From: a virus
Length of the DNA: 64,000 bases
IMG/VR virus record: IMGVR_UViG_3300023296_001057
Location: 1-64,000 of that record
Strand: one strand, 5' to 3'
Part shown: piece after piece, positions 1-64,000 of the stretch
How positions within the stretch are numbered: position 1 is the first letter of the stretch
How the letters are laid out: every line of letters starts with the position of its first letter
Notes under the pieces: generated by a model
What the model saw: only the letters and a program-made list of their open reading frames with translations
Database searches by the model: none
Told to the model about the DNA's origin: nothing
Made by a program: the position numbers and the translations under genes

Positions 1-749
1 TGCAAGTCATGAATAACAACCTTTTGTTTACTTCCCTTGGGCTCATTAAAAAACACAACATGCCGTCCTTCCGTATGTAAACCTAAATTACCTGACAACT
101 CGGTAAGACCACTTATTAATACCCGTATTTGATATATTTTATTCTCAATTGTGTAATGATCAGTAGATGTATCTATCACATTTCCGGAATAAATTTTTCC
201 ATTCGCTCCGATATAATCCACTTCATGATTACTTAAAATTGATTTTACGCGATCTTTGGGAACCCGGTACCTGATATCTACCCGCTCAGACACTCTGGAT
301 GCTCTTAACTTTTCTTCAACTTTTTTTCTAAATGTTACCGGCTCCTTTTCCTTAAAACCGTAATTTTTATCAACTAACAGTTTAAAGAGAGATTCAAAAT
401 CTTCATGTTTAAAGTCACCAATATTTTCTGCCGGTTTAGAATAAAGTATCAAATTGTTGCTGTAACGATTTAGATAATCAAAATAGCTGTTTGTAAATGG
501 ATTTACATCGAATGCTTCTTTTTGGTTTTTATCCTCCGATAAGCTATCCACCTTTTTTTTTACATTTTTGAGTAGCTTTTCAACAGATTCAACTGCTTCA
601 CTATCAATTATTTTTGAGGCTACTTTTAACTTGTCACCAGAATAATCAAACAGTAGTTTTCGGTCTGCATTTAAAAGCATTCCTACTGCTATTTTTTCAT
701 CTGAAATAGATTCTGACTTTAAATATAAGACGCTATAAAAGGGTTTCAT
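1..749 (-). CDS. Unrecognised protein, 3' end beyond the window
   Basis: An open frame starts with ATG at 749 (MKPFYSVLYLKSESIS...) and runs about 249 codons off the left edge, so the C-terminus is missing. The visible part is a mixed alpha/beta protein with a charged helical stretch around residues 50-75 and no motif I recognise. Its start overlaps the stop of the ORF upstream (ATGA), the usual sign of translational coupling. It looks less AT-biased than most phage genes here, which with the tRNA next door hints at an acquired segment. Function unknown. Confidence 0.75.
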   Translation of the reverse strand, partial: MKPFYSVLYLKSESISDEKIAVGMLLNADRKLLFDYSGDKLKVASKIIDSEAVESVEKLLKNVKKKVDSLSEDKNQKEAFDVNPFTNSYFDYLNRYSNNLILYSKPAENIGDFKHEDFESLFKLLVDKNYGFKEKEPVTFRKKVEEKLRASRVSERVDIRYRVPKDRVKSILSNHEVDYIGANGKIYSGNVIDTSTDHYTIENKIYQIRVLISGLTELSGNLGLHTEGRHVVFFNEPKGSKQKVVIHDL

Positions 750-958
750 GGATTTTCCCGTAAGTATTTAATGTAATCCGTAATCTGATTTTTTATTTCT
801 TTTAATCTTTCAACTGATGTTAAAAATCTCAGTATATAATCTGTTGTTGCATTATTACTATCCCACGATTCTGGATATGTTTGGTTAATACAGACCCATT
901 CACCACAATTACGGGATGTGAACAACCGTGCTACTTGAACTCTTGGTGAGATTCGAAC
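746..958 (-). pseudogene. 5'-truncated ORF running out of tRNA-Arg
   Basis: The frame is open from just after a stop inside the tRNA-Arg gene to a TGA overlapping the next start, about 70 codons. It has no ATG. The last 60 residues (ending TDYIKYLRENP) look like real protein. The 5' part of the gene appears to have been replaced by the tRNA, as expected if foreign DNA recombined at the tRNA 3' end. It could still be expressed from a non-ATG start. Function unknown. Confidence 0.5.
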
Positions 959-1010
959 TCACATTGATACGACTTAGAAGGTCGTTGCCTATCCATTCGG
1001 CCACAAGAGC
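938..1010 (-). tRNA. tRNA-Arg(TCT)
   Basis: Cloverleaf read on the minus strand: acceptor GCTCTTG pairs with CAAGAGT, anticodon stem ACGAC/GTCGT closes loop CTTCTAA giving anticodon TCT, and the T-arm has TTCGAAT between GTGAG and CTCAC. CCA is not encoded. It reads AGA codons, which suit an AT-rich phage. Confidence 0.9.
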
Positions 1011-1098
1011 GTGTTTCATTATTTCAAAATATCTGTGATATTACAGATAATTCAGAATATCTGTTAATTAGTAGATATTCCCTAATACTAATAACGTT

Positions 1099-1123
1099 CA
1101 GGGCGGGAGCCCTTGCCTCCCTG
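1099..1123. other. GC-rich hairpin between tRNA genes
   Basis: CAGGG and CCCTG (outer) or GGGAG and CTCCC (inner, 7-nt loop) can pair. It is a GC-rich island in AT-rich DNA between tRNA-Arg and tRNA-Ser. The 5-bp stem with 7-nt loop resembles an orphan anticodon arm, so it may be a tRNA remnant or a processing signal. No terminator U-run follows. Confidence 0.4.
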
Positions 1124-1152
1124 TTGATTAAAAAACCAATTAACCCCGACAG

Positions 1153-1239
1153 CGGAAGATGAGGGAATTGAACCCCCGTAGGCTTTTATACCTAGCTTCG
1201 GCTTAGCAAGCCGCCACATTACCACTCTGTCAATCTTCC
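1153..1239 (-). tRNA. tRNA-Ser(GCT)
   Basis: Class II tRNA on the minus strand. Acceptor GGAAGAT pairs with ATCTTCC, anticodon loop TTGCTAA gives GCT, a long variable arm follows, and the T-loop is TTCAATT. It reads AGC/AGU. Confidence 0.9.
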
Positions 1240-1250
1240 ATATTTAGTGA

Positions 1251-1337
1251 GGAGAAAGTGGGACTCGAACCCACAACGGCACTTTCGTACCGCTACTTGT
1301 TTTCAAGACAAGCCCCTCATCCAGCCGGATCTTCTCC
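1251..1337 (-). tRNA. tRNA-Ser(TGA)
   Basis: Class II tRNA: acceptor GGAGAAG pairs with the 3' strand TTTCTCC (one G-U), anticodon stem CTTGT/ACAAG with loop CTTGAAA gives TGA, and a long variable arm contains a GGTAC/GTGCC-type hairpin. T-loop TTCGAGT. It reads UCA codons. Confidence 0.9.
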
Positions 1338-1383
1338 AATAATTGCCGATTGCATCTTTCCATTTAGAATATACCCCCTAATA

Positions 1384-1425
1384 GGAGGCAATAGGAATCG
1401 AACCTATATCTCATTCGGAATTGTG
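1384..1425 (-). tRNA. 3'-half tRNA remnant
   Basis: On the minus strand there is a perfect T-arm (ATAGG, TTCGATT, CCTAT) followed by an acceptor strand TGCCTCC. The expected 5' partner GGAGGCA, D-arm and anticodon arm are absent; tRNA-Leu lies directly upstream instead. It looks like the 3' half of a deleted tRNA gene. Confidence 0.6.
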
Positions 1426-1499
1426 TACCAAGAGCGGGTCTCGAACCCGCAACATTCAGATTTTAAGTCTGACGCCTCTTCCTGTTGGGCTACCTTGGC
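1426..1499 (-). tRNA. tRNA-Leu(TAA) with short variable loop
   Basis: Acceptor GCCAAGG pairs with TCTTGGT, anticodon stem TCAGA/TCTGA closes loop CTTAAAA (anticodon TAA), T-arm GCGGG/CCCGC with TTCGAGA, discriminator A. The variable loop is only about 5 nt (ATGTT), whereas bacterial leucine tRNAs are class II with a long arm. Either the decoding identity or charging is unusual, or the arm was lost. Confidence 0.75.
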
Positions 1500-1513
1500 A
1501 TTTTAATTATTGT

Positions 1514-1586
1514 ACCGCATAGGGGATTTGAACCCACTATTCTTCGCCTTGAAAGGGCGACGTCTTAACCAATTCGACGTGGATTA
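1514..1586 (-). tRNA. tRNA-Glu(TTC)-like, possibly chimeric
   Basis: D-arm GTC..GAC and anticodon arm TCGCC/GGCGA with loop CTTTCAA (TTC) are intact and Glu-like. The 3' acceptor strand ATGCGGT does not pair with the sequence 5' of the D-arm, and the T-stem has a bulge or mismatch. The 3' part looks transplanted from another tRNA. Functionality is doubtful. Confidence 0.5.
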
Positions 1587-1796
1587 TCTGTCGGATTCCA
1601 ACCGAATTTCCCCCCTTTGTAGGGGGATTCTAACCAATTTCCCATTTTCGTCTTCGATTAAATATGTAAAATCACCATCTTCAGTTATATGTACTGTTAC
1701 ATTTTCATACATACCACCATATGATAAAAACCTTACAATTTCCTCACGTGATTCACCAAATTCTTCCATGAAAAATTCAATTAGTTTCTCATTCAT
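1584..1796 (-). CDS. Small acidic phage protein, unknown
   Basis: 70 codons, ATG start. Residues 1-20 form an amphipathic helix (MNEKLIEFFMEEFGESREE), then a beta-rich part with NGKLVRIPL. The C-terminal codons run up to the tRNA-Glu-like element. It is an isolated gene inside the tRNA array, with its own promoter at 1834-1862 and a TATAAATA box at 1824-1831. No known family recognised. Confidence 0.6.
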   Translation of the reverse strand: MNEKLIEFFMEEFGESREEIVRFLSYGGMYENVTVHITEDGDFTYLIEDENGKLVRIPLQRGEIRLESDR

Positions 1797-1823
1797 ATCT
1801 TTATTAATTAAGTTATCATTAAA

Positions 1824-1831
1824 TATTTATA
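1824..1831 (-). promoter_or_regulatory. T4-type late promoter box
   Basis: TATAAATA on the minus strand, about 28 bp before the ATG at 1796. It matches the T4 late consensus, where gp55-type sigma needs only this box. Downstream of the early-type promoter at 1834-1862, so the gene may be expressed in both phases. Confidence 0.4.
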
Positions 1832-1833
1832 TA

Positions 1834-1862
1834 AATGTAATAACTATTCGAATTGATGTCAA
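1834..1862 (-). promoter_or_regulatory. Early-type promoter
   Basis: TTGACA, 17-bp spacer, TACATT; reads leftward into the gene at 1796. One of a family of near-identical sites in this window. Confidence 0.65.
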
Positions 1863-1874
1863 GTTTTATTTTTG

Positions 1875-1947
1875 TCGAAGATGTCAGATTTGAACTGCGC
1901 CCTATCGTCCCAAACGATATGTGCTACCGGATTACACCACACCCTCG
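1875..1947 (-). tRNA. tRNA-Pro(TGG), imperfect
   Basis: Acceptor CGAGGGT pairs with ATCTTCG using two G-U pairs (C1-G72 and A73 are prolyl identity elements). Anticodon stem TATCG/CGATA with loop TTTGGGA gives TGG. The T-stem is weak (about three pairs) and one extra base precedes the D-stem. Probably a decaying tRNA-Pro. Confidence 0.6.
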
Positions 1948-1963
1948 ATATACGCTTTTTACT

Positions 1964-2014
1964 GACTTCACTAGAGTCACCCATTCACATGGGAGGTTAT
2001 TTCAACGTCAACCT
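1964..2014. other. Three tandem small hairpins between tRNAs
   Basis: Consecutive inverted repeats: GACT/AGTC (1964-1978), CCCAT/ATGGG with a tetraloop that reads GTGA on the minus strand (1980-1993), and AGGTT/AACCT (1994-2014). They fill the spacer between two proline-type tRNAs. They may be a processing signal or a small structured RNA; they do not form a tRNA. Confidence 0.4.
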
Positions 2015-2019
2015 TTTTG

Positions 2020-2115
2020 TCTAGGTGGTGGGATTTGAACCCACGAAATGACACCCTTTGCGCCACTTATCCGATTCCAAGTCGGACGAGGATAGCCTGA
2101 CTCCTCCACACCTAG
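2020..2115 (-). tRNA. Class II tRNA with UGG (Pro) anticodon
   Basis: A well-formed 96-nt cloverleaf: acceptor CTAGGTG/CACCTAG, D-stem GAGG/CCTC, anticodon stem TCCGA/TCGGA with loop CTTGGAA (anticodon TGG), T-arm GTGGG/CCCAC. The variable region is about 25 nt and can form a 6-bp stem. C1-G72, A73 and G35/G36 are prolyl identity elements, yet the long arm is a Ser/Leu/Tyr trait. A one-base shift would give GGA (Ser) but breaks the stem with a C-C mismatch. Confidence 0.75.
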
Positions 2116-2119
2116 TTAA

Positions 2120-2193
2120 TAATCAAATCGGGAGTCGATACCCGAATTTCCCAGCCCTAATGGCCGGGTGCCCTTCTATTAGACGATTTGATT
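2120..2193 (-). tRNA. tRNA with irregular anticodon loop, isotype unassigned
   Basis: Acceptor AATCAAA/TTTGATT pairs perfectly and D-stem GTCT/GGGC pairs with wobbles. The anticodon arm is 19 nt instead of 17: CCCGGC/GCTGGG (6 bp) closing CATTAGG, or a 5-bp stem with a 9-nt loop. The T-loop has 8 nt. Read with the 6-bp stem, the anticodon would be TTA (ochre), but position 33 is A rather than U, so I do not assign an isotype. Confidence 0.5.
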
Positions 2194-2194
2194 G

Positions 2195-2277
2195 TGCTAC
2201 GGGTAGGAATCGAACCTACAAGCCCTTTCGGGAACGGCTTTACAGACCGCGGAGCCCACCACCTACTCAACCGTAGC
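2195..2277 (-). tRNA. tRNA-Tyr(GTA)
   Basis: Acceptor GCTACGG/CCGTAGC, loop CTGTAAA (anticodon GTA), a class II variable arm with CCC/GGG, and T-arm GTAGG/CCTAC. Separated from the next tRNA by a single base, so the pair must be processed from one transcript. Confidence 0.9.
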
Positions 2278-2351
2278 ATATATGAGGAAGAAGGGATAAC
2301 TTTCCAATACCTTCAATTATGATCACAGTAACGATCAACCTTCAGTTTCTT

Positions 2352-2651
2352 TTAATGATTTAGATAACCAGTCTTTGCTTCCAAATATCTTTCACCAGCT
2401 TCCTTTGTCATTTTTTCATCATTTGATACTTCCAATGTTTGTCCGTCTTCACTTTTGTAAACCCATTTTGTTTCAGTATCCCATTCACTTCCAGTCGAAT
2501 GTGTGAACTCAAATAATTTTCGGGTTCCTCTCCTTTTTGGTGATACTACTGTATAAGAGGTATCAAACGGTACATCTCGTTCACTCATACGGATTACATT
2601 TTCGGCCTTATCAAATTCAAATTTTGTACTACTTAAATAAATAAATCTCAT
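2352..2651 (-). CDS. Small phage protein, unknown
   Basis: 99 codons, ATG at 2651, preceded by an early-type promoter at 2692-2720. The protein is beta-rich (KFEFDKAENVIRM; WVYKSEDGQTLEV) and ends in a helical EAGERYLEAK segment. No family recognised. It sits alone between tRNA-Gln and tRNA-Tyr. Confidence 0.65.
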   Translation of the reverse strand: MRFIYLSSTKFEFDKAENVIRMSERDVPFDTSYTVVSPKRRGTRKLFEFTHSTGSEWDTETKWVYKSEDGQTLEVSNDEKMTKEAGERYLEAKTGYLNH

Positions 2652-2691
2652 TTTTAAAATAAGTTAGATTAATGTTTTCATTAACTCCATA

Positions 2692-2720
2692 AATTTACAA
2701 ATTTATTTTATTAATGTCAA
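2692..2720 (-). promoter_or_regulatory. Early-type promoter
   Basis: TTGACA, 17-bp spacer, TAAATT; 41 bp before the start codon at 2651. Confidence 0.7.
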
Positions 2721-2744
2721 CTCTTATTTTAAAAAAGTAAAAAG

Positions 2745-2827
2745 TTGGAGAGGAGGGACTCGAACCCCCACAGAGATTTCTCTCGCAGATTCAAAGCCTG
2801 CTGTCCTGCCAATTAGACGACTCTCCA
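2745..2827 (-). tRNA. tRNA-Gln(TTG) with extended variable arm
   Basis: Acceptor TGGAGAG/CTCTCCA (U1-A72 as in glutamine tRNAs), anticodon stem GCAGG/TCTGC with loop CTTTGAA (TTG), T-loop TTCGAGT. The variable region is 15 nt and contains AGAGA/TCTCT, a hairpin not expected in a class I tRNA. An orphan TTGACA lies upstream at 2845-2850 without a convincing -10. Confidence 0.85.
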
Positions 2828-2855
2828 ATAGATACTACACAAAATGTCAATGAAC

Positions 2856-2889
2856 AAAAAAAAGGGAACCTAAATTAATAAGTTCCCTT
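2856..2889 (-). terminator. Rho-independent terminator
   Basis: On the minus strand GGGAAC pairs with GTTCCC (stem 2864-2869/2882-2887, A/T-rich loop) and is followed by eight T residues. It ends leftward transcripts before the tRNA-Gln gene. Confidence 0.8.
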
Positions 2890-3095
2890 CGTTATATCTT
2901 TAAAAATCTTGATACTTTTACTTCATACAAAGGGAATTTATACACACCTGCTCCAATCTCGAATATCTCGGGAGGCGGGGTTGTAAACTATATGTATGTT
3001 GTAATCGTTTCATCATTATGTATAAATATAAGAAATTTATTTTTTAATATCAAATAATTTCTTTTTTTTTTAATTTTCTGTTTTTGTATTGATTA
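2890..3095 (-). ncRNA. Candidate non-coding RNA
   Basis: A promoter at 3102-3130 and the terminator at 2856-2889 define a leftward transcript of about 240 nt with no convincing gene. Inside is a GC-rich island (about 2948-2985) in which CTCC and GGAG flank a nested CGA/TCG hairpin. One short frame (32 codons from ATG ATG AAA near 3015) exists but looks random; another open frame across the island has no start codon. Candidate only. Confidence 0.45.
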
Positions 3096-3101
3096 TTACT
3101 T

Positions 3102-3130
3102 AATATACTAATTAAAATTATCAATGTCAA
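3102..3130 (-). promoter_or_regulatory. Early-type promoter
   Basis: TTGACA, 17 bp, TATATT. It overlaps the 3' end of the gene at 3127 and has no gene just downstream, only the structured region and terminator at 2856-3095. Confidence 0.75.
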
Positions 3131-3468
3131 GTTTTTAATTTAATATATTTCATCCAACTATACCATTTTCTATTTTCTAAATAACCGACTTTACGTTCAT
3201 TAGTATACGCTTCCCGTTCAAATGAAATGTTATAATATGCAAGTGATGGGTTCCTGTACTGTATTAATCTGAACAGGAATTCTACTAAATACAAAATGTA
3301 AAATGGAATCACCAATAATTCTCTTTGTTGTTTAATATGGATTAATTCATGGTTTAATTGCCGTTCGTTCAGACCATTTGGATGTGCGAAAATGAAAGGA
3401 TATATAACAATCCCATTAAATTTTTTGGGTGGTAATAATTTAAAATTTTTGATTATTTTATAATACAT
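3127..3468 (-). CDS. HExxH zincin-like small protein
   Basis: 113 residues. Residues 41-45 are HELIH, a zinc-metallopeptidase HExxH motif, and a downstream FEREAY (about 84-89) could supply the third ligand. A hydrophobic stretch near 52-68 (LLVIPFYILYLVEFLF) suggests membrane association. Small proteins with this NHELIHIKQQ pattern are known in Bacteroidota and their phages, without proven peptidase activity. It is the distal gene of the 3127-5555 run. Confidence 0.7.
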   Translation of the reverse strand: MYYKIIKNFKLLPPKKFNGIVIYPFIFAHPNGLNERQLNHELIHIKQQRELLVIPFYILYLVEFLFRLIQYRNPSLAYYNISFEREAYTNERKVGYLENRKWYSWMKYIKLKT

Positions 3469-3479
3469 TGGTTGTTTAA

Positions 3480-3839
3480 TTATTTAATTCTTCTAATCCA
3501 TTCCATAATACGTTTTTGAATTGATTCATCAATGGGAGTAATATCCCCATATCTGTAGAAATGGTTTACTTTCAGTTTTTTCTTATATATATCAATCAGA
3601 TCTTTTTCAGATAAAATTGATTCTTCCTGTAATAATTCAATGACACCTAATAAATCATTCACTTCATTATTTAATCGTTGAACATTTGATAATGTGTCCA
3701 CTGAATTTGGATTGTGTAATGATTCTTTATCACCAATCCCAAATCGTAAACATTTACTACATTCCTTTTGGATTTCTGCACATTCTTCCATTAATGTAAT
3801 TAACAAATAATCAACTTTATTCATTTCACATTCTGTCAT
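3480..3839 (-). CDS. mazG: MazG-like NTP pyrophosphohydrolase
   Basis: 119 residues with the all-alpha MazG pattern: EECAEIQKECSK (about 18-29) and NEVNDLLGVIELL (about 58-70), whose acidic residues bind Mg. MazG enzymes hydrolyse NTPs to NMP and PPi; in phages they are thought to adjust nucleotide or alarmone pools. Start overlaps the stop of the co-chaperonin gene by 4 bp. Length is typical for a single-domain phage MazG. Confidence 0.75.
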   Translation of the reverse strand: MTECEMNKVDYLLITLMEECAEIQKECSKCLRFGIGDKESLHNPNSVDTLSNVQRLNNEVNDLLGVIELLQEESILSEKDLIDIYKKKLKVNHFYRYGDITPIDESIQKRIMEWIRRIK

Positions 3840-4147
3840 TTTATTTGATTTCGTTCTAATATCAATAGTACACTTCGATCTTCTCTCATCAATTCATATT
3901 TTTTGCCATCCAATCGTACAACATCGTTAGTACCTTCTTGCATTAATACAATATCTTCACTTTGAACGTTTATTTTATTCTCCTTTCGTTCAGTAGGAAA
4001 AGAAGAAACTTTTACCACTCTTCCCTTTCGAAGTTTACTTACCGTCGATACGATTATTCCTGTTTTGGAAGTGTTTTCCTTTTCTAACATCTCTACTAAT
4101 ATTGTACCTGGTAATAATACTACTTTTTCTAATTCTGTCTGTTCCAT
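3836..4147 (-). CDS. GroES-like co-chaperonin (gp31-type)
   Basis: 103 residues with Cpn10 order: LPGTILVEMLEKE at the N-terminus, a mobile-loop segment with TSKTGIIVS (about 26-34), then beta strands including GRVVKVSS and a C-terminal LLILE. T4 gp31 replaces GroES to fold the major capsid protein, and the same role is likely here, working with the host GroEL in the cytoplasm. It lies in a tight operon, 3 bp from the upstream gene. Confidence 0.8.
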   Translation of the reverse strand: MEQTELEKVVLLPGTILVEMLEKENTSKTGIIVSTVSKLRKGRVVKVSSFPTERKENKINVQSEDIVLMQEGTNDVVRLDGKKYELMREDRSVLLILERNQIK

Positions 4148-4150
4148 ATT

Positions 4151-4444
4151 TTATTTGGTTTCTTGTTTTATAAATTCAATTAATTGATCTGATACCTTTT
4201 CTCCTTTTGTAATTTCCAATTCAAGTTTATGATTTTCAAAAAATGCCCCTTTCATTACTTTATTGGAAATGGATACTGATTGTATATCAGGTTGGTATGA
4301 TATTAAAAAATCATCATTAGATATATTCAACTCAAATTTACCATCATCAGTATCTTCCACTTGAATTTTTACATTCAATTCATTTTTTTTAATAAACTTG
4401 TCTATTGGTATTTTTATTAATTTTAATATTCTATAATCTTTCAT
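4151..4444 (-). CDS. Unknown small protein
   Basis: 97 residues, ATG start overlapping the stop of the upstream gene by 4 bp. Lysine-rich N-terminus followed by alternating beta strands (FELNISNDDFLISY). No motif recognised. Co-transcribed between the DUF1937-like enzyme and the co-chaperonin. Confidence 0.6.
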   Translation of the reverse strand: MKDYRILKLIKIPIDKFIKKNELNVKIQVEDTDDGKFELNISNDDFLISYQPDIQSVSISNKVMKGAFFENHKLELEITKGEKVSDQLIEFIKQETK

Positions 4445-4803
4445 TTGTCTCCTTTAATTAAATATTCAACGGGATCAATATATTCAATTGGTATCCCCAT
4501 TTCTTTTGCTATCGCAATTTCTGCTGTTACACCTATACTTTCTTCCCAACCATCTACAGTTAATACAATTAATTTTTTAGATACTGATAAATACGCTTCA
4601 TCATGTTGTTTCCAATACTCCCAATCTCCCGGCAATTCAGCTACCAAATGTATAGGATGTGAATGAGTGATAGGAGAAAATACTGCAACAACTCCTTCTT
4701 TCATCAATCTACCGGTAAATTCAGTAACGATATTATATCTCCATTCACTAATATCAGGATCTGGATGTATATACGGTATTGCTATATAAATTAATTTTCT
4801 CAT
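4441..4803 (-). CDS. DUF1937 / nucleoside deoxyribosyltransferase-like protein
   Basis: 120 residues. YIAIPYIHP near the N-terminus, SPITHSHP (about 44-51) and DGWEESIGVTAEIAIAKEMG (about 84-103) match the DUF1937 pattern, a Rossmann-like fold related to nucleoside 2-deoxyribosyltransferases. It may handle nucleotides or base-sugar bonds; the reaction is not established. Overlaps its neighbours by 4 bp on both sides. Confidence 0.75.
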   Translation of the reverse strand: MRKLIYIAIPYIHPDPDISEWRYNIVTEFTGRLMKEGVVAVFSPITHSHPIHLVAELPGDWEYWKQHDEAYLSVSKKLIVLTVDGWEESIGVTAEIAIAKEMGIPIEYIDPVEYLIKGDK

Positions 4804-5192
4804 CCGAATAATATTCCCCCAATATCTTTTTTATTTAATTCTTCTCGTTCAGCCAATTCCATATCCCGTTCAAACTCTATCATAATTTGTGCTATTGTTT
4901 TATTTAATATTTCATCATCACCTTTAAGTGACCAATCCCTAATACCCTTCAGATCATATAACCTTCCTATATATTCTGCAATATTCATCATATCAGTTCG
5001 ATCATACAAATCTTGTCGTTCTTCTTCCAATTCTTTAATTCTTCGTTGGGTAGATTCTAACGAAAATTGTAACATTTTAAATGATGAAAGTATTTCCTTT
5101 CTACCTTCTTCCGTTTCAAAAAGGGATTCCTCAAAAGGTCTCATTTTTAATGCAGATGTAATATCTCTTATTAATTGTTTATGTTCATTCAT
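4800..5192 (-). CDS. Unknown helical protein
   Basis: 130 residues, mostly helical, with a coiled-coil-like stretch (STQRRIKELEEERQDLYDR, about 47-65). No enzymatic motif. It overlaps the next gene by 4 bp and follows the small gene at 5194 with a 1-bp gap, so it belongs to the same operon. Confidence 0.6.
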   Translation of the reverse strand: MNEHKQLIRDITSALKMRPFEESLFETEEGRKEILSSFKMLQFSLESTQRRIKELEEERQDLYDRTDMMNIAEYIGRLYDLKGIRDWSLKGDDEILNKTIAQIMIEFERDMELAEREELNKKDIGGILFG

Positions 5193-5193
5193 A

Positions 5194-5361
5194 TTATTCT
5201 ATTTTTGAAATTACTATTCCCTTACTCTCACCATCATCTTCACAAATATCTACAGTTTCTACTTTTAACTCAGTTTTAAATGTCCACTCCAGTTCTTCTA
5301 ATATTTCATTAGGGATTTCTACAAAAAACTCGTTCTTAGTCAATTTTACAGTTGTTTTCAT
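5194..5361 (-). CDS. Small protein, unknown
   Basis: 55 codons (MKTTVKLTKNEFFVEIPNEI...), with ATG overlapping the stop of the upstream membrane protein gene (ATGA). The pattern VEIPNEILEELEW is reminiscent of small AbrB/DNA-binding folds, but this is only a suggestion. It fills an otherwise empty 165-bp gap in a tightly packed operon, which supports it as a real gene. Confidence 0.6.
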   Translation of the reverse strand: MKTTVKLTKNEFFVEIPNEILEELEWTFKTELKVETVDICEDDGESKGIVISKIE

Positions 5362-5555
5362 GGTAATTCTTCAATTAACATTACAATTACAAAAGTAATA
5401 CCTATTAAAATTAAACATGGAACCCATGATATAACAAATAAAAATAAATACCACCAATTACCTGTTATAAATATTGCCATAAATGGTGATAATAAAGATA
5501 ATACACTCAATACCATCCCAATGATTGATACTATTCCACTAATTACTGTTCTCAT
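5358..5555 (-). CDS. Small two-helix membrane protein
   Basis: 65 residues, nearly all hydrophobic: segments about 5-31 and 33-60 could each span the membrane. Size and topology fit a holin-like or superinfection-exclusion protein, but nothing in its neighbourhood (nucleotide enzymes) decides between them. Confidence 0.6.
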   Translation of the reverse strand: MRTVISGIVSIIGMVLSVLSLLSPFMAIFITGNWWYLFLFVISWVPCLILIGITFVIVMLIEELP

Positions 5556-5581
5556 AATTTATAATTCTATTTTTATATTAT

Positions 5582-6163
5582 TTATTGTTTGCACTCTTCC
5601 TGTGTTTTGGTGAACATTCCATTTCTTACATCGTATAATAATTGTAATGCTATTTCTGTATTATCAATACCAACTACTTTCTGAAATTTATTTAGATCAT
5701 ATTCAATTGCGTATTTTCTTGCATCCGTCGAACGCTCATCAGGTGAATTCGATTCTACAAAATCAATAGTATTAAAATTATAAAAACCATGTTTGTTTTC
5801 TTTGTTGTTATACTCTATTAGAGCTGGTTTCATATAAGTTAAGTCTTCATTACCTGCCACAAATGTAACATTGGTATATCCCATATTATATAAAAACGTA
5901 GCCGCTTCTAAATAAGTTCGAACATCCTCATCTTCTATAACATCGCCTATCAAATTTGGGTGTATCTTATACAGCCATTTTAATTTTAATTTATATGATA
6001 ACGGATTCCTCTTTGCATCTTCACTTTTCGATGTGAAGATTTTATAATCTCCTTTTTCGGTTTTACTATTCTCAATCACAGTATCAAACAAAACACTATG
6101 TCCTTTGTTTGGTGGATTGAATCTACCGAAAGTAAACGTTACGTGAGTTTTTATATTATCCAA
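5582..6163 (-). CDS. Cytidylyltransferase-like nucleotidyltransferase
   Basis: 193 residues. FGRFNPPNKGH (about 12-22) is the HxGH-type nucleotide-binding motif of the NMNAT/cytidylyltransferase superfamily, and SPDERSTDARKYA (about 137-149) corresponds to the ISSTxIR-type signature. It should transfer a nucleotidyl group to a phosphorylated substrate such as NMN. Its start overlaps the end of a ligase-fold gene by 8 bp, which in turn overlaps a pol beta-type nucleotidyltransferase. Confidence 0.75.
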   Translation of the reverse strand: MDNIKTHVTFTFGRFNPPNKGHSVLFDTVIENSKTEKGDYKIFTSKSEDAKRNPLSYKLKLKWLYKIHPNLIGDVIEDEDVRTYLEAATFLYNMGYTNVTFVAGNEDLTYMKPALIEYNNKENKHGFYNFNTIDFVESNSPDERSTDARKYAIEYDLNKFQKVVGIDNTEIALQLLYDVRNGMFTKTQEECKQ

Positions 6164-7292
6164 ATCGTTCTTTATCAGTTAGGATTTTAAAGTCAGGCGA
6201 AATTATTTTAATAATTCTACCATCTTTCATTTCTTTTACTACTCCTTCATATGCAATTTCGTTTCCAATATACTGCCTTATACCAAGTTCTTGAAGTGTA
6301 TTATCATTATGTAAAATATAATCATATATGTTCAATTTTATATTTCTTAATAAGTTATACACGATCCAAAACATAGCCCATGGTTTGGTGTTATGCAACT
6401 CTAATATTTTAATTCTTTTATTTACTGATAATTGAATTGAATTCATCCAATCTTTAAATTTAATATCCCCTTTTTGATTTCTTGTTGCAACAGAGAATCT
6501 ATACAATAACTGTTTCAGTGTAGTAAATCCTTTCTCTGAAAAATTGCTTATTTTATCTATGTTATCCGATATCATTTTCACGTAATCAATATATGCATAC
6601 TCAATTGCGGTATCTACTGGCAGTCCGTGTATATTAAACGATATTGAATCCAATGTTGGATGTTGTGTGTTCAACACTATCAATTCATCAGTAGTGTTCC
6701 AATATTCAATTATGAAATCTTCTACTGGGTAAATATTTCCAATGGTTTTAGTACCAAATTCATCAAATTTACCATGCACAACTACAAACACTTCTGCTGT
6801 TTGTATTCTTCCATTAAATGCACTTTCATCAAATTTAAATGTAATTACATTTGGTGTTACTGATAGAGAAGAATCTAATTTTTCAGAGAAAATAATTTCA
6901 CCATTCAGATAACCTCTAAAATCATCTGGAGTATTTCGTTCTAAAATATCCCACAACTTAGCGTAAGTATCTGCAAATTGGATTCGGAATTGTAAGAATT
7001 CATCCTCATTTTGATTATTTCGTCTTCTGCCTGTATGGAGTAATTCATCTATCAAACCGTTTTTGTTTAACCGAATTCCTTTCACCCATTGAGTTTTAGG
7101 TGAAAGTATAAATTCTCCTTTATCATTTCTTCCCCAATAAATAGATCCAGAACCATCCCATTTAAAATCTAATGTGGAAGGATTGGTTATCAGTTCCTGT
7201 ATTTCTTCTAATACAGCGATAACACCGTGTGCCCCTTCTTCTATGATAAAATCTTCTAAATGTTGGTATTCTCTACCTATTCGTTTACTCAT
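6156..7292 (-). CDS. DUF6267-like, ligase-fold nucleotidyltransferase
   Basis: 378 residues. FKWDGSGSIYWG (about 43-54) resembles motif I (KxDG) of the DNA/RNA ligase and capping-enzyme superfamily; GYLNGEIIF (about 127-135) fits motif III; YEGVVKEM and IIKIISPDFK near the C-terminus fit motifs IV and V. The motif order supports a covalent nucleotidyltransferase with Lys as the AMP-accepting residue. I recall this family as DUF6267 in T4-like phages, without known substrate. Overlaps both neighbours by 8 bp. Confidence 0.65.
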   Translation of the reverse strand: MSKRIGREYQHLEDFIIEEGAHGVIAVLEEIQELITNPSTLDFKWDGSGSIYWGRNDKGEFILSPKTQWVKGIRLNKNGLIDELLHTGRRRNNQNEDEFLQFRIQFADTYAKLWDILERNTPDDFRGYLNGEIIFSEKLDSSLSVTPNVITFKFDESAFNGRIQTAEVFVVVHGKFDEFGTKTIGNIYPVEDFIIEYWNTTDELIVLNTQHPTLDSISFNIHGLPVDTAIEYAYIDYVKMISDNIDKISNFSEKGFTTLKQLLYRFSVATRNQKGDIKFKDWMNSIQLSVNKRIKILELHNTKPWAMFWIVYNLLRNIKLNIYDYILHNDNTLQELGIRQYIGNEIAYEGVVKEMKDGRIIKIISPDFKILTDKERFG

Positions 7293-7944
7293 TTTCTATA
7301 TACGTTTGAACTAATACATCCCTTTGTTTTGGGTGTCGTTCCATTGCGATTAAAAATTTACTTATTGAACTTAAATCATCTGCTGTTGCTTGTTCATCTA
7401 TTAGAATCTTAGCAATGCCATCTTTAGTATCAGCAATTACTTCTCTATTCTCTCTATTCAGTATTCCGATATAAGGCGACATCATCATATTTCGTTCATC
7501 GGTTGATCTCATATTCGTTAAATCTGCCCACATTTTATGTAAAGTACCACCTTTCATTTCTGGGTCATCACTGTAATCATGTTGATGGAGAGGTGCGGCT
7601 TTTTCTGCGTTTTTTACAACCATTATATCAATCTGTACAATATCACCATTTTCGTTTTGTGGGATTCCAACATGAACGGATACACCACTACGTTTAGATA
7701 CATATTCCAACTTTTCAAAATATTTTGATAATGATATTTTTGATTCTTTAGCAGATATAGAATGAAAATAATTTAATAATTCTTCTTCATCAATTAAAAT
7801 ATCAATATCAGATGATTCAGTCTTTTGTCCCGCTGAACCAATAACCCAAAACTGAAACGGTAGTATAGTTTCTAATTTTGTTAGTACATTAGATACATTA
7901 GCCAATTTGATTGATTTTGCATCTGGAATAATATTTCCACCCAT
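7285..7944 (-). CDS. Pol beta-type nucleotidyltransferase
   Basis: 219 residues. VIGSAGQKTESSDIDILID (about 34-52) is the GS...DxD motif of the pol beta superfamily and VQIDIMVV (about 103-110) supplies the third Asp. The C-terminal half is helical. Substrate unknown; relatives act on tRNA ends, antibiotics or proteins. First gene after a strong promoter (7980-8008), followed by two other nucleotidyltransferase folds in overlapping frames. Confidence 0.75.
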   Translation of the reverse strand: MGGNIIPDAKSIKLANVSNVLTKLETILPFQFWVIGSAGQKTESSDIDILIDEEELLNYFHSISAKESKISLSKYFEKLEYVSKRSGVSVHVGIPQNENGDIVQIDIMVVKNAEKAAPLHQHDYSDDPEMKGGTLHKMWADLTNMRSTDERNMMMSPYIGILNRENREVIADTKDGIAKILIDEQATADDLSSISKFLIAMERHPKQRDVLVQTYIENE

Positions 7945-7979
7945 AGATGTTTTGTTTTACATTATCATTTCTTTGCTAC

Positions 7980-8008
7980 AGTATAACAAATTTTTCATAT
8001 AATGTCAA
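7980..8008 (-). promoter_or_regulatory. Early-type promoter
   Basis: TTGACA, 17 bp, TATACT; 36 bp before the start at 7944. Drives the three-gene nucleotidyltransferase set. Confidence 0.75.
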
Positions 8009-8013
8009 TTTTT

Positions 8014-8073
8014 ATCGGAAATAAAAGCTCTTCTATACATAACATCGGAAATAAAAGCTCCCCTATACATAAC
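8014..8073. repeat. Two tandem 30-bp repeats
   Basis: Unit ATCGGAAATAAAAGCTCTTC plus CTATACATAAC-type end, at 8014-8043 and 8044-8073, with 2 mismatches. It overlaps the 3' end of the short ORF at 8063 and lies just upstream of the promoter at 7980. Confidence 0.85.
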
Positions 8074-8185
8074 ACCTGTAAACGGTACGAGTGTAGTAGG
8101 GTCGTGTATTACTGAAGTTATATAAATTGAGTGTAATACCAAATGGTAAGGCTCCCATTGTTTTTAAAAAGTCTGTTCGTTTCAT
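8063..8185 (-). CDS. 40-residue ORF with terminase-like leader
   Basis: MKRTDFLKTMGALPFGITL followed by about 20 residues and a stop in the tandem repeat. The first 18 residues strongly resemble the start of the degenerate terminase gene at 40638 (MKRLNFIKTMAILPFGVTL). It is either a remnant of a duplicated copy cut by the repeat, or a leader peptide. It also resembles a Bacteroidota Tat-type start (MKRxxFLKT) without the RR pair. Confidence 0.45.
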   Translation of the reverse strand: MKRTDFLKTMGALPFGITLNLYNFSNTRPYYTRTVYRCYV

Positions 8186-8196
8186 AGTTTAATGAT

Positions 8197-8517
8197 TTAA
8201 TTTAAAGTATTGTTTGATATAAACTCTATTGTATAATCTTCAAACAAGTTTTGATCTATAAAAAATTGTTGGTCGGTAGATAGATCACTTTGATGGTTGG
8301 GTTTTATCATACAACTTTCGGCATCCGGTCTGGACTTGAACAGTCCTGGATAATAATTACTACCGACTCTTACCACATATTTAGATTCATTGATAATACC
8401 AATATCACTTAAATGTTTATATAAAATTGGATTTAAATATGGATTGAGAATCTTATCAAGATTTCCAATATTATTATTGTAGTATTCATTCAATTGATTG
8501 TGTAATGTATATTTCAT
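8197..8517 (-). CDS. Unknown protein
   Basis: 106 residues, Asn/Tyr-rich. Its first residues (MKYTLHNQLNE) loosely resemble the short LxE leaders seen on other candidate head proteins here. Stop of the upstream IMP dehydrogenase gene overlaps its start by 4 bp. No family recognised. Confidence 0.6.
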   Translation of the reverse strand: MKYTLHNQLNEYYNNNIGNLDKILNPYLNPILYKHLSDIGIINESKYVVRVGSNYYPGLFKSRPDAESCMIKPNHQSDLSTDQQFFIDQNLFEDYTIEFISNNTLN

Positions 8518-9575
8518 AATGTTAAATGTGGTTTCGCCTCTACTTGCCCAGCGTTTGTTATTTTAGTAAATTTAGCTTTTAAAAAGAAATCATCAATCGA
8601 AAATGCACCTGAATAAGAAAGAGCCGAACGTAACCCATCATTTAATCCCTTTATCACATACTTCACTCCACCTTTATATGGTACAGTCGTAGATTCACCT
8701 TCTATATTTCTTTGTTCTTGATTATTACTTATTTTAGTTTCCAATGATGCAGATCCTCTATATCGTTTGAAGAGAGTTCCATTTTTTGTTATGACTGGCG
8801 CAGGTGTTTCTTGTGTTCCAGCAAACATAGAACCTAACATTACGGATGATGCTCCAATTGCAAGTGCTTTAGCAATATCACCCGCGTAACGGATTCCACC
8901 ATCTGCGATAACTGGTACAGTTGATCTTTCTACTACATCCATAATAGATGTAACGGATGGTACACCATGAGCCGTTTCAATGCGAGTAGAGCATAATGAA
9001 CCGTTTCCAACATTGGCGCGTATTCCATCTACGCCCCAATTGCATAAATCTTCACTCGCTTCTTTCGTTGCTATATTCCCTGCTATAATATCAAACTTCA
9101 GTGAAGATGCTTCACGAAATCTAATCAATTTCTCTATCATTCTTTTCACATTTAAATGATGCCCATGTGCTACATCAATTAAAATTACATTAGCTCCAGT
9201 TCTTATTAACTGGGATGCATTACTCAGTTGATAATCACCTACACCAATTGAAGCAATAATTGGAATTTCTAGATCACCCCAAAGTTCTCTAATATGGATT
9301 TCATCGGTAGCTCTTTTCAGTTTCAAAATAATATCACACTGATCGTTGATATGCATAAAACGATGTAAACATCCAGCTCCACCTAACTTCATTAAAGAAT
9401 AACACATATCATATTCTGAAATTGTATCCATCGGCGCAGATAAAAACGGAATCTTCAGTTTAAAATTAGTAGTTAATTGTGTAGATAAATCTACATCCGT
9501 TCTACTCAATACTGTACTATATTGTGGTATAATTTGTATGTCATCATACGTTAAACTTTCAATAAATTCTCCCAT
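8514..9575 (-). CDS. guaB: IMP dehydrogenase/GMP reductase family, CBS-less
   Basis: 353 residues, a TIM-barrel oxidoreductase. The catalytic loop is GSLCSTR with Cys195; ADGGIR (about 224-229) and MLGSMFAGTQETP (about 247-259) bind the phosphate and favour IMP dehydrogenase over GMP reductase. VPYKGG follows in the flap region. The regulatory CBS pair found in bacterial GuaB is absent. It would convert IMP to XMP with NAD, raising guanine nucleotides. GMP reductase cannot be fully excluded because the flap lacks a clear Arg-Tyr dyad. Confidence 0.8.
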   Translation of the reverse strand: MGEFIESLTYDDIQIIPQYSTVLSRTDVDLSTQLTTNFKLKIPFLSAPMDTISEYDMCYSLMKLGGAGCLHRFMHINDQCDIILKLKRATDEIHIRELWGDLEIPIIASIGVGDYQLSNASQLIRTGANVILIDVAHGHHLNVKRMIEKLIRFREASSLKFDIIAGNIATKEASEDLCNWGVDGIRANVGNGSLCSTRIETAHGVPSVTSIMDVVERSTVPVIADGGIRYAGDIAKALAIGASSVMLGSMFAGTQETPAPVITKNGTLFKRYRGSASLETKISNNQEQRNIEGESTTVPYKGGVKYVIKGLNDGLRSALSYSGAFSIDDFFLKAKFTKITNAGQVEAKPHLTL

Positions 9576-9576
9576 A

Positions 9577-9849
9577 TTAATAATTTGGTACTAATTTCAA
9601 TACAATTTCTTTCGTATCTTCTTTTGATTTTAACTCATCAATTCCCAAAATTTTATACTTCATTTTTTCAAAGTAAAAACTACCACCTACATTGAAAAAA
9701 GGCCCGCCATTAAAAGCAAATACAACTGTGTTACCAATTCTATTTTTCTTTCTACGAGTGGATTTAGAATCTCCTAATACTCTTACCTTTTCAAAGTTCA
9801 CACGTACAAGTGCTCTCTCTTCATTTAATTTATTTGTAATAATTTCCAT
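9577..9849 (-). CDS. Unknown basic/beta-rich protein
   Basis: 90 residues, basic N-terminal half (STRRKKNRIGNT, about 30-41) then a beta segment with glycines. It could bind nucleic acid, though no motif proves it. Directly upstream of guaB (1-bp gap). Confidence 0.55.
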   Translation of the reverse strand: MEIITNKLNEERALVRVNFEKVRVLGDSKSTRRKKNRIGNTVVFAFNGGPFFNVGGSFYFEKMKYKILGIDELKSKEDTKEIVLKLVPNY

Positions 9850-9858
9850 AATGATTTA

Positions 9859-10059
9859 TTATAACTCGTTAAGTTTTAGTGCTTCATCCATTGCAAATTT
9901 CTCTCCAACGTGTTGGATGGTTTTGACATGTCTTGCGTTTGGGTTATCTTTATATCTATTTTTTTTATCTCCCGATTTTGTGGTATATTCTTCCACAAAA
10001 ATTCTGGATGGTTCGCTCATTATATGTTGTACTCTTGAATCTGCTATCTTTCTACTCAT
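9859..10059 (-). CDS. Small basic protein, unknown
   Basis: 66 residues, highly charged, with KSGDKKNRYKDN in the middle. ATG overlaps the stop of the 48-residue gene upstream (ATGA coupling). No family recognised. Confidence 0.55.
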   Translation of the reverse strand: MSRKIADSRVQHIMSEPSRIFVEEYTTKSGDKKNRYKDNPNARHVKTIQHVGEKFAMDEALKLNEL

Positions 10060-10202
10060 TTATCTTTTTGTTTTTCGTTAAAAGAATCGTCAGTGATTCG
10101 TTTTATTTGTTTACTATTCAAAATTTGTTTACTCTTTTGTTTTTCTTCTGGTATCTTATAATTCTCTACCAGCCGTTCTAACCATTTATCTGTTTGTTTC
10201 AT
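10056..10202 (-). CDS. 48-residue basic protein, unknown
   Basis: MKQTDKWLERLVENYKIPEE... then a lysine-rich tail. ATG 31 bp after the promoter -10 at 10233, and the stop overlaps the next start. Promoter placement and coupling support it as the first gene of the 10202-8197 operon. Confidence 0.65.
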   Translation of the reverse strand: MKQTDKWLERLVENYKIPEEKQKSKQILNSKQIKRITDDSFNEKQKDK

Positions 10203-10232
10203 ATCTTCATTATATCTGTAGTTCCTTTATTT

Positions 10233-10261
10233 AATATACAAAAATTTGTATTAAATGTCAA
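10233..10261 (-). promoter_or_regulatory. Early-type promoter
   Basis: TTGACA, 17 bp, TATATT; just past the terminator at 10267-10302 and 31 bp before the gene start at 10202. Shows a clean operon boundary. Confidence 0.8.
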
Positions 10262-10266
10262 TTAAT

Positions 10267-10302
10267 AAAAAATGGTAACAGGACTATCAATCCCATTACC
10301 AT
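10267..10302 (-). terminator. Rho-independent terminator
   Basis: ATGGTAA (minus strand) pairs with TTACCAT over a loop containing a further GGG/CCT pairing, followed by six T residues. Ends the MoxR gene transcript. Confidence 0.8.
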
Positions 10303-10328
10303 AGCTCTAACCCAAAAAATAATCTATT

Positions 10329-11543
10329 TTAAGTGAATGGATCTTCTAAATCATCGTTAAAGAGTTTATCAGCATTTTCATCTGAAATGTACTTCTGAAT
10401 CAATTGTTTAATGTATACTCGTTCTGATTCATTACCACCATCAGTGGAAAAGAATGGGTAAATTGCAATTTCTGCAGATTCAACTAATGAAAACCCATCG
10501 TAAATCAAACTAGCGGCTTCGATAGTTGTTCTGGTGGATATCATTGCGGATAGTGTACCCGTATCGGATTTCCAAACATCACGTGTATGTTGTGCAATTT
10601 CTGCAATTGCCATTAGATCATCATCTTTTACTTCAGGAAATAATCTATTAAGTAATTTGAATTCTTGTTCACTATTCAGAATATCCATTTCAATAGTAAC
10701 GAATCTATCTAAAATAGCTCTATCCAAAACTCGCGTAGATGTATATTCATTTCCAATATTAGCGGTAGCGATAAACGTAACACCATCAGCAACTTCCACC
10801 GTTGGAGAGCCAGGTGCCTCATCTAATCTTAAATACCGTTGCCCATCATCCAATACTGGCATTAGAATATTCCAAGCATCAGGGTGAGCTCTTGTCAACT
10901 CATCTAACAAAATTATGTTATTTGGGATTTGAATAGCTTTTACAAATGAAGATTGTGCGAATAGAGTACCTTTCGTTTTATCAAAATGAGTATTTCCGAT
11001 TAACGTAGCCCTTGCATCCTGTGTGGAACCTAAGTTAATAACATAACCAACTCTTTTCATCGCCTTCATCACAGCTTTTGCCGCCACTGTTTTTCCTGTA
11101 CCAGATGGACCAGTCATCATTATATTTTTTGCCCTTAGTGCTGAACGGATTAGGTACTTCCATTTCAAATCAGTTATTACCAATAATTCCGGCTTCAATT
11201 CACTTGCCCTATTGTGAATAAAATCGGTTATCTCATCGCGAGTTGGTTGATTTGATTCAGATTGCTCTGGTTGCTCCACATCTCCATCCAGATTCACTGT
11301 ATTCATAGGAATAACTCTTGATGTGAACTCTTCCATTGGAACTTGTCTGAATTGAATTTTACCATCTTCAGTTATATATTTATTCAATGCATTTTGGTTG
11401 TTATATGCATTCTTTCTCGTAATAGTATTAATTCCGTTAGTTCCTAACATTACATTATCAGTATCCATTACTTTATAATGGGAACCTACTTTAACTACTT
11501 TAAACACTTCATTAGTGTATCCGCTATTATCTTTTTCACTCAT
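10329..11543 (-). CDS. MoxR/CobS-like AAA+ ATPase
   Basis: 404 residues. Walker A GPSGTGKT at 145-152, Walker B IILLDE near 210-215, followed by LTRAHPDAWNILMPVLDDG as in MoxR/CobS/CbbQ ATPases. The first 100 residues hold an extra beta-rich domain and a Gln/Ser-rich linker. These ATPases remodel or activate a VWA-domain partner; the next gene upstream (11611) encodes one. Own promoter at 11581-11609 and terminator at 10267. Cyanophage cobS genes are related but this need not concern cobalamin. Confidence 0.8.
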   Translation of the reverse strand: MSEKDNSGYTNEVFKVVKVGSHYKVMDTDNVMLGTNGINTITRKNAYNNQNALNKYITEDGKIQFRQVPMEEFTSRVIPMNTVNLDGDVEQPEQSESNQPTRDEITDFIHNRASELKPELLVITDLKWKYLIRSALRAKNIMMTGPSGTGKTVAAKAVMKAMKRVGYVINLGSTQDARATLIGNTHFDKTKGTLFAQSSFVKAIQIPNNIILLDELTRAHPDAWNILMPVLDDGQRYLRLDEAPGSPTVEVADGVTFIATANIGNEYTSTRVLDRAILDRFVTIEMDILNSEQEFKLLNRLFPEVKDDDLMAIAEIAQHTRDVWKSDTGTLSAMISTRTTIEAASLIYDGFSLVESAEIAIYPFFSTDGGNESERVYIKQLIQKYISDENADKLFNDDLEDPFT

Positions 11544-11580
11544 TGTATTAGGTTGGGTTTTGAGTTTTAATTACTTTTAT

Positions 11581-11609
11581 AATGTATGAAGTTTAATTAA
11601 CAAAGTCAA
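11581..11609 (-). promoter_or_regulatory. Early-type promoter
   Basis: TTGACT, 17 bp, TACATT; 38 bp before the start at 11543. Confidence 0.65.
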
Positions 11610-11610
11610 A

Positions 11611-13743
11611 TTATTTTTCTAATAATACTTTATTAATCGTTCTTGCAACTTCATTCATATTTTGAACATTTATTATTTTACTATCTTTACCATATGAATT
11701 GTAAAACGAATCTCTTATTTCTGTGTAATTTTTGTGATCAGGAGATAACCTAGTAACAAAAAATGATATTACCTTTATACCTTTCTCTTTCATTTTTTTT
11801 ACTTGTGCTAATGTGTGAGATTGTGCATTAATTCCTGAATAATCAATACCCAAACGCCGGTTTGAATATTCCGGCATTCCATCTGAAATGTTTAAGAAGA
11901 TCGAATCTAAATTATTAGATGATGTAAGTAATTCATCTGATATTGCCTCAAATGTCAGCCCCTCAGGAGTGTAAGCACAAGGGGCAATTTGAGGAAAAAG
12001 TGATCTTACTTTATTAAAAGAATCTTTTCTAGAATCATATATTATTGCAATCAGTGGTAGTCCGTTATTCGTTCCTCTAATTGAAATTTGAACTTCTACA
12101 TTAGATATCATATCAACAGCTGTAGCAATTGCGGTTGCTAGTGTTAAAGATTCATTCCACTTTGCCCCGTACATTGAGGATGATGCGTCCAATGAAAAAT
12201 GTAAATTAACTGTATTGTACACGTCTACATCTTTATAGTAAAATACATTTTCGGAACCATATCCTAAAGAATGAATCAATCGTTTATCAATTTTTCCCTT
12301 TCGTTGCCTTGAAAATACAGTTTCACGTTGTTCACTTCTTACTTGAAGTTTTTTACCTAATATCCGACCAAGTCTGATTCCTTTTTCTACTTCATCGTCA
12401 TATGTGGCACGGGTCTTAAAAGGAAATGTGGCTGAATCTAATACCCTTTGATTAAAGTTTTTTATCACTACAACATCTATTCCCTTACCTGCGTTGAAAT
12501 ATGGATTATCCTTAGCAACTGTTTCAATTTCCGCCTGGGAGTTTTCCATCTCTTTCATCTGTTCTACTTCTGAATTACTTAATGGGACTTTTTTAGTTTC
12601 ACCGTTTATGAATTCTTTTTGTTTCTCAATCAACTCATCAGTTTTCTCTTGTGTATCTTTATCAATTGATGGTTTTTTATCAGCTTCTTCATTTGATTTT
12701 TCAGTGGATTTATCGGAATTATGTTCATCATTATTTTCCTCAGATGGCTCTTCACCTTGCCCCTTACCATTAGATGAATTACTTTCTTCTTCGTCAGAAG
12801 TTGAATTTGGCTCACTACCACCATCAGAATCTTCAGTTTCATCAGAAGAAGTTGATGTATTGGAACTTTGATTAGAATTTGATTCCATTCCCTCTTCAGT
12901 TACTTCATCATCATTACCTGATTCTGGTTCACCGTTATCATTTTCTGGGGGGTTTGGTTGTTGAGGCATTTCCACTTCTTCTAAATGGTTAAGAATAATT
13001 TCAAATACATCTATTGCCACTTCTAATGCTTGAGCAGAATTGTTTAAACGATCTATATTTTTCAAATCTACAGTTTTGTATATCTCCGGTAATCCCTTTA
13101 AAGCATCTAATTGGGTAAATTTGGAATGTAAATTAATTAGTCGGAATTCATACGATTCGCACGTTTCAGTTGTATGGTACGAACTTTGTAATACATCATC
13201 AATAGTAGGAGAATTAAAATACTTATCATATAATGCGTAATAGTATCCCCTATATCCTGGTGCCCTATCGAAAATATATCTATCAATTCGTCTATCTTCC
13301 ACATAATTCAAAATCAATGCCAATGAAGATAAACAGTTTACATTCACTTTTGATGCTCTTGCAGCTAAAGAGTGGTATTTATTTTGATCTTCTAGAATGG
13401 TTTTCAAATTTGGTTTGATATCAAAATCTGAAAGTAGAATATGTGATGCCTCATGTAGTGCCAATCCACACGCAACGTCAAATTCCTTTGGATCTTCTAG
13501 GTTGGCTGATATGATGACTATTTTTGAATCCGTCATCGAATTTCCATTTGTATGGAATTTAACAGGAATATTTTTGCCTGTTAAAATAGATACAAAATTG
13601 GATATTGCCTTTTTAGATGAGCTTAATTTATATAAATTGTACGAGGACGTGGATTGTCTTCTATTTAAATCGGAAAGAATAGCTCTATCATTTGTGCGAT
13701 CCATCCAAAACGAAGAGTGTCCGTATTTACCAAAAATGTTCAT
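11611..13743 (-). CDS. VWA-domain protein with HExxH motif, CobT-like partner
   Basis: 710 residues. An N-terminal HEASH (97-101) is a zincin-like motif. A long acidic, Ser/Asn/Glu-rich linker spans about 258-375. The C-terminal third is a von Willebrand A domain with the metal-binding DASSSM (MIDAS) and a later SDGMPEY. CobT-type and other MoxR partners combine an acidic linker with a C-terminal VWA in this order. It probably works with the ATPase at 10329 as a chaperone-like pair; target unknown. Confidence 0.75.
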   Translation of the reverse strand: MNIFGKYGHSSFWMDRTNDRAILSDLNRRQSTSSYNLYKLSSSKKAISNFVSILTGKNIPVKFHTNGNSMTDSKIVIISANLEDPKEFDVACGLALHEASHILLSDFDIKPNLKTILEDQNKYHSLAARASKVNVNCLSSLALILNYVEDRRIDRYIFDRAPGYRGYYYALYDKYFNSPTIDDVLQSSYHTTETCESYEFRLINLHSKFTQLDALKGLPEIYKTVDLKNIDRLNNSAQALEVAIDVFEIILNHLEEVEMPQQPNPPENDNGEPESGNDDEVTEEGMESNSNQSSNTSTSSDETEDSDGGSEPNSTSDEEESNSSNGKGQGEEPSEENNDEHNSDKSTEKSNEEADKKPSIDKDTQEKTDELIEKQKEFINGETKKVPLSNSEVEQMKEMENSQAEIETVAKDNPYFNAGKGIDVVVIKNFNQRVLDSATFPFKTRATYDDEVEKGIRLGRILGKKLQVRSEQRETVFSRQRKGKIDKRLIHSLGYGSENVFYYKDVDVYNTVNLHFSLDASSSMYGAKWNESLTLATAIATAVDMISNVEVQISIRGTNNGLPLIAIIYDSRKDSFNKVRSLFPQIAPCAYTPEGLTFEAISDELLTSSNNLDSIFLNISDGMPEYSNRRLGIDYSGINAQSHTLAQVKKMKEKGIKVISFFVTRLSPDHKNYTEIRDSFYNSYGKDSKIINVQNMNEVARTINKVLLEK

Positions 13744-13780
13744 TGAGTTAGATTAATTAGAGTTTTCAATTAACTACTAT

Positions 13781-13809
13781 AATGTAATGTACATTACTAC
13801 AAATGTCAA
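13781..13809 (-). promoter_or_regulatory. Early-type promoter
   Basis: TTGACA, 17 bp, TACATT; 38 bp before the VWA gene start at 13743. Confidence 0.75.
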
Positions 13810-14021
13810 GGGTTATTTTTGTTCCACTCAGTTTCTCCTATTTCTAGATATCGTTCCCAATAATCAGGAAATGCTTCTTTAATTCGTAACGTGTTCCGAT
13901 GATCGGCTCTCATTAATGCATATCCAAGTGATGAAACAAATCCACCACCATATTTTTGCATTGCAGTATATACGTAATATTTTTCATATTCCATTCTCTG
14001 TATATTTACTAATGTATTCAT
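13806..14021 (-). CDS. Small conserved phage protein, unknown
   Basis: 71 residues; GFVSSLGYALMRADHRN and RIKEAFPDYWERY resemble a small helical protein seen in many T4-like phages. Function unknown. Start overlaps the upstream stop by 4 bp. Confidence 0.65.
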   Translation of the reverse strand: MNTLVNIQRMEYEKYYVYTAMQKYGGGFVSSLGYALMRADHRNTLRIKEAFPDYWERYLEIGETEWNKNNP

Positions 14022-14284
14022 ATTTTTTGTGATTCTGGTATTCGTTCATAACACCAATTAAATCCATTAATAAATTTTAATAATTCATTAGCTTTTCTTT
14101 TCGAAAGAGGAAATGGATTTCCCTTTTTATCATCAGTTGCATCTTTTACTAATTCGTAATATTCTGCGACATTTTCTAAGTATCTAATTGCGTCCACTAA
14201 ATTTTCAGTAGTTCCATCTACAAAAAATCTATGGTCGGAATTGAAGCCGCTTCTATCTACGTATGGTATGTTTGGTTTACTCAT
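14018..14284 (-). CDS. Small helical protein, unknown
   Basis: 88 residues, mostly helical, with DRSGFNSDHRFFVDG near the start. No family recognised. Coupled to the gene at 13806. Confidence 0.6.
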   Translation of the reverse strand: MSKPNIPYVDRSGFNSDHRFFVDGTTENLVDAIRYLENVAEYYELVKDATDDKKGNPFPLSKRKANELLKFINGFNWCYERIPESQKI

Positions 14285-14304
14285 ATTTATTATTATTTAG
14301 ATTG

Positions 14305-14535
14305 TTAAAAAGGTAAATCAAGTGCCACGTACTTATAATGCTCCTCTGGAACACCAAGTTCTATCATCTTTTCAAAAATATCAATTCGAGATGTTGTAAG
14401 ATTATCCAAATCAACGGATACTTTCTCCGAACCATCTTCCGTGGGGTCGAATTGTTGAACAAAATAACCACAGATGTGGTCAAATCCATATGCTATCTCA
14501 GTACCATCTTCTTTATTTATTGTGAATCTAGACAT
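14305..14535 (-). CDS. Small conserved phage protein, unknown
   Basis: 76 residues; FDHICGYFVQQFD (about 18-30) is a pattern I recall from hypothetical proteins of other phages. Acidic. Start lies 34 bp after the promoter -10 at 14569. Confidence 0.6.
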   Translation of the reverse strand: MSRFTINKEDGTEIAYGFDHICGYFVQQFDPTEDGSEKVSVDLDNLTTSRIDIFEKMIELGVPEEHYKYVALDLPF

Positions 14536-14568
14536 TTAATTAGATTTTAGGATTTATAATTGATTTGT

Positions 14569-14597
14569 AATGTAATAAATATTTTAATCAATGTCAA
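14569..14597 (-). promoter_or_regulatory. Early-type promoter
   Basis: TTGACA, 17 bp, TACATT; reads into the gene at 14535. Confidence 0.7.
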
Positions 14598-14603
14598 ATC
14601 TAA

Positions 14604-15020
14604 TTAAACTTTCTCAACAATATATTTAAATGGATTGGATTTTGGAATTCTATAAACAGCTCCATTTGTTGTTCTTGCCACCAATTGAGTTCCGTTAAAA
14701 AATCCAAGAGTTGCGGAACACTCATTACATAGTTTTACTGAAACTCCTTCTCTCAGTTTCAGATCAAACAGAGATGGATTGTAATTATGTGTAATCGAAA
14801 ATCTATCTTTGTAAATAGATTTTATGTCAAATGGAATTTCATTTTCTTTAAGAAAGTTAAGAAAATACCCAGCATCATCATCTTCTTCAAGATAAAGAGT
14901 GGTTTCATCATGCCCCGAAGATTTGCTTATCTCATTTGGGTCAGCACCTACTTTAAGAAATGTTGATTTTGGTACTCGTAGGTAACCGTGTCCTGGTGTG
15001 CTATAAAAGGAAAGTTTCAT
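14604..15020 (-). CDS. Unknown protein
   Basis: 138 residues. GHGYLRVPKSTFLKVG near the start and TLYLEEDDDAGYFLNFL (about 41-57) resemble a small uncharacterised family found on phages and plasmids. No catalytic residues evident. Own promoter at 15061-15089. Confidence 0.65.
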   Translation of the reverse strand: MKLSFYSTPGHGYLRVPKSTFLKVGADPNEISKSSGHDETTLYLEEDDDAGYFLNFLKENEIPFDIKSIYKDRFSITHNYNPSLFDLKLREGVSVKLCNECSATLGFFNGTQLVARTTNGAVYRIPKSNPFKYIVEKV

Positions 15021-15060
15021 TATTAGGTTTGTTTGGTTAGTGTTAACTCATTACACTAAT

Positions 15061-15089
15061 AATATAGTTCTTTATTTGAACAATGTCAA
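15061..15089 (-). promoter_or_regulatory. Early-type promoter
   Basis: TTGACA, 17 bp, TATATT; 41 bp before the start at 15020. Confidence 0.8.
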
Positions 15090-15105
15090 GTCCAATATGT
15101 AACTT

Positions 15106-15264
15106 TTAATCAATTTCTTCTGGATCAATGAATCTTCCAGTATCACTAAGGGTATAGTATAAATCAGTTAAATATTCAATAGTATTTTCTATAGAATCCC
15201 AATCTTCATTCTCTACCGCGTACTCTAAATCATTAATGACCTTTGATAGTTCTTTTGTAATCAT
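15106..15264 (-). CDS. Small acidic protein, unknown
   Basis: 52 codons (MITKELSKVINDLEYAVENE...), strongly acidic and helical. It fills most of the gap between 15089 and 15315. The A/T-rich leader and codon choice match the neighbours. No family recognised. Confidence 0.6.
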   Translation of the reverse strand: MITKELSKVINDLEYAVENEDWDSIENTIEYLTDLYYTLSDTGRFIDPEEID

Positions 15265-15314
15265 AATTCGTTATTTTCTAATAAGTATATACTTTATTAT
15301 TATTCCACTAAAAA

Positions 15315-15701
15315 TTAATATTTTTGTTCCTTTAAATATCTCTCGTATTGTTCAAACTTATAAGATGGATTGGATGTTTTGAAATCTTTCTTTCTCATTA
15401 TTGTTTTTGCTACTAACTTATTTCCAATCCGAACAAATGGAATGTTTAACTGATACCTATTATGTTTAACTACAAAATCTTTATATTTTGCTATAAAATC
15501 TAAGAACTTTTGTTTATGTGTTGCTAATCTTTTGAAAAATGAGATCAACTCTGAAAATGAAATTGGTTTGCCGTTTCTTGGATCTGTCACTCTATCCAAA
15601 AAGTGATGAGTAAATGCAATATCAACAGGAGCCAACTGATTATCTGCGTATTTTTCTACTCTATCTAAATCCGATTTTGGTATCTCTGTTATAATTCTCA
15701 T
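15315..15701 (-). CDS. Conserved phage protein, unknown
   Basis: 128 residues, basic. FTHHFLDRVTDPRNGKPISF (about 30-49) then helices rich in Phe and Lys. The HFLDRV pattern recalls small RelE/HigB-type or phage hypothetical proteins, but I cannot assign either. Start overlaps the kinase gene by 4 bp. Confidence 0.6.
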   Translation of the reverse strand: MRIITEIPKSDLDRVEKYADNQLAPVDIAFTHHFLDRVTDPRNGKPISFSELISFFKRLATHKQKFLDFIAKYKDFVVKHNRYQLNIPFVRIGNKLVAKTIMRKKDFKTSNPSYKFEQYERYLKEQKY

Positions 15702-16537
15702 TTAATTAAGTTTCTGTTTTTTAATTCTCTGGCAGTGTTCACCCATTTTTTACCTATAGGATTCTTCAACGGTTCACTCATAAACCTATTAATTTCTTTT
15801 TGAATTTTGGTTGGCGGTGGACCGTATTTTGTATTGTCCACAATGGTAAATGAGTTACTACCAAATAAACCTTGAAACTTACCCATGTTTTGTTGTACAT
15901 CTTTCCACGTAGATCTTACTAAACTCTCTGGCAGTACTCTATCCCTATCTTCGTTACGTTCTAATGCAACTTCTAATGATGTATTTACAAATAACATGTA
16001 GGTATCATATCCCATCTCATCTGCTCTATCTTTTTGTTTCTTGATTTTATTATAATCCTTCCCAGTTCCATCTATAATTAATCCAAGTCTACCTGCCTCA
16101 TAAAAGTTTTGTTGTTTACGTGTCAAATCTTTTGCTCTGGTTCGAATGGAATTTTTACCATTTGATATCGTATCCCATAAATCAGGATCATTTTTTTCAA
16201 TATTGGCTAGCTCTTTGGGATCAATACCATATTTTTTCAATTCTCTTTCGTATGCCGTATCAGAGTTTACCGATTTTAATCCACTATGAGAAAATGACAT
16301 TACATATTCTTTATCTTTGTTTTTTTTATCTTTCTTTTTAGCAATACCGAATAGTACACTTGCCATATGAGATTTACCCGATCCTGGGCCTCCTGCTAGA
16401 AATACACATTTTAATATTCCTGGATCATCTACACCTTCAATGATAAGTTTTAGAATGGATTCGGTTTTGAGTTGTTTTAATTCTTCACTCAATAAAGATA
16501 ATTCTTCGTTTATTGTATGTGGTAATATAATTTTCAT
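15698..16537 (-). CDS. Zeta-toxin-like P-loop kinase
   Basis: 279 residues. Walker A GGPGSGKS at 49-56; LIIDGTGKDYNKI (about 152-164) and a late RVLPESLVRSTWKDV resemble zeta-toxin or polynucleotide-kinase-type small-molecule kinases. The leader MKIILPHTINE|ELSLLSE resembles T4 head-protein targeting peptides cleaved after xxE. A T4-type late box (16552-16559) precedes the start, consistent with a late, possibly packaged protein. Substrate unknown. Confidence 0.7.
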   Translation of the reverse strand: MKIILPHTINEELSLLSEELKQLKTESILKLIIEGVDDPGILKCVFLAGGPGSGKSHMASVLFGIAKKKDKKNKDKEYVMSFSHSGLKSVNSDTAYERELKKYGIDPKELANIEKNDPDLWDTISNGKNSIRTRAKDLTRKQQNFYEAGRLGLIIDGTGKDYNKIKKQKDRADEMGYDTYMLFVNTSLEVALERNEDRDRVLPESLVRSTWKDVQQNMGKFQGLFGSNSFTIVDNTKYGPPPTKIQKEINRFMSEPLKNPIGKKWVNTARELKNRNLIK

Positions 16538-16551
16538 ATTTATTAATAATT

Positions 16552-16559
16552 TATTTATA
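16552..16559 (-). promoter_or_regulatory. T4-type late promoter box
   Basis: TATAAATA on the minus strand, 15 bp before the start codon at 16537. The 16-mer TATAAATATAAGAAAT next to it (plus strand 16562-16577) recurs exactly at 3021-3036. Confidence 0.5.
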
Positions 16560-16592
16560 TCTATAAATATAAGAAATTAAATTAAAACGAAT

Positions 16593-16853
16593 TTAATCTT
16601 CACCGTATAATGAGAATCGTTTGATAGGCTTTTCTACAACTACTTCTTCCGTTAGAACTACTTCCACAGTTCCCTTTCTGGCAGATAAATAAAAATCAGT
16701 GTTGCCAGTTTTTTGGTAATGATGTTCTAATGCATCGGTAAGTGATTCAAATATAGGAGATGTAGTACCCACCTGAACCCACCGATCTCCCGGTGGAGTT
16801 CTGGTCAATACTGTATTCTTTATCTCCTTTATCTCTGTTGTGTTATTAGGCAT
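16593..16853 (-). CDS. Unknown small protein
   Basis: 86 residues, Thr/Val/Glu-rich with a central TPPGDRWVQVG. Overlaps the DUF4494 gene by 8 bp. No family recognised. Confidence 0.6.
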   Translation of the reverse strand: MPNNTTEIKEIKNTVLTRTPPGDRWVQVGTTSPIFESLTDALEHHYQKTGNTDFYLSARKGTVEVVLTEEVVVEKPIKRFSLYGED

Positions 16854-17061
16854 TGATAACTTTATATATCTTGCTTTCTTTAACAGAAGAAATTTTATAA
16901 TCCAATTGATTAGATGCAGAGTTCATTTCTGTCACAACTCTTGCTTCTGCTTCTGTTACTGACTGAGCATCCACTAAGTATCTTTCTTTTTGAATTTTAT
17001 CTTTCATTGTACTCGTTTGTCCAACGATTACATCTACTACTGCTTCATAATATTTAACCAT
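16846..17061 (-). CDS. DUF4494-like protein
   Basis: 71 residues; EAVVDVIVGQ then KERYLVDAQSVTEAEARV (about 25-42) is the DUF4494 pattern, a small family common in Bacteroidota and their phages. Function unknown. It supports a Bacteroidota host. Confidence 0.7.
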   Translation of the reverse strand: MVKYYEAVVDVIVGQTSTMKDKIQKERYLVDAQSVTEAEARVVTEMNSASNQLDYKISSVKESKIYKVINA

Positions 17062-17095
17062 AACTTTTCCTTTTTTTTAGTTGTTTATTTTTAGT

Positions 17096-17671
17096 TTACC
17101 AATTGTATTCTTTTCTACTTCCTGTAAGATTCCCATTCACATTAAAACTACAGTTGTGACAAAGGAACCTTAAATTTTCAAATTTGTGGTTTCTACGATC
17201 CCCATCAATAAAATCCAAAACCAATGCTACTTTATGATCCGTAATTCTTCGTTCGTTATATCCGCATAATGAACATTGCTCTTCCATATATCCGTTATCT
17301 ATAATTACCTTCTTCAGTTTATGAACTGGATAATCTGGATATTTTCCTTGTAAAAGATCATCAATACTATATTTTCTATTTTGTGTGTACCGTTGTCCTT
17401 TAGAAATTCCTACCCCATCAGGGTTTTTCAAATCATCAAAGATTCCATATTCTTTTGCGTATTTGGCATAGGTATTATACGAAACCCCAAGTATTCTAGA
17501 TGCCTCTGCCGCAGAACGAGCTTTACTTTGAGCTTGTTTTATTTCCCATTCTGTAAGTGGTTTGAACCCTATTCCATGTTTTGCCCTACCTGGTTGAGTT
17601 GAAATACTCAAATCTCTAGTAGCATCAAAATTAGGAAATACCTTATCTTCTTTTTTATCTTCTTTAGACAT
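17096..17671 (-). CDS. HNH-like zinc protein with N-terminal HTH
   Basis: 191 residues. An N-terminal helix-turn-helix (AAEASRILGVSYNTYAKYA, about 54-72) is followed by an HNH-type fold: CSLCG (about 133-137), LDFIDGDRRNHKFENL and CHNC. The first catalytic His of HNH (usually xDHID) is not at its usual position, reading LDFID instead, though a DH lies just before. It may bind DNA without cutting, or be a homing-type nuclease. Confidence 0.7.
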   Translation of the reverse strand: MSKEDKKEDKVFPNFDATRDLSISTQPGRAKHGIGFKPLTEWEIKQAQSKARSAAEASRILGVSYNTYAKYAKEYGIFDDLKNPDGVGISKGQRYTQNRKYSIDDLLQGKYPDYPVHKLKKVIIDNGYMEEQCSLCGYNERRITDHKVALVLDFIDGDRRNHKFENLRFLCHNCSFNVNGNLTGSRKEYNW

Positions 17672-17684
17672 CTTATACTTTTAT

Positions 17685-17894
17685 TTATTCAGTTAGAGGA
17701 TCTTCTATTATTTCAGCCTCTTTGACTCTTTCGCAAAACATATATACATTTTTTCTTTTATCCTCAATGATGGTATCAGCACCTAAAAATTGTTTTAATA
17801 AATCAACAGTTTCTTTATCATCTCTATCCAATTTTTCTATCTTAATAGTTTCTTTGGGGATATATACATTTCCGTTTACTTTAAGAAATTTCAT
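17685..17894 (-). CDS. Unknown small protein
   Basis: 69 residues; starts inside the end of the 41-residue gene upstream. Alternating beta strand and helix with EDKRKNVYMF. No family recognised. Confidence 0.55.
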   Translation of the reverse strand: MKFLKVNGNVYIPKETIKIEKLDRDDKETVDLLKQFLGADTIIEDKRKNVYMFCERVKEAEIIEDPLTE

Positions 17895-18006
17895 TACTCA
17901 TATCTTTTAAGAATAACCTATCTTCTCTTGTTAATATATATCCATTGTTTATTTTTTCTAAAAAAATATCTATAATCTGTTTTCTACTTGTCATTTTAAT
18001 AGTCAT
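17881..18006 (-). CDS. 41-residue protein, unknown
   Basis: MTIKMTSRKQIIDIFLEKINN... to TAA; helical and basic. It overlaps the next gene in a different frame by 14 bp. An internal Met at codon 5 is an alternative start. Confidence 0.5.
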   Translation of the reverse strand: MTIKMTSRKQIIDIFLEKINNGYILTREDRLFLKDMSNEIS

Positions 18007-18026
18007 TATTTGATTTTATGATTTGT

Positions 18027-18719
18027 TTAATATACGTCATACGTAATCTCTTTTGTATCTGTATCCAATATTAGTTTCACTGGTTTGTTCGATACTATAT
18101 ATCTTTCTGAAAGTTGGGAACAGTTGATGAACGTAATTTTATGAAACGATGTCTCACCATATCCACCGTGGATATGTCCGAACGCATGGACTGTTGGGCC
18201 TACTTCCAATACTCTATCCATTAAAAGTTTACAACCTAAGTGTTCAGGGGAAGATGCGTTAATTTTATCCAACATCATATAAGGTGGTCCGTGTGTAATC
18301 AATATATCAGTATCTTCTGGTATTTTACCCCAAATAGATTTTAATTGATTTCCATCTCTTGGTAAGTTAAAAGCCCAATTATAAAATTCGGGCTGCCAAG
18401 GAGAACCATACACCTTAATCCCATGTACAGTTGTTGATGAATCTTGTAAATAAATAACGTCTTTATAGGAGTTGATCATCATTTTCCCCAATTCTGGTTG
18501 TTGTTGAAATAACCAATCATGGTTTCCCGCTATCATTATTTTGGTTTTATATTCTGATATGGAATTAAACCATTTTAAGAATTTATGAACTTGTGATTGT
18601 TTGCCTGTATCGGATATATCACCTGCATGGATTAAAATATCGCCAGTTCCCAAGGATTCCGTTGATATTTCTTCATGGTATCCATGAGTATCAGATATGA
18701 AGCATATTTTTAATTCCAT
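18027..18719 (-). CDS. Calcineurin-like metallophosphoesterase
   Basis: 230 residues with the full metallophosphatase signature: DTHG (about 10-13), GDISD, GNHDW (about 65-69), THGPP and GHIHGG (about 176-181). Two metal ions would be bound. Substrates in phages range from cyclic nucleotides to protein phosphates; not assignable here. Transcript probably near-leaderless: the -10 at 18728 is 8 bp from ATG. Confidence 0.85.
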   Translation of the reverse strand: MELKICFISDTHGYHEEISTESLGTGDILIHAGDISDTGKQSQVHKFLKWFNSISEYKTKIMIAGNHDWLFQQQPELGKMMINSYKDVIYLQDSSTTVHGIKVYGSPWQPEFYNWAFNLPRDGNQLKSIWGKIPEDTDILITHGPPYMMLDKINASSPEHLGCKLLMDRVLEVGPTVHAFGHIHGGYGETSFHKITFINCSQLSERYIVSNKPVKLILDTDTKEITYDVY

Positions 18720-18727
18720 ATGATTAT

Positions 18728-18756
18728 AATATACAAAAAATTCGAACGAATGTCAA
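18728..18756 (-). promoter_or_regulatory. Early-type promoter
   Basis: TTGACA, 17 bp, TATATT; predicted start of transcription falls within a few bases of the ATG at 18719. Confidence 0.8.
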
Positions 18757-19224
18757 TTAAATATGTTTTTCTTTTCGTAAGTCCATTATCAATTGAGCGT
18801 ATGAATCAATTACTTCACTATTTGTTGTATTGATATGTATAAACTTTTCAGTAGGTGGTTCGTACCACTCTATCCAATTTTTATTTCTGTTAGATGATTC
18901 AATATAAATTTCAACCATTCGGTTTCCCATTTCCTTCTTGAATTTCTCTCTCTTTTCCTTCTGTGGAGTGATTAACGAAACTACAACATCCGTTTCATTT
19001 TTTTGAAGATATGATGAAATCAATTGTGCGTTTTTTACTATTTCACTATTCTCTTCATCTAGTAAATTATTATAAGGAGAAACTTCATCAAGCAATTCTG
19101 CATCTATATAATAAACATCCTTCCTCCAATTTCTTCTTTCTGATTTTAAAAACTGAGCAAGTTGTTCACCTAAATCTGATCTATGCGTTCCAGGTTGACC
19201 AGTTAACCAATATATTTTTGCCAT
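18757..19224 (-). CDS. APS-kinase-like protein with altered P-loop
   Basis: 155 residues. The order YWLTGQPGTHRSDLGEQL, YYIDAELLDE, VVVSLITPQKEKREKFKKEM matches adenylylsulfate kinase (CysC). The P-loop reads GQPGTHRS where GxxGxGKS/T is expected, so the nucleotide-binding Lys is replaced by Arg. It may be an inactive or repurposed kinase. Followed closely by a small Zn-ribbon gene. Confidence 0.65.
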   Translation of the reverse strand: MAKIYWLTGQPGTHRSDLGEQLAQFLKSERRNWRKDVYYIDAELLDEVSPYNNLLDEENSEIVKNAQLISSYLQKNETDVVVSLITPQKEKREKFKKEMGNRMVEIYIESSNRNKNWIEWYEPPTEKFIHINTTNSEVIDSYAQLIMDLRKEKHI

Positions 19225-19227
19225 AAC

Positions 19228-19479
19228 TTATGTAATTTCTTTATATTTATTATCTACTTCTTCCCATTTATTCAATGGACAGGAATTGTCTTCTATTTTT
19301 GAGAATATTTTCTTATGGATTGGGCACCCACATTCACCACAAAATTCTATGTTCAAGTTTTCCTTTAACATTGGACAAGATTGACATATGTTATATCTCT
19401 CTTGTGCTAAATTTTGTTGTGGATTTGATGGATTGATTGAAGTAACCCAAGCAGATATTATATCTGTAAATTTATTCAT
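19228..19479 (-). CDS. Small cysteine-rich zinc-binding protein
   Basis: I choose the ATG at 19479, which overlaps the upstream stop, over one 57 bp earlier. The protein (83 residues) holds CQSCP, CGECGCP and a late SCP, a Zn-ribbon-like arrangement seen in small T4-like phage proteins. Function unknown. Confidence 0.65.
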   Translation of the reverse strand: MNKFTDIISAWVTSINPSNPQQNLAQERYNICQSCPMLKENLNIEFCGECGCPIHKKIFSKIEDNSCPLNKWEEVDNKYKEIT

Positions 19480-19930
19480 AAACTTTAAAACCGTTTTTAA
19501 TAAACATTGTTTGGGTGTATAAATCTTCATCTTCACATTCTACGTACAATGTAGATAATTCTTCGTTTTGAAAAACATCATAAACTACATCACATATAAA
19601 TTGTGTAGGAACCTCACTTGTATATTTATTTTTTTTAGAAATAAATGTATCAAAAAAGAACACAGATGAATTTAAAAAACAATACCCAATAGGAAACTCT
19701 TCCTTATAAAGTATATATATTAAATTTTCATTTTTTACACAATCTACAATATGGTCGAAATGGAATTCCAAATCATCCTTATATTCTATATTAATCTCTG
19801 ATATTAAATACTCAATATCCTCTTTTATAAGTTTTAATGTATTGGGTGTTTCAACCTTAAACGAATGAAAATTATCTTGCAATGGAGAATTATTTAAAAA
19901 ATCTTCTCGTTTTAAATTAAATTTTATCAT
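19472..19930 (-). CDS. GNAT-like acetyltransferase candidate
   Basis: 152 residues, acidic. The central YILYKEEFPIGYCF and the end TMFIKNGFKVYE fit the strand-turn pattern and C-terminal GF of GNAT acetyltransferases, but the acetyl-CoA loop is not obvious. Moderate support only. Confidence 0.5.
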   Translation of the reverse strand: MIKFNLKREDFLNNSPLQDNFHSFKVETPNTLKLIKEDIEYLISEINIEYKDDLEFHFDHIVDCVKNENLIYILYKEEFPIGYCFLNSSVFFFDTFISKKNKYTSEVPTQFICDVVYDVFQNEELSTLYVECEDEDLYTQTMFIKNGFKVYE

Positions 19931-19963
19931 AATATTTTCTATTAAAGTTAATGATAACCTTAT

Positions 19964-20497
19964 TTAGGTGTAATATTCTCTAATATCAATACTACCTTCA
20001 ACTTCATTTCCCCAAATATCCCAACCTTGCTTTCCATCCCTGCAAAACATTTCAAGTCGATTAGCACTCGGAAACCAATCTTTTATTAAATCTCGTATGA
20101 AATTAGGTTTTTTACTGTGTTTTGAGCGTTTTTCTACCATAACACTACTTATTCTTTTATCGCTCGCAGGTGGGCTAAATTTACCTTTCTTTGCCACAAT
20201 AAGTATTTCGTGCTGTCCTCTAAACCAATACCCCATTCCAATCATTTGTTTGTCCCAAACACCTTGCGTTACATAAGTAAAGCCCCAAGCATCTATAACT
20301 TTTAATGCCTCAAGTAATTTAGGAGCGGTAGCCCATAAATAAAGTACGGCATTTTTGTTTGTCATATTGTCCACAGGTAAATCGCATATTTCCTTTATGC
20401 TCATTGTTGGGTATTGGTTTTCAATATCCCTGCTTTTACTTTTACTAAAGTCATATCGCCAAGCAGGGTCGGCATAAATTACATCGTATTTTTTCAT
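19964..20497 (-). CDS. MT-A70 family adenine methyltransferase
   Basis: 177 residues. YADPAWRYDF (about 8-17) is the DPPW-type catalytic motif of MT-A70 (with A for the second P), followed by NAVLYLWATAP and GYWFRGQHEILIVAKKG. MT-A70 enzymes methylate adenine N6 in DNA or RNA using SAM. Its upstream edge is an attC-like site (20527-20580) and its codon use looks less AT-rich than neighbours. TACACCTAA occurs at both ends in inverted orientation, suggesting an inserted cassette. Confidence 0.85.
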   Translation of the reverse strand: MKKYDVIYADPAWRYDFSKSKSRDIENQYPTMSIKEICDLPVDNMTNKNAVLYLWATAPKLLEALKVIDAWGFTYVTQGVWDKQMIGMGYWFRGQHEILIVAKKGKFSPPASDKRISSVMVEKRSKHSKKPNFIRDLIKDWFPSANRLEMFCRDGKQGWDIWGNEVEGSIDIREYYT

Positions 20498-20526
20498 CTT
20501 TCGTTATTTTAATCCGTTCATACTAC

Positions 20527-20580
20527 ACCTAACAATGTGTAAAACGGCATTAAAACGACCGTTTACACTCAGCGTTAGAC
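20527..20580 (+). other. Integron attC-like site 1
   Basis: 54 bp on the plus strand: ACCTAAC (RYYYAAC) ... GTTAGAC (GTTRRRY), with inner arms TGTGTAAAACGG and CCGTTTACAC that pair except for one extra A. The TAACAA...GCGTTAG ends match the usual attC orientation. A near-copy lies at 29133-29179. The 3' end of the HAD gene is formed by this element. Confidence 0.7.
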
Positions 20581-21107
20581 CAACTATGTTTCATACGCGA
20601 AACTCTATGTTTCACTCCTAATTTGGATAACCTTCTTTTCGCTGCTTTCACATTCTCGATAGAATCATCAATAAAAAATACATCATCGTATCCATCTTTT
20701 TTTATTTTTTCCTCGATCCAATCTGCTTTATGTTGAGGATCTGCACTTCCCAACGCTACTACTTCTACATCTCTAATACCAATATCCTTTAAATATATAC
20801 TTATTGGTTTTGCCTTACTTCTTGCTGTTAATATATACACACCTCTATTACCCCTTGCTCTTACCATATCTTTTAAAATTCTAGTAATCGCCTTTATTTC
20901 AGTGGGATTTTTTATAGTATCGAATTCTCTAAAATCAAATTCATCACCTTTTCTTGGTTTATATACTGCATATTGACCAGGTGTTAGTTTACTAATATTT
21001 CCACTTTCATGGTTGACGTATATATATGAATCGGTTTTTATAAGTGTATCATCCATATCAAATACTCTTAGTTTTTTAGATTCTATAAATAAAGTTCTTG
21101 CTATCAT
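20550..21107 (-). CDS. HAD-superfamily phosphatase
   Basis: 185 residues: FDMDDTL (about 16-22) with the nucleophilic Asp, ILTARS (about 95-100) and FFIDDSIENV (about 144-153) complete the HAD motifs. It resembles the small HAD enzymes of T4-like phages (5'-nucleotidase or polynucleotide 3'-phosphatase type). The last ten residues (SNAECKRSF) are encoded by the attC-like site, so the natural C-terminus may have been replaced. Confidence 0.8.
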   Translation of the reverse strand: MIARTLFIESKKLRVFDMDDTLIKTDSYIYVNHESGNISKLTPGQYAVYKPRKGDEFDFREFDTIKNPTEIKAITRILKDMVRARGNRGVYILTARSKAKPISIYLKDIGIRDVEVVALGSADPQHKADWIEEKIKKDGYDDVFFIDDSIENVKAAKRRLSKLGVKHRVSRMKHSWSNAECKRSF

Positions 21108-21445
21108 TAATCGCTATCTGATAAATTTTCATTTTCTAAGTCTGCAAAATCTTGATAATAACATTTAAACTTATCATTACTTTTTAAATAATGAATTTCC
21201 ATTTTGAGTTCAGCTAATTGAATCTCCAATGATAATATCTTTGCAGTTTGATCTCTTTTTTCTTCTGCGGAACGTTCTAGTAATGCTTCTAATTTTAATA
21301 TCCGTTCTCTATAATCGTGTTTTATATAATTATCATCATCATTTTGTCGTATGAATTTTTCCCGTACATATACCCATATCCATTTTGATGATATGATAGC
21401 TGTTAAAATTGCCACCGTAATTTTTAATACGTCTACTAATTCCAT
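21107..21445 (-). CDS. Membrane-anchored coiled-coil protein
   Basis: 112 residues: one N-terminal transmembrane helix (about 7-27) then a long charged coiled coil (RERILKLEALLERSAEEKRD). This topology fits an inner-membrane spanin or a holin accessory, but no lysis genes adjoin it. Confidence 0.6.
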   Translation of the reverse strand: MELVDVLKITVAILTAIISSKWIWVYVREKFIRQNDDDNYIKHDYRERILKLEALLERSAEEKRDQTAKILSLEIQLAELKMEIHYLKSNDKFKCYYQDFADLENENLSDSD

Positions 21446-21476
21446 TTTTATTTAATTGAGTTTTCAATGAAACTTA

Positions 21477-21775
21477 TTACGATATATACATATTAAGTTC
21501 ATATGTCTTGCCCATATTATATACTTGGAAATGAACTCCCTTCCTTGAAGGTTTCCCATTTTTTAATAATGAAACTGTAAAACTATGTGTCTTCCTTTTG
21601 ATGGTCTTGATTTTGTGTAACGTCCACCTAATGAAACTTTGCTCCACCATTCGTCTTCATCTACTTCGTATCCTTTTTTCTTTACTGTCCTTAAAACATA
21701 TTCCGCTATTGCTGAAAACGATTCAAAATACGTGTCACTATATTCTTCGTTTAGTAAGTTTTTTAATCGTATCAT
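21477..21775 (-). CDS. Candidate head protein, frame broken
   Basis: A 70-codon frame starts MIRLKNLLNE and stops at 21563. The next frame continues sensibly from near 21590 to a stop at 21477 (HSFTVSLLKNGKPSRKG, then FQVYNMGKTYELNMYIS). A single -1 shift in TCAAAAGGAAG would join them into about 98 residues. The MIRLKNLLNE leader ends in LxE like T4 head-protein signals. Sequencing error, real mutation and programmed shifting are all possible. Confidence 0.6.
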
Positions 21776-21778
21776 AAT

Positions 21779-23605
21779 TTATTTTTTAGCAATTTTCCAT
21801 ACAATAGAACCTACACCCTTTGCATCCAATTTATTTAATTTTTTCTTAACATTATCGTTAGCTACATCCCAAATTTGCCCTAACAGAGAAGCCGTTTGTA
21901 AATCAACTAATACCCCATCTATTTTTTTAGCTTGTTTAGAATTAGCGACTCGAAATATACCATTAATAGTATTGGATGGTTCTACTGCTTCATTAATAGA
22001 TTCATTCTTAGCATCCCAATTTTTATCTATATAATCAAAGAATTCTTTTTGTTTCTCGGTTGATAAGTCATCTGGTGATTCTACATCAAATTTTGATAAA
22101 ACCATCTTAAAGAACTTCTGATATTCAGTTTCTTCGTTTACAGTTGGGTCGCATTCATCACATTCTTCATCGTATGCTTCCATTACTGCTCTTTTGTCTT
22201 TCAACATTTTTTTAAGTAATTCTTTTACAATTTTACCACCAGCATCATCATACATTTTATGAGCTCTACCTTCAAATCCTTTAATGGATTCACCTGTTCT
22301 TGCAAATTGAACGTCTCCGTTGGGTGTTTGTAAATAAAATTCACCAAATCCCATATGCTTTACTTCACTGTTAGGTAATACTCCACTTGTTCTGTTAATA
22401 AAAGTAGTATCTACATATATATCTTTTCCTTTTTTCTTAATATGCCCTTCAGATGCTTCATTGATCATTCCTTCTAATAGTCCACCTGCAATTCCACCTA
22501 CTTCAAAATCTGGATCATCTGCGTATTTCTTACTCAATAGTACAAATGATTTTCTTCCTTTCTTAATTGTCATATGTGGTATAGGAGAAAATGAAAAATC
22601 TATTTTCTTAAATCCAGCAGCTTTCAATGGATCTCTTAATCCCATTAAATTTCCTGTTGTCTTTACTACACCTTTAATGGTTTCAATATCTTGTGCTGAA
22701 AAGTTTTCATTTATAGATTCAGTTACTATAATAACGGGTTCATCATATCTATTAGCCCCAATAGTGTATTTTTTACTACTAGTTCCTTTTGTTACAATTA
22801 ATGTCCCATCGGATTTAGTATCAACAACCGTAAAATAATCATTTTTATTTGAACGTTTAAATCCGCTTTCGTTACCCAAATAGAAAACAGAACCCTTTTT
22901 AGCCACATCCTCAAAATCATCTAATGAATTATACTTTTTATTGGATTCATTAATAGATTCATCAATTGCCTTTGGAAATGGTGTTTTCTTAGCTATTTGA
23001 TATAACTTTTCCAAATCAGCTGGATCATTTCTATCAAACTTATCAGCGTTTCTGGTTTTCTTAAAAATGGCAGACGTTTTCTTACCATCTTTTTGGAGCA
23101 TGATAATTATACCCTTTCCTTTATTATACAATCGTTCGTCAAATACTGAAATGGATTCATTAATAGATTCATTCTTAGCATCCCAATTTTTATCTATGTA
23201 ATCAAAGAATTCTTTTTGTTTCTCAGTTGATAGATCGTCTGGTGATTCTACATCGAATTTTGATAAAACTGTCTTAAAGAATTTTTGATATTCAGTTTCT
23301 TCGTTTACAGATTCATCCAAATCCTCTGGTTCATCTAACAATGCTTTATTGAATTTAGTTTCAGCTGTTTTAAATTTTGCGGTTTGGTTTTTAACTTCTT
23401 TATGCAGATTTACTATTTCTTTTTTTAATTTCTCTTTTTCGTCTGCTGAAGATTTCTTAAATTTATTAACCAATTCTGTTTGTTTATCTAATAAATTTTG
23501 GAGTTTTAGTCCCTCTTGTTGATAAGATTCGGATGCTTGTTTAAATCCTTTTGATATTCCAGCCTCTACTAACTTTGTGCTGATCTTTTGTTTGAGTTTA
23601 TCCAT
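21779..23605 (-). CDS. Modular repeat protein, putative internal head protein
   Basis: I prefer the ATG at 23605 (MDKLKQKISTKLVEAGISKG) to one 66 bp upstream whose extra residues do not look like protein. About 608 residues made of small modules separated by acidic linkers of type (D/N/T)ESINE(S/A/N). Two modules of about 50 residues (EYQKFFKxVLSKFDVESP...) are near-identical. The N-terminal 90 residues form a coiled coil. INE|S resembles the T4 gp21 prohead-protease consensus (L/I)xE, so the chain may be cut into several peptides inside the capsid. No enzyme motif. Confidence 0.7.
   Translation of the reverse strand: MDKLKQKISTKLVEAGISKGFKQASESYQQEGLKLQNLLDKQTELVNKFKKSSADEKEKLKKEIVNLHKEVKNQTAKFKTAETKFNKALLDEPEDLDESVNEETEYQKFFKTVLSKFDVESPDDLSTEKQKEFFDYIDKNWDAKNESINESISVFDERLYNKGKGIIIMLQKDGKKTSAIFKKTRNADKFDRNDPADLEKLYQIAKKTPFPKAIDESINESNKKYNSLDDFEDVAKKGSVFYLGNESGFKRSNKNDYFTVVDTKSDGTLIVTKGTSSKKYTIGANRYDEPVIIVTESINENFSAQDIETIKGVVKTTGNLMGLRDPLKAAGFKKIDFSFSPIPHMTIKKGRKSFVLLSKKYADDPDFEVGGIAGGLLEGMINEASEGHIKKKGKDIYVDTTFINRTSGVLPNSEVKHMGFGEFYLQTPNGDVQFARTGESIKGFEGRAHKMYDDAGGKIVKELLKKMLKDKRAVMEAYDEECDECDPTVNEETEYQKFFKMVLSKFDVESPDDLSTEKQKEFFDYIDKNWDAKNESINEAVEPSNTINGIFRVANSKQAKKIDGVLVDLQTASLLGQIWDVANDNVKKKLNKLDAKGVGSIVWKIAKK
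21991..22142 (-). repeat. 152-bp direct repeat, copy A
   Basis: Encodes the second EYQKFFK module of the modular protein; nearly identical in DNA to 23158-23309, which points to recent internal duplication. Confidence 0.85.
23158..23309 (-). repeat. 152-bp direct repeat, copy B
   Basis: Encodes the first EYQKFFK module. Differences from copy A are scattered single bases, mostly silent. Confidence 0.85.
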
Positions 23606-23675
23606 TGTAGAATTTTCCTTTATTAATATTTTTGTATATCTATAAGTATTAGAAAACAATAAAAAACACAATTAT

Positions 23676-24359
23676 TTAAGAAATATAATGATTGAATACC
23701 GATGTACGGAATTTATCTTCCCTATCTTTAGTGGTTTCCCATATACTATTTGATTGGTTTATTTTCGGGTTAGGTTTCAGCCAATTTTGTGGATGTGGTT
23801 GAATATACATTTTTATTTTTTTATTTATACAGTATGCGGATACCCATATATCTAACATATTTGGATAGTCTAAAAAAGCATCATAGGGAATATTTCTAAC
23901 TACAGATGAATCTGTTAAACAAACTCCAGTACCTACTGCATGGATTTCTTTTTTCTCTTTTATCGCTCCACCAAAATAATAGCCTGACGTATCCCCGTGA
24001 TTAAAACTTGATATGGGAAGGGAAGGAAACACTTTACCATGTGAAGATTGAATAGTTCCTAATGTATATGTTTTTAGATTTTGCTCCACATAATCAGATG
24101 GATATAGAATATCATCATCAACCATAAAAAAGTAGAACTCTGAATCTTTGATAAAATCCAACACTTTTATTTTTCCAGTTGCTCCACAGTTACCTTCCAT
24201 ATAATATGTAACATTTTCAAATTCTGTAAATGGAACTTCAGTATAATCATTTAACCATACATGAATCTCATCTACTTGTGGAGATAGTGAATTCAACGTA
24301 TCCCATAATCCTACCTTTCTTTCTCTTTGTGATGCAACTCCTACTATTTTCTTCATCAT
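23676..24359 (-). CDS. GT-A-type glycosyltransferase
   Basis: 227 residues. FFMVDDDILYPSDYVEQN (about 77-94) carries the DxD metal-binding motif of GT-A enzymes. It would transfer a sugar from a nucleotide donor. Overlaps the upstream glycosyltransferase gene by 4 bp. Part of a nine-gene sugar cluster that may decorate virion proteins, DNA or the host surface. Confidence 0.75.
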   Translation of the reverse strand: MMKKIVGVASQRERKVGLWDTLNSLSPQVDEIHVWLNDYTEVPFTEFENVTYYMEGNCGATGKIKVLDFIKDSEFYFFMVDDDILYPSDYVEQNLKTYTLGTIQSSHGKVFPSLPISSFNHGDTSGYYFGGAIKEKKEIHAVGTGVCLTDSSVVRNIPYDAFLDYPNMLDIWVSAYCINKKIKMYIQPHPQNWLKPNPKINQSNSIWETTKDREDKFRTSVFNHYIS

Positions 24360-25081
24360 CTATTTTTAACTGTTATGTATCCGTTTTTTATATAAGTGGA
24401 TACGATTTCATCACGTAATTTCATATGATTTGATTTTCTCCATGATGAATTATTATCATTTCCATAATTGGAACCTTTGGATGGAAGCGAACCCCACAAT
24501 TCAATATTATCTTCTGGATGTGGTGGCACAAATGTATCTACATCGCCTTCCAATTTAGCTAAAAACGATAATTGTATATCTTCTCCATTATCCCATGAGA
24601 TTGGATTTTCTACCCACATATACCGTAAATAATCTTTCTTCATAAACCAAGAATGTCCGACTAAATCAACTTTTTGTGGGACAGAATGGTGTGATCCATT
24701 CCATCCTATTTTAGTATGGGTTTGATAGTTATCTGAATTTAAATATATTCCAGTTGAACCTAAAATACCATCATATCCACTTTCAATAGTATCCAAGCAA
24801 TTCTGGAACCATTGATTTCCAGGTATAGTATCATCATCAAAAAACGCTACATATTCGGTTTTAGTAAGCAACCCAAATGAAAATCTACCATGAAATTTAA
24901 AGTTATGATTCAATGTAGCAACCTTTACATCTAATTCAGATAAATCAAATTGCGTTTCATCTTCTGGTTTATTATACCATATCCAAATATCAGTTGGTTT
25001 TATTGTTTGATTTTGTATTGCTTCAATTTGTTCCTTTAAGTATTGAGGGCGTTTATAACAATTTAATACTACTGTAATCAT
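24356..25081 (-). CDS. Family 2-like glycosyltransferase
   Basis: 241 residues. Starts VVLNCYKRPQYLKEQIEAI as in GT2 enzymes; VAFFDDDTIPGNQW (about 78-91) holds DxD; WDNGEDIQLSF (about 163-173) is an ED-type catalytic motif. Acceptor unknown. Confidence 0.8.
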   Translation of the reverse strand: MITVVLNCYKRPQYLKEQIEAIQNQTIKPTDIWIWYNKPEDETQFDLSELDVKVATLNHNFKFHGRFSFGLLTKTEYVAFFDDDTIPGNQWFQNCLDTIESGYDGILGSTGIYLNSDNYQTHTKIGWNGSHHSVPQKVDLVGHSWFMKKDYLRYMWVENPISWDNGEDIQLSFLAKLEGDVDTFVPPHPEDNIELWGSLPSKGSNYGNDNNSSWRKSNHMKLRDEIVSTYIKNGYITVKNR

Positions 25082-26038
25082 TTATCTTTCAAAATCTATA
25101 TATTTTTTATTTCCATTTGATGTTAAAATAACATCTACATCATCAAATTTATCCAATTTAGTTTTACCAATATATTTAAAATCATCTAACCATTCATAGA
25201 TCAATCCATATGTATCTGAAAATCCATAATAGGTTATTAAATTAGAACTATCTATATTTTTATAAATATGTACTATATTTTCAATTTCATTAATTTCTCG
25301 TAGTGTATGTAGTTTCATTCTTTTTTTTGAAAATAATATTACATCATTCCATCTTAATTTTTTAAATAGAGTATGATGATACAAATTGTCCAGATTATTA
25401 ATATCATCATTAATATCAACAAGTCCATCACATTGATATTCTTTCCCACTCTTTCTTTTAAATTCACCTAAAACATCACACGTATTATCAAACCCCTTTT
25501 TAGAAAATAATACAACAGTGCGATGTCCACCTGCAACATTCCACTTTCCTAATACCACATATGGGAGATGAAAATGATTCAATAAATCATCTTCCGAGTT
25601 AAACAGAGATTTTTGAATTTTGAACCAATGATGATTATTTCTTGTACTTTCTGAAATATTTCCAGTATCAAATATTAAATATTTGGATCTTAATAATAAC
25701 TTTAAAAAAACATCATCTGCAGTTGCAAGACCATATTTTCCGAGAATGTGATGGTAAATACTTAAAAATAATGTACAGTCATTATAAACAATATCATTAG
25801 TTGTTATAATATTACGTTTTTTAAAATGAAAATCGGATGGATAGTTAAGTCCATCAGCCAAATCAGTACCCATTACCGTTTTACCCAATTTATGTTGTAA
25901 GGGGTATGATATATTCCCATTATTACAACCAACATCATATATAACATTTATATCGTTTGAATCTTGAATAAATTCAAAAACCATATTTTTTTTAAAATCA
26001 CCGGTTCTTCTATAATATGAACTGTTATCTATCATCAT
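25082..26038 (-). CDS. SAM methyltransferase with extra C-terminal domain
   Basis: 318 residues. IYDVGCNNGNISYPL (about 33-47) is the SAM-binding glycine loop of class I methyltransferases. After about residue 180 a second region (DNLYHHTLFKKLRWNDVILF; YYGFSDTYGLIYEWLDDF) looks kinase-like in strand order but lacks a clear catalytic loop. A sugar or lipid-carrier modifier is plausible given its neighbours. Confidence 0.65.
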   Translation of the reverse strand: MMIDNSSYYRRTGDFKKNMVFEFIQDSNDINVIYDVGCNNGNISYPLQHKLGKTVMGTDLADGLNYPSDFHFKKRNIITTNDIVYNDCTLFLSIYHHILGKYGLATADDVFLKLLLRSKYLIFDTGNISESTRNNHHWFKIQKSLFNSEDDLLNHFHLPYVVLGKWNVAGGHRTVVLFSKKGFDNTCDVLGEFKRKSGKEYQCDGLVDINDDINNLDNLYHHTLFKKLRWNDVILFSKKRMKLHTLREINEIENIVHIYKNIDSSNLITYYGFSDTYGLIYEWLDDFKYIGKTKLDKFDDVDVILTSNGNKKYIDFER

Positions 26039-27027
26039 GTCTCCTTTAATATTGTATCCACAACTCGTTTTGACGTGATACCATCACCATATGGACACTC
26101 AATTTCAATATATGGATTTTTTATCAGAATGTCAAATAAATCTTTAAGTTCATTAGGTCTATCACATAAATGTAAGTGTCCTGTATCAATTCCTTCGGGT
26201 CTTTCTGTAGTCTTTCTACATACAATAACTTTCTTATTAAAGAATGAACCCTCTTCCTGTAATCCACCGCTATCTGTTATTATTAATGATGCTGATTTGA
26301 GTACCTTAATGAAGTCATCGTGTTCCATAGGTTCTACTACGTTAACATTAGTTAATAAATTTTTATATTTAATAACATTTGGATTCGGGTGAATCGGTAG
26401 GACAAATTCTATATGTGGATATTCTTTGGCAATATTATTAATTTCTTCAAACCACTGTTCTATCCAATGATGATTCTCCCGTCTGTGAAGTGTAATTAAT
26501 ACTTTATCTTCATATGTAGGCTTTCCATATTTAGTGAGGTTATCTAGTACTGAATTACCTACTACTTTGATATCACCGTGGACTTTTTCACTCCTCAAAT
26601 TTTCTGCTGACAATTCAGTTGGTGTGAAATTCACATCTGCTATTCGGGATATCATTTGTCTATACCCTTCTTCAGGATATGGATGTTTCATATTTCCGCT
26701 ACGGAGTCCTGCCTCTAAGTAGTATATCTTTAATTCCCTATTAAAAGCGGATAGAGCACAACCAAAAGATGAACCTGTGTCACCCTGTACTAATACTGAA
26801 TCAATCGTATAGTCATTTGGAAATTGTAACATACAAGAACTTATAATACTATCCAATCTATTAGCTGACCAGTTAGGTATTTTAATTTTATAATCTACTT
26901 CTATATTTTTTAGTAAATCAGGATGCTGTCCTGTAAATAGTAATTTATATTGAGAACTATCTAAAATCTCAATTAATGGTTTTACTTTCAACCATTCGGG
27001 CCTTGTACCAAAACATATTAAAATCAT
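26035..27027 (-). CDS. wecB: UDP-N-acetylglucosamine 2-epimerase
   Basis: 330 residues. FGTRPEWLKVKPLI at the start, TGQHPDLL, GDTGSSFG, LEAGLRSG (about 106-113), TLHRREN (about 185-191), IHPNP and DSGGLQEE (about 254-261) are hallmarks of WecB/MnaA. It interconverts UDP-GlcNAc and UDP-ManNAc, supplying donors to the glycosyltransferases around it. Full length for the family is about 360-380, so it is slightly short. Confidence 0.9.
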   Translation of the reverse strand: MILICFGTRPEWLKVKPLIEILDSSQYKLLFTGQHPDLLKNIEVDYKIKIPNWSANRLDSIISSCMLQFPNDYTIDSVLVQGDTGSSFGCALSAFNRELKIYYLEAGLRSGNMKHPYPEEGYRQMISRIADVNFTPTELSAENLRSEKVHGDIKVVGNSVLDNLTKYGKPTYEDKVLITLHRRENHHWIEQWFEEINNIAKEYPHIEFVLPIHPNPNVIKYKNLLTNVNVVEPMEHDDFIKVLKSASLIITDSGGLQEEGSFFNKKVIVCRKTTERPEGIDTGHLHLCDRPNELKDLFDILIKNPYIEIECPYGDGITSKRVVDTILKET

Positions 27028-27075
27028 AGTTTATATTTTTTAAAAAGAAATGTCATTTCTTTAGGGAGGAGTAGT

Positions 27076-27504
27076 TCAACTTAAATAGTCAAGAGCTTTC
27101 TTATATATTTCTGTTCTTGCATAATCATCTTCGTTAGGATTAGAAATTCTTTTTAAGTTTATGTTATCTTTCAAATCAGCTATTTTCACAATCTTCGCCA
27201 ATCGGTTAGACTTTACATTACTTAAATATGACTTATAAGATGCTGATGGTTTCTTAGTTATTGCTTTAACCGCGAGTGAAACCTCTTTACCAAATACTTT
27301 TTCAATTTCCCTGATATTTATCTTTGTATCTTCAACAATATCATGTAATAATGCTACAATTCCCAATGATTCAGGCTTAGCATTAAATCCGCCTACACCT
27401 TTGAAAACTCGTTTAATATGATTAAAGTAAGGACTTCCTCCCCTATCTCTATATCCACTATGTAATTTTTCTGCTAATTTATACGCTTTCTTTATGTCAG
27501 TCAT
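27076..27504 (-). CDS. Small (p)ppGpp hydrolase (HD domain)
   Basis: 142 residues. FNHIKRVF, LLHDIVEDT (about 53-61) and KIADLKDNINLKR (about 106-118) are the HD-domain residues of RelA/SpoT hydrolases and Mesh1-like small alarmone hydrolases. Such enzymes degrade ppGpp or pppGpp using Mn. Overlaps ORF 27497 by 8 bp and lies downstream of a broken synthetase gene, the arrangement of a toxSAS/antitoxin pair. Confidence 0.8.
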   Translation of the reverse strand: MTDIKKAYKLAEKLHSGYRDRGGSPYFNHIKRVFKGVGGFNAKPESLGIVALLHDIVEDTKINIREIEKVFGKEVSLAVKAITKKPSASYKSYLSNVKSNRLAKIVKIADLKDNINLKRISNPNEDDYARTEIYKKALDYLS

Positions 27505-27904
27505 TCACTTTTGAAATGTAGAACCAATTACTATTAATAACTTGGTATTTCCATTCTCCTTTAATTTTATTTATAAACTTATCAATAACACTTTCATAGA
27601 AAGAACCTTTTCTTTCAGTTGATGCCGAAAAGTAAAAGAAATCATAACCACTTTGGTTGATAAGTGCTATTGAACCTAAAAGTATTTTATTTATAACACT
27701 GAAAATAGACAACCCCACAGGAAGTATATTATCATCATAAACACGAACATCATAACGTGATTCGTCATCTGTGGAATTCCAGTCTGCCCATAAAGAACTA
27801 TTGAGTTCTTCTACTTCTTTCAAATAATAGAACTCTAATTCTCTGCTTTCGGAAAGTTGAATTTCCCAAACGTGATTTTCGATATGTATTTTCTTACTTA
27901 ACAT
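27497..27904 (-). CDS. Unknown protein beside alarmone hydrolase
   Basis: 135 residues. YFSASTERKGSFYESVIDKF (about 90-109) is a pattern I recall from hypothetical phage and plasmid proteins. Start 10 bp from the promoter -10, so near-leaderless. Function unknown. Confidence 0.6.
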   Translation of the reverse strand: MLSKKIHIENHVWEIQLSESRELEFYYLKEVEELNSSLWADWNSTDDESRYDVRVYDDNILPVGLSIFSVINKILLGSIALINQSGYDFFYFSASTERKGSFYESVIDKFINKIKGEWKYQVINSNWFYISKVND

Positions 27905-27913
27905 TACATATAT

Positions 27914-27942
27914 AGTATACCGATTTTTTATATAAAAGTCAA
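27914..27942 (-). promoter_or_regulatory. Early-type promoter
   Basis: TTGACT, 17 bp, TATACT; drives ORF 27904 and the alarmone hydrolase separately from the synthetase. Confidence 0.7.
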
Positions 27943-27946
27943 GGGA

Positions 27947-28171
27947 TTAATCAAAAAATATTGTATTATATTCAAATAATTCTCCATCAATTTCAAAACT
28001 TTCTCTGGTATTACCGAAACTAAATAGTTTTTTAGATAGATTAGCATCAAACTTATCAATTTTTTCGGGCTTTGATCTCCATTTAGTATAAATACCATGT
28101 GCAGCCTCCTTATACTTCCATAGACGATCAGACATCACCTGTAGTTCCACGTCCATACCATTAATATTCAA
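27947..28171 (-). CDS. RelA/SpoT synthetase-like domain, C-terminal half
   Basis: 74 codons from a TTG, in the -1 frame relative to ORF 28168. Going back past the TTG the frame reads GYYGAHHIELN, then NGMDVELQVMSDRLW and AAHGIYTKW. These are the G-Y-x-x-H and VELQ motifs of RelA/SpoT nucleotidyltransferase domains. It continues the protein of ORF 28168, so the gene is frameshifted. Confidence 0.65.
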   Translation of the reverse strand: MNINGMDVELQVMSDRLWKYKEAAHGIYTKWRSKPEKIDKFDANLSKKLFSFGNTRESFEIDGELFEYNTIFFD

Positions 28172-28653
28172 CTCAATATGGTGAGCCCCATAATATCCAT
28201 AATTCGTTCATTACCCCTTTTTTTATACTCATAATCAATAATATATTTACTTTGCTTTCTTCTAAAATCTTTAATAAAATCATTCATCTCATCGTAATCT
28301 TTGAAAAGAACTACACCACGTATTATATCCCCTATTTGGGATAAGGATTTACCTCGTTTTATTACTTTATTTATAATGGAACTGATGGATTTTATCTGAT
28401 GCATGAATTTGTATTCCTGTGATGATCCTTTCTTAGGTAGACCTTTATCAACTATCTTATAAAATATATCTCTCGTATTAGATATTATTTCGCCGTTTTT
28501 ATTAATAAGATTTGTTAAAATTTCAATATTCTCTTTCTTACTTCGCTTTCCTCTTAATGCAATAAACTTACGAACTTCTTTATCCATAAGTAAAGCATCA
28601 TTCCGTTCACTAATAAAAGTGGAATCTGGTAACAATTCAATTAGTTTTTTCAT
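28168..28653 (-). CDS. RelA/SpoT synthetase-like domain, N-terminal half
   Basis: 161 residues; IGDIIRGVVLFKDYDEMND (about 106-124) matches the DIIR substrate-binding segment of (p)ppGpp synthetases, followed by a strand with DYEYKKRGNE. The reading frame then slips and stops, while the rest of the domain is encoded in the -1 frame (27947-28171). Complete, it would be about 230 residues, the size of a small alarmone synthetase. Broken gene or frameshifting. Confidence 0.65.
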   Translation of the reverse strand: MKKLIELLPDSTFISERNDALLMDKEVRKFIALRGKRSKKENIEILTNLINKNGEIISNTRDIFYKIVDKGLPKKGSSQEYKFMHQIKSISSIINKVIKRGKSLSQIGDIIRGVVLFKDYDEMNDFIKDFRRKQSKYIIDYEYKKRGNERIMDIMGLTILS

Positions 28654-28674
28654 TACGATCAGTTGTAAACAATG

Positions 28675-29103
28675 CTACGTTCTACCATCAAACACCACCA
28701 CCATAGAATCGTGCATTCCAGCTTTGCCCGTAACATATTCACCCTTCGTATTTACACCGCAAAATTTTATTCTCTTTTCTATGAATCGGATCTCTTTTTG
28801 GTTCGGCAATATATGTCTGTGAAATAATTGAGTGCTTGTGCTTACAGGTAAAAGCATTACACATAATTTACCTTTCTTGCTTTCCTCTATTGCCTTAATT
28901 ACGAACGCATCTTTAAGTTTTCTGCTATAAGGTGGGTTAATAAAATTTCGCTCCTTCCATTCTACATTTAAACCATCGTGCTTTTCAATATCGTTTTGAT
29001 ACGGGCAAGGGTCGTAGTTAAAATTAAATTCACCGTTCAATTCATCATAAAAGTATGGTGGTGTAGCCCAATCGTCTTTATGTGGTATATTTCTATTTTT
29101 CAT
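28675..29103 (-). CDS. Phage-type DNA N6-adenine methyltransferase
   Basis: 142 residues. DDWATPPYFYDELN (about 10-23), YDPCP and FINPPYSRK (about 53-61, NPPY catalytic motif), then a hydrophobic strand VMLLPVST. This is the small phage Dam family. Flanked by attC-like site 2 on its start side and a short AACAATG...ACGTT sequence on its stop side (28668-28682), consistent with a gene cassette. Confidence 0.85.
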   Translation of the reverse strand: MKNRNIPHKDDWATPPYFYDELNGEFNFNYDPCPYQNDIEKHDGLNVEWKERNFINPPYSRKLKDAFVIKAIEESKKGKLCVMLLPVSTSTQLFHRHILPNQKEIRFIEKRIKFCGVNTKGEYVTGKAGMHDSMVVVFDGRT

Positions 29104-29132
29104 AATTTATCTCTTTAAATCCGCACAGTTTA

Positions 29133-29179
29133 CAACAATGTGTAAACGGCATTAAAACGACCGCTTACACTCAGCGTTA
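29133..29179 (+). other. Integron attC-like site 2
   Basis: AACAATGTGTAAACGG, an 11-bp spacer, then CCGCTTACACTCAGCGTTA. It matches attC-like site 1 over about 47 bp and diverges exactly outside the AAC and GTT cores, as expected for recombination crossover points. Confidence 0.65.
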
Positions 29180-29242
29180 TATATAATATATATATAAGTA
29201 CTGAATTTTAAAAAATCCGGTACCAAAATATATTAAAATCAT
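29177..29242 (-). pseudogene. Remnant of a second 2-epimerase start
   Basis: 21 codons, MILIYFGTGFFKIQ..., matching the start of wecB (MILICFGTRPEWLKV) in protein and DNA, then cut off at the attC-like site, whose TAA is its stop. It suggests a duplicated wecB 5' end lost when the methyltransferase segment arrived. Confidence 0.55.
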
Positions 29243-29248
29243 ATCTTA

Positions 29249-29953
29249 TTACCAAATGCAAGTTTTATTTTCGGTTACTTTCTTATTCAAATATCCTCTA
29301 TTATTTCCAACTATCCAAGGATTTATAGTAGAACCAATATCTATGTATGTGTTATTTGGATTTACCATATGAAGTTGATGTGCTAATATATTCCCCAGTG
29401 GACCTGCTGAAAAAAGGAAAAGTTGATTATTCTTTGTTGCTTTTTCTTTCATCATTTCCAAAATTATTTTTAGTTCGGGATTAAACCAAGAACCAATTTG
29501 TATTGATATATATTCATCTACTTTAAATGGAAGTTTCTTATTAATCCCTTTTTCATTTGCAACTAATGTAACATCACCTTCCCAATTATTAAATTCAATA
29601 AAAAAGTTATCTTTAAAAAATTCATAATTTGAATTTACAAAAAGATTTGCCCAGGTAACATTATCACAGACAACAGTATCCCGCATCCATTGTACATGAT
29701 CTGTTGGCTGACAACATGGACAACTGATTCCTACATAATACTCCTTGTTTCTATATAAAAAAGATTCCATTAATATCTGATATTCAAATTGGTGAAGATT
29801 AGGATTAAATGACCATCCATCACAATTAGTAATTGGTTGATTACGTAAAACTTTATATTCACCATCGGCATATTTACTAAAAGAAAATGGTTCTTTATTT
29901 TGTAACTTATTAAAAAGAAAATGAAGATCTGTATGAAAAGATTTTGTTAGCAT
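29249..29953 (-). CDS. GT-D-type glycosyltransferase
   Basis: 234 residues. FSFSKYADGEYKVL (about 23-36) matches the DGE-type motif of DUF1792/GT-D glycosyltransferases; CPCCQPT (about 78-84) is an odd cysteine cluster. LFLFSAGPLGNILAHQL near the C-terminus is a nucleotide-sugar-binding-like loop. Overlaps the upstream gene by 1 bp. Confidence 0.65.
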   Translation of the reverse strand: MLTKSFHTDLHFLFNKLQNKEPFSFSKYADGEYKVLRNQPITNCDGWSFNPNLHQFEYQILMESFLYRNKEYYVGISCPCCQPTDHVQWMRDTVVCDNVTWANLFVNSNYEFFKDNFFIEFNNWEGDVTLVANEKGINKKLPFKVDEYISIQIGSWFNPELKIILEMMKEKATKNNQLFLFSAGPLGNILAHQLHMVNPNNTYIDIGSTINPWIVGNNRGYLNKKVTENKTCIW

Positions 29954-30690
29954 TATAACGAATCGTAAAATTCATTTTGAGCTAATTGACGTTCTATCTC
30001 CTTATGATGGTATAAACAATAATGCTCATCGGTTGGGAGAGCTGTAAACGTTGAATACCCAGTTATCTTTTCATGCACCTTACCTAACCATTGAACTTCT
30101 TTTGTGTTCTTATACAGTCTAGTTTGGTAATCAGGATGGTTGATTATAGGTATATAGTACTCTACCTCGTCTTCGTTTTCATTAATGATCAAATTATTTT
30201 CCTGTAATAATCGGTATTCATCACTTGTAAAATTCATTTCTTTTTTTGCGACGTGAGTTTCTAACTTTGATATCTTCCAATTCCATTTTTTTACATGAGT
30301 ATACCCAAGTCCATCTACTGTATTAATTCTTGGAATAAAAAATAAATCAATTTCATTATTTTCCTCTAACAGATTAGGTAGAATTTCAAGTAAATATTCA
30401 TGTGGTATTTCATCCGCATCTAACTGAAGTATATAATCACCTTTTGAATGTTGTTTTAGATTCGATTTAAACGTACCAAAGTCATCATTTAATGGAAATC
30501 CTACTACCTTAATAGTATCATGTACGTTCTTTATCACATTTAAGTATTCCATTACCTCATCAGTAACGCCTGTTTTGTCATACTGAATAATGATTTCATC
30601 TTCGATTCGGATTCTAGGTTGTAAGAAATTTATTAAACTTGTAATTTCTTTAATTTCGTTTACTACGGTTATTGCGTATGATATAATCAT
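29953..30690 (-). CDS. Family 2-like glycosyltransferase
   Basis: 245 residues; YILQLDADEIPHEYL (about 86-100) carries the DxD motif, the N-terminus SYAITVVNEIKEI is the usual GT2 donor strand, and the C-terminal YCLYHHKE fits a catalytic His region. Acceptor unknown. Confidence 0.75.
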   Translation of the reverse strand: MIISYAITVVNEIKEITSLINFLQPRIRIEDEIIIQYDKTGVTDEVMEYLNVIKNVHDTIKVVGFPLNDDFGTFKSNLKQHSKGDYILQLDADEIPHEYLLEILPNLLEENNEIDLFFIPRINTVDGLGYTHVKKWNWKISKLETHVAKKEMNFTSDEYRLLQENNLIINENEDEVEYYIPIINHPDYQTRLYKNTKEVQWLGKVHEKITGYSTFTALPTDEHYCLYHHKEIERQLAQNEFYDSL

Positions 30691-30692
30691 AA

Positions 30693-31199
30693 TTAAATAT
30701 GTTTTGGTTTATCAACAAATCCTTCAATTTTATAACTTTGAAAATATTTTAAATATACTTCATTTTTTAAATTAACTTCTTTAATATATCGTATACCGTT
30801 CAATTTATATGTTCTGTATGTTTCTATATTAGTTTTATAAAAAGTGGAAGGTTTAATGTATCGTTCAAATAATTGTTTTCCTTTTTTATCACTTCGTCTT
30901 ACGATATCATCTAACGTTTTTATCTCATCTATTTTTTTGTTATTAATAGTTATTTTATCCAACCATTTGAAAAATACGTTTGGTCTTATATCATTTAACT
31001 TTAAACCATGTACCAAATCACCATCTACACCAGAAACAAAAAGAAGAGCTTGTTCTACTCCCTGTAATTTTTGTATTTCATTATGTACAGTTTTATATAA
31101 AGTAATTCTATATAATCTTCTTGGTAATATAGCATTCCGTGATATTCTCTTTTCCGATGATACGAATTTTTGATACTCTCTTGTATGATTAATTGCCAT
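30693..31199 (-). CDS. Conserved phage protein, unknown
   Basis: 168 residues, basic. LPRRLYRITLYKTV (about 26-39) and LVHGLKLNDIRPNVFFKWLD (about 61-80) resemble an uncharacterised protein of T4-like phages, possibly structural. It lies inside the glycosyltransferase cluster. Confidence 0.6.
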   Translation of the reverse strand: MAINHTREYQKFVSSEKRISRNAILPRRLYRITLYKTVHNEIQKLQGVEQALLFVSGVDGDLVHGLKLNDIRPNVFFKWLDKITINNKKIDEIKTLDDIVRRSDKKGKQLFERYIKPSTFYKTNIETYRTYKLNGIRYIKEVNLKNEVYLKYFQSYKIEGFVDKPKHI

Positions 31200-31204
31200 A
31201 TCTT

Positions 31205-32449
31205 TTAAAACTTAGGTAATTTGATTTCTTTGAACTCTGGCAAATTCACAAACTTTTTTAGTATAGTATCCAATTCAGTTGTCATATTATCCAATGAAAA
31301 GTTAGTACGATTATATGATTTTATTTGATTTGATTTTGTTAACCAACTTTCATAATTCTTCCATACATCAAGTAGAGTTCCAGCAGCTTTACTATAATTT
31401 ACGTTAAACCATTTTGATTCTTTAATGATAAATTTATTTACTGCAGATGGATCAACGTTCTTTAACTCACCTTCTAATTTAGCAAAATGCCCATCCTTTA
31501 AAAAGTCAAGATGTCCAGACCAATTTGATACTATGATAGGTTTTCCTGTAAAAGAAAATTCACATAATGGTCTACCATACCCTTCACCTTTAGTAAAACT
31601 AACCATTGTTTTTACCTTTGAATCATAATATAAAGAACTCAATTCTTTTTCTTCTAAGTCACCATGTAGTAAATATACAGGTGGGCATTTCTCACCAAAC
31701 TTATTTGTGATTTTTGTTATTCTTTTCCAAATTTCTTGTCTATCTAAAATTGAAAATCCTGCTTGTGAAGTTTTTAACACAAGAGCAGGTTGTTCTTTTT
31801 TTGGTAATGAGCTGAACACCGTGCAAAACGTTTCAATCATGCCTCCTACATCTTTTCTATCTTGTGTGTGTTTAGCGTTCAACCAATGACCTACAAATAG
31901 AAATACAAAATCTTCTTTAACTTCATCTAAAATAGAATGATTATATGATTTTGTAAATGTACTAGAAACTCCTTCAAACAAAACTTCAACAGGAACTTTT
32001 ATTTTATGCTCTCTTATAACCTGTCCTGTTTGTTTATTGGTTTCGGAATAAACAGTAGATTCTAATACCTTTTTTGTAAATGTAGATGGTACGATTATTA
32101 AATCCATTCTATTACACCCATCAATAAACTCTTTAGGTGCCAATGAAGATTCAGTGCCAGCTGTGATTCCAATATTATATTTCCCGATTTTCTGGAATTC
32201 ATTTGGAACTGTAATCTGTATAAATATATCAGGTTGTTCCTTTATAACTCCTGCATGTAATCTTTCTGTAACCCATTCTTTGAATTCTTGTTCATCATCC
32301 AGTGCATTTGTAGGTGTGTTTCCCCATTTTTGTGGAATGATTTTAATATTATACTTACCGATATCCCGTAAAGATTTTACTATATCTCTTGCATGGGCAC
32401 CATAACCCGATACTGTGTGTACTGGTGCTGATATTAATAATGATTTCAT
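31205..32449 (-). CDS. GT-B-type glycosyltransferase
   Basis: 414 residues, two Rossmann domains. SGYGAHARDIVKSL (about 14-27) at the acceptor side, IIVPSTFTKKVL in the linker, and SFTKGEGYGRPLCEFSFTGKP (about 289-309; E of the EX7E motif) at the donor side are typical of GT4. Sugar and acceptor not predictable. Confidence 0.8.
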   Translation of the reverse strand: MKSLLISAPVHTVSGYGAHARDIVKSLRDIGKYNIKIIPQKWGNTPTNALDDEQEFKEWVTERLHAGVIKEQPDIFIQITVPNEFQKIGKYNIGITAGTESSLAPKEFIDGCNRMDLIIVPSTFTKKVLESTVYSETNKQTGQVIREHKIKVPVEVLFEGVSSTFTKSYNHSILDEVKEDFVFLFVGHWLNAKHTQDRKDVGGMIETFCTVFSSLPKKEQPALVLKTSQAGFSILDRQEIWKRITKITNKFGEKCPPVYLLHGDLEEKELSSLYYDSKVKTMVSFTKGEGYGRPLCEFSFTGKPIIVSNWSGHLDFLKDGHFAKLEGELKNVDPSAVNKFIIKESKWFNVNYSKAAGTLLDVWKNYESWLTKSNQIKSYNRTNFSLDNMTTELDTILKKFVNLPEFKEIKLPKF

Positions 32450-32453
32450 TTAT

Positions 32454-32768
32454 TTACTTACCTTTATTTTTTTGATATTCCGTTCCCTTCTTAAACATAT
32501 CAAGAAGAATTTCGTTCAATGGTTTAGTTTTATCCAATTCTAAGTTATCAAAATGATCTATCAATTTATGTTCTAATATTTCTGGTTTATATTTTAAATA
32601 TAATTCTTCATACGTTTCATCATATTTTTTTGACCATACCACTAAGTTCTTAGATTTTTCTCCGCTCATCTTATTCGCATAAAATGCTGAAAATTTATGA
32701 ATTTCACTTTCTTCGATATCTGTAAGTGGGAATTTTTCTTTTATTTCTTCTGTTATTGTTGGTTTCAT
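32454..32768 (-). CDS. Unknown small protein
   Basis: 104 residues, mostly charged helices (FPLTDIEESEIHKFSAFYAN). Between two GT-B enzymes and probably co-transcribed. No family recognised. Confidence 0.55.
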   Translation of the reverse strand: MKPTITEEIKEKFPLTDIEESEIHKFSAFYANKMSGEKSKNLVVWSKKYDETYEELYLKYKPEILEHKLIDHFDNLELDKTKPLNEILLDMFKKGTEYQKNKGK

Positions 32769-32773
32769 AATTA

Positions 32774-34216
32774 TTATATTTTATATAGTTTAAATCTTGC
32801 AGGTACTTCCCAATTTTCTAATGTAGTATTCACTGCTTTTATCATTTCCTCGGACATATCATCAACTGAAAATTCACCATCTCCTAACATCCATTCTCTT
32901 CCCTTAACTCCGTTCTCTTTTAATATTTTCCTATCAATATCATATACTACTTTTATAGTTTTAGATACATCCTCAGAATTTACTTTATCATCAAAAATAT
33001 ATGGAGTTGTTACAGAACCAATAATTGTTTTAGTAGCCGCCCAAATTGGATACGCCCAGTCGCCCCATTTTAATTTATCTTCCCATTGTGGTGAATGTAA
33101 ACTTTGAATTTCTACATAATCATCAGCTGTAAATGGTTTTCCATTATAAGTAAATCCACATTGATCTTGCAACCCACCTGTAACTGTTGTTATGATAGGC
33201 GTACCTGCCAATATTGATTCATGAGTAGTTAACCCATGTCCTTCATTACCCGCTATATTAATAGTAACGGTAGAAAGATTATAAAGTTGATTTAATTCTT
33301 CCTGTTTCAATCTATTTGTTGAGATTTTCACATCATAATCTGGACATACTGCATCTTTCACCGCATATAAATCAGTACCATTATTATCAGTCGGATTTGT
33401 ATGCATTAATAATACACATTTGTCTGCTTTTTCTTTTGGTAATGAGTCGCAAAATAATCTATAACTATATATTACATCAGATGGTTGTTTTCTCTTGATA
33501 TTTCGATTCATCCAAAATACAATAAAATCATAATCTTTATCACCTAACACACTTCTTTTAAGTTTCAAGTCAATATCAGTTGAACTTAGTGGTTTGTATA
33601 TATTCTGATTTACTCCATGCTGTACGTGTGATATTTGCCAATCTTCTAGTTTCGGGTATAATGGAGTTTCATAATTCTGTGTTAATCTCTTTACAATTCC
33701 ATACGTTTGTTTGGATATACACGCTATATGATCACAAGAAGCGTAATATGGTCTATTCCATTCTGGGTCAGGAACATTATCCCAAATAGCATAAAATATA
33801 ATTGGACATATTCTTCGTACTTCATGTTCCATTTGATATAACCAGATCCAATACCTGGGATCTGTGAAGTGAATAAGAGCATCAGGTTTCTCTGAATCTA
33901 ATAGCTGGCGTAATATTGTTGGATTTCCATAACCATCCCAAGGAATAACTCTAACTGAACTATCTTCTAATCCAGTTTGTGTATTTACATCAGTACTTAA
34001 ATCAAAAACCTTTCCTTGTTCAGGATGTTTTACTGCTGCTCCTAATTGAATGATGTTAAAATGATGAACAATACCTAATACAAACTCTTTAGTCATTGTT
34101 GCTACACCAGAGTGTAATCTTAAATCATCGGCGAGTATTAATAACTTCTTTCTTTTTTCTTTTGGTAGAACTTCATAACCGTTTCGGATTTCTCCTACTT
34201 TCCATTTTTTGCTCAT
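32774..34216 (-). CDS. GT-B-type glycosyltransferase
   Basis: 480 residues. ILADDLRLHSGVATMTKEFV near the N-terminus, HVQHGVNQNIYKPL mid-chain, and NIAGNEGHGLTTHESILAGTP (about 319-339) with the catalytic Glu pair are GT4 signatures. Ends in FKLYKI. Probably works with the enzyme at 31205. Confidence 0.8.
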   Translation of the reverse strand: MSKKWKVGEIRNGYEVLPKEKRKKLLILADDLRLHSGVATMTKEFVLGIVHHFNIIQLGAAVKHPEQGKVFDLSTDVNTQTGLEDSSVRVIPWDGYGNPTILRQLLDSEKPDALIHFTDPRYWIWLYQMEHEVRRICPIIFYAIWDNVPDPEWNRPYYASCDHIACISKQTYGIVKRLTQNYETPLYPKLEDWQISHVQHGVNQNIYKPLSSTDIDLKLKRSVLGDKDYDFIVFWMNRNIKRKQPSDVIYSYRLFCDSLPKEKADKCVLLMHTNPTDNNGTDLYAVKDAVCPDYDVKISTNRLKQEELNQLYNLSTVTINIAGNEGHGLTTHESILAGTPIITTVTGGLQDQCGFTYNGKPFTADDYVEIQSLHSPQWEDKLKWGDWAYPIWAATKTIIGSVTTPYIFDDKVNSEDVSKTIKVVYDIDRKILKENGVKGREWMLGDGEFSVDDMSEEMIKAVNTTLENWEVPARFKLYKI

Positions 34217-34222
34217 AACTAT

Positions 34223-34744
34223 TTATAAATCTATTTTAAATTTTACTTTATCTGTAGTAGAATATATAATATATGTAGGATCTACTGTGAACTCTCTTAT
34301 TTTCTTTTCATTGAATAACTTAACATATTTACTTCCTGTTCCACTTTTTAAATAAGCCACTGTTAAATGTGGATTGTATTCATCATATGGATTAGTATGT
34401 GGTAGTTTTTTTAAATCGGAATTACATTCATATATACTTTTACCTGAAACGATAAATTTTAATACATCGTATTCATCAGTTTCAAATAATGATATATTAT
34501 TTATTGTACATTTACCAAATTCATACTTCGATACTATTTTTTTAATTGAATCTAATGAAACATTATCATGCAATCCATATAACAACGTACAATGCGGTTC
34601 TACTTCTTTTGTTAGTAAATCTTCTTCTTCTATATAACTATGTAATTCCGTTATTTTCGGAAATTTAAAATACAACATCGCACATCCGTACGTTCTCTTA
34701 TTAACCGTTTCAAATATAATATCTAAAATATTTCTCAGTTTCAT
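34223..34744 (-). CDS. 2H phosphoesterase with head-targeting-like leader
   Basis: 173 residues. Two HxT motifs, PHCTLLYG (about 51-58) and PHLTVAYL (about 124-131), define the 2H phosphoesterase fold (2'-5' ligase/cyclic phosphodiesterase type). T4 Acb1, which destroys CBASS cyclic nucleotides, has this fold. The start MKLRNILDIIFE|TVNKR ends in an IxE-like site similar to internal head-protein signals, so it may be packaged. Substrate not known. Confidence 0.7.
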   Translation of the reverse strand: MKLRNILDIIFETVNKRTYGCAMLYFKFPKITELHSYIEEEDLLTKEVEPHCTLLYGLHDNVSLDSIKKIVSKYEFGKCTINNISLFETDEYDVLKFIVSGKSIYECNSDLKKLPHTNPYDEYNPHLTVAYLKSGTGSKYVKLFNEKKIREFTVDPTYIIYSTTDKVKFKIDL

Positions 34745-34887
34745 TTTATATTATCCATATTAATATCAGCAAGAAAACTATAAAAATTTTCATCATAAGT
34801 AACATCTTCAATTTTTTCTTTGATTTCTTTAGGTGATTCTGTTATTTTAAAATCAATCCTTTCAATCCTAAGATTTGAGTTATTCAT
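34741..34887 (-). CDS. 48-residue acidic protein, unknown
   Basis: MNNSNLRIERIDFKITESPK... to TGA overlapping the next start. Start overlaps the stop of the gene upstream (ATGA). Chained overlaps on both sides support it as real. Confidence 0.6.
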   Translation of the reverse strand: MNNSNLRIERIDFKITESPKEIKEKIEDVTYDENFYSFLADINMDNIK

Positions 34888-35000
34888 ATTTGTATAAAAC
34901 CATTGCCCAATCTGAATATCTTTTTTGATAATTCAGTCAAAGCATTTACTACATTATCAACTTCTCGTTGTATTTGTTCCTTTGTTACCTTCATCTTCAT
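34884..35000 (-). CDS. 38-residue protein, unknown
   Basis: MKMKVTKEQIQREVDNVV... helical. A second in-frame ATG lies two codons later. Stop overlaps the next start by 4 bp. Confidence 0.5.
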   Translation of the reverse strand: MKMKVTKEQIQREVDNVVNALTELSKKIFRLGNGFIQI

Positions 35001-35029
35001 TTATTTTTATATAGTGTTATTGTTTATTT

Positions 35030-35941
35030 TCATGTCCATTTATTAAAATCAGGAGTTTGCTCTACCTTTCCATCACAATGAACCCCTAAGAACTCACAAA
35101 ATTTACAATTGCGTTGCTTTTCTCCAGGCGTTTTTCTATATGGTTGATCTTTATATGAGCCATCATCGTTAAACACGTCATCTACAAAATTCATAAACTC
35201 TTTATATGCTTTATTAGTGGAAGGTGTACCATGAGATGGAACGAATCTGGAAATTCTTGGATTAGACCAACCTGTATCTTTTAGTTTTCTTTTTAGTATT
35301 TGATACTCAACTGTAATTTTATCTAGCGATACATCGAATTTTCCAGCATAGAACTTCTTATACAACAGCATTTGAGAAGTTTTGATCTTATCATTTTTCT
35401 CCCAATGTGACCAACCCCATGTAGATGTTTTTAAATCTATAATTGTATATATATCTTTTTCTTTATTTCTAATACAAACATCAATAAAACCTAAGAACTG
35501 TAAACCTTCTTTTAGTTGATTATCTAATTTTAATTCGATTCCTACTAACTCATACCCTCTTTTCTTATAAAACTTAGAAGTGTTTGATTTAAACCATTTT
35601 AAGATTTGCCTACCTTGTCCATAAAACTCTTCCAATTCCAATTGAGTGCAAGGATTTAGGTTATCTATAGATTTTTCTTTTTCTTTTTTAAAGTTATCCA
35701 CCAATGCTTTCATTAACATTGCGTCTAAATTTAACATATCCGCACTCTTCTTAGAACTCTCATACATCTTGGTTAGATAAGTTTGTACAGTATCATGCAT
35801 ACTAGAACCAAAGATCAAATGTATAGAAGATTCTTTCTTTGATAATTTATCAATATACTTCAGTTTATATTGTCTTGGGCAATTTGAGTACATTGAAAAT
35901 TGTGAATACGAAACTACCTTTGTTCTTTCTTTTTTACTCAT
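35030..35941 (-). CDS. PD-(D/E)XK nuclease, Cas4/AddB-like
   Basis: 303 residues. NCPRQYKLKY (about 19-28), FGSSMHDTVQTYL, FLGFIDV (about 149-155), TIIDLKTS (about 166-173, the D..DxK core) and CKFCEFLGVHC near the C-terminus. The cysteines suggest an iron-sulfur cluster as in Cas4/AddB nucleases. It probably processes DNA ends during recombination-dependent replication. Confidence 0.8.
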   Translation of the reverse strand: MSKKERTKVVSYSQFSMYSNCPRQYKLKYIDKLSKKESSIHLIFGSSMHDTVQTYLTKMYESSKKSADMLNLDAMLMKALVDNFKKEKEKSIDNLNPCTQLELEEFYGQGRQILKWFKSNTSKFYKKRGYELVGIELKLDNQLKEGLQFLGFIDVCIRNKEKDIYTIIDLKTSTWGWSHWEKNDKIKTSQMLLYKKFYAGKFDVSLDKITVEYQILKRKLKDTGWSNPRISRFVPSHGTPSTNKAYKEFMNFVDDVFNDDGSYKDQPYRKTPGEKQRNCKFCEFLGVHCDGKVEQTPDFNKWT

Positions 35942-35975
35942 AAATATATTAGTGTAGATAAAATTATATCTAAAT

Positions 35976-36098
35976 CATCTGATTCTTGTAATATCAACAA
36001 CTTTAGACCAATCCTTGATATTCTCTCTATTTACTTTTATTTCTCTTATATTAATAATAGGATTACCCTTCAATATAACAAATTTATTAGAAAATGTC
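35976..36098 (-). CDS. Possible short ORF without ATG
   Basis: A frame of about 40 codons (from TTG; NKFVILKGNPIINIREIK...) is open to a TGA and directly continues the frame of the gene at 36107 beyond its TAA. The promoter at 36072-36100 overlaps it, which argues that the 5' part is not coding. Weak candidate. Confidence 0.3.
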
Positions 36099-36100
36099 AA
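36072..36100 (-). promoter_or_regulatory. Early-type promoter
   Basis: TTGACA, 17 bp, TATATT; between the clamp-loader block and the nuclease gene at 35941. Confidence 0.75.
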
Positions 36101-36106
36101 TAGTTT

Positions 36107-36355
36107 TTATAGGATATTGACCTTTACATAATCATCAGATGATTCCAATTGTTCTAATAAATTATCTACTTTTTTCTTATCTATTGAAGAAAAGTATCCT
36201 CTACCTAATCCTAGCATATATTCTAAATGTTCTCTTAAATTTCGCTTAGAAGTTGGAGATTGTTCGATATCATATATCTTTATAAAGGTAAATAAATCTC
36301 TATATGCTTCTTGAATATCTAAATCTCTGTTAGTATCACTCATTCCATCACTCAT
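36107..36355 (-). CDS. Unknown small acidic protein
   Basis: 82 residues, helical (IQEAYRDLFTFIKIYDIEQS). Follows gp62 with a 4-bp overlap; in T4 this neighbourhood carries small replication or late-transcription accessory proteins, but no similarity is evident. Confidence 0.6.
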   Translation of the reverse strand: MSDGMSDTNRDLDIQEAYRDLFTFIKIYDIEQSPTSKRNLREHLEYMLGLGRGYFSSIDKKKVDNLLEQLESSDDYVKVNIL

Positions 36356-36822
36356 TTTTTCCTTTGTTTTAATACCTTTTTAATTTCTTTAGGATCGGTT
36401 CCATACTTTTCACAAATATGTTGTATGGTATCCTTTCCATCCTTTGTTGAATATAATATATCTAAGTAGTCTTCTGCTTCTAATTGAGAAACTTGAAACT
36501 CTTTTGCTAACAATTCAACTAACCATTTTTCGTATTTGTTATCATTATCACCTTTAATATATTTACTATAATAATTTCTCTTTGGTATTATTCCAATGAA
36601 TATTTTATAAAATAACTCTGGTTCTAATTCTTGAACCAACGGCTGAAAATCAATTACAATTGGATGTAACTCGTCATTCATTGATAAGAAACGAAGTAAC
36701 ATAAAATTACTCCATGTTTTTTTCGATTCAACTGAAATCTTATTAAAATAGTCAGGATCTTGAATCGACGTGATTGCTTTTAAATGATCAAATAAGCTTT
36801 GCTTTTTTTTAGTTTTATCCAT
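36352..36822 (-). CDS. Clamp loader small subunit (gp62-like)
   Basis: 156 residues. SLFDHLKAIT (about 9-18), KKTWSNFMLLRFLSMN (about 34-49), YKIFIGIIPKRNYYSKYIKG and AEDYLDILYST are the conserved gp62 blocks. With gp44 it forms the ATP-driven loader for the gp45 clamp. Adjacent to gp44 as in T4, with a Zn-ribbon gene between. Confidence 0.85.
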   Translation of the reverse strand: MDKTKKKQSLFDHLKAITSIQDPDYFNKISVESKKTWSNFMLLRFLSMNDELHPIVIDFQPLVQELEPELFYKIFIGIIPKRNYYSKYIKGDNDNKYEKWLVELLAKEFQVSQLEAEDYLDILYSTKDGKDTIQHICEKYGTDPKEIKKVLKQRKK

Positions 36823-36824
36823 TA

Positions 36825-37100
36825 TTATTCAAAGAATTCTCTTAATTCAGCAGGTAGTAAATCTGTATTCAACGTTCCACATTGAGCGCAAAGAAATACC
36901 TCTACAGGAATTAGTACATCTTGCGGTGTTGCGGTAATTACCTTTGGTATCTTTCGTAAATGAACCGCGTTTAAATAAATATCATGTTGACATTCCTTAC
37001 ATTCCACTGATTTTGATTGTTTAACACTCACCTTTGGTGGTTGTTTTTGTTGATCTTTTTGTGGTTTCTTTCCTTTTCCTAAGTCTAGTATTTTTCCCAT
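36825..37100 (-). CDS. Zinc-ribbon protein
   Basis: 91 residues. Basic Gln/Lys-rich N-terminus (KPQKDQQKQPPK) then CKECQ (about 34-38) and CAQC (about 76-79), a two-CxxC zinc ribbon. Sits between gp44 and gp62; perhaps a replisome or transcription accessory. Confidence 0.65.
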   Translation of the reverse strand: MGKILDLGKGKKPQKDQQKQPPKVSVKQSKSVECKECQHDIYLNAVHLRKIPKVITATPQDVLIPVEVFLCAQCGTLNTDLLPAELREFFE

Positions 37101-37104
37101 AATG

Positions 37105-38061
37105 TTATTTTATTATATCTAATATTCTTGTTATACATCCCATAAACTGGATTTCTTTATCTATGACTAATGCTTCTTGGTACTGTGATTCTGCTAATAT
37201 GAGAATAACTAGAAATTCCATTTTTACTGGACAGAAATCCTCTATTTTATCATATAAAAATCTATACATGTCTGTAAAATCCATTAACCTTGCATTAGCT
37301 ATAGTTTTCCTGATATTTATGAATTTATTTCTTGGTATATCCTTTTGTTTAAGTATATCCAAAATCTTATTTTTATAATCACCCTCATGTACAGTAAATT
37401 TATCAATTTTTAGTACTCCCTTTGATGTGGATAATTGACAAGTATTGATAACCTTTCTAATATCAGGATATGCATTATCAATAATAGGTACTAAATCTGT
37501 AGGTTTAAACTGTACCTTTTCTTTTTGTAATATCTTTGACATATGAATTGCAATTTCCTTTTTAGATGGTGGCACAACTTCAAATACCTGACATCTAGAT
37601 TGTATAGGTTCTATAATTCGTTCTATATAATTACACGTCAATATAAATCTTGTATGTAATGAAAATGTTTCCATTAAATTACGAAGAACTGCCAGTCCAC
37701 TAGCTGATATATAATCTGCCTCATCCAATACAATTATTTTCAATGGATTGAATCCCATTGTAGAGGCAAATCCTTTTACTTTATTTCTAATTGTATCCAC
37801 GTTATTTTCATCTGATGCGTTGATGAACAAACTGTCACATTTAATAGTGTTTACCAACATTTTGGCTGCTGTAGATTTACCACTTCCAGCTCTACCATGT
37901 AGAAGTAAGTGTGGAATATCTCCATCTTCTAAATAACTAGCGAACTTTTCTTTCAAATGGACATTACCTATATACTCTTCTAATCTCTCTGGTCTATAAC
38001 GTTCAGTCCATAAAGAATTTTTACTGTTTATTGATTCCTCTTCTAATTCAAAAAAACTCAT
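37105..38061 (-). CDS. Clamp loader ATPase subunit (gp44-like)
   Basis: 318 residues, AAA+ RFC-type. Walker A HGRAGSGKST (about 55-64), Walker B IIVLDEADYI (about 108-117), sensor 1 LTCNYIERI and the SRC arginine finger (about 152-154). Loads the sliding clamp. Start overlaps the preceding frame (ATGA). Confidence 0.9.
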   Translation of the reverse strand: MSFFELEEESINSKNSLWTERYRPERLEEYIGNVHLKEKFASYLEDGDIPHLLLHGRAGSGKSTAAKMLVNTIKCDSLFINASDENNVDTIRNKVKGFASTMGFNPLKIIVLDEADYISASGLAVLRNLMETFSLHTRFILTCNYIERIIEPIQSRCQVFEVVPPSKKEIAIHMSKILQKEKVQFKPTDLVPIIDNAYPDIRKVINTCQLSTSKGVLKIDKFTVHEGDYKNKILDILKQKDIPRNKFINIRKTIANARLMDFTDMYRFLYDKIEDFCPVKMEFLVILILAESQYQEALVIDKEIQFMGCITRILDIIK

Positions 38062-38251
38062 ATTAGTATCCTATTGTGTTTTATAATTTCTTCTTTAATA
38101 CTTCTATTATTATTAAGATATGATATAACTTTATACCACTCGTCCCTATCTACAATTACATGCTCATTTTCAATATGTAATTTGTTTTCCAATGCTGGAT
38201 GACTATGTAAAAATCCATAATCAAACCCAGCAGGTTTATTTAATTGTATTT
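38062..38251 (-). CDS. Small protein lacking an ATG start
   Basis: An open frame (NKPAGFDYGFLHSHPALENK..., ending HNRILI) ends at a TGA coupled to the gp44 start, about 63 codons. No ATG, GTG or TTG lies near its beginning. VIVDRDEWYKVISYL resembles the end of the neighbouring protein (MIIDRDIMLKLVKFL), so it may be a paralogue. It may use a rare start or have lost its 5' end. Confidence 0.45.
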
Positions 38252-38257
38252 TTTTCT

Positions 38258-38503
38258 TTATTTTTCATCGTTTTGTAAAAATTTAACTAATTTCAACATA
38301 ATATCTCTATCAATAATCATTTGATCTTCATACGGTTCACCAAAACGAATTATATGCCAAATATGTCGGATTTTGTTTTTCCAACTTCGGTGACTAAATC
38401 GTTCGAAGATTGCAAGATAATATGAATTCATTTCCTCATCATATTGTACTTGTAATAATTCCGTTCCACACAAACATTCTAATATTATTTTATCATCTGT
38501 CAT
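38258..38503 (-). CDS. Small conserved protein, unknown
   Basis: 81 residues; LECLCGTELLQVQYDEEMNSYYLAIFE is a small beta fold with CxCG, then a helical IDRDIMLKLVKFL. No function known. Confidence 0.6.
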   Translation of the reverse strand: MTDDKIILECLCGTELLQVQYDEEMNSYYLAIFERFSHRSWKNKIRHIWHIIRFGEPYEDQMIIDRDIMLKLVKFLQNDEK

Positions 38504-38505
38504 AA

Positions 38506-38772
38506 TTATTTCACTTTTAATTCAAGTACACATACTTCTGTTAATCCATTTGTCCACGTGTAGTCATCGTTCTTTTCCCATTTATAGGGAAGTTCAGGCA
38601 TTTCATCATCATCTTCGTACACATTATCATCTTCTTGTTGGTATATATTAACTAACTCTACTGCAATAGATACTGCATCATCTATATCACGATATACAAT
38701 TGAAGTTATGCTACCGCCTTCAAACACAGATCCCTCATATATCCCATATACTGTTTCATATTTATTCGTCAT
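38506..38772 (-). CDS. Unknown acidic protein
   Basis: I choose MTNKYETVYGIYEG at 38772, overlapping the upstream stop by 11 bp, rather than an ATG 39 bp earlier. About 88 residues with a very acidic middle (EDDDEMPELP). Function unknown. Confidence 0.6.
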   Translation of the reverse strand: MTNKYETVYGIYEGSVFEGGSITSIVYRDIDDAVSIAVELVNIYQQEDDNVYEDDDEMPELPYKWEKNDDYTWTNGLTEVCVLELKVK

Positions 38773-38998
38773 CGTCTCCATAGTAATAAATGTTTGGATG
38801 TTTAAGTTCACCTGTCTTTTTATCGTTTTCCAACTGGTCTATAATATCTTGTTCGGTATACACTGTATTATCATACATGACCTGTGTCATATATTCATCG
38901 TCAAAATATAAACTAATATGTGATGGTAACTTTCGGGTTTTCGCTTCTATTTTCCTTGTTGTAATATTTAAATTAATTTCCGGTATGTCCATATCCAC
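38762..38998 (-). CDS. Unknown acidic protein
   Basis: 78 residues ending DDDE. Its start lies inside the end of the dUTPase gene (26 bp overlap; an internal ATG two codons later is an alternative). No family recognised. Confidence 0.55.
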   Translation of the reverse strand: MDMDIPEINLNITTRKIEAKTRKLPSHISLYFDDEYMTQVMYDNTVYTEQDIIDQLENDKKTGELKHPNIYYYGDDDE

Positions 38999-39437
38999 CT
39001 GTTCCTCTATCCGTTTCAGTTAATTCATCCACTTCTACAAATTCCACAGTTGGTATAGGTTGTATCATCATTTGACCAATACGATCACCAATTTCATATA
39101 TTTCAGGTTCTGCCGTTGTAACCATATGAATACCATCAGCTCCAACATATTCCGCTTTTTTTGTGAACCAATAACGAAAACCAACTTCACCACGATATCC
39201 TGAATCAATAACTCCTACAGAATTTTTTAACATTAAATCCTTTTTCGTTACAGATGATCTTGGAAATATCAATCCCACATACCCTTCGGGAATTTCAAAT
39301 GCCAATCCCGTTCCATATTCAATAAATTTATCAGTTGTATGATAACTGGTAGCTACCAAATCAAAACAAGCATCTCCTTCTTTTGCGTATTTTGGAATTA
39401 CTGCATCACTTTCAAGTCGTTTTATTTTTAATTTCAT
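38973..39437 (-). CDS. dut: dUTPase
   Basis: 154 residues with the five trimeric dUTPase motifs: GDACFDLVA, FPRSS (about 59-63), GVIDSGYRGEV (about 75-85), RIGQMMI and the C-terminal DRGTGGYGHTG. Hydrolyses dUTP to dUMP and PPi, limiting uracil in phage DNA and feeding thymidylate synthesis. Confidence 0.95.
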   Translation of the reverse strand: MKLKIKRLESDAVIPKYAKEGDACFDLVATSYHTTDKFIEYGTGLAFEIPEGYVGLIFPRSSVTKKDLMLKNSVGVIDSGYRGEVGFRYWFTKKAEYVGADGIHMVTTAEPEIYEIGDRIGQMMIQPIPTVEFVEVDELTETDRGTGGYGHTGN

Positions 39438-39621
39438 TTTTTATCTTAGTTAATAATTTTGTTGCCAATTCTTTCTCTGTTGGTGCTGTATCATATTCAT
39501 ATGATGAGCATATTCCCTTACCTGTAGATATTCTATCAAGTACATCCAACATATCTTTGATCGTTTCCGAACCTGATTGTTGTATTTGTTTTGCCAAATC
39601 TGTATTGTATATATTATCCAT
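39412..39621 (-). CDS. Small helical protein, unknown
   Basis: 69 residues, helical (SGSETIKDMLDVLDRISTGK). Overlaps dut by 26 bp and the next gene by 8 bp. No family recognised. Confidence 0.55.
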   Translation of the reverse strand: MDNIYNTDLAKQIQQSGSETIKDMLDVLDRISTGKGICSSYEYDTAPTEKELATKLLTKIKNEIKNKTT

Positions 39622-39826
39622 ATCTGAACATTATATCTTGTGCCAATTCAGGTATGTGATCTTTAATTTCTTCTGCGTATACAAGTATTGCTTTTCTACA
39701 AGCATCTATATGTCTGTCATCACCACTACCTTTTACTTTTAATACAAAATAGTGGTCTGTTGGATCTATTGATGTACCGTCTGTTCTTTTTATAGTATAT
39801 TTTTTATATAATCCTGGATCTGTCAT
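39614..39826 (-). CDS. Small conserved phage protein, unknown
   Basis: 70 residues; KRTDGTSIDPTDHYFVLKVK (about 13-32) then HIDACRKAILVYAEEI. I recognise the pattern from uncharacterised phage proteins (duplicate of a ubiquitous small family). Function unknown. Confidence 0.65.
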   Translation of the reverse strand: MTDPGLYKKYTIKRTDGTSIDPTDHYFVLKVKGSGDDRHIDACRKAILVYAEEIKDHIPELAQDIMFRYG

Positions 39827-39828
39827 AA

Positions 39829-40638
39829 TTATTCTTCTTTAAAGTTTCCATTTATTTCACTGTTGAAAAGATTCTCATCAAATGCGTAGGTCTTTTTTTT
39901 ATAAGATAACCACTCTTCATCTCGTTCAGGATGATCTCTCCAATCATATTTTAGCTTTTTAAATTGATTTTCCTCTTTCCATAATTTATAAAATAAGTTT
40001 TGTTTTACATTAGGAGTCGATTGTATGATAATTTTTGCACTTGGAACTAATCTCATGTACTGATATATATCTTCTTGGCGATTATTAAATGCGAAATCAT
40101 TAGATATGATCAGAGAAGGTTTTATTGATTTTATTTTTTTATCTGTTGTAACGTTAGTATACTTTATATAAGAACCGTTACTAAATTTAAGATCTCGCTG
40201 ATTAGGTAATACGGGGATGGATGAATTTAACGCATATAGTTCATTTAAATTTTGAAAAAATCTATCTTTATTTTTTTGTTCTATATGTCTATTTACTGAA
40301 AAATTTATAGTAGTAAAGTTATCATTAAAAAACATACTATGAATTGAATATACTGTTAATAAATTATCCATTCCCATTTGCCTTGCTGAACATATCATAT
40401 GTTTAGTATTTGATACCAATGATTGTAGTATCTCTTTTTGAAACGGATATAATTTAAACGGTATAAGTCCATTTTCAACAGTTTGTATTTTCATATAATT
40501 CTCTACAAAATACGTAATATCTGTTTTACATCGTTCAAATTCGGTCAGAGTTTCTACATTATCAATACTAATCCACTTAGGTAGCGTAACCCCAAATGGT
40601 AGTATTGCCATTGTTTTAATAAAATTTAGTCGTTTCAT
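39829..40638 (-). CDS. Degenerate terminase large-subunit ATPase domain
   Basis: 269 residues, about half of a gp17-type terminase. The adenine/Walker A region reads CSARQMGMDNLL where ARQxGKTT is expected, and Walker B reads LIISNDFAFN where DE is expected, so both catalytic residues are lost. A C-terminal nuclease domain is absent. It may be an inactive regulatory paralogue or decayed gene. Its first 18 residues recur in the 40-residue ORF at 8063-8185. Confidence 0.65.
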   Translation of the reverse strand: MKRLNFIKTMAILPFGVTLPKWISIDNVETLTEFERCKTDITYFVENYMKIQTVENGLIPFKLYPFQKEILQSLVSNTKHMICSARQMGMDNLLTVYSIHSMFFNDNFTTINFSVNRHIEQKNKDRFFQNLNELYALNSSIPVLPNQRDLKFSNGSYIKYTNVTTDKKIKSIKPSLIISNDFAFNNRQEDIYQYMRLVPSAKIIIQSTPNVKQNLFYKLWKEENQFKKLKYDWRDHPERDEEWLSYKKKTYAFDENLFNSEINGNFKEE

Positions 40639-40654
40639 TATGTTTTATTTTTAA

Positions 40655-41896
40655 TTATCTACCCACTTCTTTGATATATTTTTTCTTGGCAGTTTCCCAA
40701 TCCATACCTATGATCGGAAGATACCATAATAACTCAGGTTTTATTCTATCGTCCTCAATTAATTTTAGGTATCGCCTTTTAGCTTTTTTCTTCCACCATT
40801 TCAAAGAGTATTCATCACCTTCTTTAAATTTAGTTTTCATCACTAAATCTTCTTCAGGTATTTCATCTCGTAAAAATTCATTACCGTTATCATACATCAT
40901 TGCTAAATATACACCACGCTTAAATCCATGGTGGTACTCTGATTGTTTGATTCCTAATTCTTTAAATATCATACCTAATATTCGCTGTTTAATACCACTA
41001 ACTGGGCCAGATGCACCCTCTCCCGTTCCCATACTTTTACCGTTGCGGATACGTTCATTTGTGATCTTTTTCTCATAATCATCTGCTCTATGCTTTTTTA
41101 ACCATTGATGCCAAGGTTCGTATACAGAATCATCAGGTTTGATACTAATTTTGCCTTTACTTTCACCTAGAGTTTTAAAATGTGGTATACCATTATACTG
41201 TGAATGAACTCCATATAAAGAAGTAGTACCAACTCCTATTAATCTATCACCATATTTACTTTCCCATGCATCCCTTACAACTGGAGATGTTGCCATACAC
41301 GCAATTAACTTACCTCCTAAAAAATTATATCCCAATGGTTGTGTAGAAACTATAGTTGTTGCAATAGCAGTATTGTTTAATTTACCTTTTTTAAATCTAT
41401 CATCACGCGACCATCCAATATAAGCATCTCTTACTCCAAGTGAAGTTACATCAGAACCAACTGAAATTTGTCCTAATATTTTATTAGTTTTTTTATCACG
41501 AACATTAAATTTTAGATTTCTACCAGGATTAGCTACATATGCCATTGTATGAATTAGTTTCCTTACTTCAACCCATTGAGTCGCATCATCAGAATTTTCT
41601 ATATATTCTACAAATGGTTCTAATTCATCTATTTCTTTTAATGTTACATCAACGTTATAAATATCTTTCGGCATCCATAATTGATCATAATTTAATGCCA
41701 ATTGAGATTTTTTTGAATATGATGATTTTAAATCTTTGTTCCACTCTTCCCATTTTTTATAAAGAGTTTGTTCCTCTACACTCATATTATAAAGATAGTC
41801 CATATTTTCTATAAACTTCTTTTTTTCTACTTCAAAGTTAAATTCACCATCATCAAAATCATCACCATTATCCCAAAAATTATTATTTCCTATCAT
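40655..41896 (-). CDS. DUF4338-like (Mom/GNAT-related) protein
   Basis: 413 residues. RDAYIGWSRDDRFK (about 154-167), YNFLGGKLIACMATSPVV (about 192-209) and YNGIPHFKTLGESKGK (about 235-250) match DUF4338-type proteins, which I associate with the GNAT-like fold of Mom. The surrounding region is charged helix. It lies 1-3 kb from two Mom-like genes, so a role in base modification is possible but unproven. Confidence 0.55.
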   Translation of the reverse strand: MIGNNNFWDNGDDFDDGEFNFEVEKKKFIENMDYLYNMSVEEQTLYKKWEEWNKDLKSSYSKKSQLALNYDQLWMPKDIYNVDVTLKEIDELEPFVEYIENSDDATQWVEVRKLIHTMAYVANPGRNLKFNVRDKKTNKILGQISVGSDVTSLGVRDAYIGWSRDDRFKKGKLNNTAIATTIVSTQPLGYNFLGGKLIACMATSPVVRDAWESKYGDRLIGVGTTSLYGVHSQYNGIPHFKTLGESKGKISIKPDDSVYEPWHQWLKKHRADDYEKKITNERIRNGKSMGTGEGASGPVSGIKQRILGMIFKELGIKQSEYHHGFKRGVYLAMMYDNGNEFLRDEIPEEDLVMKTKFKEGDEYSLKWWKKKAKRRYLKLIEDDRIKPELLWYLPIIGMDWETAKKKYIKEVGR

Positions 41897-41901
41897 AGTT
41901 A

Positions 41902-43035
41902 TCGTTCACTGAATTTTTCATGTAATTTTTTTAACATTATACTTTCATTTTTAGATAGTTCTTTGGCTCTTTTTAAACTCATTTGTTCACGCTCTTGTCT
42001 ATAACTATCGTTATCTAATATTTTGTCCAACGCATCAAAAAGGTCTGATTTGTATTAAAAAAATAAACCGTCTGGTTCAATTTCTCTGTAACATAACGAT
42101 TCCTGATAAATCATAGGTGTACCGTTCATAAGACAATCTGTAGCAGATACCGACCATCCGTAATTTGTTTGTCGCATTTGAACACCTACTTTACATTCCT
42201 GTAACCTTTTGTAGTATTCTTGTTTTGGTGATTTGGAATTATCTATCCAATTTTCAGGAGACTTACGATTTAATTGTGGAATCCAAACTACAAAATCATC
42301 ACGCCGTTCTCTATACTCTCTCATTAATTTTAAAAATTTAGGATATCCCTTATACCCTGCAGCTCGGTGATTAAATACAATAATATTTCGCTTATCAGTT
42401 GATGGAGTTTCAATAATCTTATTTTCTTGAACTCCTAAATTCCAAACTTGTAAAATAGAATCTAATTTCTGTACAAACGATTTATTAAATATTTCTCCAG
42501 CTTCTTTTAAAACACGATTCTTTTGATCTAATGTATTTAAATAACACGTTTCCATTTGAGATACACCTAATAATTCAACAGGCAACCATAACCATTTTGG
42601 TTTCCCTGGTCGATTATCAGGCCCATTTGCAACCGATGTTTCCCACCAATGACAATATCCGATTATTGATGTATCCATGTGCTTTTTATATCTCCCAACT
42701 TGTGTCCAATCTGGTAAATGAGAATAAATAATATCATAATCTACATCACGCAATAAAGCTACCAATTTATCATCAGGAAATGATCTTTGATTCATCATAT
42801 CACCTGGAATATCCATTTGATGTTGTTTCACATTTCCTAAGTTTAGCTTTTTACTTACATTGCCAGTGGGCATTATAATATGCCAAAAATAATCACCATA
42901 TAGCTCTAAACCTTTAATATGGTTATAGATAACATCTACAAATGAATCCTTTTCAATATTAGATGAATTAGTAATATTTGGTATTACTAATATTTTTTTA
43001 CTATTATTATAATCTATACTATCCCAATATTTCAT
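41902..43035 (-). CDS. GT-B-like glycosyltransferase with in-frame ochre codon
   Basis: The frame from 43035 is open for 326 codons to a TAA at 42055. In the same frame, directly after this TAA, 50 more codons continue (YKSDLFDALDKILDNDSY...), ending at 41902. The conserved region is HMDTSIIGYCHWWE, VFNHRAAGYKGYPKFLKL, and near the end SATDCLMNGTPMIYQESL, which fits a GT4-type donor domain. The stop codon probably removes the last helix of an otherwise complete enzyme. Confidence 0.65.
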
Positions 43036-43066
43036 TATTTATTTAATTTAAAAATCAATACATTAC

Positions 43067-43678
43067 TTACCAATAATTCTGCTTAAAATCAGAATCAGGT
43101 GAATATGTAAGGTGGTGTTCTATATCTGGCATAAATTTATCTACATCCTTTGGGTATGGATATATATCATGCTTTAATCGTTTGTGTAAATTTTTCTTCT
43201 CAGCTTTTGATTGTGCTAGTATTTGAATGTATCGGTGTTTAGGCGGTTCCATTCTTCTCCAAAATTCTTTATAGCCATCTTTTCCGATTTCATGTTTCAA
43301 ATGTTCTAAATTTGAACTTCCCCATTTTGTATATACCGTTCTGGAATGAATCCATTTGTATGGATCTTTCTGTAAAGATATTCCATAATTGGGCATAAGT
43401 GCTATTTCATCTGAAGTAGATTGGTAAATCCAATTCGTAGCTTGATAGATTCCACCTAAATGACCTTGTCCATTATCTGCGTAACTAAGTAAAACTTTGA
43501 TGTTTTCATCATTTTCTTTTATCCATCGGAAAGTTTTTGCCAATGCATTAGATTCAATATTTGTTCCATATCCATCGTGAATATACAACCTAGTCAATTC
43601 TAATACATTATCTTTCGTAAGACCGTCACAAATAGATGTTGGTGCCTTTGCCCTACTGGAAAGCCATATATAGCACAA
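43067..43678 (-). CDS. Mom-like modification protein A, C-terminal part
   Basis: 203 codons from a TTG. LLSYADNGQGHLGGIYQATNW (about 84-104) is the conserved Mom-family core (Mu Mom makes carbamoylmethyl-adenine). The N-terminal 15 residues are noise; the true N-terminus is in ORF 43600 in another frame. The tail is basic (AEKKNLHKRLKHDIYPYPKD). Confidence 0.65.
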   Translation of the reverse strand: MCYIWLSSRAKAPTSICDGLTKDNVLELTRLYIHDGYGTNIESNALAKTFRWIKENDENIKVLLSYADNGQGHLGGIYQATNWIYQSTSDEIALMPNYGISLQKDPYKWIHSRTVYTKWGSSNLEHLKHEIGKDGYKEFWRRMEPPKHRYIQILAQSKAEKKNLHKRLKHDIYPYPKDVDKFMPDIEHHLTYSPDSDFKQNYW

Positions 43679-43869
43679 CCAACTAAGGTATCATTGTTAC
43701 CAAGTATATCTTCTTCATCTTCCTCATAATAAATACCAATTGCGTATCTACAAGCACTCCAATAATGAGTATAGTGATATTTTACTATTAAATCTTTAGC
43801 TATATTTTTATTTATAAGCGAAACTTTAACTTTATCTGTATCACAATATTTTTTTCCCTCTACTTTCAT
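43600..43869 (-). CDS. Mom-like modification protein A, N-terminal part
   Basis: 89 codons. KYHYTHYWSACRYAIGIYYE (about 29-48) and VGCAIYGFPVG (about 63-73) are the Mom-like GNAT start. From about residue 74 the natural continuation (AKAPTSICDGLTKDNVLELTRLYI) is in the other frame, reached by a one-base shift in GTAGGGCAAAGG near 43650. Overlaps the HD gene by 4 bp. Confidence 0.65.
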   Translation of the reverse strand: MKVEGKKYCDTDKVKVSLINKNIAKDLIVKYHYTHYWSACRYAIGIYYEEDEEDILGNNDTLVGCAIYGFPVGQRHQHLFVTVLRKIMY

Positions 43870-44531
43870 TTACTCTTCGTTCTTTCATATTCGGCCAATT
43901 CAATTCTACAGCTCATTATATCCCCCCAATGAATAATATACGGCAACTCCGTTTTAAGAAATCCACCTGGAGAATAGTTAATATAATATGATTTTGCTGA
44001 TTCATTATATAACCCATCTGCCAATTTAATACCTAACATTTCTTTTTGACTGTATTTAATACCATATTGATTCAATAACCATAAGGCTCTATCTGTTACA
44101 TCCATCCAGTGTAATTCAGGGTTAACTACAAATAATGAATTTTGATTCTTTCTATGCCAGTCCGATGTTTGTTCTATATAGTGAGGTTTTTCACCATCAC
44201 CAACTTTACCTAAATCATGGTGAAGTGCTGCGAAAAACAGTTCTTCATCTGTAAAATTAATGTTTCCACCACCATCCGCAAACATTTTTTTAATGTTATA
44301 TGCATTCTTACATACATTTAAAACGTGATCCATATATCCACCTACATAAGCGGAATGAAAATGAGCTTTACCACTTGAGGGCGCAAACATCATTTCTTCT
44401 CCTAATTCATCCATTGAATACATATGTAATAATTTATTTAAGCGTTCTTCATCATTTGAAAATGCCTTTTTTATAAATTCAAGAAATCGTTCGTAATTTT
44501 TAACTAATTGCTCTTCGTTATATTTTATCAT
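43866..44531 (-). CDS. HD-domain nucleotidohydrolase
   Basis: 221 residues. FHSAYVGGYMDHVLNVCKN (about 58-76), ALHHDLGKVGDG (about 101-112) and a late IHWGDIMSC are HD-phosphohydrolase signatures (metal-dependent phosphatase on nucleotides). Sandwiched between two Mom-like genes, so it may shape the nucleotide pool for modification; this is inference. Confidence 0.75.
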   Translation of the reverse strand: MIKYNEEQLVKNYERFLEFIKKAFSNDEERLNKLLHMYSMDELGEEMMFAPSSGKAHFHSAYVGGYMDHVLNVCKNAYNIKKMFADGGGNINFTDEELFFAALHHDLGKVGDGEKPHYIEQTSDWHRKNQNSLFVVNPELHWMDVTDRALWLLNQYGIKYSQKEMLGIKLADGLYNESAKSYYINYSPGGFLKTELPYIIHWGDIMSCRIELAEYERTKSK

Positions 44532-44539
44532 AGTTCCTT

Positions 44540-44733
44540 TTAAAAAAATTTGTTTATCATAACAGTATGGTCTGGATCATAACTCGCATCATATCTACTA
44601 TTTTCTCCTTTGGGATATGGCAAAATTTCATATAATTCAGAAATTTCTGTTTTTAATCTTCGTCTATCCGATTTTGTACCTGTTACTTGAAAATATCTAT
44701 GCTTCCCAACTTGGTCTTTTGTCTCAACTATAT
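44540..44733 (-). CDS. Mom-like modification protein B, C-terminal tail in another frame
   Basis: After the stop of ORF 44724 the frame shifts and continues ENIVETKDQVGKHRYFQVTG... to YPKGENSRYDASYDPDH and a stop at 44540. The same IVETKDxxGKHRYF pattern is expected at the end of Mom-like proteins (compare KHRYIQILAQSK in copy A), so this is the true C-terminus. The shift lies near GAAATGGGAAAATA. Confidence 0.55.
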
Positions 44734-45194
44734 TTTCCCATTTCTACTAATTTAGGAATAGATGATGTTCCGTAGATATCATGAACTGATCTTCTAGAAA
44801 TTTTCTTTCCATTCACAAACATGAGTTTTTCAGCAGATGAATATCCAGTGTATAACCAATTTGTAGCTTGATATATGTAACCATAATGTCCTTGATTTTC
44901 ATCAGCGTATGAAACAACTACCGATGGTTCATTAATTTGTTTTAATGATTGAGACAAAAACCAAGATAAGGTATTCTTTTTAAGTTCATCATTTAACACC
45001 ATTCTACTCAATTCATATACAGAGGTTGAAAAATCAAAAGAACCAGTTGGATATGAAAATGCACAAATCCCTTCTAATTTAGAATCAATAACTAATCCAA
45101 AAGTAAAGGCAATTGAAAATGGCATTCGTTTTAAATAATGTTTTTTCAAAAACCAATCTTTATATGTAGATTTATTTAATCTTACTACATCCAT
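44724..45194 (-). CDS. Mom-like modification protein B
   Basis: 156 residues. WFLKKHYLKRMPFSIAFTFG (about 14-33), VYELSRMVLNDELKKNTLSW (about 58-77), VVSYADENQGHYGYIYQATN (about 96-115). These are hallmarks of the phage Mom family (GNAT fold), which modifies adenine in DNA. The last few residues come from a frameshift; the rest of the protein is at 44540-44733. Confidence 0.75.
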   Translation of the reverse strand: MDVVRLNKSTYKDWFLKKHYLKRMPFSIAFTFGLVIDSKLEGICAFSYPTGSFDFSTSVYELSRMVLNDELKKNTLSWFLSQSLKQINEPSVVVSYADENQGHYGYIYQATNWLYTGYSSAEKLMFVNGKKISRRSVHDIYGTSSIPKLVEMGKYS

Positions 45195-45226
45195 ATTAAT
45201 CTTTACTTTTGGATAGTTACTATCTA

Positions 45227-45922
45227 CTATTGAATTTGAACTAAATAATAACTACTTTTATATTCACTATCGCTAAATGAAACATACGCCAACCCATCCG
45301 TTGAAATTTTTAATACGGAATATGAAGAATCTTTGTTTGCCATTAGAATTTGCTTTAAATATCTAGCAGAAAAAGAGATTGGGGAAACATCACCATCTGT
45401 TTTTGCTGTTACTTGTAAGGAAATTCTATTTGTATTCACTGTAGAATATCCCAATATAATTTCAGATTTTTCTCCTTTGGAAACAAATGTAAACGTATCT
45501 GATTCAGTTAAAGCGCCTTTAGATTTAATAAATCTATTTACCACATCTGCTCCTAGTGTAACTTCAATATTAAATTCTGGCAGTTCCTTTAAAGCAGGAA
45601 CATCTGGAATAACTATTTCCGATGCCAACATGTAATTTATTTTAGATAAATTATCTGAAAATTGTAAGCTTCCAGGTGTTTCTTTTACTGTGATTTCATC
45701 ATCTAATACAGTAAGGAATTGTTTTAGTTGAGATGTGGTATAAATGCCAAATGAACCATTTGGAAACTCTATATTTGCCGCTGATACTTCACCCAATAAA
45801 CTTTTATCATCTGAAATCATTCGGACTGTTAACGAATCATCTGTTGATTTAATCACTACAGAATCTACTTCGCCGCCAAGTGAATATCTATTAATAAAAC
45901 CTTCTAATTTTTGTTTGTTCAT
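45227..45922 (-). CDS. Sliding clamp (gp45-like)
   Basis: 231 residues, two repeated beta-rich domains: DSVVIKSTDDSLTVRMIS (about 20-37) and ISFSARYLKQILMANKDSS (about 178-196). It is the processivity clamp for the polymerase and, in T4, also needed for late transcription. Own promoter at 45951-45979; upstream lies the polymerase gene. Confidence 0.8.
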   Translation of the reverse strand: MNKQKLEGFINRYSLGGEVDSVVIKSTDDSLTVRMISDDKSLLGEVSAANIEFPNGSFGIYTTSQLKQFLTVLDDEITVKETPGSLQFSDNLSKINYMLASEIVIPDVPALKELPEFNIEVTLGADVVNRFIKSKGALTESDTFTFVSKGEKSEIILGYSTVNTNRISLQVTAKTDGDVSPISFSARYLKQILMANKDSSYSVLKISTDGLAYVSFSDSEYKSSYYLVQIQ

Positions 45923-45950
45923 TTTTATGTTATTTAAGTTTATATATTAT

Positions 45951-45979
45951 AATATACAAAAAAATATATTAATTGTCAA
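45951..45979 (-). promoter_or_regulatory. Early-type promoter
   Basis: TTGACA, 17 bp, TATATT; 29 bp before the clamp start at 45922. Confidence 0.8.
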
Positions 45980-45992
45980 TTTATTTTTCATT

Positions 45993-46700
45993 TTAAAAAC
46001 TAAAAAATTCTTTACTTTTGTTTTGATGTGAGATTACACTTCTCCATCCTAATGCAGAAAAGAAATCAGTGAATTTTGATAATAATTCTCTTTCGAATAT
46101 TTTATCATAATCTATGTACGTTTGAATAATATCCATTATTTCATCGGGATCTTCATCTCCGGAAAAGGCAAGTGCACTCAATCCAAATGGATTGTTTTTT
46201 AAATAAGCCCACTTTAATTTATCACCATCTTTGAACGGTGGATATTTATATGCACATTTAAAATGTATTAATAGTTGGTTATAAGCAATTGCTGCTTTAA
46301 CGTGAGCGGGAGTTGATTTTTTAAAATTAAACAGTGAACCTTGCTTACCTTCAGGTAAATATTTAGTCATATTTTTCACTGCCGTACTTTTTGATATTTC
46401 CAATATTCCCAGCTCTGGTAATTTATTTTTAAAATGGCTTATTTTACCTGATAATAGTTCTTCATCTTCACCGTTTAATATACCAATTAGTATTTCTGAC
46501 ATAAATTCTCTAAATGCCATTGGGAATGATGATCTTACAGTATCCAATCCCTTTACATCTAATTTTTCAACTGGAATTCCATTATCTGATATGATCCATT
46601 GTGCGTATCTCTTTTTTGCTACCCAAAATCCAGCCTTTGATACGTATTCTTTTTTTATTTCAAATCTATGATCTGGTGCATTAAACATTTTCGTAGACAT
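45993..46700 (-). CDS. B-family DNA polymerase, C-terminal part (gp43-like)
   Basis: 235 codons. KKRYAQWIISDNG..KLDVKGLD (about 28-52) and STPAHVKAAIAYNQLLIHF (about 130-148) match the gp43 thumb and palm C-terminus; it ends with a basic tail (the clamp-binding end). Its coding extends upstream to about 46850 in the same frame (SIFVSAVPLLNHRYPDWK...) and includes the DS of motif C, so the polymerase is broken at its catalytic motif. Confidence 0.8.
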   Translation of the reverse strand: MSTKMFNAPDHRFEIKKEYVSKAGFWVAKKRYAQWIISDNGIPVEKLDVKGLDTVRSSFPMAFREFMSEILIGILNGEDEELLSGKISHFKNKLPELGILEISKSTAVKNMTKYLPEGKQGSLFNFKKSTPAHVKAAIAYNQLLIHFKCAYKYPPFKDGDKLKWAYLKNNPFGLSALAFSGDEDPDEIMDIIQTYIDYDKIFERELLSKFTDFFSALGWRSVISHQNKSKEFFSF

Positions 46701-47037
46701 GATATTGTAAAAATTATTTAAATATTCTTGAAATTCTGAAGCTATTTCATTTACTTTTTCTGCAATCTTATCATCATCTAATGATTTCCAATCTGGATAT
46801 CTATGATTTAAAAGTGGAACTGCTGAGACAAATATGGAATCAATCAGGTGTCGACATATATAATATGATTCATATTATCTATATCGACATTGACGCCCTC
46901 GTTACGTCTAATTTTATTTATTTTCATATACTTTTATTTTTCCTTTATAATTAATTTCTATAAATTTACAATTTAATTCATTAACAATATTCATTCTCCG
47001 TTGGTTATCTTTTTCCCGTAATTATATTATATAATTA
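46701..47037 (-). other. Broken DNA polymerase junction
   Basis: 337 nt holding the missing middle of gp43. On the minus strand: a double stop (TAATAA), a 26-codon frame MNIVNELNCKFIEINYKGKIKV..., then, in the next frame, NHIIYVDT, and after an extra 5 nt (TGATTGATTCC) DSIFVSAVPLL. Together these would spell motif C (YVDTDS). CKFIEINYKGKIKVYE has the feel of an intein block-F strand pair. Confidence 0.6.
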
Positions 47038-48807
47038 TTAAGTTTTAGGTAAAATTAAATCATCACCATCTTCTAATTCACTGGCGGGTATAGTTAAAAG
47101 TACGTTATTACGTTTTACATTTACTACATTATTAGAATACATTTTAATTGTTGTACCATTATCCATATCCAAAAAGAATTGATTACCTAATTCTTTACTA
47201 TATTTTCTGGATGCGGCTTTAGCAGTTGCCTTTATTACTTCTACACCAGTAGTGGTTACAGCTTCAGCATTATCTAAATCAAAAAATCGCCAGTTCTGCA
47301 ATCCAAGTACACCGTACAGAGAATTGAGTAGAATTTTTTGAATTAATTGACGTTTCTTATAAAATTGATACTTCTCTTCATCTCCAGAATTACCATATTT
47401 TTTCTCCAATTTTCGGTATTCTACTCTAGTTCCGAACCAAGTATTTAATATATCAGGAATACATCCTTCTTTATCTAAATCATAAATAACACCATTTGGC
47501 GATATTGAAAAATTAAATTTAGTTAATAGTTGTTGAATCTCAGATACGGTAACCGGTTGTCCATTTAACTCATAATCATTATCTTCTTCTTTCAAATATT
47601 TTTCTAGATCAAAATTTTGAATCACTCCCATTTTGGTTTCTGGACTTATATTTAAACTCATAATAATAGACGGATACAAGGAAGTTAAATCTAAATCAAA
47701 TATCCAATCATACTTACCCGGAATAGGTTGTTTTACAAAAGCACCAGTGAATTTAACAGTATCTTCTTCATATGCTTGATATTTTTTATTAGGGGCAATC
47801 TTTCCCTTTCGTTTCAAATATGTCAAAATTGCACCTTCTAAATATCTAGATGAAAAAACAATATCTTCATACGAAATGTGACCGATGTGACATATACCTC
47901 TTGCCAAATCTATAAAATCTAACTTTTTATCTAATCCTACTACAATGTCAACATCAACTAAGTTATATTCAATAAATTTATTAATATCATTTTTAAATAA
48001 ATCATCTAACGAACCTTCATACTCAATCTTACCTTTTCCAATTTCCAATTTTCCAACTGTATCTAATCGGTAATTATCTAATTCATTATATGTGAATTTT
48101 TTATACAACATCATATAATCTAAACATGATACACCTGCAATCTGATAAACTTTTCTGAATTTATGATAATTAACTACTCCGATTGGCGATAAATTATTAG
48201 CTTGCCTCTCCCCTAAAACATTTCTCAATCTATTATATAGATAAGGAACATCAAAGAAATCAATGTTCCATCCAGTAATTATATCAGGATTAATTTCTTG
48301 ATACTTATTAATAAATGTTTGTAATAAGTTTTTCTCATTATTAAATGGTTTGATATGAACAGTTCTACCATCTATTTCAGTAAACCGTTCAGTCAATAAT
48401 TGCTCTTTATCTAAAATATAAACAAAATATTCATTTGATAAAGAATCATGTCCACCAATCGCAGTAATCTCATTGTTACCTTCCATTGGATTTGGTAGCC
48501 CAGTATCCATTTCAACCTCAATATCAAACGTTAAAACTACATTTCCTTCAGATAATTCATCTGATTCTGTGTATAAATCAATAAGTGTGCGAGTAATTGG
48601 TTGAACATCTGATTCAAATAATTCACTATGTTCATCTTTATTCGGGTAGGCTATTTTTGATAACTTATCACCATATATTGATTCGTACTCTCCGTTATCA
48701 TCTTTAACATATCCATAAGGTCTAAATTTAAAATGGGCGTATCCTTCATAATCATCCCATAGATGTATAGTGCTTGATCTTCTATCGTAGTATACATTTT
48801 TGTACAT
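47038..48807 (-). CDS. B-family DNA polymerase, N-terminal part (gp43-like)
   Basis: 589 residues. Exo I FDIEVE (about 94-99), Exo II WNIDFFDVPY, motif A FDLDLTSLYPSII (about 371-383) and motif B KKRQLIQKILLNSLYG (about 483-498) are intact. After KYSKELGN the sequence becomes beta-rich (MDNGTTIKMYSNNVVNVKRN) and stops, before motif C. This last segment resembles the middle of an intein-type Hint fold but has no block A Cys/Ser. T4 gp43 is a single 898-residue chain. Confidence 0.8.
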   Translation of the reverse strand: MYKNVYYDRRSSTIHLWDDYEGYAHFKFRPYGYVKDDNGEYESIYGDKLSKIAYPNKDEHSELFESDVQPITRTLIDLYTESDELSEGNVVLTFDIEVEMDTGLPNPMEGNNEITAIGGHDSLSNEYFVYILDKEQLLTERFTEIDGRTVHIKPFNNEKNLLQTFINKYQEINPDIITGWNIDFFDVPYLYNRLRNVLGERQANNLSPIGVVNYHKFRKVYQIAGVSCLDYMMLYKKFTYNELDNYRLDTVGKLEIGKGKIEYEGSLDDLFKNDINKFIEYNLVDVDIVVGLDKKLDFIDLARGICHIGHISYEDIVFSSRYLEGAILTYLKRKGKIAPNKKYQAYEEDTVKFTGAFVKQPIPGKYDWIFDLDLTSLYPSIIMSLNISPETKMGVIQNFDLEKYLKEEDNDYELNGQPVTVSEIQQLLTKFNFSISPNGVIYDLDKEGCIPDILNTWFGTRVEYRKLEKKYGNSGDEEKYQFYKKRQLIQKILLNSLYGVLGLQNWRFFDLDNAEAVTTTGVEVIKATAKAASRKYSKELGNQFFLDMDNGTTIKMYSNNVVNVKRNNVLLTIPASELEDGDDLILPKT

Positions 48808-48811
48808 TTAT

Positions 48812-49126
48812 TTATTTATTTTTATATTTATTAAGTTCATTTTCATCAATTTTTGTACATGATAATTGATTAGGTGGTGAGTTGCTATTTAATTCTATAA
48901 TAAACTCATCTTCAATTAATTCATTAACATCTACATTATGTAAGTTATCTACTAAAAGATGCTTCCACGTTTTACCTTTTACAATAGATTTTACATTCCA
49001 AGTAGATATATTATGATTTTTGGCAATGACTCGATGAGTAAATCCTTGTTTTGAAAGCTTACGTATTTCCAATACTTGATCTGCTGTCAGCTTGGAATTT
49101 GGATGTAGTTCACCCTTTAGTGCCAT
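48812..49126 (-). CDS. HTH protein resembling homing-endonuclease tails
   Basis: 104 residues. GELHPNSKLTADQVLEIRKL (about 5-24) and HNISTWNVKSIVKGKTWKHL (about 38-57) are the NUMOD/HTH segments found at the C-terminus of phage HNH endonucleases. No nuclease domain remains. It abuts the polymerase gene, which fits a decayed homing endonuclease. Confidence 0.65.
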   Translation of the reverse strand: MALKGELHPNSKLTADQVLEIRKLSKQGFTHRVIAKNHNISTWNVKSIVKGKTWKHLLVDNLHNVDVNELIEDEFIIELNSNSPPNQLSCTKIDENELNKYKNK

Positions 49127-49145
49127 AATGATTATTGTGTAACAG

Positions 49146-49421
49146 TTATTTTAGTGAAGATTTGATTGCGTTTCTGTATACATCTTTTGATTGAAGTCCT
49201 ATAAACCTTCCGTATTCTTGTCCGTTCCTTACTATCACAACAGTAGGAACAGAGTGAACTCCGTATTGAGTAGTGGTATCAGGATCAGTATCTATATTTA
49301 CATATTGAAATTGTACACCTTTCGGTAGGAATTCATCTCTCACTTCGTCAATTACTCTTTTTAATGCGGTACAAGGCGAACACCATTCCGCCCAAAACTT
49401 TAATACTATTATATTATTCAT
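49146..49421 (-). CDS. Thioredoxin
   Basis: 91 residues. FWAEWCSPCTALK (about 9-21) holds the CxxC redox site and HSVPTVVI (about 55-62) the cis-Pro. It probably reduces the ribonucleotide reductase encoded just upstream. Transcript near-leaderless: the -10 is 5 bp from ATG. Confidence 0.9.
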   Translation of the reverse strand: MNNIIVLKFWAEWCSPCTALKRVIDEVRDEFLPKGVQFQYVNIDTDPDTTTQYGVHSVPTVVIVRNGQEYGRFIGLQSKDVYRNAIKSSLK

Positions 49422-49426
49422 AACTT

Positions 49427-49455
49427 AATATACTATTTTTTTTGATTAAAATCAA
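49427..49455 (-). promoter_or_regulatory. Early-type promoter
   Basis: TTGATT, 17 bp, TATATT, directly before the ATG of the thioredoxin gene. Confidence 0.6.
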
Positions 49456-49482
49456 TTTTTATTTTCATTTTTATTTTCATCT

Positions 49483-52400
49483 TTAAGCACATTTACTTGT
49501 GCCACACGTTTTACAAATCAAACACGATTCAGCATATTCGATTTGGCAATCATCACCATCGTTAGGACAATCCAATGGATTATCTTTTATTAATTTTTCT
49601 GCTCTTGTAGTATCTATATATTTCTTTAATTGTCTTGCAATAGCTTTACTAAACGAAACAATAGATCCTTCTGCTTTTTCTAATTGTTCAACGACAAAAT
49701 CTATCTTCGCCCCATGTCGTAATGAAGTAGAGATCAATCTTGTTATAGCAACTTCTTCATCTGTATTTGTTTCAGTAATGTTATCTTCAACTCCACCATT
49801 TACAAAGTTATAGTGTCCTGATTTAATTTTTACCATTTCACCTACATCTTTATGTTTTCCATATTTACCCTTTACAGCAAATACTTCGTATGGGAATTCA
49901 TTCATTATACCCACAAATACTGTCCACTGTTCACCCTTTGCTACAGTGTGATAAACATCACAATATAACGATTTAGGTCTTTTAGGTGCATCAGAGTGAA
50001 CAATTCCTACTTGTTTGTCTTTCTTTGATGTAGTATTTAATACACCTGTTCGACATTCATCTCTATATGCTGTTATTCCTTTACAACCACTTTTCCAAGC
50101 TGTCATATATACATCATTTACTACATCTACTGATATATCTTTTGGTAAGTTTACGGTTACTGATATAGAGTGATCTATATGTTTTTGAACCCGTCCTTGC
50201 ATTTCTACCTTTTTGACCCAATCTACATCATTTGCGGTTGTACCATGATATGGTGATTTTCTAATCCACTCATCCGCCTCAACTTTTGTTAAATTAATAA
50301 TTTCATCCTCTGATAATCCATTTATTTTTAAAAATAGTTTAAATGTTGGGTGAAATACTGGAAACTCTTGCCAAGAATCTCCCATTTCATCAGTGTAATC
50401 AACTCTTACGTTTGCATCATTTGGATTGACCTTCTTAGAACGGAAATATACAATAGAAAATACGTTTTCAATTCCAGACGATGTTTGTGTCATTAAAGAA
50501 ACTGTCCCAGTCGGGGCTATCGTAGATATTGCTATATTTCGTCTTCCCGATCTTTGTAGCCTGTTCCATAATTCTTCATTTTCACTTTTCAATCGTAATA
50601 AAAACGGATTATTAATTTCTCTTTCTGGATCCCAAATTGGGAATGCTCCTCTTTCTTCTGCAAGTATGATGGAAGATTCATATTCTTTATGTTTCTTTCT
50701 CATCATTAAATCTTCCACAAAATCGTTACATTCATCGCTACCATATGTAAGTCCAATTGCTGCAACCATATCACCAAGTGCAGTAATTCCACATCCAGTT
50801 CTTCTACCTTGTTCAGCTTTTTCTTTGATGGTTTCCCATAAATTTAATTCTACCCATTTAATATCATCTGGCTCAGGATCTGCTTTAATCTTATTTATAA
50901 TTTTTTGTACGGCTTCCAATTCTAAATCAATGATATCATCCATTAATCTCATTGCTAATACTACTTGTTCATCAAATTTATCCCAATCAAAATATGCGTT
51001 TTCCGTAAACGGATTAACAACAAATTTAAATAAGTTCACTGCCAATAATCTACAACTATCTCTATCACAAAGAGTGATCTCACCACACTGCAAGTTATTG
51101 ATATATAAGCTCTTATGTTTTTCGTTAGTTGTTTTTGTTTCAAATCCACCTATGAAAAAATTATGAAATTCATCAACAGTCCCGTTATAAACATCCTCAG
51201 TCCCGTCAAGTTCAACAGAAACAACTTTGTGATTATAATTCATTGCCATTTCTTTCAATTTATTGAAATTTTCTATTGGGGAAGACTTTCTACCAATTTC
51301 AGATGACACGTTTAGAGATTTACATTCAAGTATCCATTCTTTCAACATTGGTATCCTTCCCAATTTAAACTTTAAATCTGAATATATTTTCACTTGTTCA
51401 TTAGCAACTTTCCCTTTTCTCTCGTTTTCAGTTTTTGTTCTTGTTGATTTTATTCTAGCTTTGATATCAGTATTAGAATGCATTTGAATGTTATGGCATT
51501 TGGTAGAGCACAATGATACCTCTCTTTGTTGATGCTTATGTTTTATTTCCGTACCACAGCATTCACATTGTTTTGTTATAATAACTTGGTTACCCACAAT
51601 TTCAGCATCGTATCCCTCATCCAACATTCTATGATATGTTTTTACCAATCTGGGATCAACATCACTATATTTTTCCAAGCCCAATTCCTTGGCCGCCCAT
51701 TTTGCCAATGATATAACATTACCATTTAATTGTTTCTGTCTCCACCCACTAAAATGTTGTGGCATACCCACACTTTTAGCATGTTCTCGCCATTCTTTTA
51801 TAGAAAATCGGCAGTTTAATTTATCAGTCAATTTTAATGCCGATTTTCTTAAATCTCCTTCTGTATAACCAGAATAGTTACCATTCAACACACCAGCAGA
51901 TTCACTGAACTTTCGCTTCCAATCATCAGTCATTCTATGATATGGGTTTTTATCACCTATCATGTCTTGACAATGCAATTCATCGTGTGCAACTTTACTC
52001 ATAATCCAAAGGTTGCTTGGGTTATTATTCCTTGTATTATAGTCGATATGATGTACAACATGCCCTTTAGGTATTTTAGTATTATTATTAAACTCAGCAA
52101 TTATCCTATGTTCTGATTTACTCCCCCTAATATTACCATTATTAATCCAAATATAATCTTGTGACTTACTATTAGAACCTGGGAACATATCTTTTAATGA
52201 TGCCTCATATTTTGTCATAACTTGTAAAGAATCACCAAATACCAAATCTTTGGCTTCCTTATATTCTCCATTTTTTAACATAAATTTATGATTGCCAGTA
52301 ACTCTTTCAGTCCACCCATCTTCCAATGTGACTTTATAAATGGGCTCGTCATATCCAGTTATTCTTGGATTCCTCATATACCGAATTACAACATTCCCCT

Positions 52401-53397
52401 TTTCATCATAACAATAAACAGGAACATCTTTATTTTCTTCTGCAAGCTGTTTTATTGTTATATCTCCACGACCATCTGCAACTGATATTATGGTGTCTCC
52501 AACTATACATGGATTTGTTGAAACTGTCTTAAATCCGAGGTCTGCGTAACAATCAGGAATAGATTCTCTGAGAATTGTATCCCAAAACAACAAACCAGGT
52601 TCCGCATTATCCCAAACATTAAAAATTAATTTATGCCAAATTTCTTGAGGGTTAACAACCTTAGTTATTTGTGCTTCTTCTACTGGTTTATCAGTAGGCC
52701 AGTGTAATATAAATTCAGTATCACCTCTATCAACTGCTTGTAAAAATGAATCGTATTGTCTAACAGAAACATTTGCACCTGTTACTGATTTTTTATCTGC
52801 TTTAATATCTATAAATTGTTCAACATCAGGGTGTAATCCACTAATAGTCAACATTAATGCCCCACGTCTACCCGATTGAGCCACTTCACGAGTAGTATCT
52901 GAATATCGTTCCATAAACGATACCGCACCAGTTGAAGTTCTTGCAGCATTATTTACAGGTGTAGTTTCTGGTCGTAAATGTGATATATCAGTACCAACAC
53001 CTGCTCTTCGTTTCATTAAGTGAACTAAATGTTCATCGGTTCTCATTATACCTGAATACGAATCTGCAGTATTTTGAACCACAAAGCAATTAGATAAACT
53101 CATTACTTGAAATGGATTTCCTATAGCCGCCATTGGTGAACCCTGTGGTATTAAATACCCAAAATCCTTTAACGAATCGTATATTTCTTCGTAAGTTCGA
53201 CCGTTCTTATACGTTTGTTCTATTCTATATAATTCACTTGCCATCCTATGATGCATATCATCTGGAGTTGCTTCATATAAATTACCTTCATTATCTTTTA
53301 ATGCGTATTTATCTAAAAAAACACTAGCTTCTAAGTTTGAGCCATTAAAATATTCTTCGGATAGGTGTAACGCTTTTTCATAATCAATTTTTTTCAT
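49483..53397 (-). CDS. nrdJ: Class II ribonucleotide reductase with intein
   Basis: 1304 residues including an intein of about 474. Extein features: MSLSNCFVV (Cys 104), STNP/CGE catalytic region split by the intein, PTGTVSLMTQTSSGIENVFS and the C-terminal CLICKTCG redox tail. Class II enzymes use adenosylcobalamin and make dNTP precursors without oxygen. The intein (297-770) contains an HNH homing endonuclease. The long 3' part from 771 follows CGEITLCDRDSCRLLAVNL. Confidence 0.9.
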   Translation of the reverse strand: MKKIDYEKALHLSEEYFNGSNLEASVFLDKYALKDNEGNLYEATPDDMHHRMASELYRIEQTYKNGRTYEEIYDSLKDFGYLIPQGSPMAAIGNPFQVMSLSNCFVVQNTADSYSGIMRTDEHLVHLMKRRAGVGTDISHLRPETTPVNNAARTSTGAVSFMERYSDTTREVAQSGRRGALMLTISGLHPDVEQFIDIKADKKSVTGANVSVRQYDSFLQAVDRGDTEFILHWPTDKPVEEAQITKVVNPQEIWHKLIFNVWDNAEPGLLFWDTILRESIPDCYADLGFKTVSTNPCIVGDTIISVADGRGDITIKQLAEENKDVPVYCYDEKGNVVIRYMRNPRITGYDEPIYKVTLEDGWTERVTGNHKFMLKNGEYKEAKDLVFGDSLQVMTKYEASLKDMFPGSNSKSQDYIWINNGNIRGSKSEHRIIAEFNNNTKIPKGHVVHHIDYNTRNNNPSNLWIMSKVAHDELHCQDMIGDKNPYHRMTDDWKRKFSESAGVLNGNYSGYTEGDLRKSALKLTDKLNCRFSIKEWREHAKSVGMPQHFSGWRQKQLNGNVISLAKWAAKELGLEKYSDVDPRLVKTYHRMLDEGYDAEIVGNQVIITKQCECCGTEIKHKHQQREVSLCSTKCHNIQMHSNTDIKARIKSTRTKTENERKGKVANEQVKIYSDLKFKLGRIPMLKEWILECKSLNVSSEIGRKSSPIENFNKLKEMAMNYNHKVVSVELDGTEDVYNGTVDEFHNFFIGGFETKTTNEKHKSLYINNLQCGEITLCDRDSCRLLAVNLFKFVVNPFTENAYFDWDKFDEQVVLAMRLMDDIIDLELEAVQKIINKIKADPEPDDIKWVELNLWETIKEKAEQGRRTGCGITALGDMVAAIGLTYGSDECNDFVEDLMMRKKHKEYESSIILAEERGAFPIWDPEREINNPFLLRLKSENEELWNRLQRSGRRNIAISTIAPTGTVSLMTQTSSGIENVFSIVYFRSKKVNPNDANVRVDYTDEMGDSWQEFPVFHPTFKLFLKINGLSEDEIINLTKVEADEWIRKSPYHGTTANDVDWVKKVEMQGRVQKHIDHSISVTVNLPKDISVDVVNDVYMTAWKSGCKGITAYRDECRTGVLNTTSKKDKQVGIVHSDAPKRPKSLYCDVYHTVAKGEQWTVFVGIMNEFPYEVFAVKGKYGKHKDVGEMVKIKSGHYNFVNGGVEDNITETNTDEEVAITRLISTSLRHGAKIDFVVEQLEKAEGSIVSFSKAIARQLKKYIDTTRAEKLIKDNPLDCPNDGDDCQIEYAESCLICKTCGTSKCA
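51088..52509 (-). mobile_element. Intein with HNH homing endonuclease in nrdJ
   Basis: Begins with Cys297 (CIVGDTIISVADG), block B TGNHKFML (about 367-374), HNH endonuclease VVHHIDYNTRNNNPSNL (about 447-463), a zinc-finger-like CECCG...CSTKC (about 611-634), block F VYNGTVDEFHNFFI and ends NNLQ before Cys771. The terminal Q and the missing penultimate His are unusual (normally HN). Inserted exactly in the active-site STNPCGE. Confidence 0.85.
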
Positions 53398-53520
53398 TCT
53401 TTTCTTTTGTTTCTTAATTTCGTTTGAGTATATAAGTAGTTTTAATTTTTAATATGTGTGATGATTTTATAGAAAAAAATATGTATTTTTGAAATACGTA
53501 GAAAGTTAGGTAAATTTGTA

Positions 53521-53862
53521 TTAATATCTAATAATTTTAAGCGGTTTATTGGATTTCTCACATAATCCAAATGAATGTTGTGTTCCTTTACTCTCTCCAT
53601 CCCAAAATGCAATTACAGCATCTGAATTTTCTACTATATCTGTATTTCGGACGAAACCTGCCCTCTTACCGTATTTTTCCCAATCAGGTAAAAAAATATT
53701 AGTATTCTTATCATTTTCATTTGCCCATCGGTCTCCTAATGAATCTGCTCCTTTGGTTCCACCAGAAACTACTTCAGTTATTTTATCTTTATATTGTTCT
53801 AATGTAGATTTCAAAAGATCATAATTGTCGAATCCAAGTGAACCTATAATTGCTAATTTCAT
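53521..53862 (-). CDS. DUF2493/YspA-like SLOG-fold protein
   Basis: 113 residues: EVVSGGTKGADSLGDRWANE (about 31-50), DWEKYGKRAGFVRN and AFWDGESKGTQHS (about 85-97) are the DUF2493 pattern, a Rossmann/SLOG fold predicted to bind nucleotides or their derivatives. Role in phage unknown; it overlaps the next gene by 4 bp. Confidence 0.75.
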   Translation of the reverse strand: MKLAIIGSLGFDNYDLLKSTLEQYKDKITEVVSGGTKGADSLGDRWANENDKNTNIFLPDWEKYGKRAGFVRNTDIVENSDAVIAFWDGESKGTQHSFGLCEKSNKPLKIIRY

Positions 53863-54305
53863 AGTATTCGTTTTTCATTATGTTTTATAACCCACTCATA
53901 TTCTTCTAAATTTGTTTCATCTGGAGAGTGTTTAACCTCATAAAGTAAAGCATCCAATTCAGGTATATTATCAGTATAATAATCAATAATTGCATCTTTG
54001 TATTCATTATCGGTATTGAACTCATAATCATACTCGTCCAATTTCCACCCAAAATCTATCATTTGTTGGTGGTGTCTAAATTCATGTGATATAGTTGCTT
54101 CATTCTGATCTTCTCTTATAAGTAAAATTCCTCTTTCCATTGTATATTCTCTTCCATCCACATATATTTCAGAATATTTATTAGGTGAATAATATCCACC
54201 TGCGAAATCATATTCATCTACACTGATTATGATGATATCAGGGATTGATATATCCTTTGGAAACTTTAACCAATTTAATTCTAATGATGGATTTTTTATT
54301 TTCAA
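53859..54305 (-). CDS. HExxH-containing protein
   Basis: 148 residues. ATISHEFRHHQQM (about 69-81) includes HEFRH (HExxH) as in zinc metallopeptidases, with an acidic residue downstream (ELDALLYE) as possible third ligand. No signal peptide. Could be a phage-encoded protease-like factor; activity unproven. Confidence 0.6.
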   Translation of the reverse strand: MKIKNPSLELNWLKFPKDISIPDIIIISVDEYDFAGGYYSPNKYSEIYVDGREYTMERGILLIREDQNEATISHEFRHHQQMIDFGWKLDEYDYEFNTDNEYKDAIIDYYTDNIPELDALLYEVKHSPDETNLEEYEWVIKHNEKRIL

Positions 54306-54608
54306 AAATCAAAAAATTTATTTATGGTTTCTTGTTGTTTTTTAGGTATTATTTCAGTGGTTCCCTTCATTGCATTTTCAATCCTCGCCGTTGCTATATC
54401 AAAAAATTCATCTTCCATTTCCATTCCGATAAATGAAAAACCACCAAGACGTTTGACTGCCTTACCTGTACTACCCGATCCCATATACGGATCTAATACC
54501 GTTCCATTTGGTGGGTCTGTAACGATACTATCCACAGAGTTATCAGGCAAACTCCTTTAATAACTCATAGTTATCCCCATGTAGTAATTGTATAGTATTT
54601 TGTGTCAT
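54302..54608 (-). pseudogene. Decayed DNA methyltransferase
   Basis: From ATG at 54608 a frame reads MTQNTIQLLHGDNYELLKEF then stops. In the next frame PDNSVDSIVTDPP (catalytic motif IV) joins directly to NGTVLDPYMGSGSTGKAVKR (SAM-binding motif). Full enzymes have 100-150 residues between these, so a frameshift and an internal deletion have removed the target-recognition part. Not functional as it stands. Confidence 0.7.
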
Positions 54609-54620
54609 CTCTGTGTATAG

Positions 54621-55997
54621 TTATCCATTATCAGTACCAATTGTATTTAAATATTTTTTATATAGATGTTGTTTTTCGATAGATTCTCCACCGTTAGATG
54701 CTTCCTTTTGAGCCATAATACCTTCAGGAGATTTTCCCTCATATATCTCTATCATCCCTGTATTCGTATCCATCTTAGCAGGAAACGTTAACCCATCTGG
54801 ACCAAACCTATTCTTCATAATATGGAACCTAGCAGTTTCATTTACCTTATCAGATGCCTTTCTAGATAGTGATATAATAAAATCAGAATGCATAACTTTT
54901 GCATATGAATCTGCGATCTTATCAGCTTGAATATATTCTTCATTTATAGCCCCACGAGATGCTTGGGATGCTGTCCAAAATGGGATTTGATATAATCCTG
55001 ATAATCCTCTCAGTTCCACATAAATACCACCTTGTTCTGCGTATGTTGAATCCATATGACCTCCCTTTGATAATAACAGATCTGCATAATCAATAATAAC
55101 CAATCCTGGTTTATTACCATTTGCTATTAACTTCTCTATATGTAGTTCTATTCTCTGTGAAGTTATACCTTTAGGTGGGAAATATTTAATTAATAATTTA
55201 CCTGGAATGTTCTTAATCTTTTTATAAACATCCTCTTGTTTTTCTTCCAAATCAGTGGAAGGTATTCCAGTAAAAATAGTATCATATCGTTTACCTACAT
55301 AATACTCATTTAATTCCAAAGTGTAATGAACGACATCATACCCCAGTTTCAATGCAGCGGCTCCTAAGTGACATAACACCCAAGATTTACCACCACCAGA
55401 AGCAGAAACAACAACACCCAATTCACCACCGCCTAAACCACCATCCATTAAATCATTAACAAGTTCCCAATCAGTTGGAACTGTAGTACGATTTATTTCC
55501 TCATTTCTTTCCGAAAAATCTTCAATATAATCATGCCCTAAATCGTTTTCTACGCCAACTTTTAGTGCTGTATCTACTAACTCTTTAATTTTTTGATAAT
55601 TACCAATCTTCATTAAATCAACAGAGTGGATAATTGCCTTCTTCATATTTTGATTAAAACAGAATTCAGTAAATTCCTTTTTCACATAATCAAAATCCTC
55701 AGTTCCAATTTTTGTATAAATTGTCCGTAAGTTATCTACAATAAGTTTCTTTAGTATCTCATCATCTATCTTTGTGATTTCAGCTTTAAACACATCCATC
55801 GTTGGAAGCTTTTTATAACCATCATAATATTCTAATATGGTTTCTACTATCCATTTTGCTGCATCGGAATCAAAGAAATTAGGTGATATCGTTTCATATA
55901 ACGACTCAATTAATTTAACATCTGTTAATAAAGAAGATATGATTTTTAATTGAAAAGAAGTTCCATATTTATTTAACGTATCTTGTTCATTGTTCAT
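54621..55997 (-). CDS. Replicative DNA helicase (gp41/DnaB-like)
   Basis: 458 residues, RecA-fold. Walker A SASGGGKS (198-205), followed by VIIDYADLLLSKG (about 300-312, Walker B) and SQASRGA (H4-type). The N-terminal 150 residues form the helical collar. Hexameric 5'-3' helicase of the replisome. Intact, unlike uvsX and gp43. Confidence 0.9.
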   Translation of the reverse strand: MNNEQDTLNKYGTSFQLKIISSLLTDVKLIESLYETISPNFFDSDAAKWIVETILEYYDGYKKLPTMDVFKAEITKIDDEILKKLIVDNLRTIYTKIGTEDFDYVKKEFTEFCFNQNMKKAIIHSVDLMKIGNYQKIKELVDTALKVGVENDLGHDYIEDFSERNEEINRTTVPTDWELVNDLMDGGLGGGELGVVVSASGGGKSWVLCHLGAAALKLGYDVVHYTLELNEYYVGKRYDTIFTGIPSTDLEEKQEDVYKKIKNIPGKLLIKYFPPKGITSQRIELHIEKLIANGNKPGLVIIDYADLLLSKGGHMDSTYAEQGGIYVELRGLSGLYQIPFWTASQASRGAINEEYIQADKIADSYAKVMHSDFIISLSRKASDKVNETARFHIMKNRFGPDGLTFPAKMDTNTGMIEIYEGKSPEGIMAQKEASNGGESIEKQHLYKKYLNTIGTDNG

Positions 55998-57034
55998 ATA
56001 ACCATTCTTGTTGAAAGTTCTCTAAACCAATCATTTGCGTTTGTAAATGTCTGTAACATTTTATAGTTATTCATTATCTTAAAAAATTCGAATTTACCTT
56101 TATTTTTAATTGTTTCATCAAATCGTTCTCGAATCATTAATTTATTTTTTGTACCAATATCAGGATCTTCTAATTGCATTAATTTCTTATTCATTATTAA
56201 TGTTTTCTTCGATTCTGCTATTTTTTTAAATATCTTATAGTCATCTTTTTGTTTTTCTGATATCTCAATGATTTCATCTATTGTGAGTTTCTTATCACCT
56301 CCAATTTCCGGTATCCGTTTGAGTAAAGTTTTCAAACCTACACCTTGTATACCAGGAATGTTATCAGATTTATCACCGTTTAAAACTCTATATAATAGCA
56401 TGTTTTTTGGGTATATATTATATTCTTTATATAACTTATCCGTATTATATAGTAGTTTTTTAGTTGGTGACCAAACCAATGTGGTATCATTAATCAGCTG
56501 TAAGAAATCTTTATCTGAAGACATGATGATGGACTCTTCACCATTCACTAATATCTGTCGGGATATATACGCTATAACGTCATCTGCTTCGATACCTTCA
56601 TATATCATTGTTGTGAGAGGTGTATAATCCAAACAATCAATTAACCAAAATAATTGCCTTACCATTGATTTATGTTCTTCTTCCTCATTCATCATTTCAG
56701 GATATTGACGGTTCACCCTAAAACGTGATTTCTTTCGATTTGCTTTATAACCTTCGTATTCTTTTTTCTTTCTATTAGAATTCCCCTTTCCATCAAATAT
56801 TACAATGACTCTTGTCGGATTTAATTCTCTAATAGCATATCCAATTGAATTTAAAAACCCAGTGATGCCACCAATATGATCTCCATTTTCATTCATAGTT
56901 GGTGTAACCGTCCAAGCTCTTATAAAGGTATTTAATCCATCAATTAATAAAACTCTATCATTACGATTTCTGTCTATAGTTGGTTTTGATGTATTATTTA
57001 CTTCGTCTAATATATCTTTGTATAATTTTTTCAT
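55994..57034 (-). CDS. 5'-3' exonuclease / RNase H (T4 Rnh-like)
   Basis: 346 residues. VLLIDGLNTFIRAW (about 28-41), VIVIFDGKGNSNRKKKEYEG (about 77-96), GIEADDVIAYISRQ, SSDKDFLQL (about 179-187) and GDKSDNIPGIQGVG (about 220-233) are the FEN-family acidic motifs and helix-hairpin-helix. Removes RNA primers from lagging-strand fragments. Overlaps gp41 by 4 bp. Confidence 0.9.
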   Translation of the reverse strand: MKKLYKDILDEVNNTSKPTIDRNRNDRVLLIDGLNTFIRAWTVTPTMNENGDHIGGITGFLNSIGYAIRELNPTRVIVIFDGKGNSNRKKKEYEGYKANRKKSRFRVNRQYPEMMNEEEEHKSMVRQLFWLIDCLDYTPLTTMIYEGIEADDVIAYISRQILVNGEESIIMSSDKDFLQLINDTTLVWSPTKKLLYNTDKLYKEYNIYPKNMLLYRVLNGDKSDNIPGIQGVGLKTLLKRIPEIGGDKKLTIDEIIEISEKQKDDYKIFKKIAESKKTLIMNKKLMQLEDPDIGTKNKLMIRERFDETIKNKGKFEFFKIMNNYKMLQTFTNANDWFRELSTRMVI

Positions 57035-57036
57035 AG

Positions 57037-57861
57037 TTATTCATCTTCTGACTCATCTATTTCTAATGTATCTGGATCTATCTTACCACTTTTATACTTT
57101 GTAATAATATTATCACATATTTTTTCATATATTTCAGCACGAAGTTCATCCCTAGTTTCCATCATTTCTATGAAATCTTTTGATTGAAATTTTATTTCTT
57201 CTTTATCATTCCCCTCAAATACATATGTATACCATGCGCCACCCTGTTTAACTAATTTATTATCTTTCATTACAGTTAACCAACTACCATAATCATCTAT
57301 ACCACTATCAAAGAATATATCAAAATCTGCAGATCTCAGTGGTGGACCCATTCTGTTTTTTACAATTTGAGCTCGGATTTTCATCCCTATAATTCTATCT
57401 TGTCCGTTTACTTTTTGTTTAATTCTACCTAATGATTTTAAACGAATGCGTACAGATGAATGGAAAGCAAGACTCTTACCTCCGCTTGTTGTATTATGGT
57501 TCAATCTACCATTGGCTAAATACGAATGTAAATCCTCAACTTCTATATCCGCAACATACATTTTACCGTCAACTTTATTAAAATCCGGATGGTCTTTTGC
57601 AAAAATAGTGGTTCCATTTTCTATAAAGCGATGATTACTTGTTACCCTAATATCACCATCAGTATAATATTCATTTACAGTATCTTTAATCAAAAAATTC
57701 TGTATTGGTTTATATACCTCATTACCACCTTCATCAAGTGTCAATACATCAACACCTAAATCTTCAACATCATATGCATTTGGTTCTGAGTAATTATTTA
57801 CTCCAATAAATCTATCAGCAAACTCTGCTAATGTTAATTCTTCTTCTATATAAGATTCCAT
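57037..57861 (-). CDS. uvsX: UvsX recombinase C-terminal part with split-intein C-half
   Basis: 274 residues. Residues 1-123 are an intein C-half: MESYIEEELTLAEFADRF, VDVLTLDEGGNEVYKPIQNF, TSNHRFIENGT (block B, about 74-84), YVADIEVEDLHSYLANGRLNHN (blocks F and G, ending HN). From Thr124 the recombinase resumes: TTSGGKSLAFHSSVRIRLKS, with a late RNRMGPPLRSADFDIFF. The protein must be made by trans-splicing with ORF 57968. Acidic C-terminus as in UvsX. Confidence 0.85.
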   Translation of the reverse strand: MESYIEEELTLAEFADRFIGVNNYSEPNAYDVEDLGVDVLTLDEGGNEVYKPIQNFLIKDTVNEYYTDGDIRVTSNHRFIENGTTIFAKDHPDFNKVDGKMYVADIEVEDLHSYLANGRLNHNTTSGGKSLAFHSSVRIRLKSLGRIKQKVNGQDRIIGMKIRAQIVKNRMGPPLRSADFDIFFDSGIDDYGSWLTVMKDNKLVKQGGAWYTYVFEGNDKEEIKFQSKDFIEMMETRDELRAEIYEKICDNIITKYKSGKIDPDTLEIDESEDE

Positions 57862-57950
57862 ATTTTATTTTTTACCTCATTTATGTTATTTTTAATATCA
57901 CTTTCCCAAAATGATAAGAACGAATATTCATTCAATATAAACGTATTCAT
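57846..57950 (-). pseudogene. Vsr-like homing endonuclease remnant
   Basis: 34 codons (MNTFILNEYSFLSFWESDIK...). The tail FWESDIKNNINEV matches the end of Vsr-fold endonucleases, the family described with split inteins in fractured phage genes. Open frame extends a few codons upstream (KKDEIR) to a stop. Lies exactly between the two halves of uvsX. The rest of the gene is gone. Confidence 0.55.
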
Positions 57951-57967
57951 CCTAATTTCATCTTTTT

Positions 57968-58714
57968 TTATAATTTAATCAACTTTGTATCGTATTTTAA
58001 TTTTAAATCAACTTTGTATCGTATTTTAATTTTAGTGGTCAACGGGTCAACACACCACGGATCTGAAAATGGCATTGCGTTCATTTTTTGTCGTAATTGA
58101 TTAGTAAAAATTAGAGTTACCTTTTGTCTACCAATCATATTTGTTATCTTACGAAGTGCCTTTGATATGATTATTGCTTTATCGGTTGCGTAACCATCCT
58201 TATCAAAATCGGCATTTATTTCTGTTTTAGTTGAAGCGGCAGCAACAGAATCCGTTACAATCGTGACCATTTTATCTTTATCTGAACTTCGTACTTTTTC
58301 AATAATAGTTTCAATAGTTTCAAAAATTTGTTCAACTGAATCAGCTGTAACATATAATAGTTTCGATACATCAACGCCAATTGCATCAAAGAACTCTCTT
58401 GATACAGCGGTTTCAGTATCAATCAATACCGCTAGCCCACCCTTTTTCTGTGTAGATGCCAATGCGTGTGCGGATACTAAACTTTTTCCACTCTGTTCTA
58501 ACCCAGTGATTTCCAATATACGACCTACAGGCACCCCACCATTTGGTCTATTAGATATGGCTAAATCCAACATTGCCGAACCAGTGGATATCCACCCGCC
58601 TACATTTGTTGGTGCTTCTTCAGAGTCTAAAAAGAATGCAACTTTTTGGTCTTTATTAGCTTTGTTTAAATAATCCGCTATTATTTGTGCTAAATTTTCA
58701 TCAATTTTTGACAT
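57968..58714 (-). CDS. uvsX: UvsX recombinase N-terminal part with short split-intein N-half
   Basis: 248 residues. Walker A GLEQSGKS (71-78), DKMVTIVTDSVAAAST (about 140-160) and FTNQLRQKMNAMPFSDPW are RecA/UvsX. At Cys221 an intein begins: CVDPLTTKIKIRYKVD then a duplicated LKLKYDTKLIKL and stop, only about 28 residues. A 29-bp tandem repeat (57977-58034) adds the last part out of frame; without it the N-half would be 16 residues. UvsX coats ssDNA and drives strand exchange. Confidence 0.85.
   Translation of the reverse strand: MSKIDENLAQIIADYLNKANKDQKVAFFLDSEEAPTNVGGWISTGSAMLDLAISNRPNGGVPVGRILEITGLEQSGKSLVSAHALASTQKKGGLAVLIDTETAVSREFFDAIGVDVSKLLYVTADSVEQIFETIETIIEKVRSSDKDKMVTIVTDSVAAASTKTEINADFDKDGYATDKAIIISKALRKITNMIGRQKVTLIFTNQLRQKMNAMPFSDPWCVDPLTTKIKIRYKVDLKLKYDTKLIKL
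57977..58034 (-). repeat. Perfect 29-bp tandem duplication in the intein N-half
   Basis: Unit AATCAACTTTGTATCGTATT plus TTAATTTTA at 57977-58005 and again at 58006-58034. As 29 is not a multiple of three, the second copy is read in another frame. One copy alone would stop after KVD. Confidence 0.9.
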
Positions 58715-58740
58715 TTTGTTTTAATTTAAAGATTAGTAAA

Positions 58741-58769
58741 TATACCACTCCCATCAAGAGAGTGGTATA
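58741..58769 (-). terminator. Hairpin between gp32 and uvsX genes
   Basis: TATACCACTC pairs with GAGTGGTATA (10 bp, 9-nt loop). On the minus strand it is followed by TTTACTAATC, a weak T-run, so it may reduce read-through from gp32 into uvsX, or stabilise the gp32 mRNA end. Confidence 0.6.
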
Positions 58770-58787
58770 AGTTGTAGCTTGTGTTTA

Positions 58788-59660
58788 TTAACTATTGAAA
58801 AGATCGTCAAAAGCAGTTGCTACATCATCTACTTTTACTTTTTTCTTTTCTTTGTTTTCCTTTGTATCTGCAAGATCATCCAATTTATCAACGCCAGTGT
58901 CATCTGGATCGAATGGAGCATCATCATCGTCATCGTCATCTGATTTATTAGACAATGTTTTCTGTGAAGCTGATTCTTTGGTTGATGGAGTTATTTCTTC
59001 TTCAGCATCAGGATTAAGCCATCCGGTCAGAACGGTTTTCAATTCGTCGTAACTCAATTCTGTATACAACTCAGTGATTTCGATTTGATTATCCATCCAC
59101 TCTGTAAATTCAGCTTTATCAGTTGTTAATGGAGTTTCTTTTGGTTTCACTCTAATAGTTGTAGTTGGATATTGCGTTCCACCATCTTCTGCAGATGTAT
59201 ATTCAACTGTTAAATCACGTCCCGAACGTGGATCAGAAATGTCACCGTAATCTGGATCTGCAATATATCCCAAAATCTCTTGATATACAGTTTTTCCGAA
59301 TCCCCAGAATCGAACACCTTGATCTTCTTCACCTCTTACTACTACAGGTACAAATGTTCTCAATTTTGGTTCCATTCGTTTTGCAGCTTTCCAATCATCT
59401 TTATCTCCCATTCGTTTCAATTTCTCTGCGAATTCAACGATAGGATCAGGTCTACCAAATGATTGTGGTGAAAGATATGTTTTCTTATTTACGTTATAAT
59501 GAAAATACAGTTCTATGAAAGGATTTTCTTTATTGAATTTATAAGGAACAATTCTTACTTGGTGTTTACCTGGAGTTGGTTTCCATTGTTCATTACTTCT
59601 GTTTTGTGTGGACTGTAACTTATTAAGTCTATTTTTAATTTGAGATAAATCTATACTCAT
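58788..59660 (-). CDS. Single-stranded DNA-binding protein (gp32-like)
   Basis: 290 residues. WKPTPGKHQVRIVPYKFN (about 26-43) and ELYFHYNVNKKTYLSP start the OB fold; a region rich in aromatic residues follows; the C-terminus is acidic (SDDDDDDDAPFDPDD) and ends AFDDLFNS, the usual partner-binding tail. T4 gp32 needs zinc, but the CxxC/His set is not evident here. Central to replication and recombination. Confidence 0.8.
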   Translation of the reverse strand: MSIDLSQIKNRLNKLQSTQNRSNEQWKPTPGKHQVRIVPYKFNKENPFIELYFHYNVNKKTYLSPQSFGRPDPIVEFAEKLKRMGDKDDWKAAKRMEPKLRTFVPVVVRGEEDQGVRFWGFGKTVYQEILGYIADPDYGDISDPRSGRDLTVEYTSAEDGGTQYPTTTIRVKPKETPLTTDKAEFTEWMDNQIEITELYTELSYDELKTVLTGWLNPDAEEEITPSTKESASQKTLSNKSDDDDDDDAPFDPDDTGVDKLDDLADTKENKEKKKVKVDDVATAFDDLFNS

Positions 59661-59741
59661 ATTATGTTTCCTCTTTATGTTTTATGTTTTAAATTTTACT
59701 TCTTATGTTTTATATTTACAACTTATTTTTGTATTGATATA

Positions 59742-59770
59742 AATATACGAAAATATATATTAATTGTCAA
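59742..59770 (-). promoter_or_regulatory. Early-type promoter
   Basis: TTGACA, 17 bp, TATATT; 82 bp before the gp32 start, so the mRNA has an A/T-rich leader of about 75 nt (59661-59735), where autoregulation as in T4 gene 32 would be possible. Confidence 0.75.
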
Positions 59771-59844
59771 ACTTTTTCTATAATAAAAAATCTATTTTAA
59801 TTTATATGATTTAATAAATACTATAATATTCTATATGTAATTTC

Positions 59845-60000
59845 TTACCCTATATGGGCCAGATTCTTATCTACCTGTTTGAGTTTAGACACGTTTGATA
59901 TAAAACGAGTAATATCTTTTTTGATCTCTTTTGGATCAAAACCTTCTACACGAGCAAAGTTAATTTTAATTTCATTTAACAATTCTGTTAATTTTATCAT
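59845..60000 (-). CDS. Small putative internal head protein
   Basis: 51 codons (MIKLTELLNE|IKINFARVEGF...). The leader ends LNE, like MIRLKNLLNE at 21775 and T4 head-protein signals (LxE or IxE). The remainder is a basic helix. Function unknown. Confidence 0.55.
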   Translation of the reverse strand: MIKLTELLNEIKINFARVEGFDPKEIKKDITRFISNVSKLKQVDKNLAHIG

Positions 60001-60041
60001 ACTTATTTAGCTATTTAGTTAATATAGTATAGTATTTGTTA

Positions 60042-60359
60042 TTATCTTAAATATTCTGGGCCATATTCACCATACTTAGCAGTTCCATCAATAATATTCC
60101 CTCTTGGATGTTTCGCTGGTGCCTTCCACCCCGCACTCTTTAATAAATCACCTTCTTTATAACCTTTTTTTGGATTATCTTTTAAAGCGATGAAACCCCA
60201 TGCAGATCTACTATCACCAAAATTCGATTTCGCTACGATACGTGCGTAATTATTCCCCTTATCAATATCAAATGATTGACGTTTACCAAATTCCTTATTA
60301 AGTTTTTTGATGAATGATTTTACATGATGATCTATTCTGTTTTCAGTCAATCGACTCAA
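60042..60359 (-). CDS. Small putative virion protein with upstream ochre codon
   Basis: 105 codons from TTG. SAWGFIALKDNPKKGYKEGD (about 53-72) and AKHPRGNIIDGTAKYGEYGP (about 81-100) resemble a known uncharacterised virion protein of marine T4-like phages. In the same frame, upstream of the TTG, lies MKITKSQLQ, TAA, IIREELSRLTENR (60402-60360), a typical head-protein leader. The natural start is probably ATG at 60402 with a nonsense codon at position 10. Confidence 0.7.
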   Translation of the reverse strand: MSRLTENRIDHHVKSFIKKLNKEFGKRQSFDIDKGNNYARIVAKSNFGDSRSAWGFIALKDNPKKGYKEGDLLKSAGWKAPAKHPRGNIIDGTAKYGEYGPEYLR

Positions 60360-60406
60360 TTCTTCTCTAATTATTTACTGTAGTTGTGATTTAGTAATTT
60401 TCATAT

Positions 60407-61036
60407 TTATTTAGTTAATATTTTATAATATTTATTGAATTTCCTGATTCTATCAGATAATCCATTAGTTCCTCCATTAATTTTTATAGTAAGTTTTCTA
60501 ACTGTTGCATCATCAGATCCCTCATCTGCCAAATAATTCAATTTATGTCGGTTCCAATACCATGCTGCTGAAACTAATGGATAATCAGATGCTACTAACT
60601 CTGGATTGGTTACTACATCATCTTTTACAAATCCATTAAATTGAGAATAATTATATTTTCCTGTTAATTGTATATACCCTCTACCTCTATACTTCCAACC
60701 CTCTCCACTTAATTCGTTTCCGTTTCCCATTCGGTTTCCATATACTTTATTTGCAATCAGTTGAGGTTTTCTTGCATATTGTGATGCTATTGCCTCATTT
60801 GAAAAGTACTTACGAAACACTGTCATTAATGCCTCTTTAGAATAATTTAAATTCTCTTCTATAAACGTAAATGTAGCAGATTCATGTGCACATTGTCCTA
60901 AAAAATGAGCTACTCTTAATTCAGTATCTATCTTATATTCAAAACAAACCTTTGGTAATTCTAAAAATACTGATTCTGGAAGATGATTCTTCAATTTTGC
61001 ATAAATCATAAATAAACCATTTAAAGGGCTTTTCAT
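60407..61036 (-). CDS. GH19-type endolysin
   Basis: 209 residues. AHFLGQCAHESATFTFIEEN (about 43-62) has the catalytic His-Glu of GH19, and GWKYRGRGYIQLTGKYNY (about 112-129) the second Glu/substrate region. GH19 lysozymes cut peptidoglycan (or chitin) and serve as phage endolysins; no signal peptide, so holin-dependent release is expected. Confidence 0.85.
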   Translation of the reverse strand: MKSPLNGLFMIYAKLKNHLPESVFLELPKVCFEYKIDTELRVAHFLGQCAHESATFTFIEENLNYSKEALMTVFRKYFSNEAIASQYARKPQLIANKVYGNRMGNGNELSGEGWKYRGRGYIQLTGKYNYSQFNGFVKDDVVTNPELVASDYPLVSAAWYWNRHKLNYLADEGSDDATVRKLTIKINGGTNGLSDRIRKFNKYYKILTK

Positions 61037-61045
61037 AACTCTCTT

Positions 61046-61435
61046 TTATAGTTCTATGATATTATATAACTTTGTAGGTATTATATTTAGTTCATCTCCA
61101 TTTAATAGTATGATTGAATTTTTATAATCTTCCCAATTTAATTTATATTTTTTATCCAACACTCCATTTTCTTCGAATATCAGGCGATTCAATGAATTAA
61201 TTGTATATAATGTATTCGTCTCCTTTTTTCGGTGGATTAAAATAGTATTAGATATAGAGTGTGTATATTTTATTTCTTTATTGATATTGTATGTTATATA
61301 GAACTCTTCATCATAATACCCACTTTGAAGAACATATATATAATTATATACTAAATCATAAATATCTCTTATTAATTGTATTGATTCGTCTACTGTTTCT
61401 ATACTAGAAAATGTACATAGTAACTGTGTTTTCAT
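61046..61435 (-). CDS. Unknown protein
   Basis: 129 residues, Ile/Tyr/Asn-rich alternating strands (DLVYNYIYVLQSGYYDEEFY). No motif recognised. Its leader MKTQLLCTFSSIETVDE has an LxE-like point only by chance. About 70 bp upstream of the acidic protein gene. Confidence 0.55.
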   Translation of the reverse strand: MKTQLLCTFSSIETVDESIQLIRDIYDLVYNYIYVLQSGYYDEEFYITYNINKEIKYTHSISNTILIHRKKETNTLYTINSLNRLIFEENGVLDKKYKLNWEDYKNSIILLNGDELNIIPTKLYNIIEL

Positions 61436-61507
61436 TTGCTTACATCCGTTATATAATTCATATTATATAAGTATATGAATTCAAAAGAAAAGAGTGGAAT
61501 TAATTAA

Positions 61508-62350
61508 CTATTCGGTATTCTTTTCATTATCTTCAGTATCACTATCGTCTTTTTTAGCATGTATTTGTTCTAAATCATCTTTCGATAATTTCATTAGTGG
61601 GATTGATTCCTTTTCATCACCCTTTATTCCATATAATTCAGCTGCACCATCTTCCGCTTTTTGATATTGTGGTCTTCCGTTTTCTTCAGAAGAATAATAT
61701 TCACCTTCTACAGAATATACTTGTAAAGGTTGGTGAGCAGGATCATCAGGAGGTAGTGCCGCCAGAGCTTCCGCACCGCCCTTTGTATCTGCATCAAAAA
61801 CACCTTGACCACTTGGTACATCGTCATCTTCACCCTCTCCTTCTCCTTCTTCATCAGGGGTATCCGCATCTGGCTCAGGTATATCATCTCTTCCTGGTTG
61901 ATTCTCAGAACCTAATTCATTATTAATCTCCTGTCTATTCTCTGTACCTTCTTCTGGTACATGCTTTTCGGCTTCTTTTCTTCCTGGTTTATCATCACCT
62001 AATCGTAATAGATCACCAACCAGTCCTTCTTTTTCTTCACCATCTTCATCAACCCATTGTATTACTTTATTCAAAACAGGTAATTTAAATTTTTTATCTT
62101 CTGCCTCTCTACTCCGTTCTTTTGCTTTTTCTTTATCTCTTTCTGAGTCAGCTTCGTTAACTGGATAGTAAAGTTCTTTTACACTTCGTATCCAAGCTTC
62201 TCGTATATTATACGGTAACCCTGTTTCCACCATTACCTCAGATAGAGTAGCTAAATGATTTGGATTTGACCAATCTAAATTATCTGGTGATATTCTGTAT
62301 GAAACTTCGTCTACTACTTCGTCTATATATTGTTTTAATTCTTCTTTCAT
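61508..62350 (-). CDS. Acidic scaffold- or head-associated protein
   Basis: 280 residues, very acidic (residues 145-185: TPDEEGEGEGEDDDVPSG). The N-terminal DWSNPNHLATLSEVM (about 26-40) and GLPYNIREAWIRSVKELYY (about 44-62) form a small helical module that I have seen in modular marine phage virion proteins. Prior NEA after INE-like PVNEADSERD (about 77-86) resembles a prohead-protease site. Confidence 0.6.
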   Translation of the reverse strand: MKEELKQYIDEVVDEVSYRISPDNLDWSNPNHLATLSEVMVETGLPYNIREAWIRSVKELYYPVNEADSERDKEKAKERSREAEDKKFKLPVLNKVIQWVDEDGEEKEGLVGDLLRLGDDKPGRKEAEKHVPEEGTENRQEINNELGSENQPGRDDIPEPDADTPDEEGEGEGEDDDVPSGQGVFDADTKGGAEALAALPPDDPAHQPLQVYSVEGEYYSSEENGRPQYQKAEDGAAELYGIKGDEKESIPLMKLSKDDLEQIHAKKDDSDTEDNEKNTE

Positions 62351-62365
62351 AAATTTTATTTTTTA

Positions 62366-63667
62366 TTAAATATCTGCTAATGTATTTCCATATGATACTG
62401 TTGTTGGAAAATCTGGCGAACCCATTATACTCTTAATTTCTTCTATATGTTCTTCTATATGAGATTTGCTCTCTCCCCAAATCACCACCGAATCATACAT
62501 ATATAATAATAAGTATAAATTTTTATCATTTATATAAGAAATTAATTTCTTCAATACATCTACGTTCTTTTCCAATTCAATTGCCTGTAATAGATAATTG
62601 AATACTTTTTGTGGGTTTGGTTCCTTAATCCATTTTAATGGAATATTTCTTCGCTTGGTTGTTAAGAAGCCCGTTTTATTTGTACGTTCCCATAATGACT
62701 CTATAAATTGTTGTGTTTGATAATAAAATGGTATCTGTAAAAACTCTTCGTCAATCCCACCGTACAACAAACGAAATGTTACTGCCTTTGATTCATCATA
62801 TCCAACACCATATTGATCTGCTAACCATTGGTGGGCAGATGTTTTTGGTAATTCATACTTAATCAACTTTCCAATTAAACGAACGTGATGTGCATCATAA
62901 TCCAATGCTACCATTACTCCATCATCACTATGAAAAATATCCCGTGTTCCATCATCTTTATTTAATGCTAAATAATTCACAGATGAATGTGTATTAGATG
63001 GTCTACCTGTTACCGTATATGGATGATATTCAGTATAAACCTTTCCATCTTTTATTTGTTCTTTTGCCTGTGGGAATCGTTCAATAAATTTCTGTTCATC
63101 CACATATAGACCATGAACTTCCATATAACGAAGGACAGGTAAGTATGTTCGTACGTACCAATAATATTCTTCGGTTAATGGTTTATCTAAATTTGAAGTA
63201 TACTTATCAAAAAAAATTCGTAGCCTTTCTATCAAAACGGTAATGGGTGTTATCTCCGTTAAATTTGCTCTGTAACCTAGTCGAATATAATGCCCATAAA
63301 CTTTATCATTAAACTCGTTGTAATCAATCCTGAGTGAAGTGTGAATGAAATAGAAGGTATCTATATCATAGACGTTCACTAACTTAAACACGTGTCCAAC
63401 TTTCTTAGTATCGAATACCCATTTTTTAGATTTTACTTGAAAAAGATCATTTATTTTCGTATATTCAAATGGAATTAAGTCTATATGCTCTACACCAATA
63501 ATCCATAACACTTCGTCCACTAAAATACTAACAAATGAAAGTGATGTATTTCTTACATGTTTTTGATGATCTTTCCAATGAAACATCCATATTGATTCAT
63601 TATCATCATTTAATATATGATATAACTCATTATAATCCTCATTTGTATCTATAATACGGAATCTCAT
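62366..63667 (-). CDS. Family A (Pol I-like) DNA polymerase
   Basis: 433 residues. Motif A MVALDYDAHHVRLIG (about 250-264), motif B KAVTFRLLYGG (about 301-311) and motif C YMYDSVVI (about 397-404; HDE replaced by YDS). The first 180 residues may be a degenerate 3'-5' exonuclease. A second polymerase beside the gp43-type enzyme is unusual. Transcript near-leaderless: the -10 is 7 bp from ATG. Confidence 0.75.
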   Translation of the reverse strand: MRFRIIDTNEDYNELYHILNDDNESIWMFHWKDHQKHVRNTSLSFVSILVDEVLWIIGVEHIDLIPFEYTKINDLFQVKSKKWVFDTKKVGHVFKLVNVYDIDTFYFIHTSLRIDYNEFNDKVYGHYIRLGYRANLTEITPITVLIERLRIFFDKYTSNLDKPLTEEYYWYVRTYLPVLRYMEVHGLYVDEQKFIERFPQAKEQIKDGKVYTEYHPYTVTGRPSNTHSSVNYLALNKDDGTRDIFHSDDGVMVALDYDAHHVRLIGKLIKYELPKTSAHQWLADQYGVGYDESKAVTFRLLYGGIDEEFLQIPFYYQTQQFIESLWERTNKTGFLTTKRRNIPLKWIKEPNPQKVFNYLLQAIELEKNVDVLKKLISYINDKNLYLLLYMYDSVVIWGESKSHIEEHIEEIKSIMGSPDFPTTVSYGNTLADI

Positions 63668-63673
63668 ATAATA

Positions 63674-63702
63674 ATATACGAAAATATATTAGAAATGTCA
63701 AT
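63674..63702 (-). promoter_or_regulatory. Early-type promoter
   Basis: TTGACA, 17 bp, TATATT, directly before the ATG of the Pol I-like gene; overlaps the stop of the gene to the right. Confidence 0.8.
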
Positions 63703-64000
63703 CTTTTATTTTTGAAAATTGTAAAAGATTCGGTAAATATAAATTTAAATTAGAAATATTTTTCATTCCCAATTGTATTGATTTAGAATTCGATGCTTCT
63801 ATTTCTTTTTCAGTACCTGTCACTCTCCAATCAATTGATGTTATTTCATATAATGGATTTCTATTATATTGATTTACATTATTAGAATTAATTTCAAATA
63901 TAAACGAATTTAGATCATTTACCTTTCGAATAAAATATCGTTCAATAAATCCACGTTGATAGTCACTGTCAATTACCTGTGGTACAAATGTTTTAATTGA
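63699..64000 (-). CDS. Conserved phage protein, 5' end beyond the window
   Basis: The last 100 codons of a gene that begins right of the window. ERYFIRKVNDLNSFIFEINS, WRVTGTEKEI (about 58-67) and LYLPNLLQF near the C-terminus resemble an uncharacterised structural protein common in T4-like phages. Probably virion-related. Confidence 0.6.

Follow-up and report, generated by a model that had tools for sequence, protein, structure and literature searches.

Integrons have a known role in the transfer of resistance genes from one bacterium to another. Sites of the attC type and CALINs have also been described in phages, with methyltransferases among the cargo, in a survey of 10,705 phage genomes for clusters in which a stretch of 3 kb contains two or more attCs (Qi et al. 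2023; PMC9892861). In the same study, IntI1 recombined five of six attCs of virulent phages in E. coli, one of them from Polaribacter phage P12002L, for which divergent attC directions were reported and mosaicism was suggested (PMC9892861). Insertions of cassettes outside integrons, at attG sites, were described by Loot et al. (2024), as summarised in PMC12901181 and PMC11023631.

Here we report on a stretch of DNA of 64,000 nucleotides from an uncultured phage (the window; positions 1 to 64,000 of IMG/VR record IMGVR_UViG_3300023296_001057), in which an initial annotation had noted one attC-like hairpin beside an MT-A70 methyltransferase gene and had suggested a new route for cassette spread. 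That route was already known: phage attCs beside methyltransferases had been reported in 2023, and the route had been proposed and partly tested (PMC9892861). The record contains two such sites, which are, with a probability of roughly 0.8, attCs of integron cassettes carrying orphan DNA adenine methyltransferases; these cassettes would be moved by a host integrase, transcribed by read-through and used against restriction.

Results

The source record is a viral contig of 69,013 bases with a G+C content of 31%, which encodes a B-family DNA polymerase, a clamp loader, a UvsX-like recombinase and an exonuclease. The best match of the DNA polymerase was that of Microcystis phage Mel-JY01 (49.5%), and the relatives of this protein did not settle the host assignment. 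An Rfam scan of the window returned tRNAs and nothing else; eight tRNA genes are predicted at 937-2827 (minus strand), two of them for tRNA-Pro with the same anticodon. The window also contains a ribonucleotide reductase large subunit split by an intein that carries an HNH endonuclease domain (49483-53397) and a long open reading frame (21779-23671) with two near-identical stretches of about 100 bases (near 21995 and 23160). Near glycosyltransferase-like genes lie two reading frames whose translations, judged by eye, resemble a UDP-GlcNAc 2-epimerase (26035-27027) and an HD-type (SpoT-like) hydrolase (27076-27504).

Site 1 (20527-20580, plus strand), defined from the sequence, folding and a class 1 attC model, consists of R'' (ACCTAAC), L'' (TGTGTAAAACGG), a loop, L' (CCGTTTACACT) and R' (GTTAGAC). 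The structural features noted initially were all confirmed: RYYYAAC and GTTRRRY cores 54 bp apart (ACCTAAC at 20527, GTTAGAC ending at 20580), inverted arms with a single unpaired A on the L'' arm, asymmetric spacers, and the repeat TACACCTAA at 20524-20532 (plus strand), whose inverted copy at 19964-19972 is the other cassette edge. The predicted insertion point is G20574|T20575. Cassette 1 (611 bp, 19964-20574), delimited by edge complementarity and a copy in another viral contig, has canonical attC polarity on the plus strand and its gene on the minus strand. Left edges were sought as TT-led upstream sequence complementary to the bases preceding R''; that of cassette 1, the cassette-borne R' half, is TTAGGTGTAATAT (19964-19976, plus strand), and its left junction is T|TT, the base before the edge being T instead of the usual G.

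The gene in cassette 1 (19964-20497, minus strand) encodes an MT-A70 family adenine methyltransferase, as first proposed, with a Pfam match above the curated cut-off (PF05063, E 1e-24) and a match to PHROG 359, DNA methyltransferase (E 4.9e-61). Its start codon lies 33 bp from the attC, and its orientation is reversed relative to a canonical attC, which had gone unremarked. Among 78 MT-A70 relatives in viral contigs, most are without an R1-type attC and the closest mostly have one; three relatives (L137, L138, L073) have complementary edges with other attC-like sequences, at an edge score equalled by 9 of 1,500 chance pairings. Cassette 1 probably sits in the 3' end of a HAD-family phosphatase-like gene (20550-21107, minus strand), the last 9 codons of which are read from the attC. 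Joining the cassette flanks gives this gene an immediate stop, and a relative in contig L068 (58% identical) continues and is then followed directly by a kinase-like gene, with no cassette. No relative of the HAD-family gene was found among named phages, and only two relatives, at 58%, among viral contigs.

Site 2 (29127-29184, plus strand), absent from the initial annotation, was found by a DNA search of the record (match 29134-29179, 45 of 47 positions identical to site 1) and stands beside a second methyltransferase gene. Its cores (TTACAAC and GTTATAT) keep AAC and GTT and depart from the consensus at variable positions, and the extra unpaired A of site 1 is absent. Cassette 2 (514 bp, 28663-29176), delimited by edge analysis and by a copy in contig L005, has the polarity of cassette 1; its left edge at 28663 reads CAG|TTGTAAACAATGC, with the left junction CAG|TTGTAAAC and the right junction GCG|TTATAT. 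The insertion is intergenic, at CAG|TT. Another contig (L069), which matches the gene next to cassette 2 without a difference, ends at the attC. The gene inside (28675-29103, minus strand) encodes a Dam-family phage N6-adenine methyltransferase (PF05869, E 5.4e-20, above the curated cut-off; PHROG 111; TIGR01712 below its cut-off). The two sites stand 8.6 kb apart and so fall outside the CALIN definition of at least two attCs close together.

The core pair alone proves little, since first-order Markov sequences are expected to contain TAACAA...GCGTTA 0.27 times, and the window contains it once. The linear hairpin of site 1 was modestly better than shuffled sequences (z -2.0 for the top strand, -1.3 for the bottom strand). 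When site 1 was joined with the far-edge sequence, as in an excised circle, the fold reached -15.1 kcal/mol, and none of 200 shuffles was as good; the bottom strands of the circle forms gave -15.1 and -15.4 kcal/mol for sites 1 and 2 (z -5.4 and -4.5), and the top strands were less stable. At both sites the joining of the cassette ends restores a near-perfect R''/R' arm. Of the 2,218 AAC positions of the window, 0.09% have edge complementarity as good as that of site 1, and 1.1% as good as that of site 2. Across 16 related sites, seven stem pairs had changed on both sides, against 3.6 in shuffled and 0 to 4 in slid controls. The class 1 model, built for this analysis from 12 attCs of plasmid-borne class 1 integrons, scores the sites that it was trained on at 22-50 bits; with filters off, its top match in the window was 20527-20580 on the plus strand at a weak 16.2 bits (E 0.2), followed by one at 11.2 bits, and site 2 was not listed. 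This match supports attC identity, short of proof. The evidence beyond chance is the second site at 29134-29179, together with the mobile copies elsewhere.

Viral contigs were searched for attCs by sequence patterns, which gave 13 contigs with the same attC and, with a further pattern, 48 more. A copy of cassette 1 in contig L003 is 92.2% identical across window positions 19964-20577, the copy of cassette 2 in L005 is 99.2% identical over 521 bp (window positions 28662-29182), and the flanks are unrelated in both cases; a third cassette is common to contigs L013 and L016 (100% over 667 bp). In all three pairs, identity ends at the predicted cleavage points, to within a few TT-side bases that both members share. 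Because identity ends at the predicted junctions, attC polarity is fixed without recourse to motifs; a mislabelled polarity was considered, and the identity edges between phages uphold the canonical orientation claimed at the outset. In L003, four methyltransferase genes follow one another, with three attC sites detected in succession, near a gene matching a phage tail-completion family. Since near-identical cassettes stand elsewhere in other phages, phages seem, judging from these sequences, to share anti-restriction genes through bacterial cassette machinery.

The 64 sites collected in viral contigs gave 32 distinct cassettes whose left-edge score was at least 10, a cut-off set in the same script as the counting. 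The gene of an integron cassette typically, though not necessarily, reads towards its attC; the longest open reading frame ran opposite to this canonical direction in all 32, and the base before TT at the left edge was G in 25. The larger set is only partly independent, because the rule had emerged from 17 sites examined before it, and the viral sample falls short of the whole family, because the sites were collected with sequence patterns. Four sites below the cut, whose edges may be wrong, have a forward longest reading frame (L151 and the second site of L169, score 9; L148 and L167, score 6). On Bacteroidota chromosomes, by contrast, the canonical direction was found in 7 of 7 distinct cassettes at the same cut and in 9 of 9 at a score of at least 8. 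The difference between the 32 viral and the 9 chromosomal cassettes gave a Fisher p of 2.9e-9, a value that treats cassettes as independent though some are related. As a simple rule, reversed gene direction distinguishes the predicted cassettes of phages from those of hosts. The host contig L010, the one Bacteroidota contig obtained in a genome scan of the whole collection, was left out of the chromosomal count; at 126-2284 it has a cassette-like unit of two genes, restriction-modification-like, in which a nuclease-like gene lies forward and a DNA methyltransferase gene, placed end to end with it, is reversed. In 23 of the 26 viral cassettes with both neighbours known, both were co-directional with the cassette gene. 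Leaders were mostly 20-50 nt long, and no common promoter was seen by eye.

The payloads were assessed in 42 viral proteins (edge score at least 9, less two near-duplicates and the two forward reading frames of L151 and the second L169 site). If each match represents a different protein, 15 of them match DNA-modification families (N6_N4_Mtase 8, C5 2, MT-A70 2, Dam 1, D12 1, Mom 1); one of the 42 matches the Acb2/Tad1 hairpin domain.

No integrase had been visible in the window, and a match to PF00589 is indeed absent from the whole 69,013-base record, which lacks the intI with attI of a complete integron. The same search of 15 other cassette-bearing virus records, many of them fragments whose missing parts could contain such a gene, gave no match, while all 14 control genomes matched. 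As neither the record nor the 15 others encodes a detectable tyrosine recombinase, the best inference is that a Bacteroidota host, probably flavobacterial, provides the integrase. In a search of 50,697 phage records, the attC stretch gave matches in Polaribacter phage P12002L and Tenacibaculum phage JQ and in no other. Host genomes had been named as a place to look for the same cassette; in 386 Bacteroidota genomes, five of seven DNA matches to cassette 1 lay within the attC, and no whole-cassette copy was found.

Arrays of related attCs exist in Bacteroidota genomes, and a model match was obtained in 13 of 297. In contig L056 an IntI-like recombinase gene is divergent from an attC array with canonical gene direction; its protein reached 202.9 of the 265 bits required for the integron integrase family and 219.1 of the 220 required for NF040815. 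IntI above cut-off was present in two of the 13 genomes with a model match, with no model match beside it. The host integrase is inferred for this reason: the L056 protein scores below the cut-offs, and the IntI above cut-off have no adjoining model matches. IntI-like recombinases of about 280-370 aa were seen in several Bacteroidota (L056 8540-9382, G055:C4, G183:C13, G108:C91, G291:C54, G292:C4), some near attC arrays; they match the integron integrase model on either side of positions of about 180-238 and not across them, and are perhaps a group of integrases lacking the usual IntI insertion. In another genome (G089; contigs L043, L044, L045, L046) the same short attC with its upstream sequence stands at four contig ends, each with a right flank of its own, as though a single cassette had copies at four sites in the chromosome.

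Discussion

The proposal that the hairpin is the attC of a phage-borne cassette is supported by the cores, the extrahelical base, the arm restored in the circle, the cassette edges shared between phages and the weak top match of the class 1 model. During infection, the integron integrase of a Bacteroidota host would recombine the folded bottom strand of the attC, and would excise the cassette circle or insert it at attC or CG|TT (attG-like) sites of phage DNA. The cassette gene would then be transcribed through the attC by read-through from a co-directional phage operon, and the predicted methyltransferase would methylate phage DNA against host restriction. One idea on the reversal is that insertion sets how the attC is oriented with respect to phage transcription, which would leave reversed genes as the only ones expressed and kept.

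In the CTX phage, XerCD acts on a folded single strand at attP. A mobile hairpin element moved by another recombinase, such as host XerCD acting on a folded single strand, would accord with Xer-like recombinases encoded by all Bacteroidota searched, with the want of IntI in the cassette-bearing phages searched, and with short attCs and CG|TT targets that are somewhat unlike class 1 sites. We consider it improbable nonetheless, as the G|TT junction, the R''/R' pair and the extrahelical base are attC features, related sites stand in arrays beside an IntI-like gene in Bacteroidota, and a Polaribacter phage attC recombines with IntI1 (PMC9892861).

Slightly less probable again is copying between phages by homologous or illegitimate recombination, with the attCs as passive leftovers of a former integron array. 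Three pairs whose identity ends at both cleavage points argue against it, as do cassettes that are single and at dispersed sites and a G|TT kept at 25 of 32 left edges, even though phage genomes are mosaic, attCs could supply short homology, and this origin was proposed for some phage attC clusters (PMC9892861). That the hairpin is an ordinary transcription terminator or phage intergenic repeat, attC-like by chance, is hardly credible: the only mildly stable linear hairpin and a core pair that alone is not very rare would suit it, but no T-run follows the hairpin in the direction of transcription, the hairpin lies upstream of its accompanying gene, the arm is restored in the circle form at both sites, the same architecture recurs in 32 distinct viral cassettes and in chromosomal arrays, and near-identical cassettes at different loci have their edges at the junctions, a comparison that largely refutes it.

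Beyond the identification of the two sites as attCs of integron cassettes, phages of Bacteroidota may draw on a common pool of small cassettes in which DNA-modification genes abound, with the host integrase acting in trans and backwards genes expressed from phage operons without an integron promoter, a proposal that we put at even odds. Such a pool would be distinct from host cassettes because its genes run backwards relative to the attC. Through integron-type sites, phages appear to exchange counter-defence genes, and the reversal raises the question of what links gene direction to phage transcription and to the choice of attC strand. Searches that require clusters miss lone attCs such as sites 1 and 2. 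In open PubMed Central papers we found no description of systematic reversal, of dispersed lone phage cassettes with matching copies, or of the size of the pool.

The attG insertions, as presented in PMC12901181 and PMC11023631, resemble the present case in that a cassette lies outside an integron at a non-classical target; here the target is a phage genome and the integrase a presumed one of the host. Arrays on Bacteroidota chromosomes (L056, L061, L045, L048) have the same core (AACAATGTRTA...TAYACT-A-CGTT) and CG|TT edges as the window, but differ in their canonical gene direction, in many attCs of about 120-135 nt and in an IntI-like gene near some of them. Polaribacter phage P12002L (NC_028924) is like the window in having an attC of the same family (30002-30061; R1 model, 53.9 bits; short DNA match) and no integrase, with a DNA methyltransferase gene beside the attC, a left edge at 29237 and a gene that likewise runs backwards. 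Compared with the clusters of Qi et al. (2023), the window presents two lone cassettes 8.6 kb apart, with exact edges across viral contigs and a systematic reversal of the genes.
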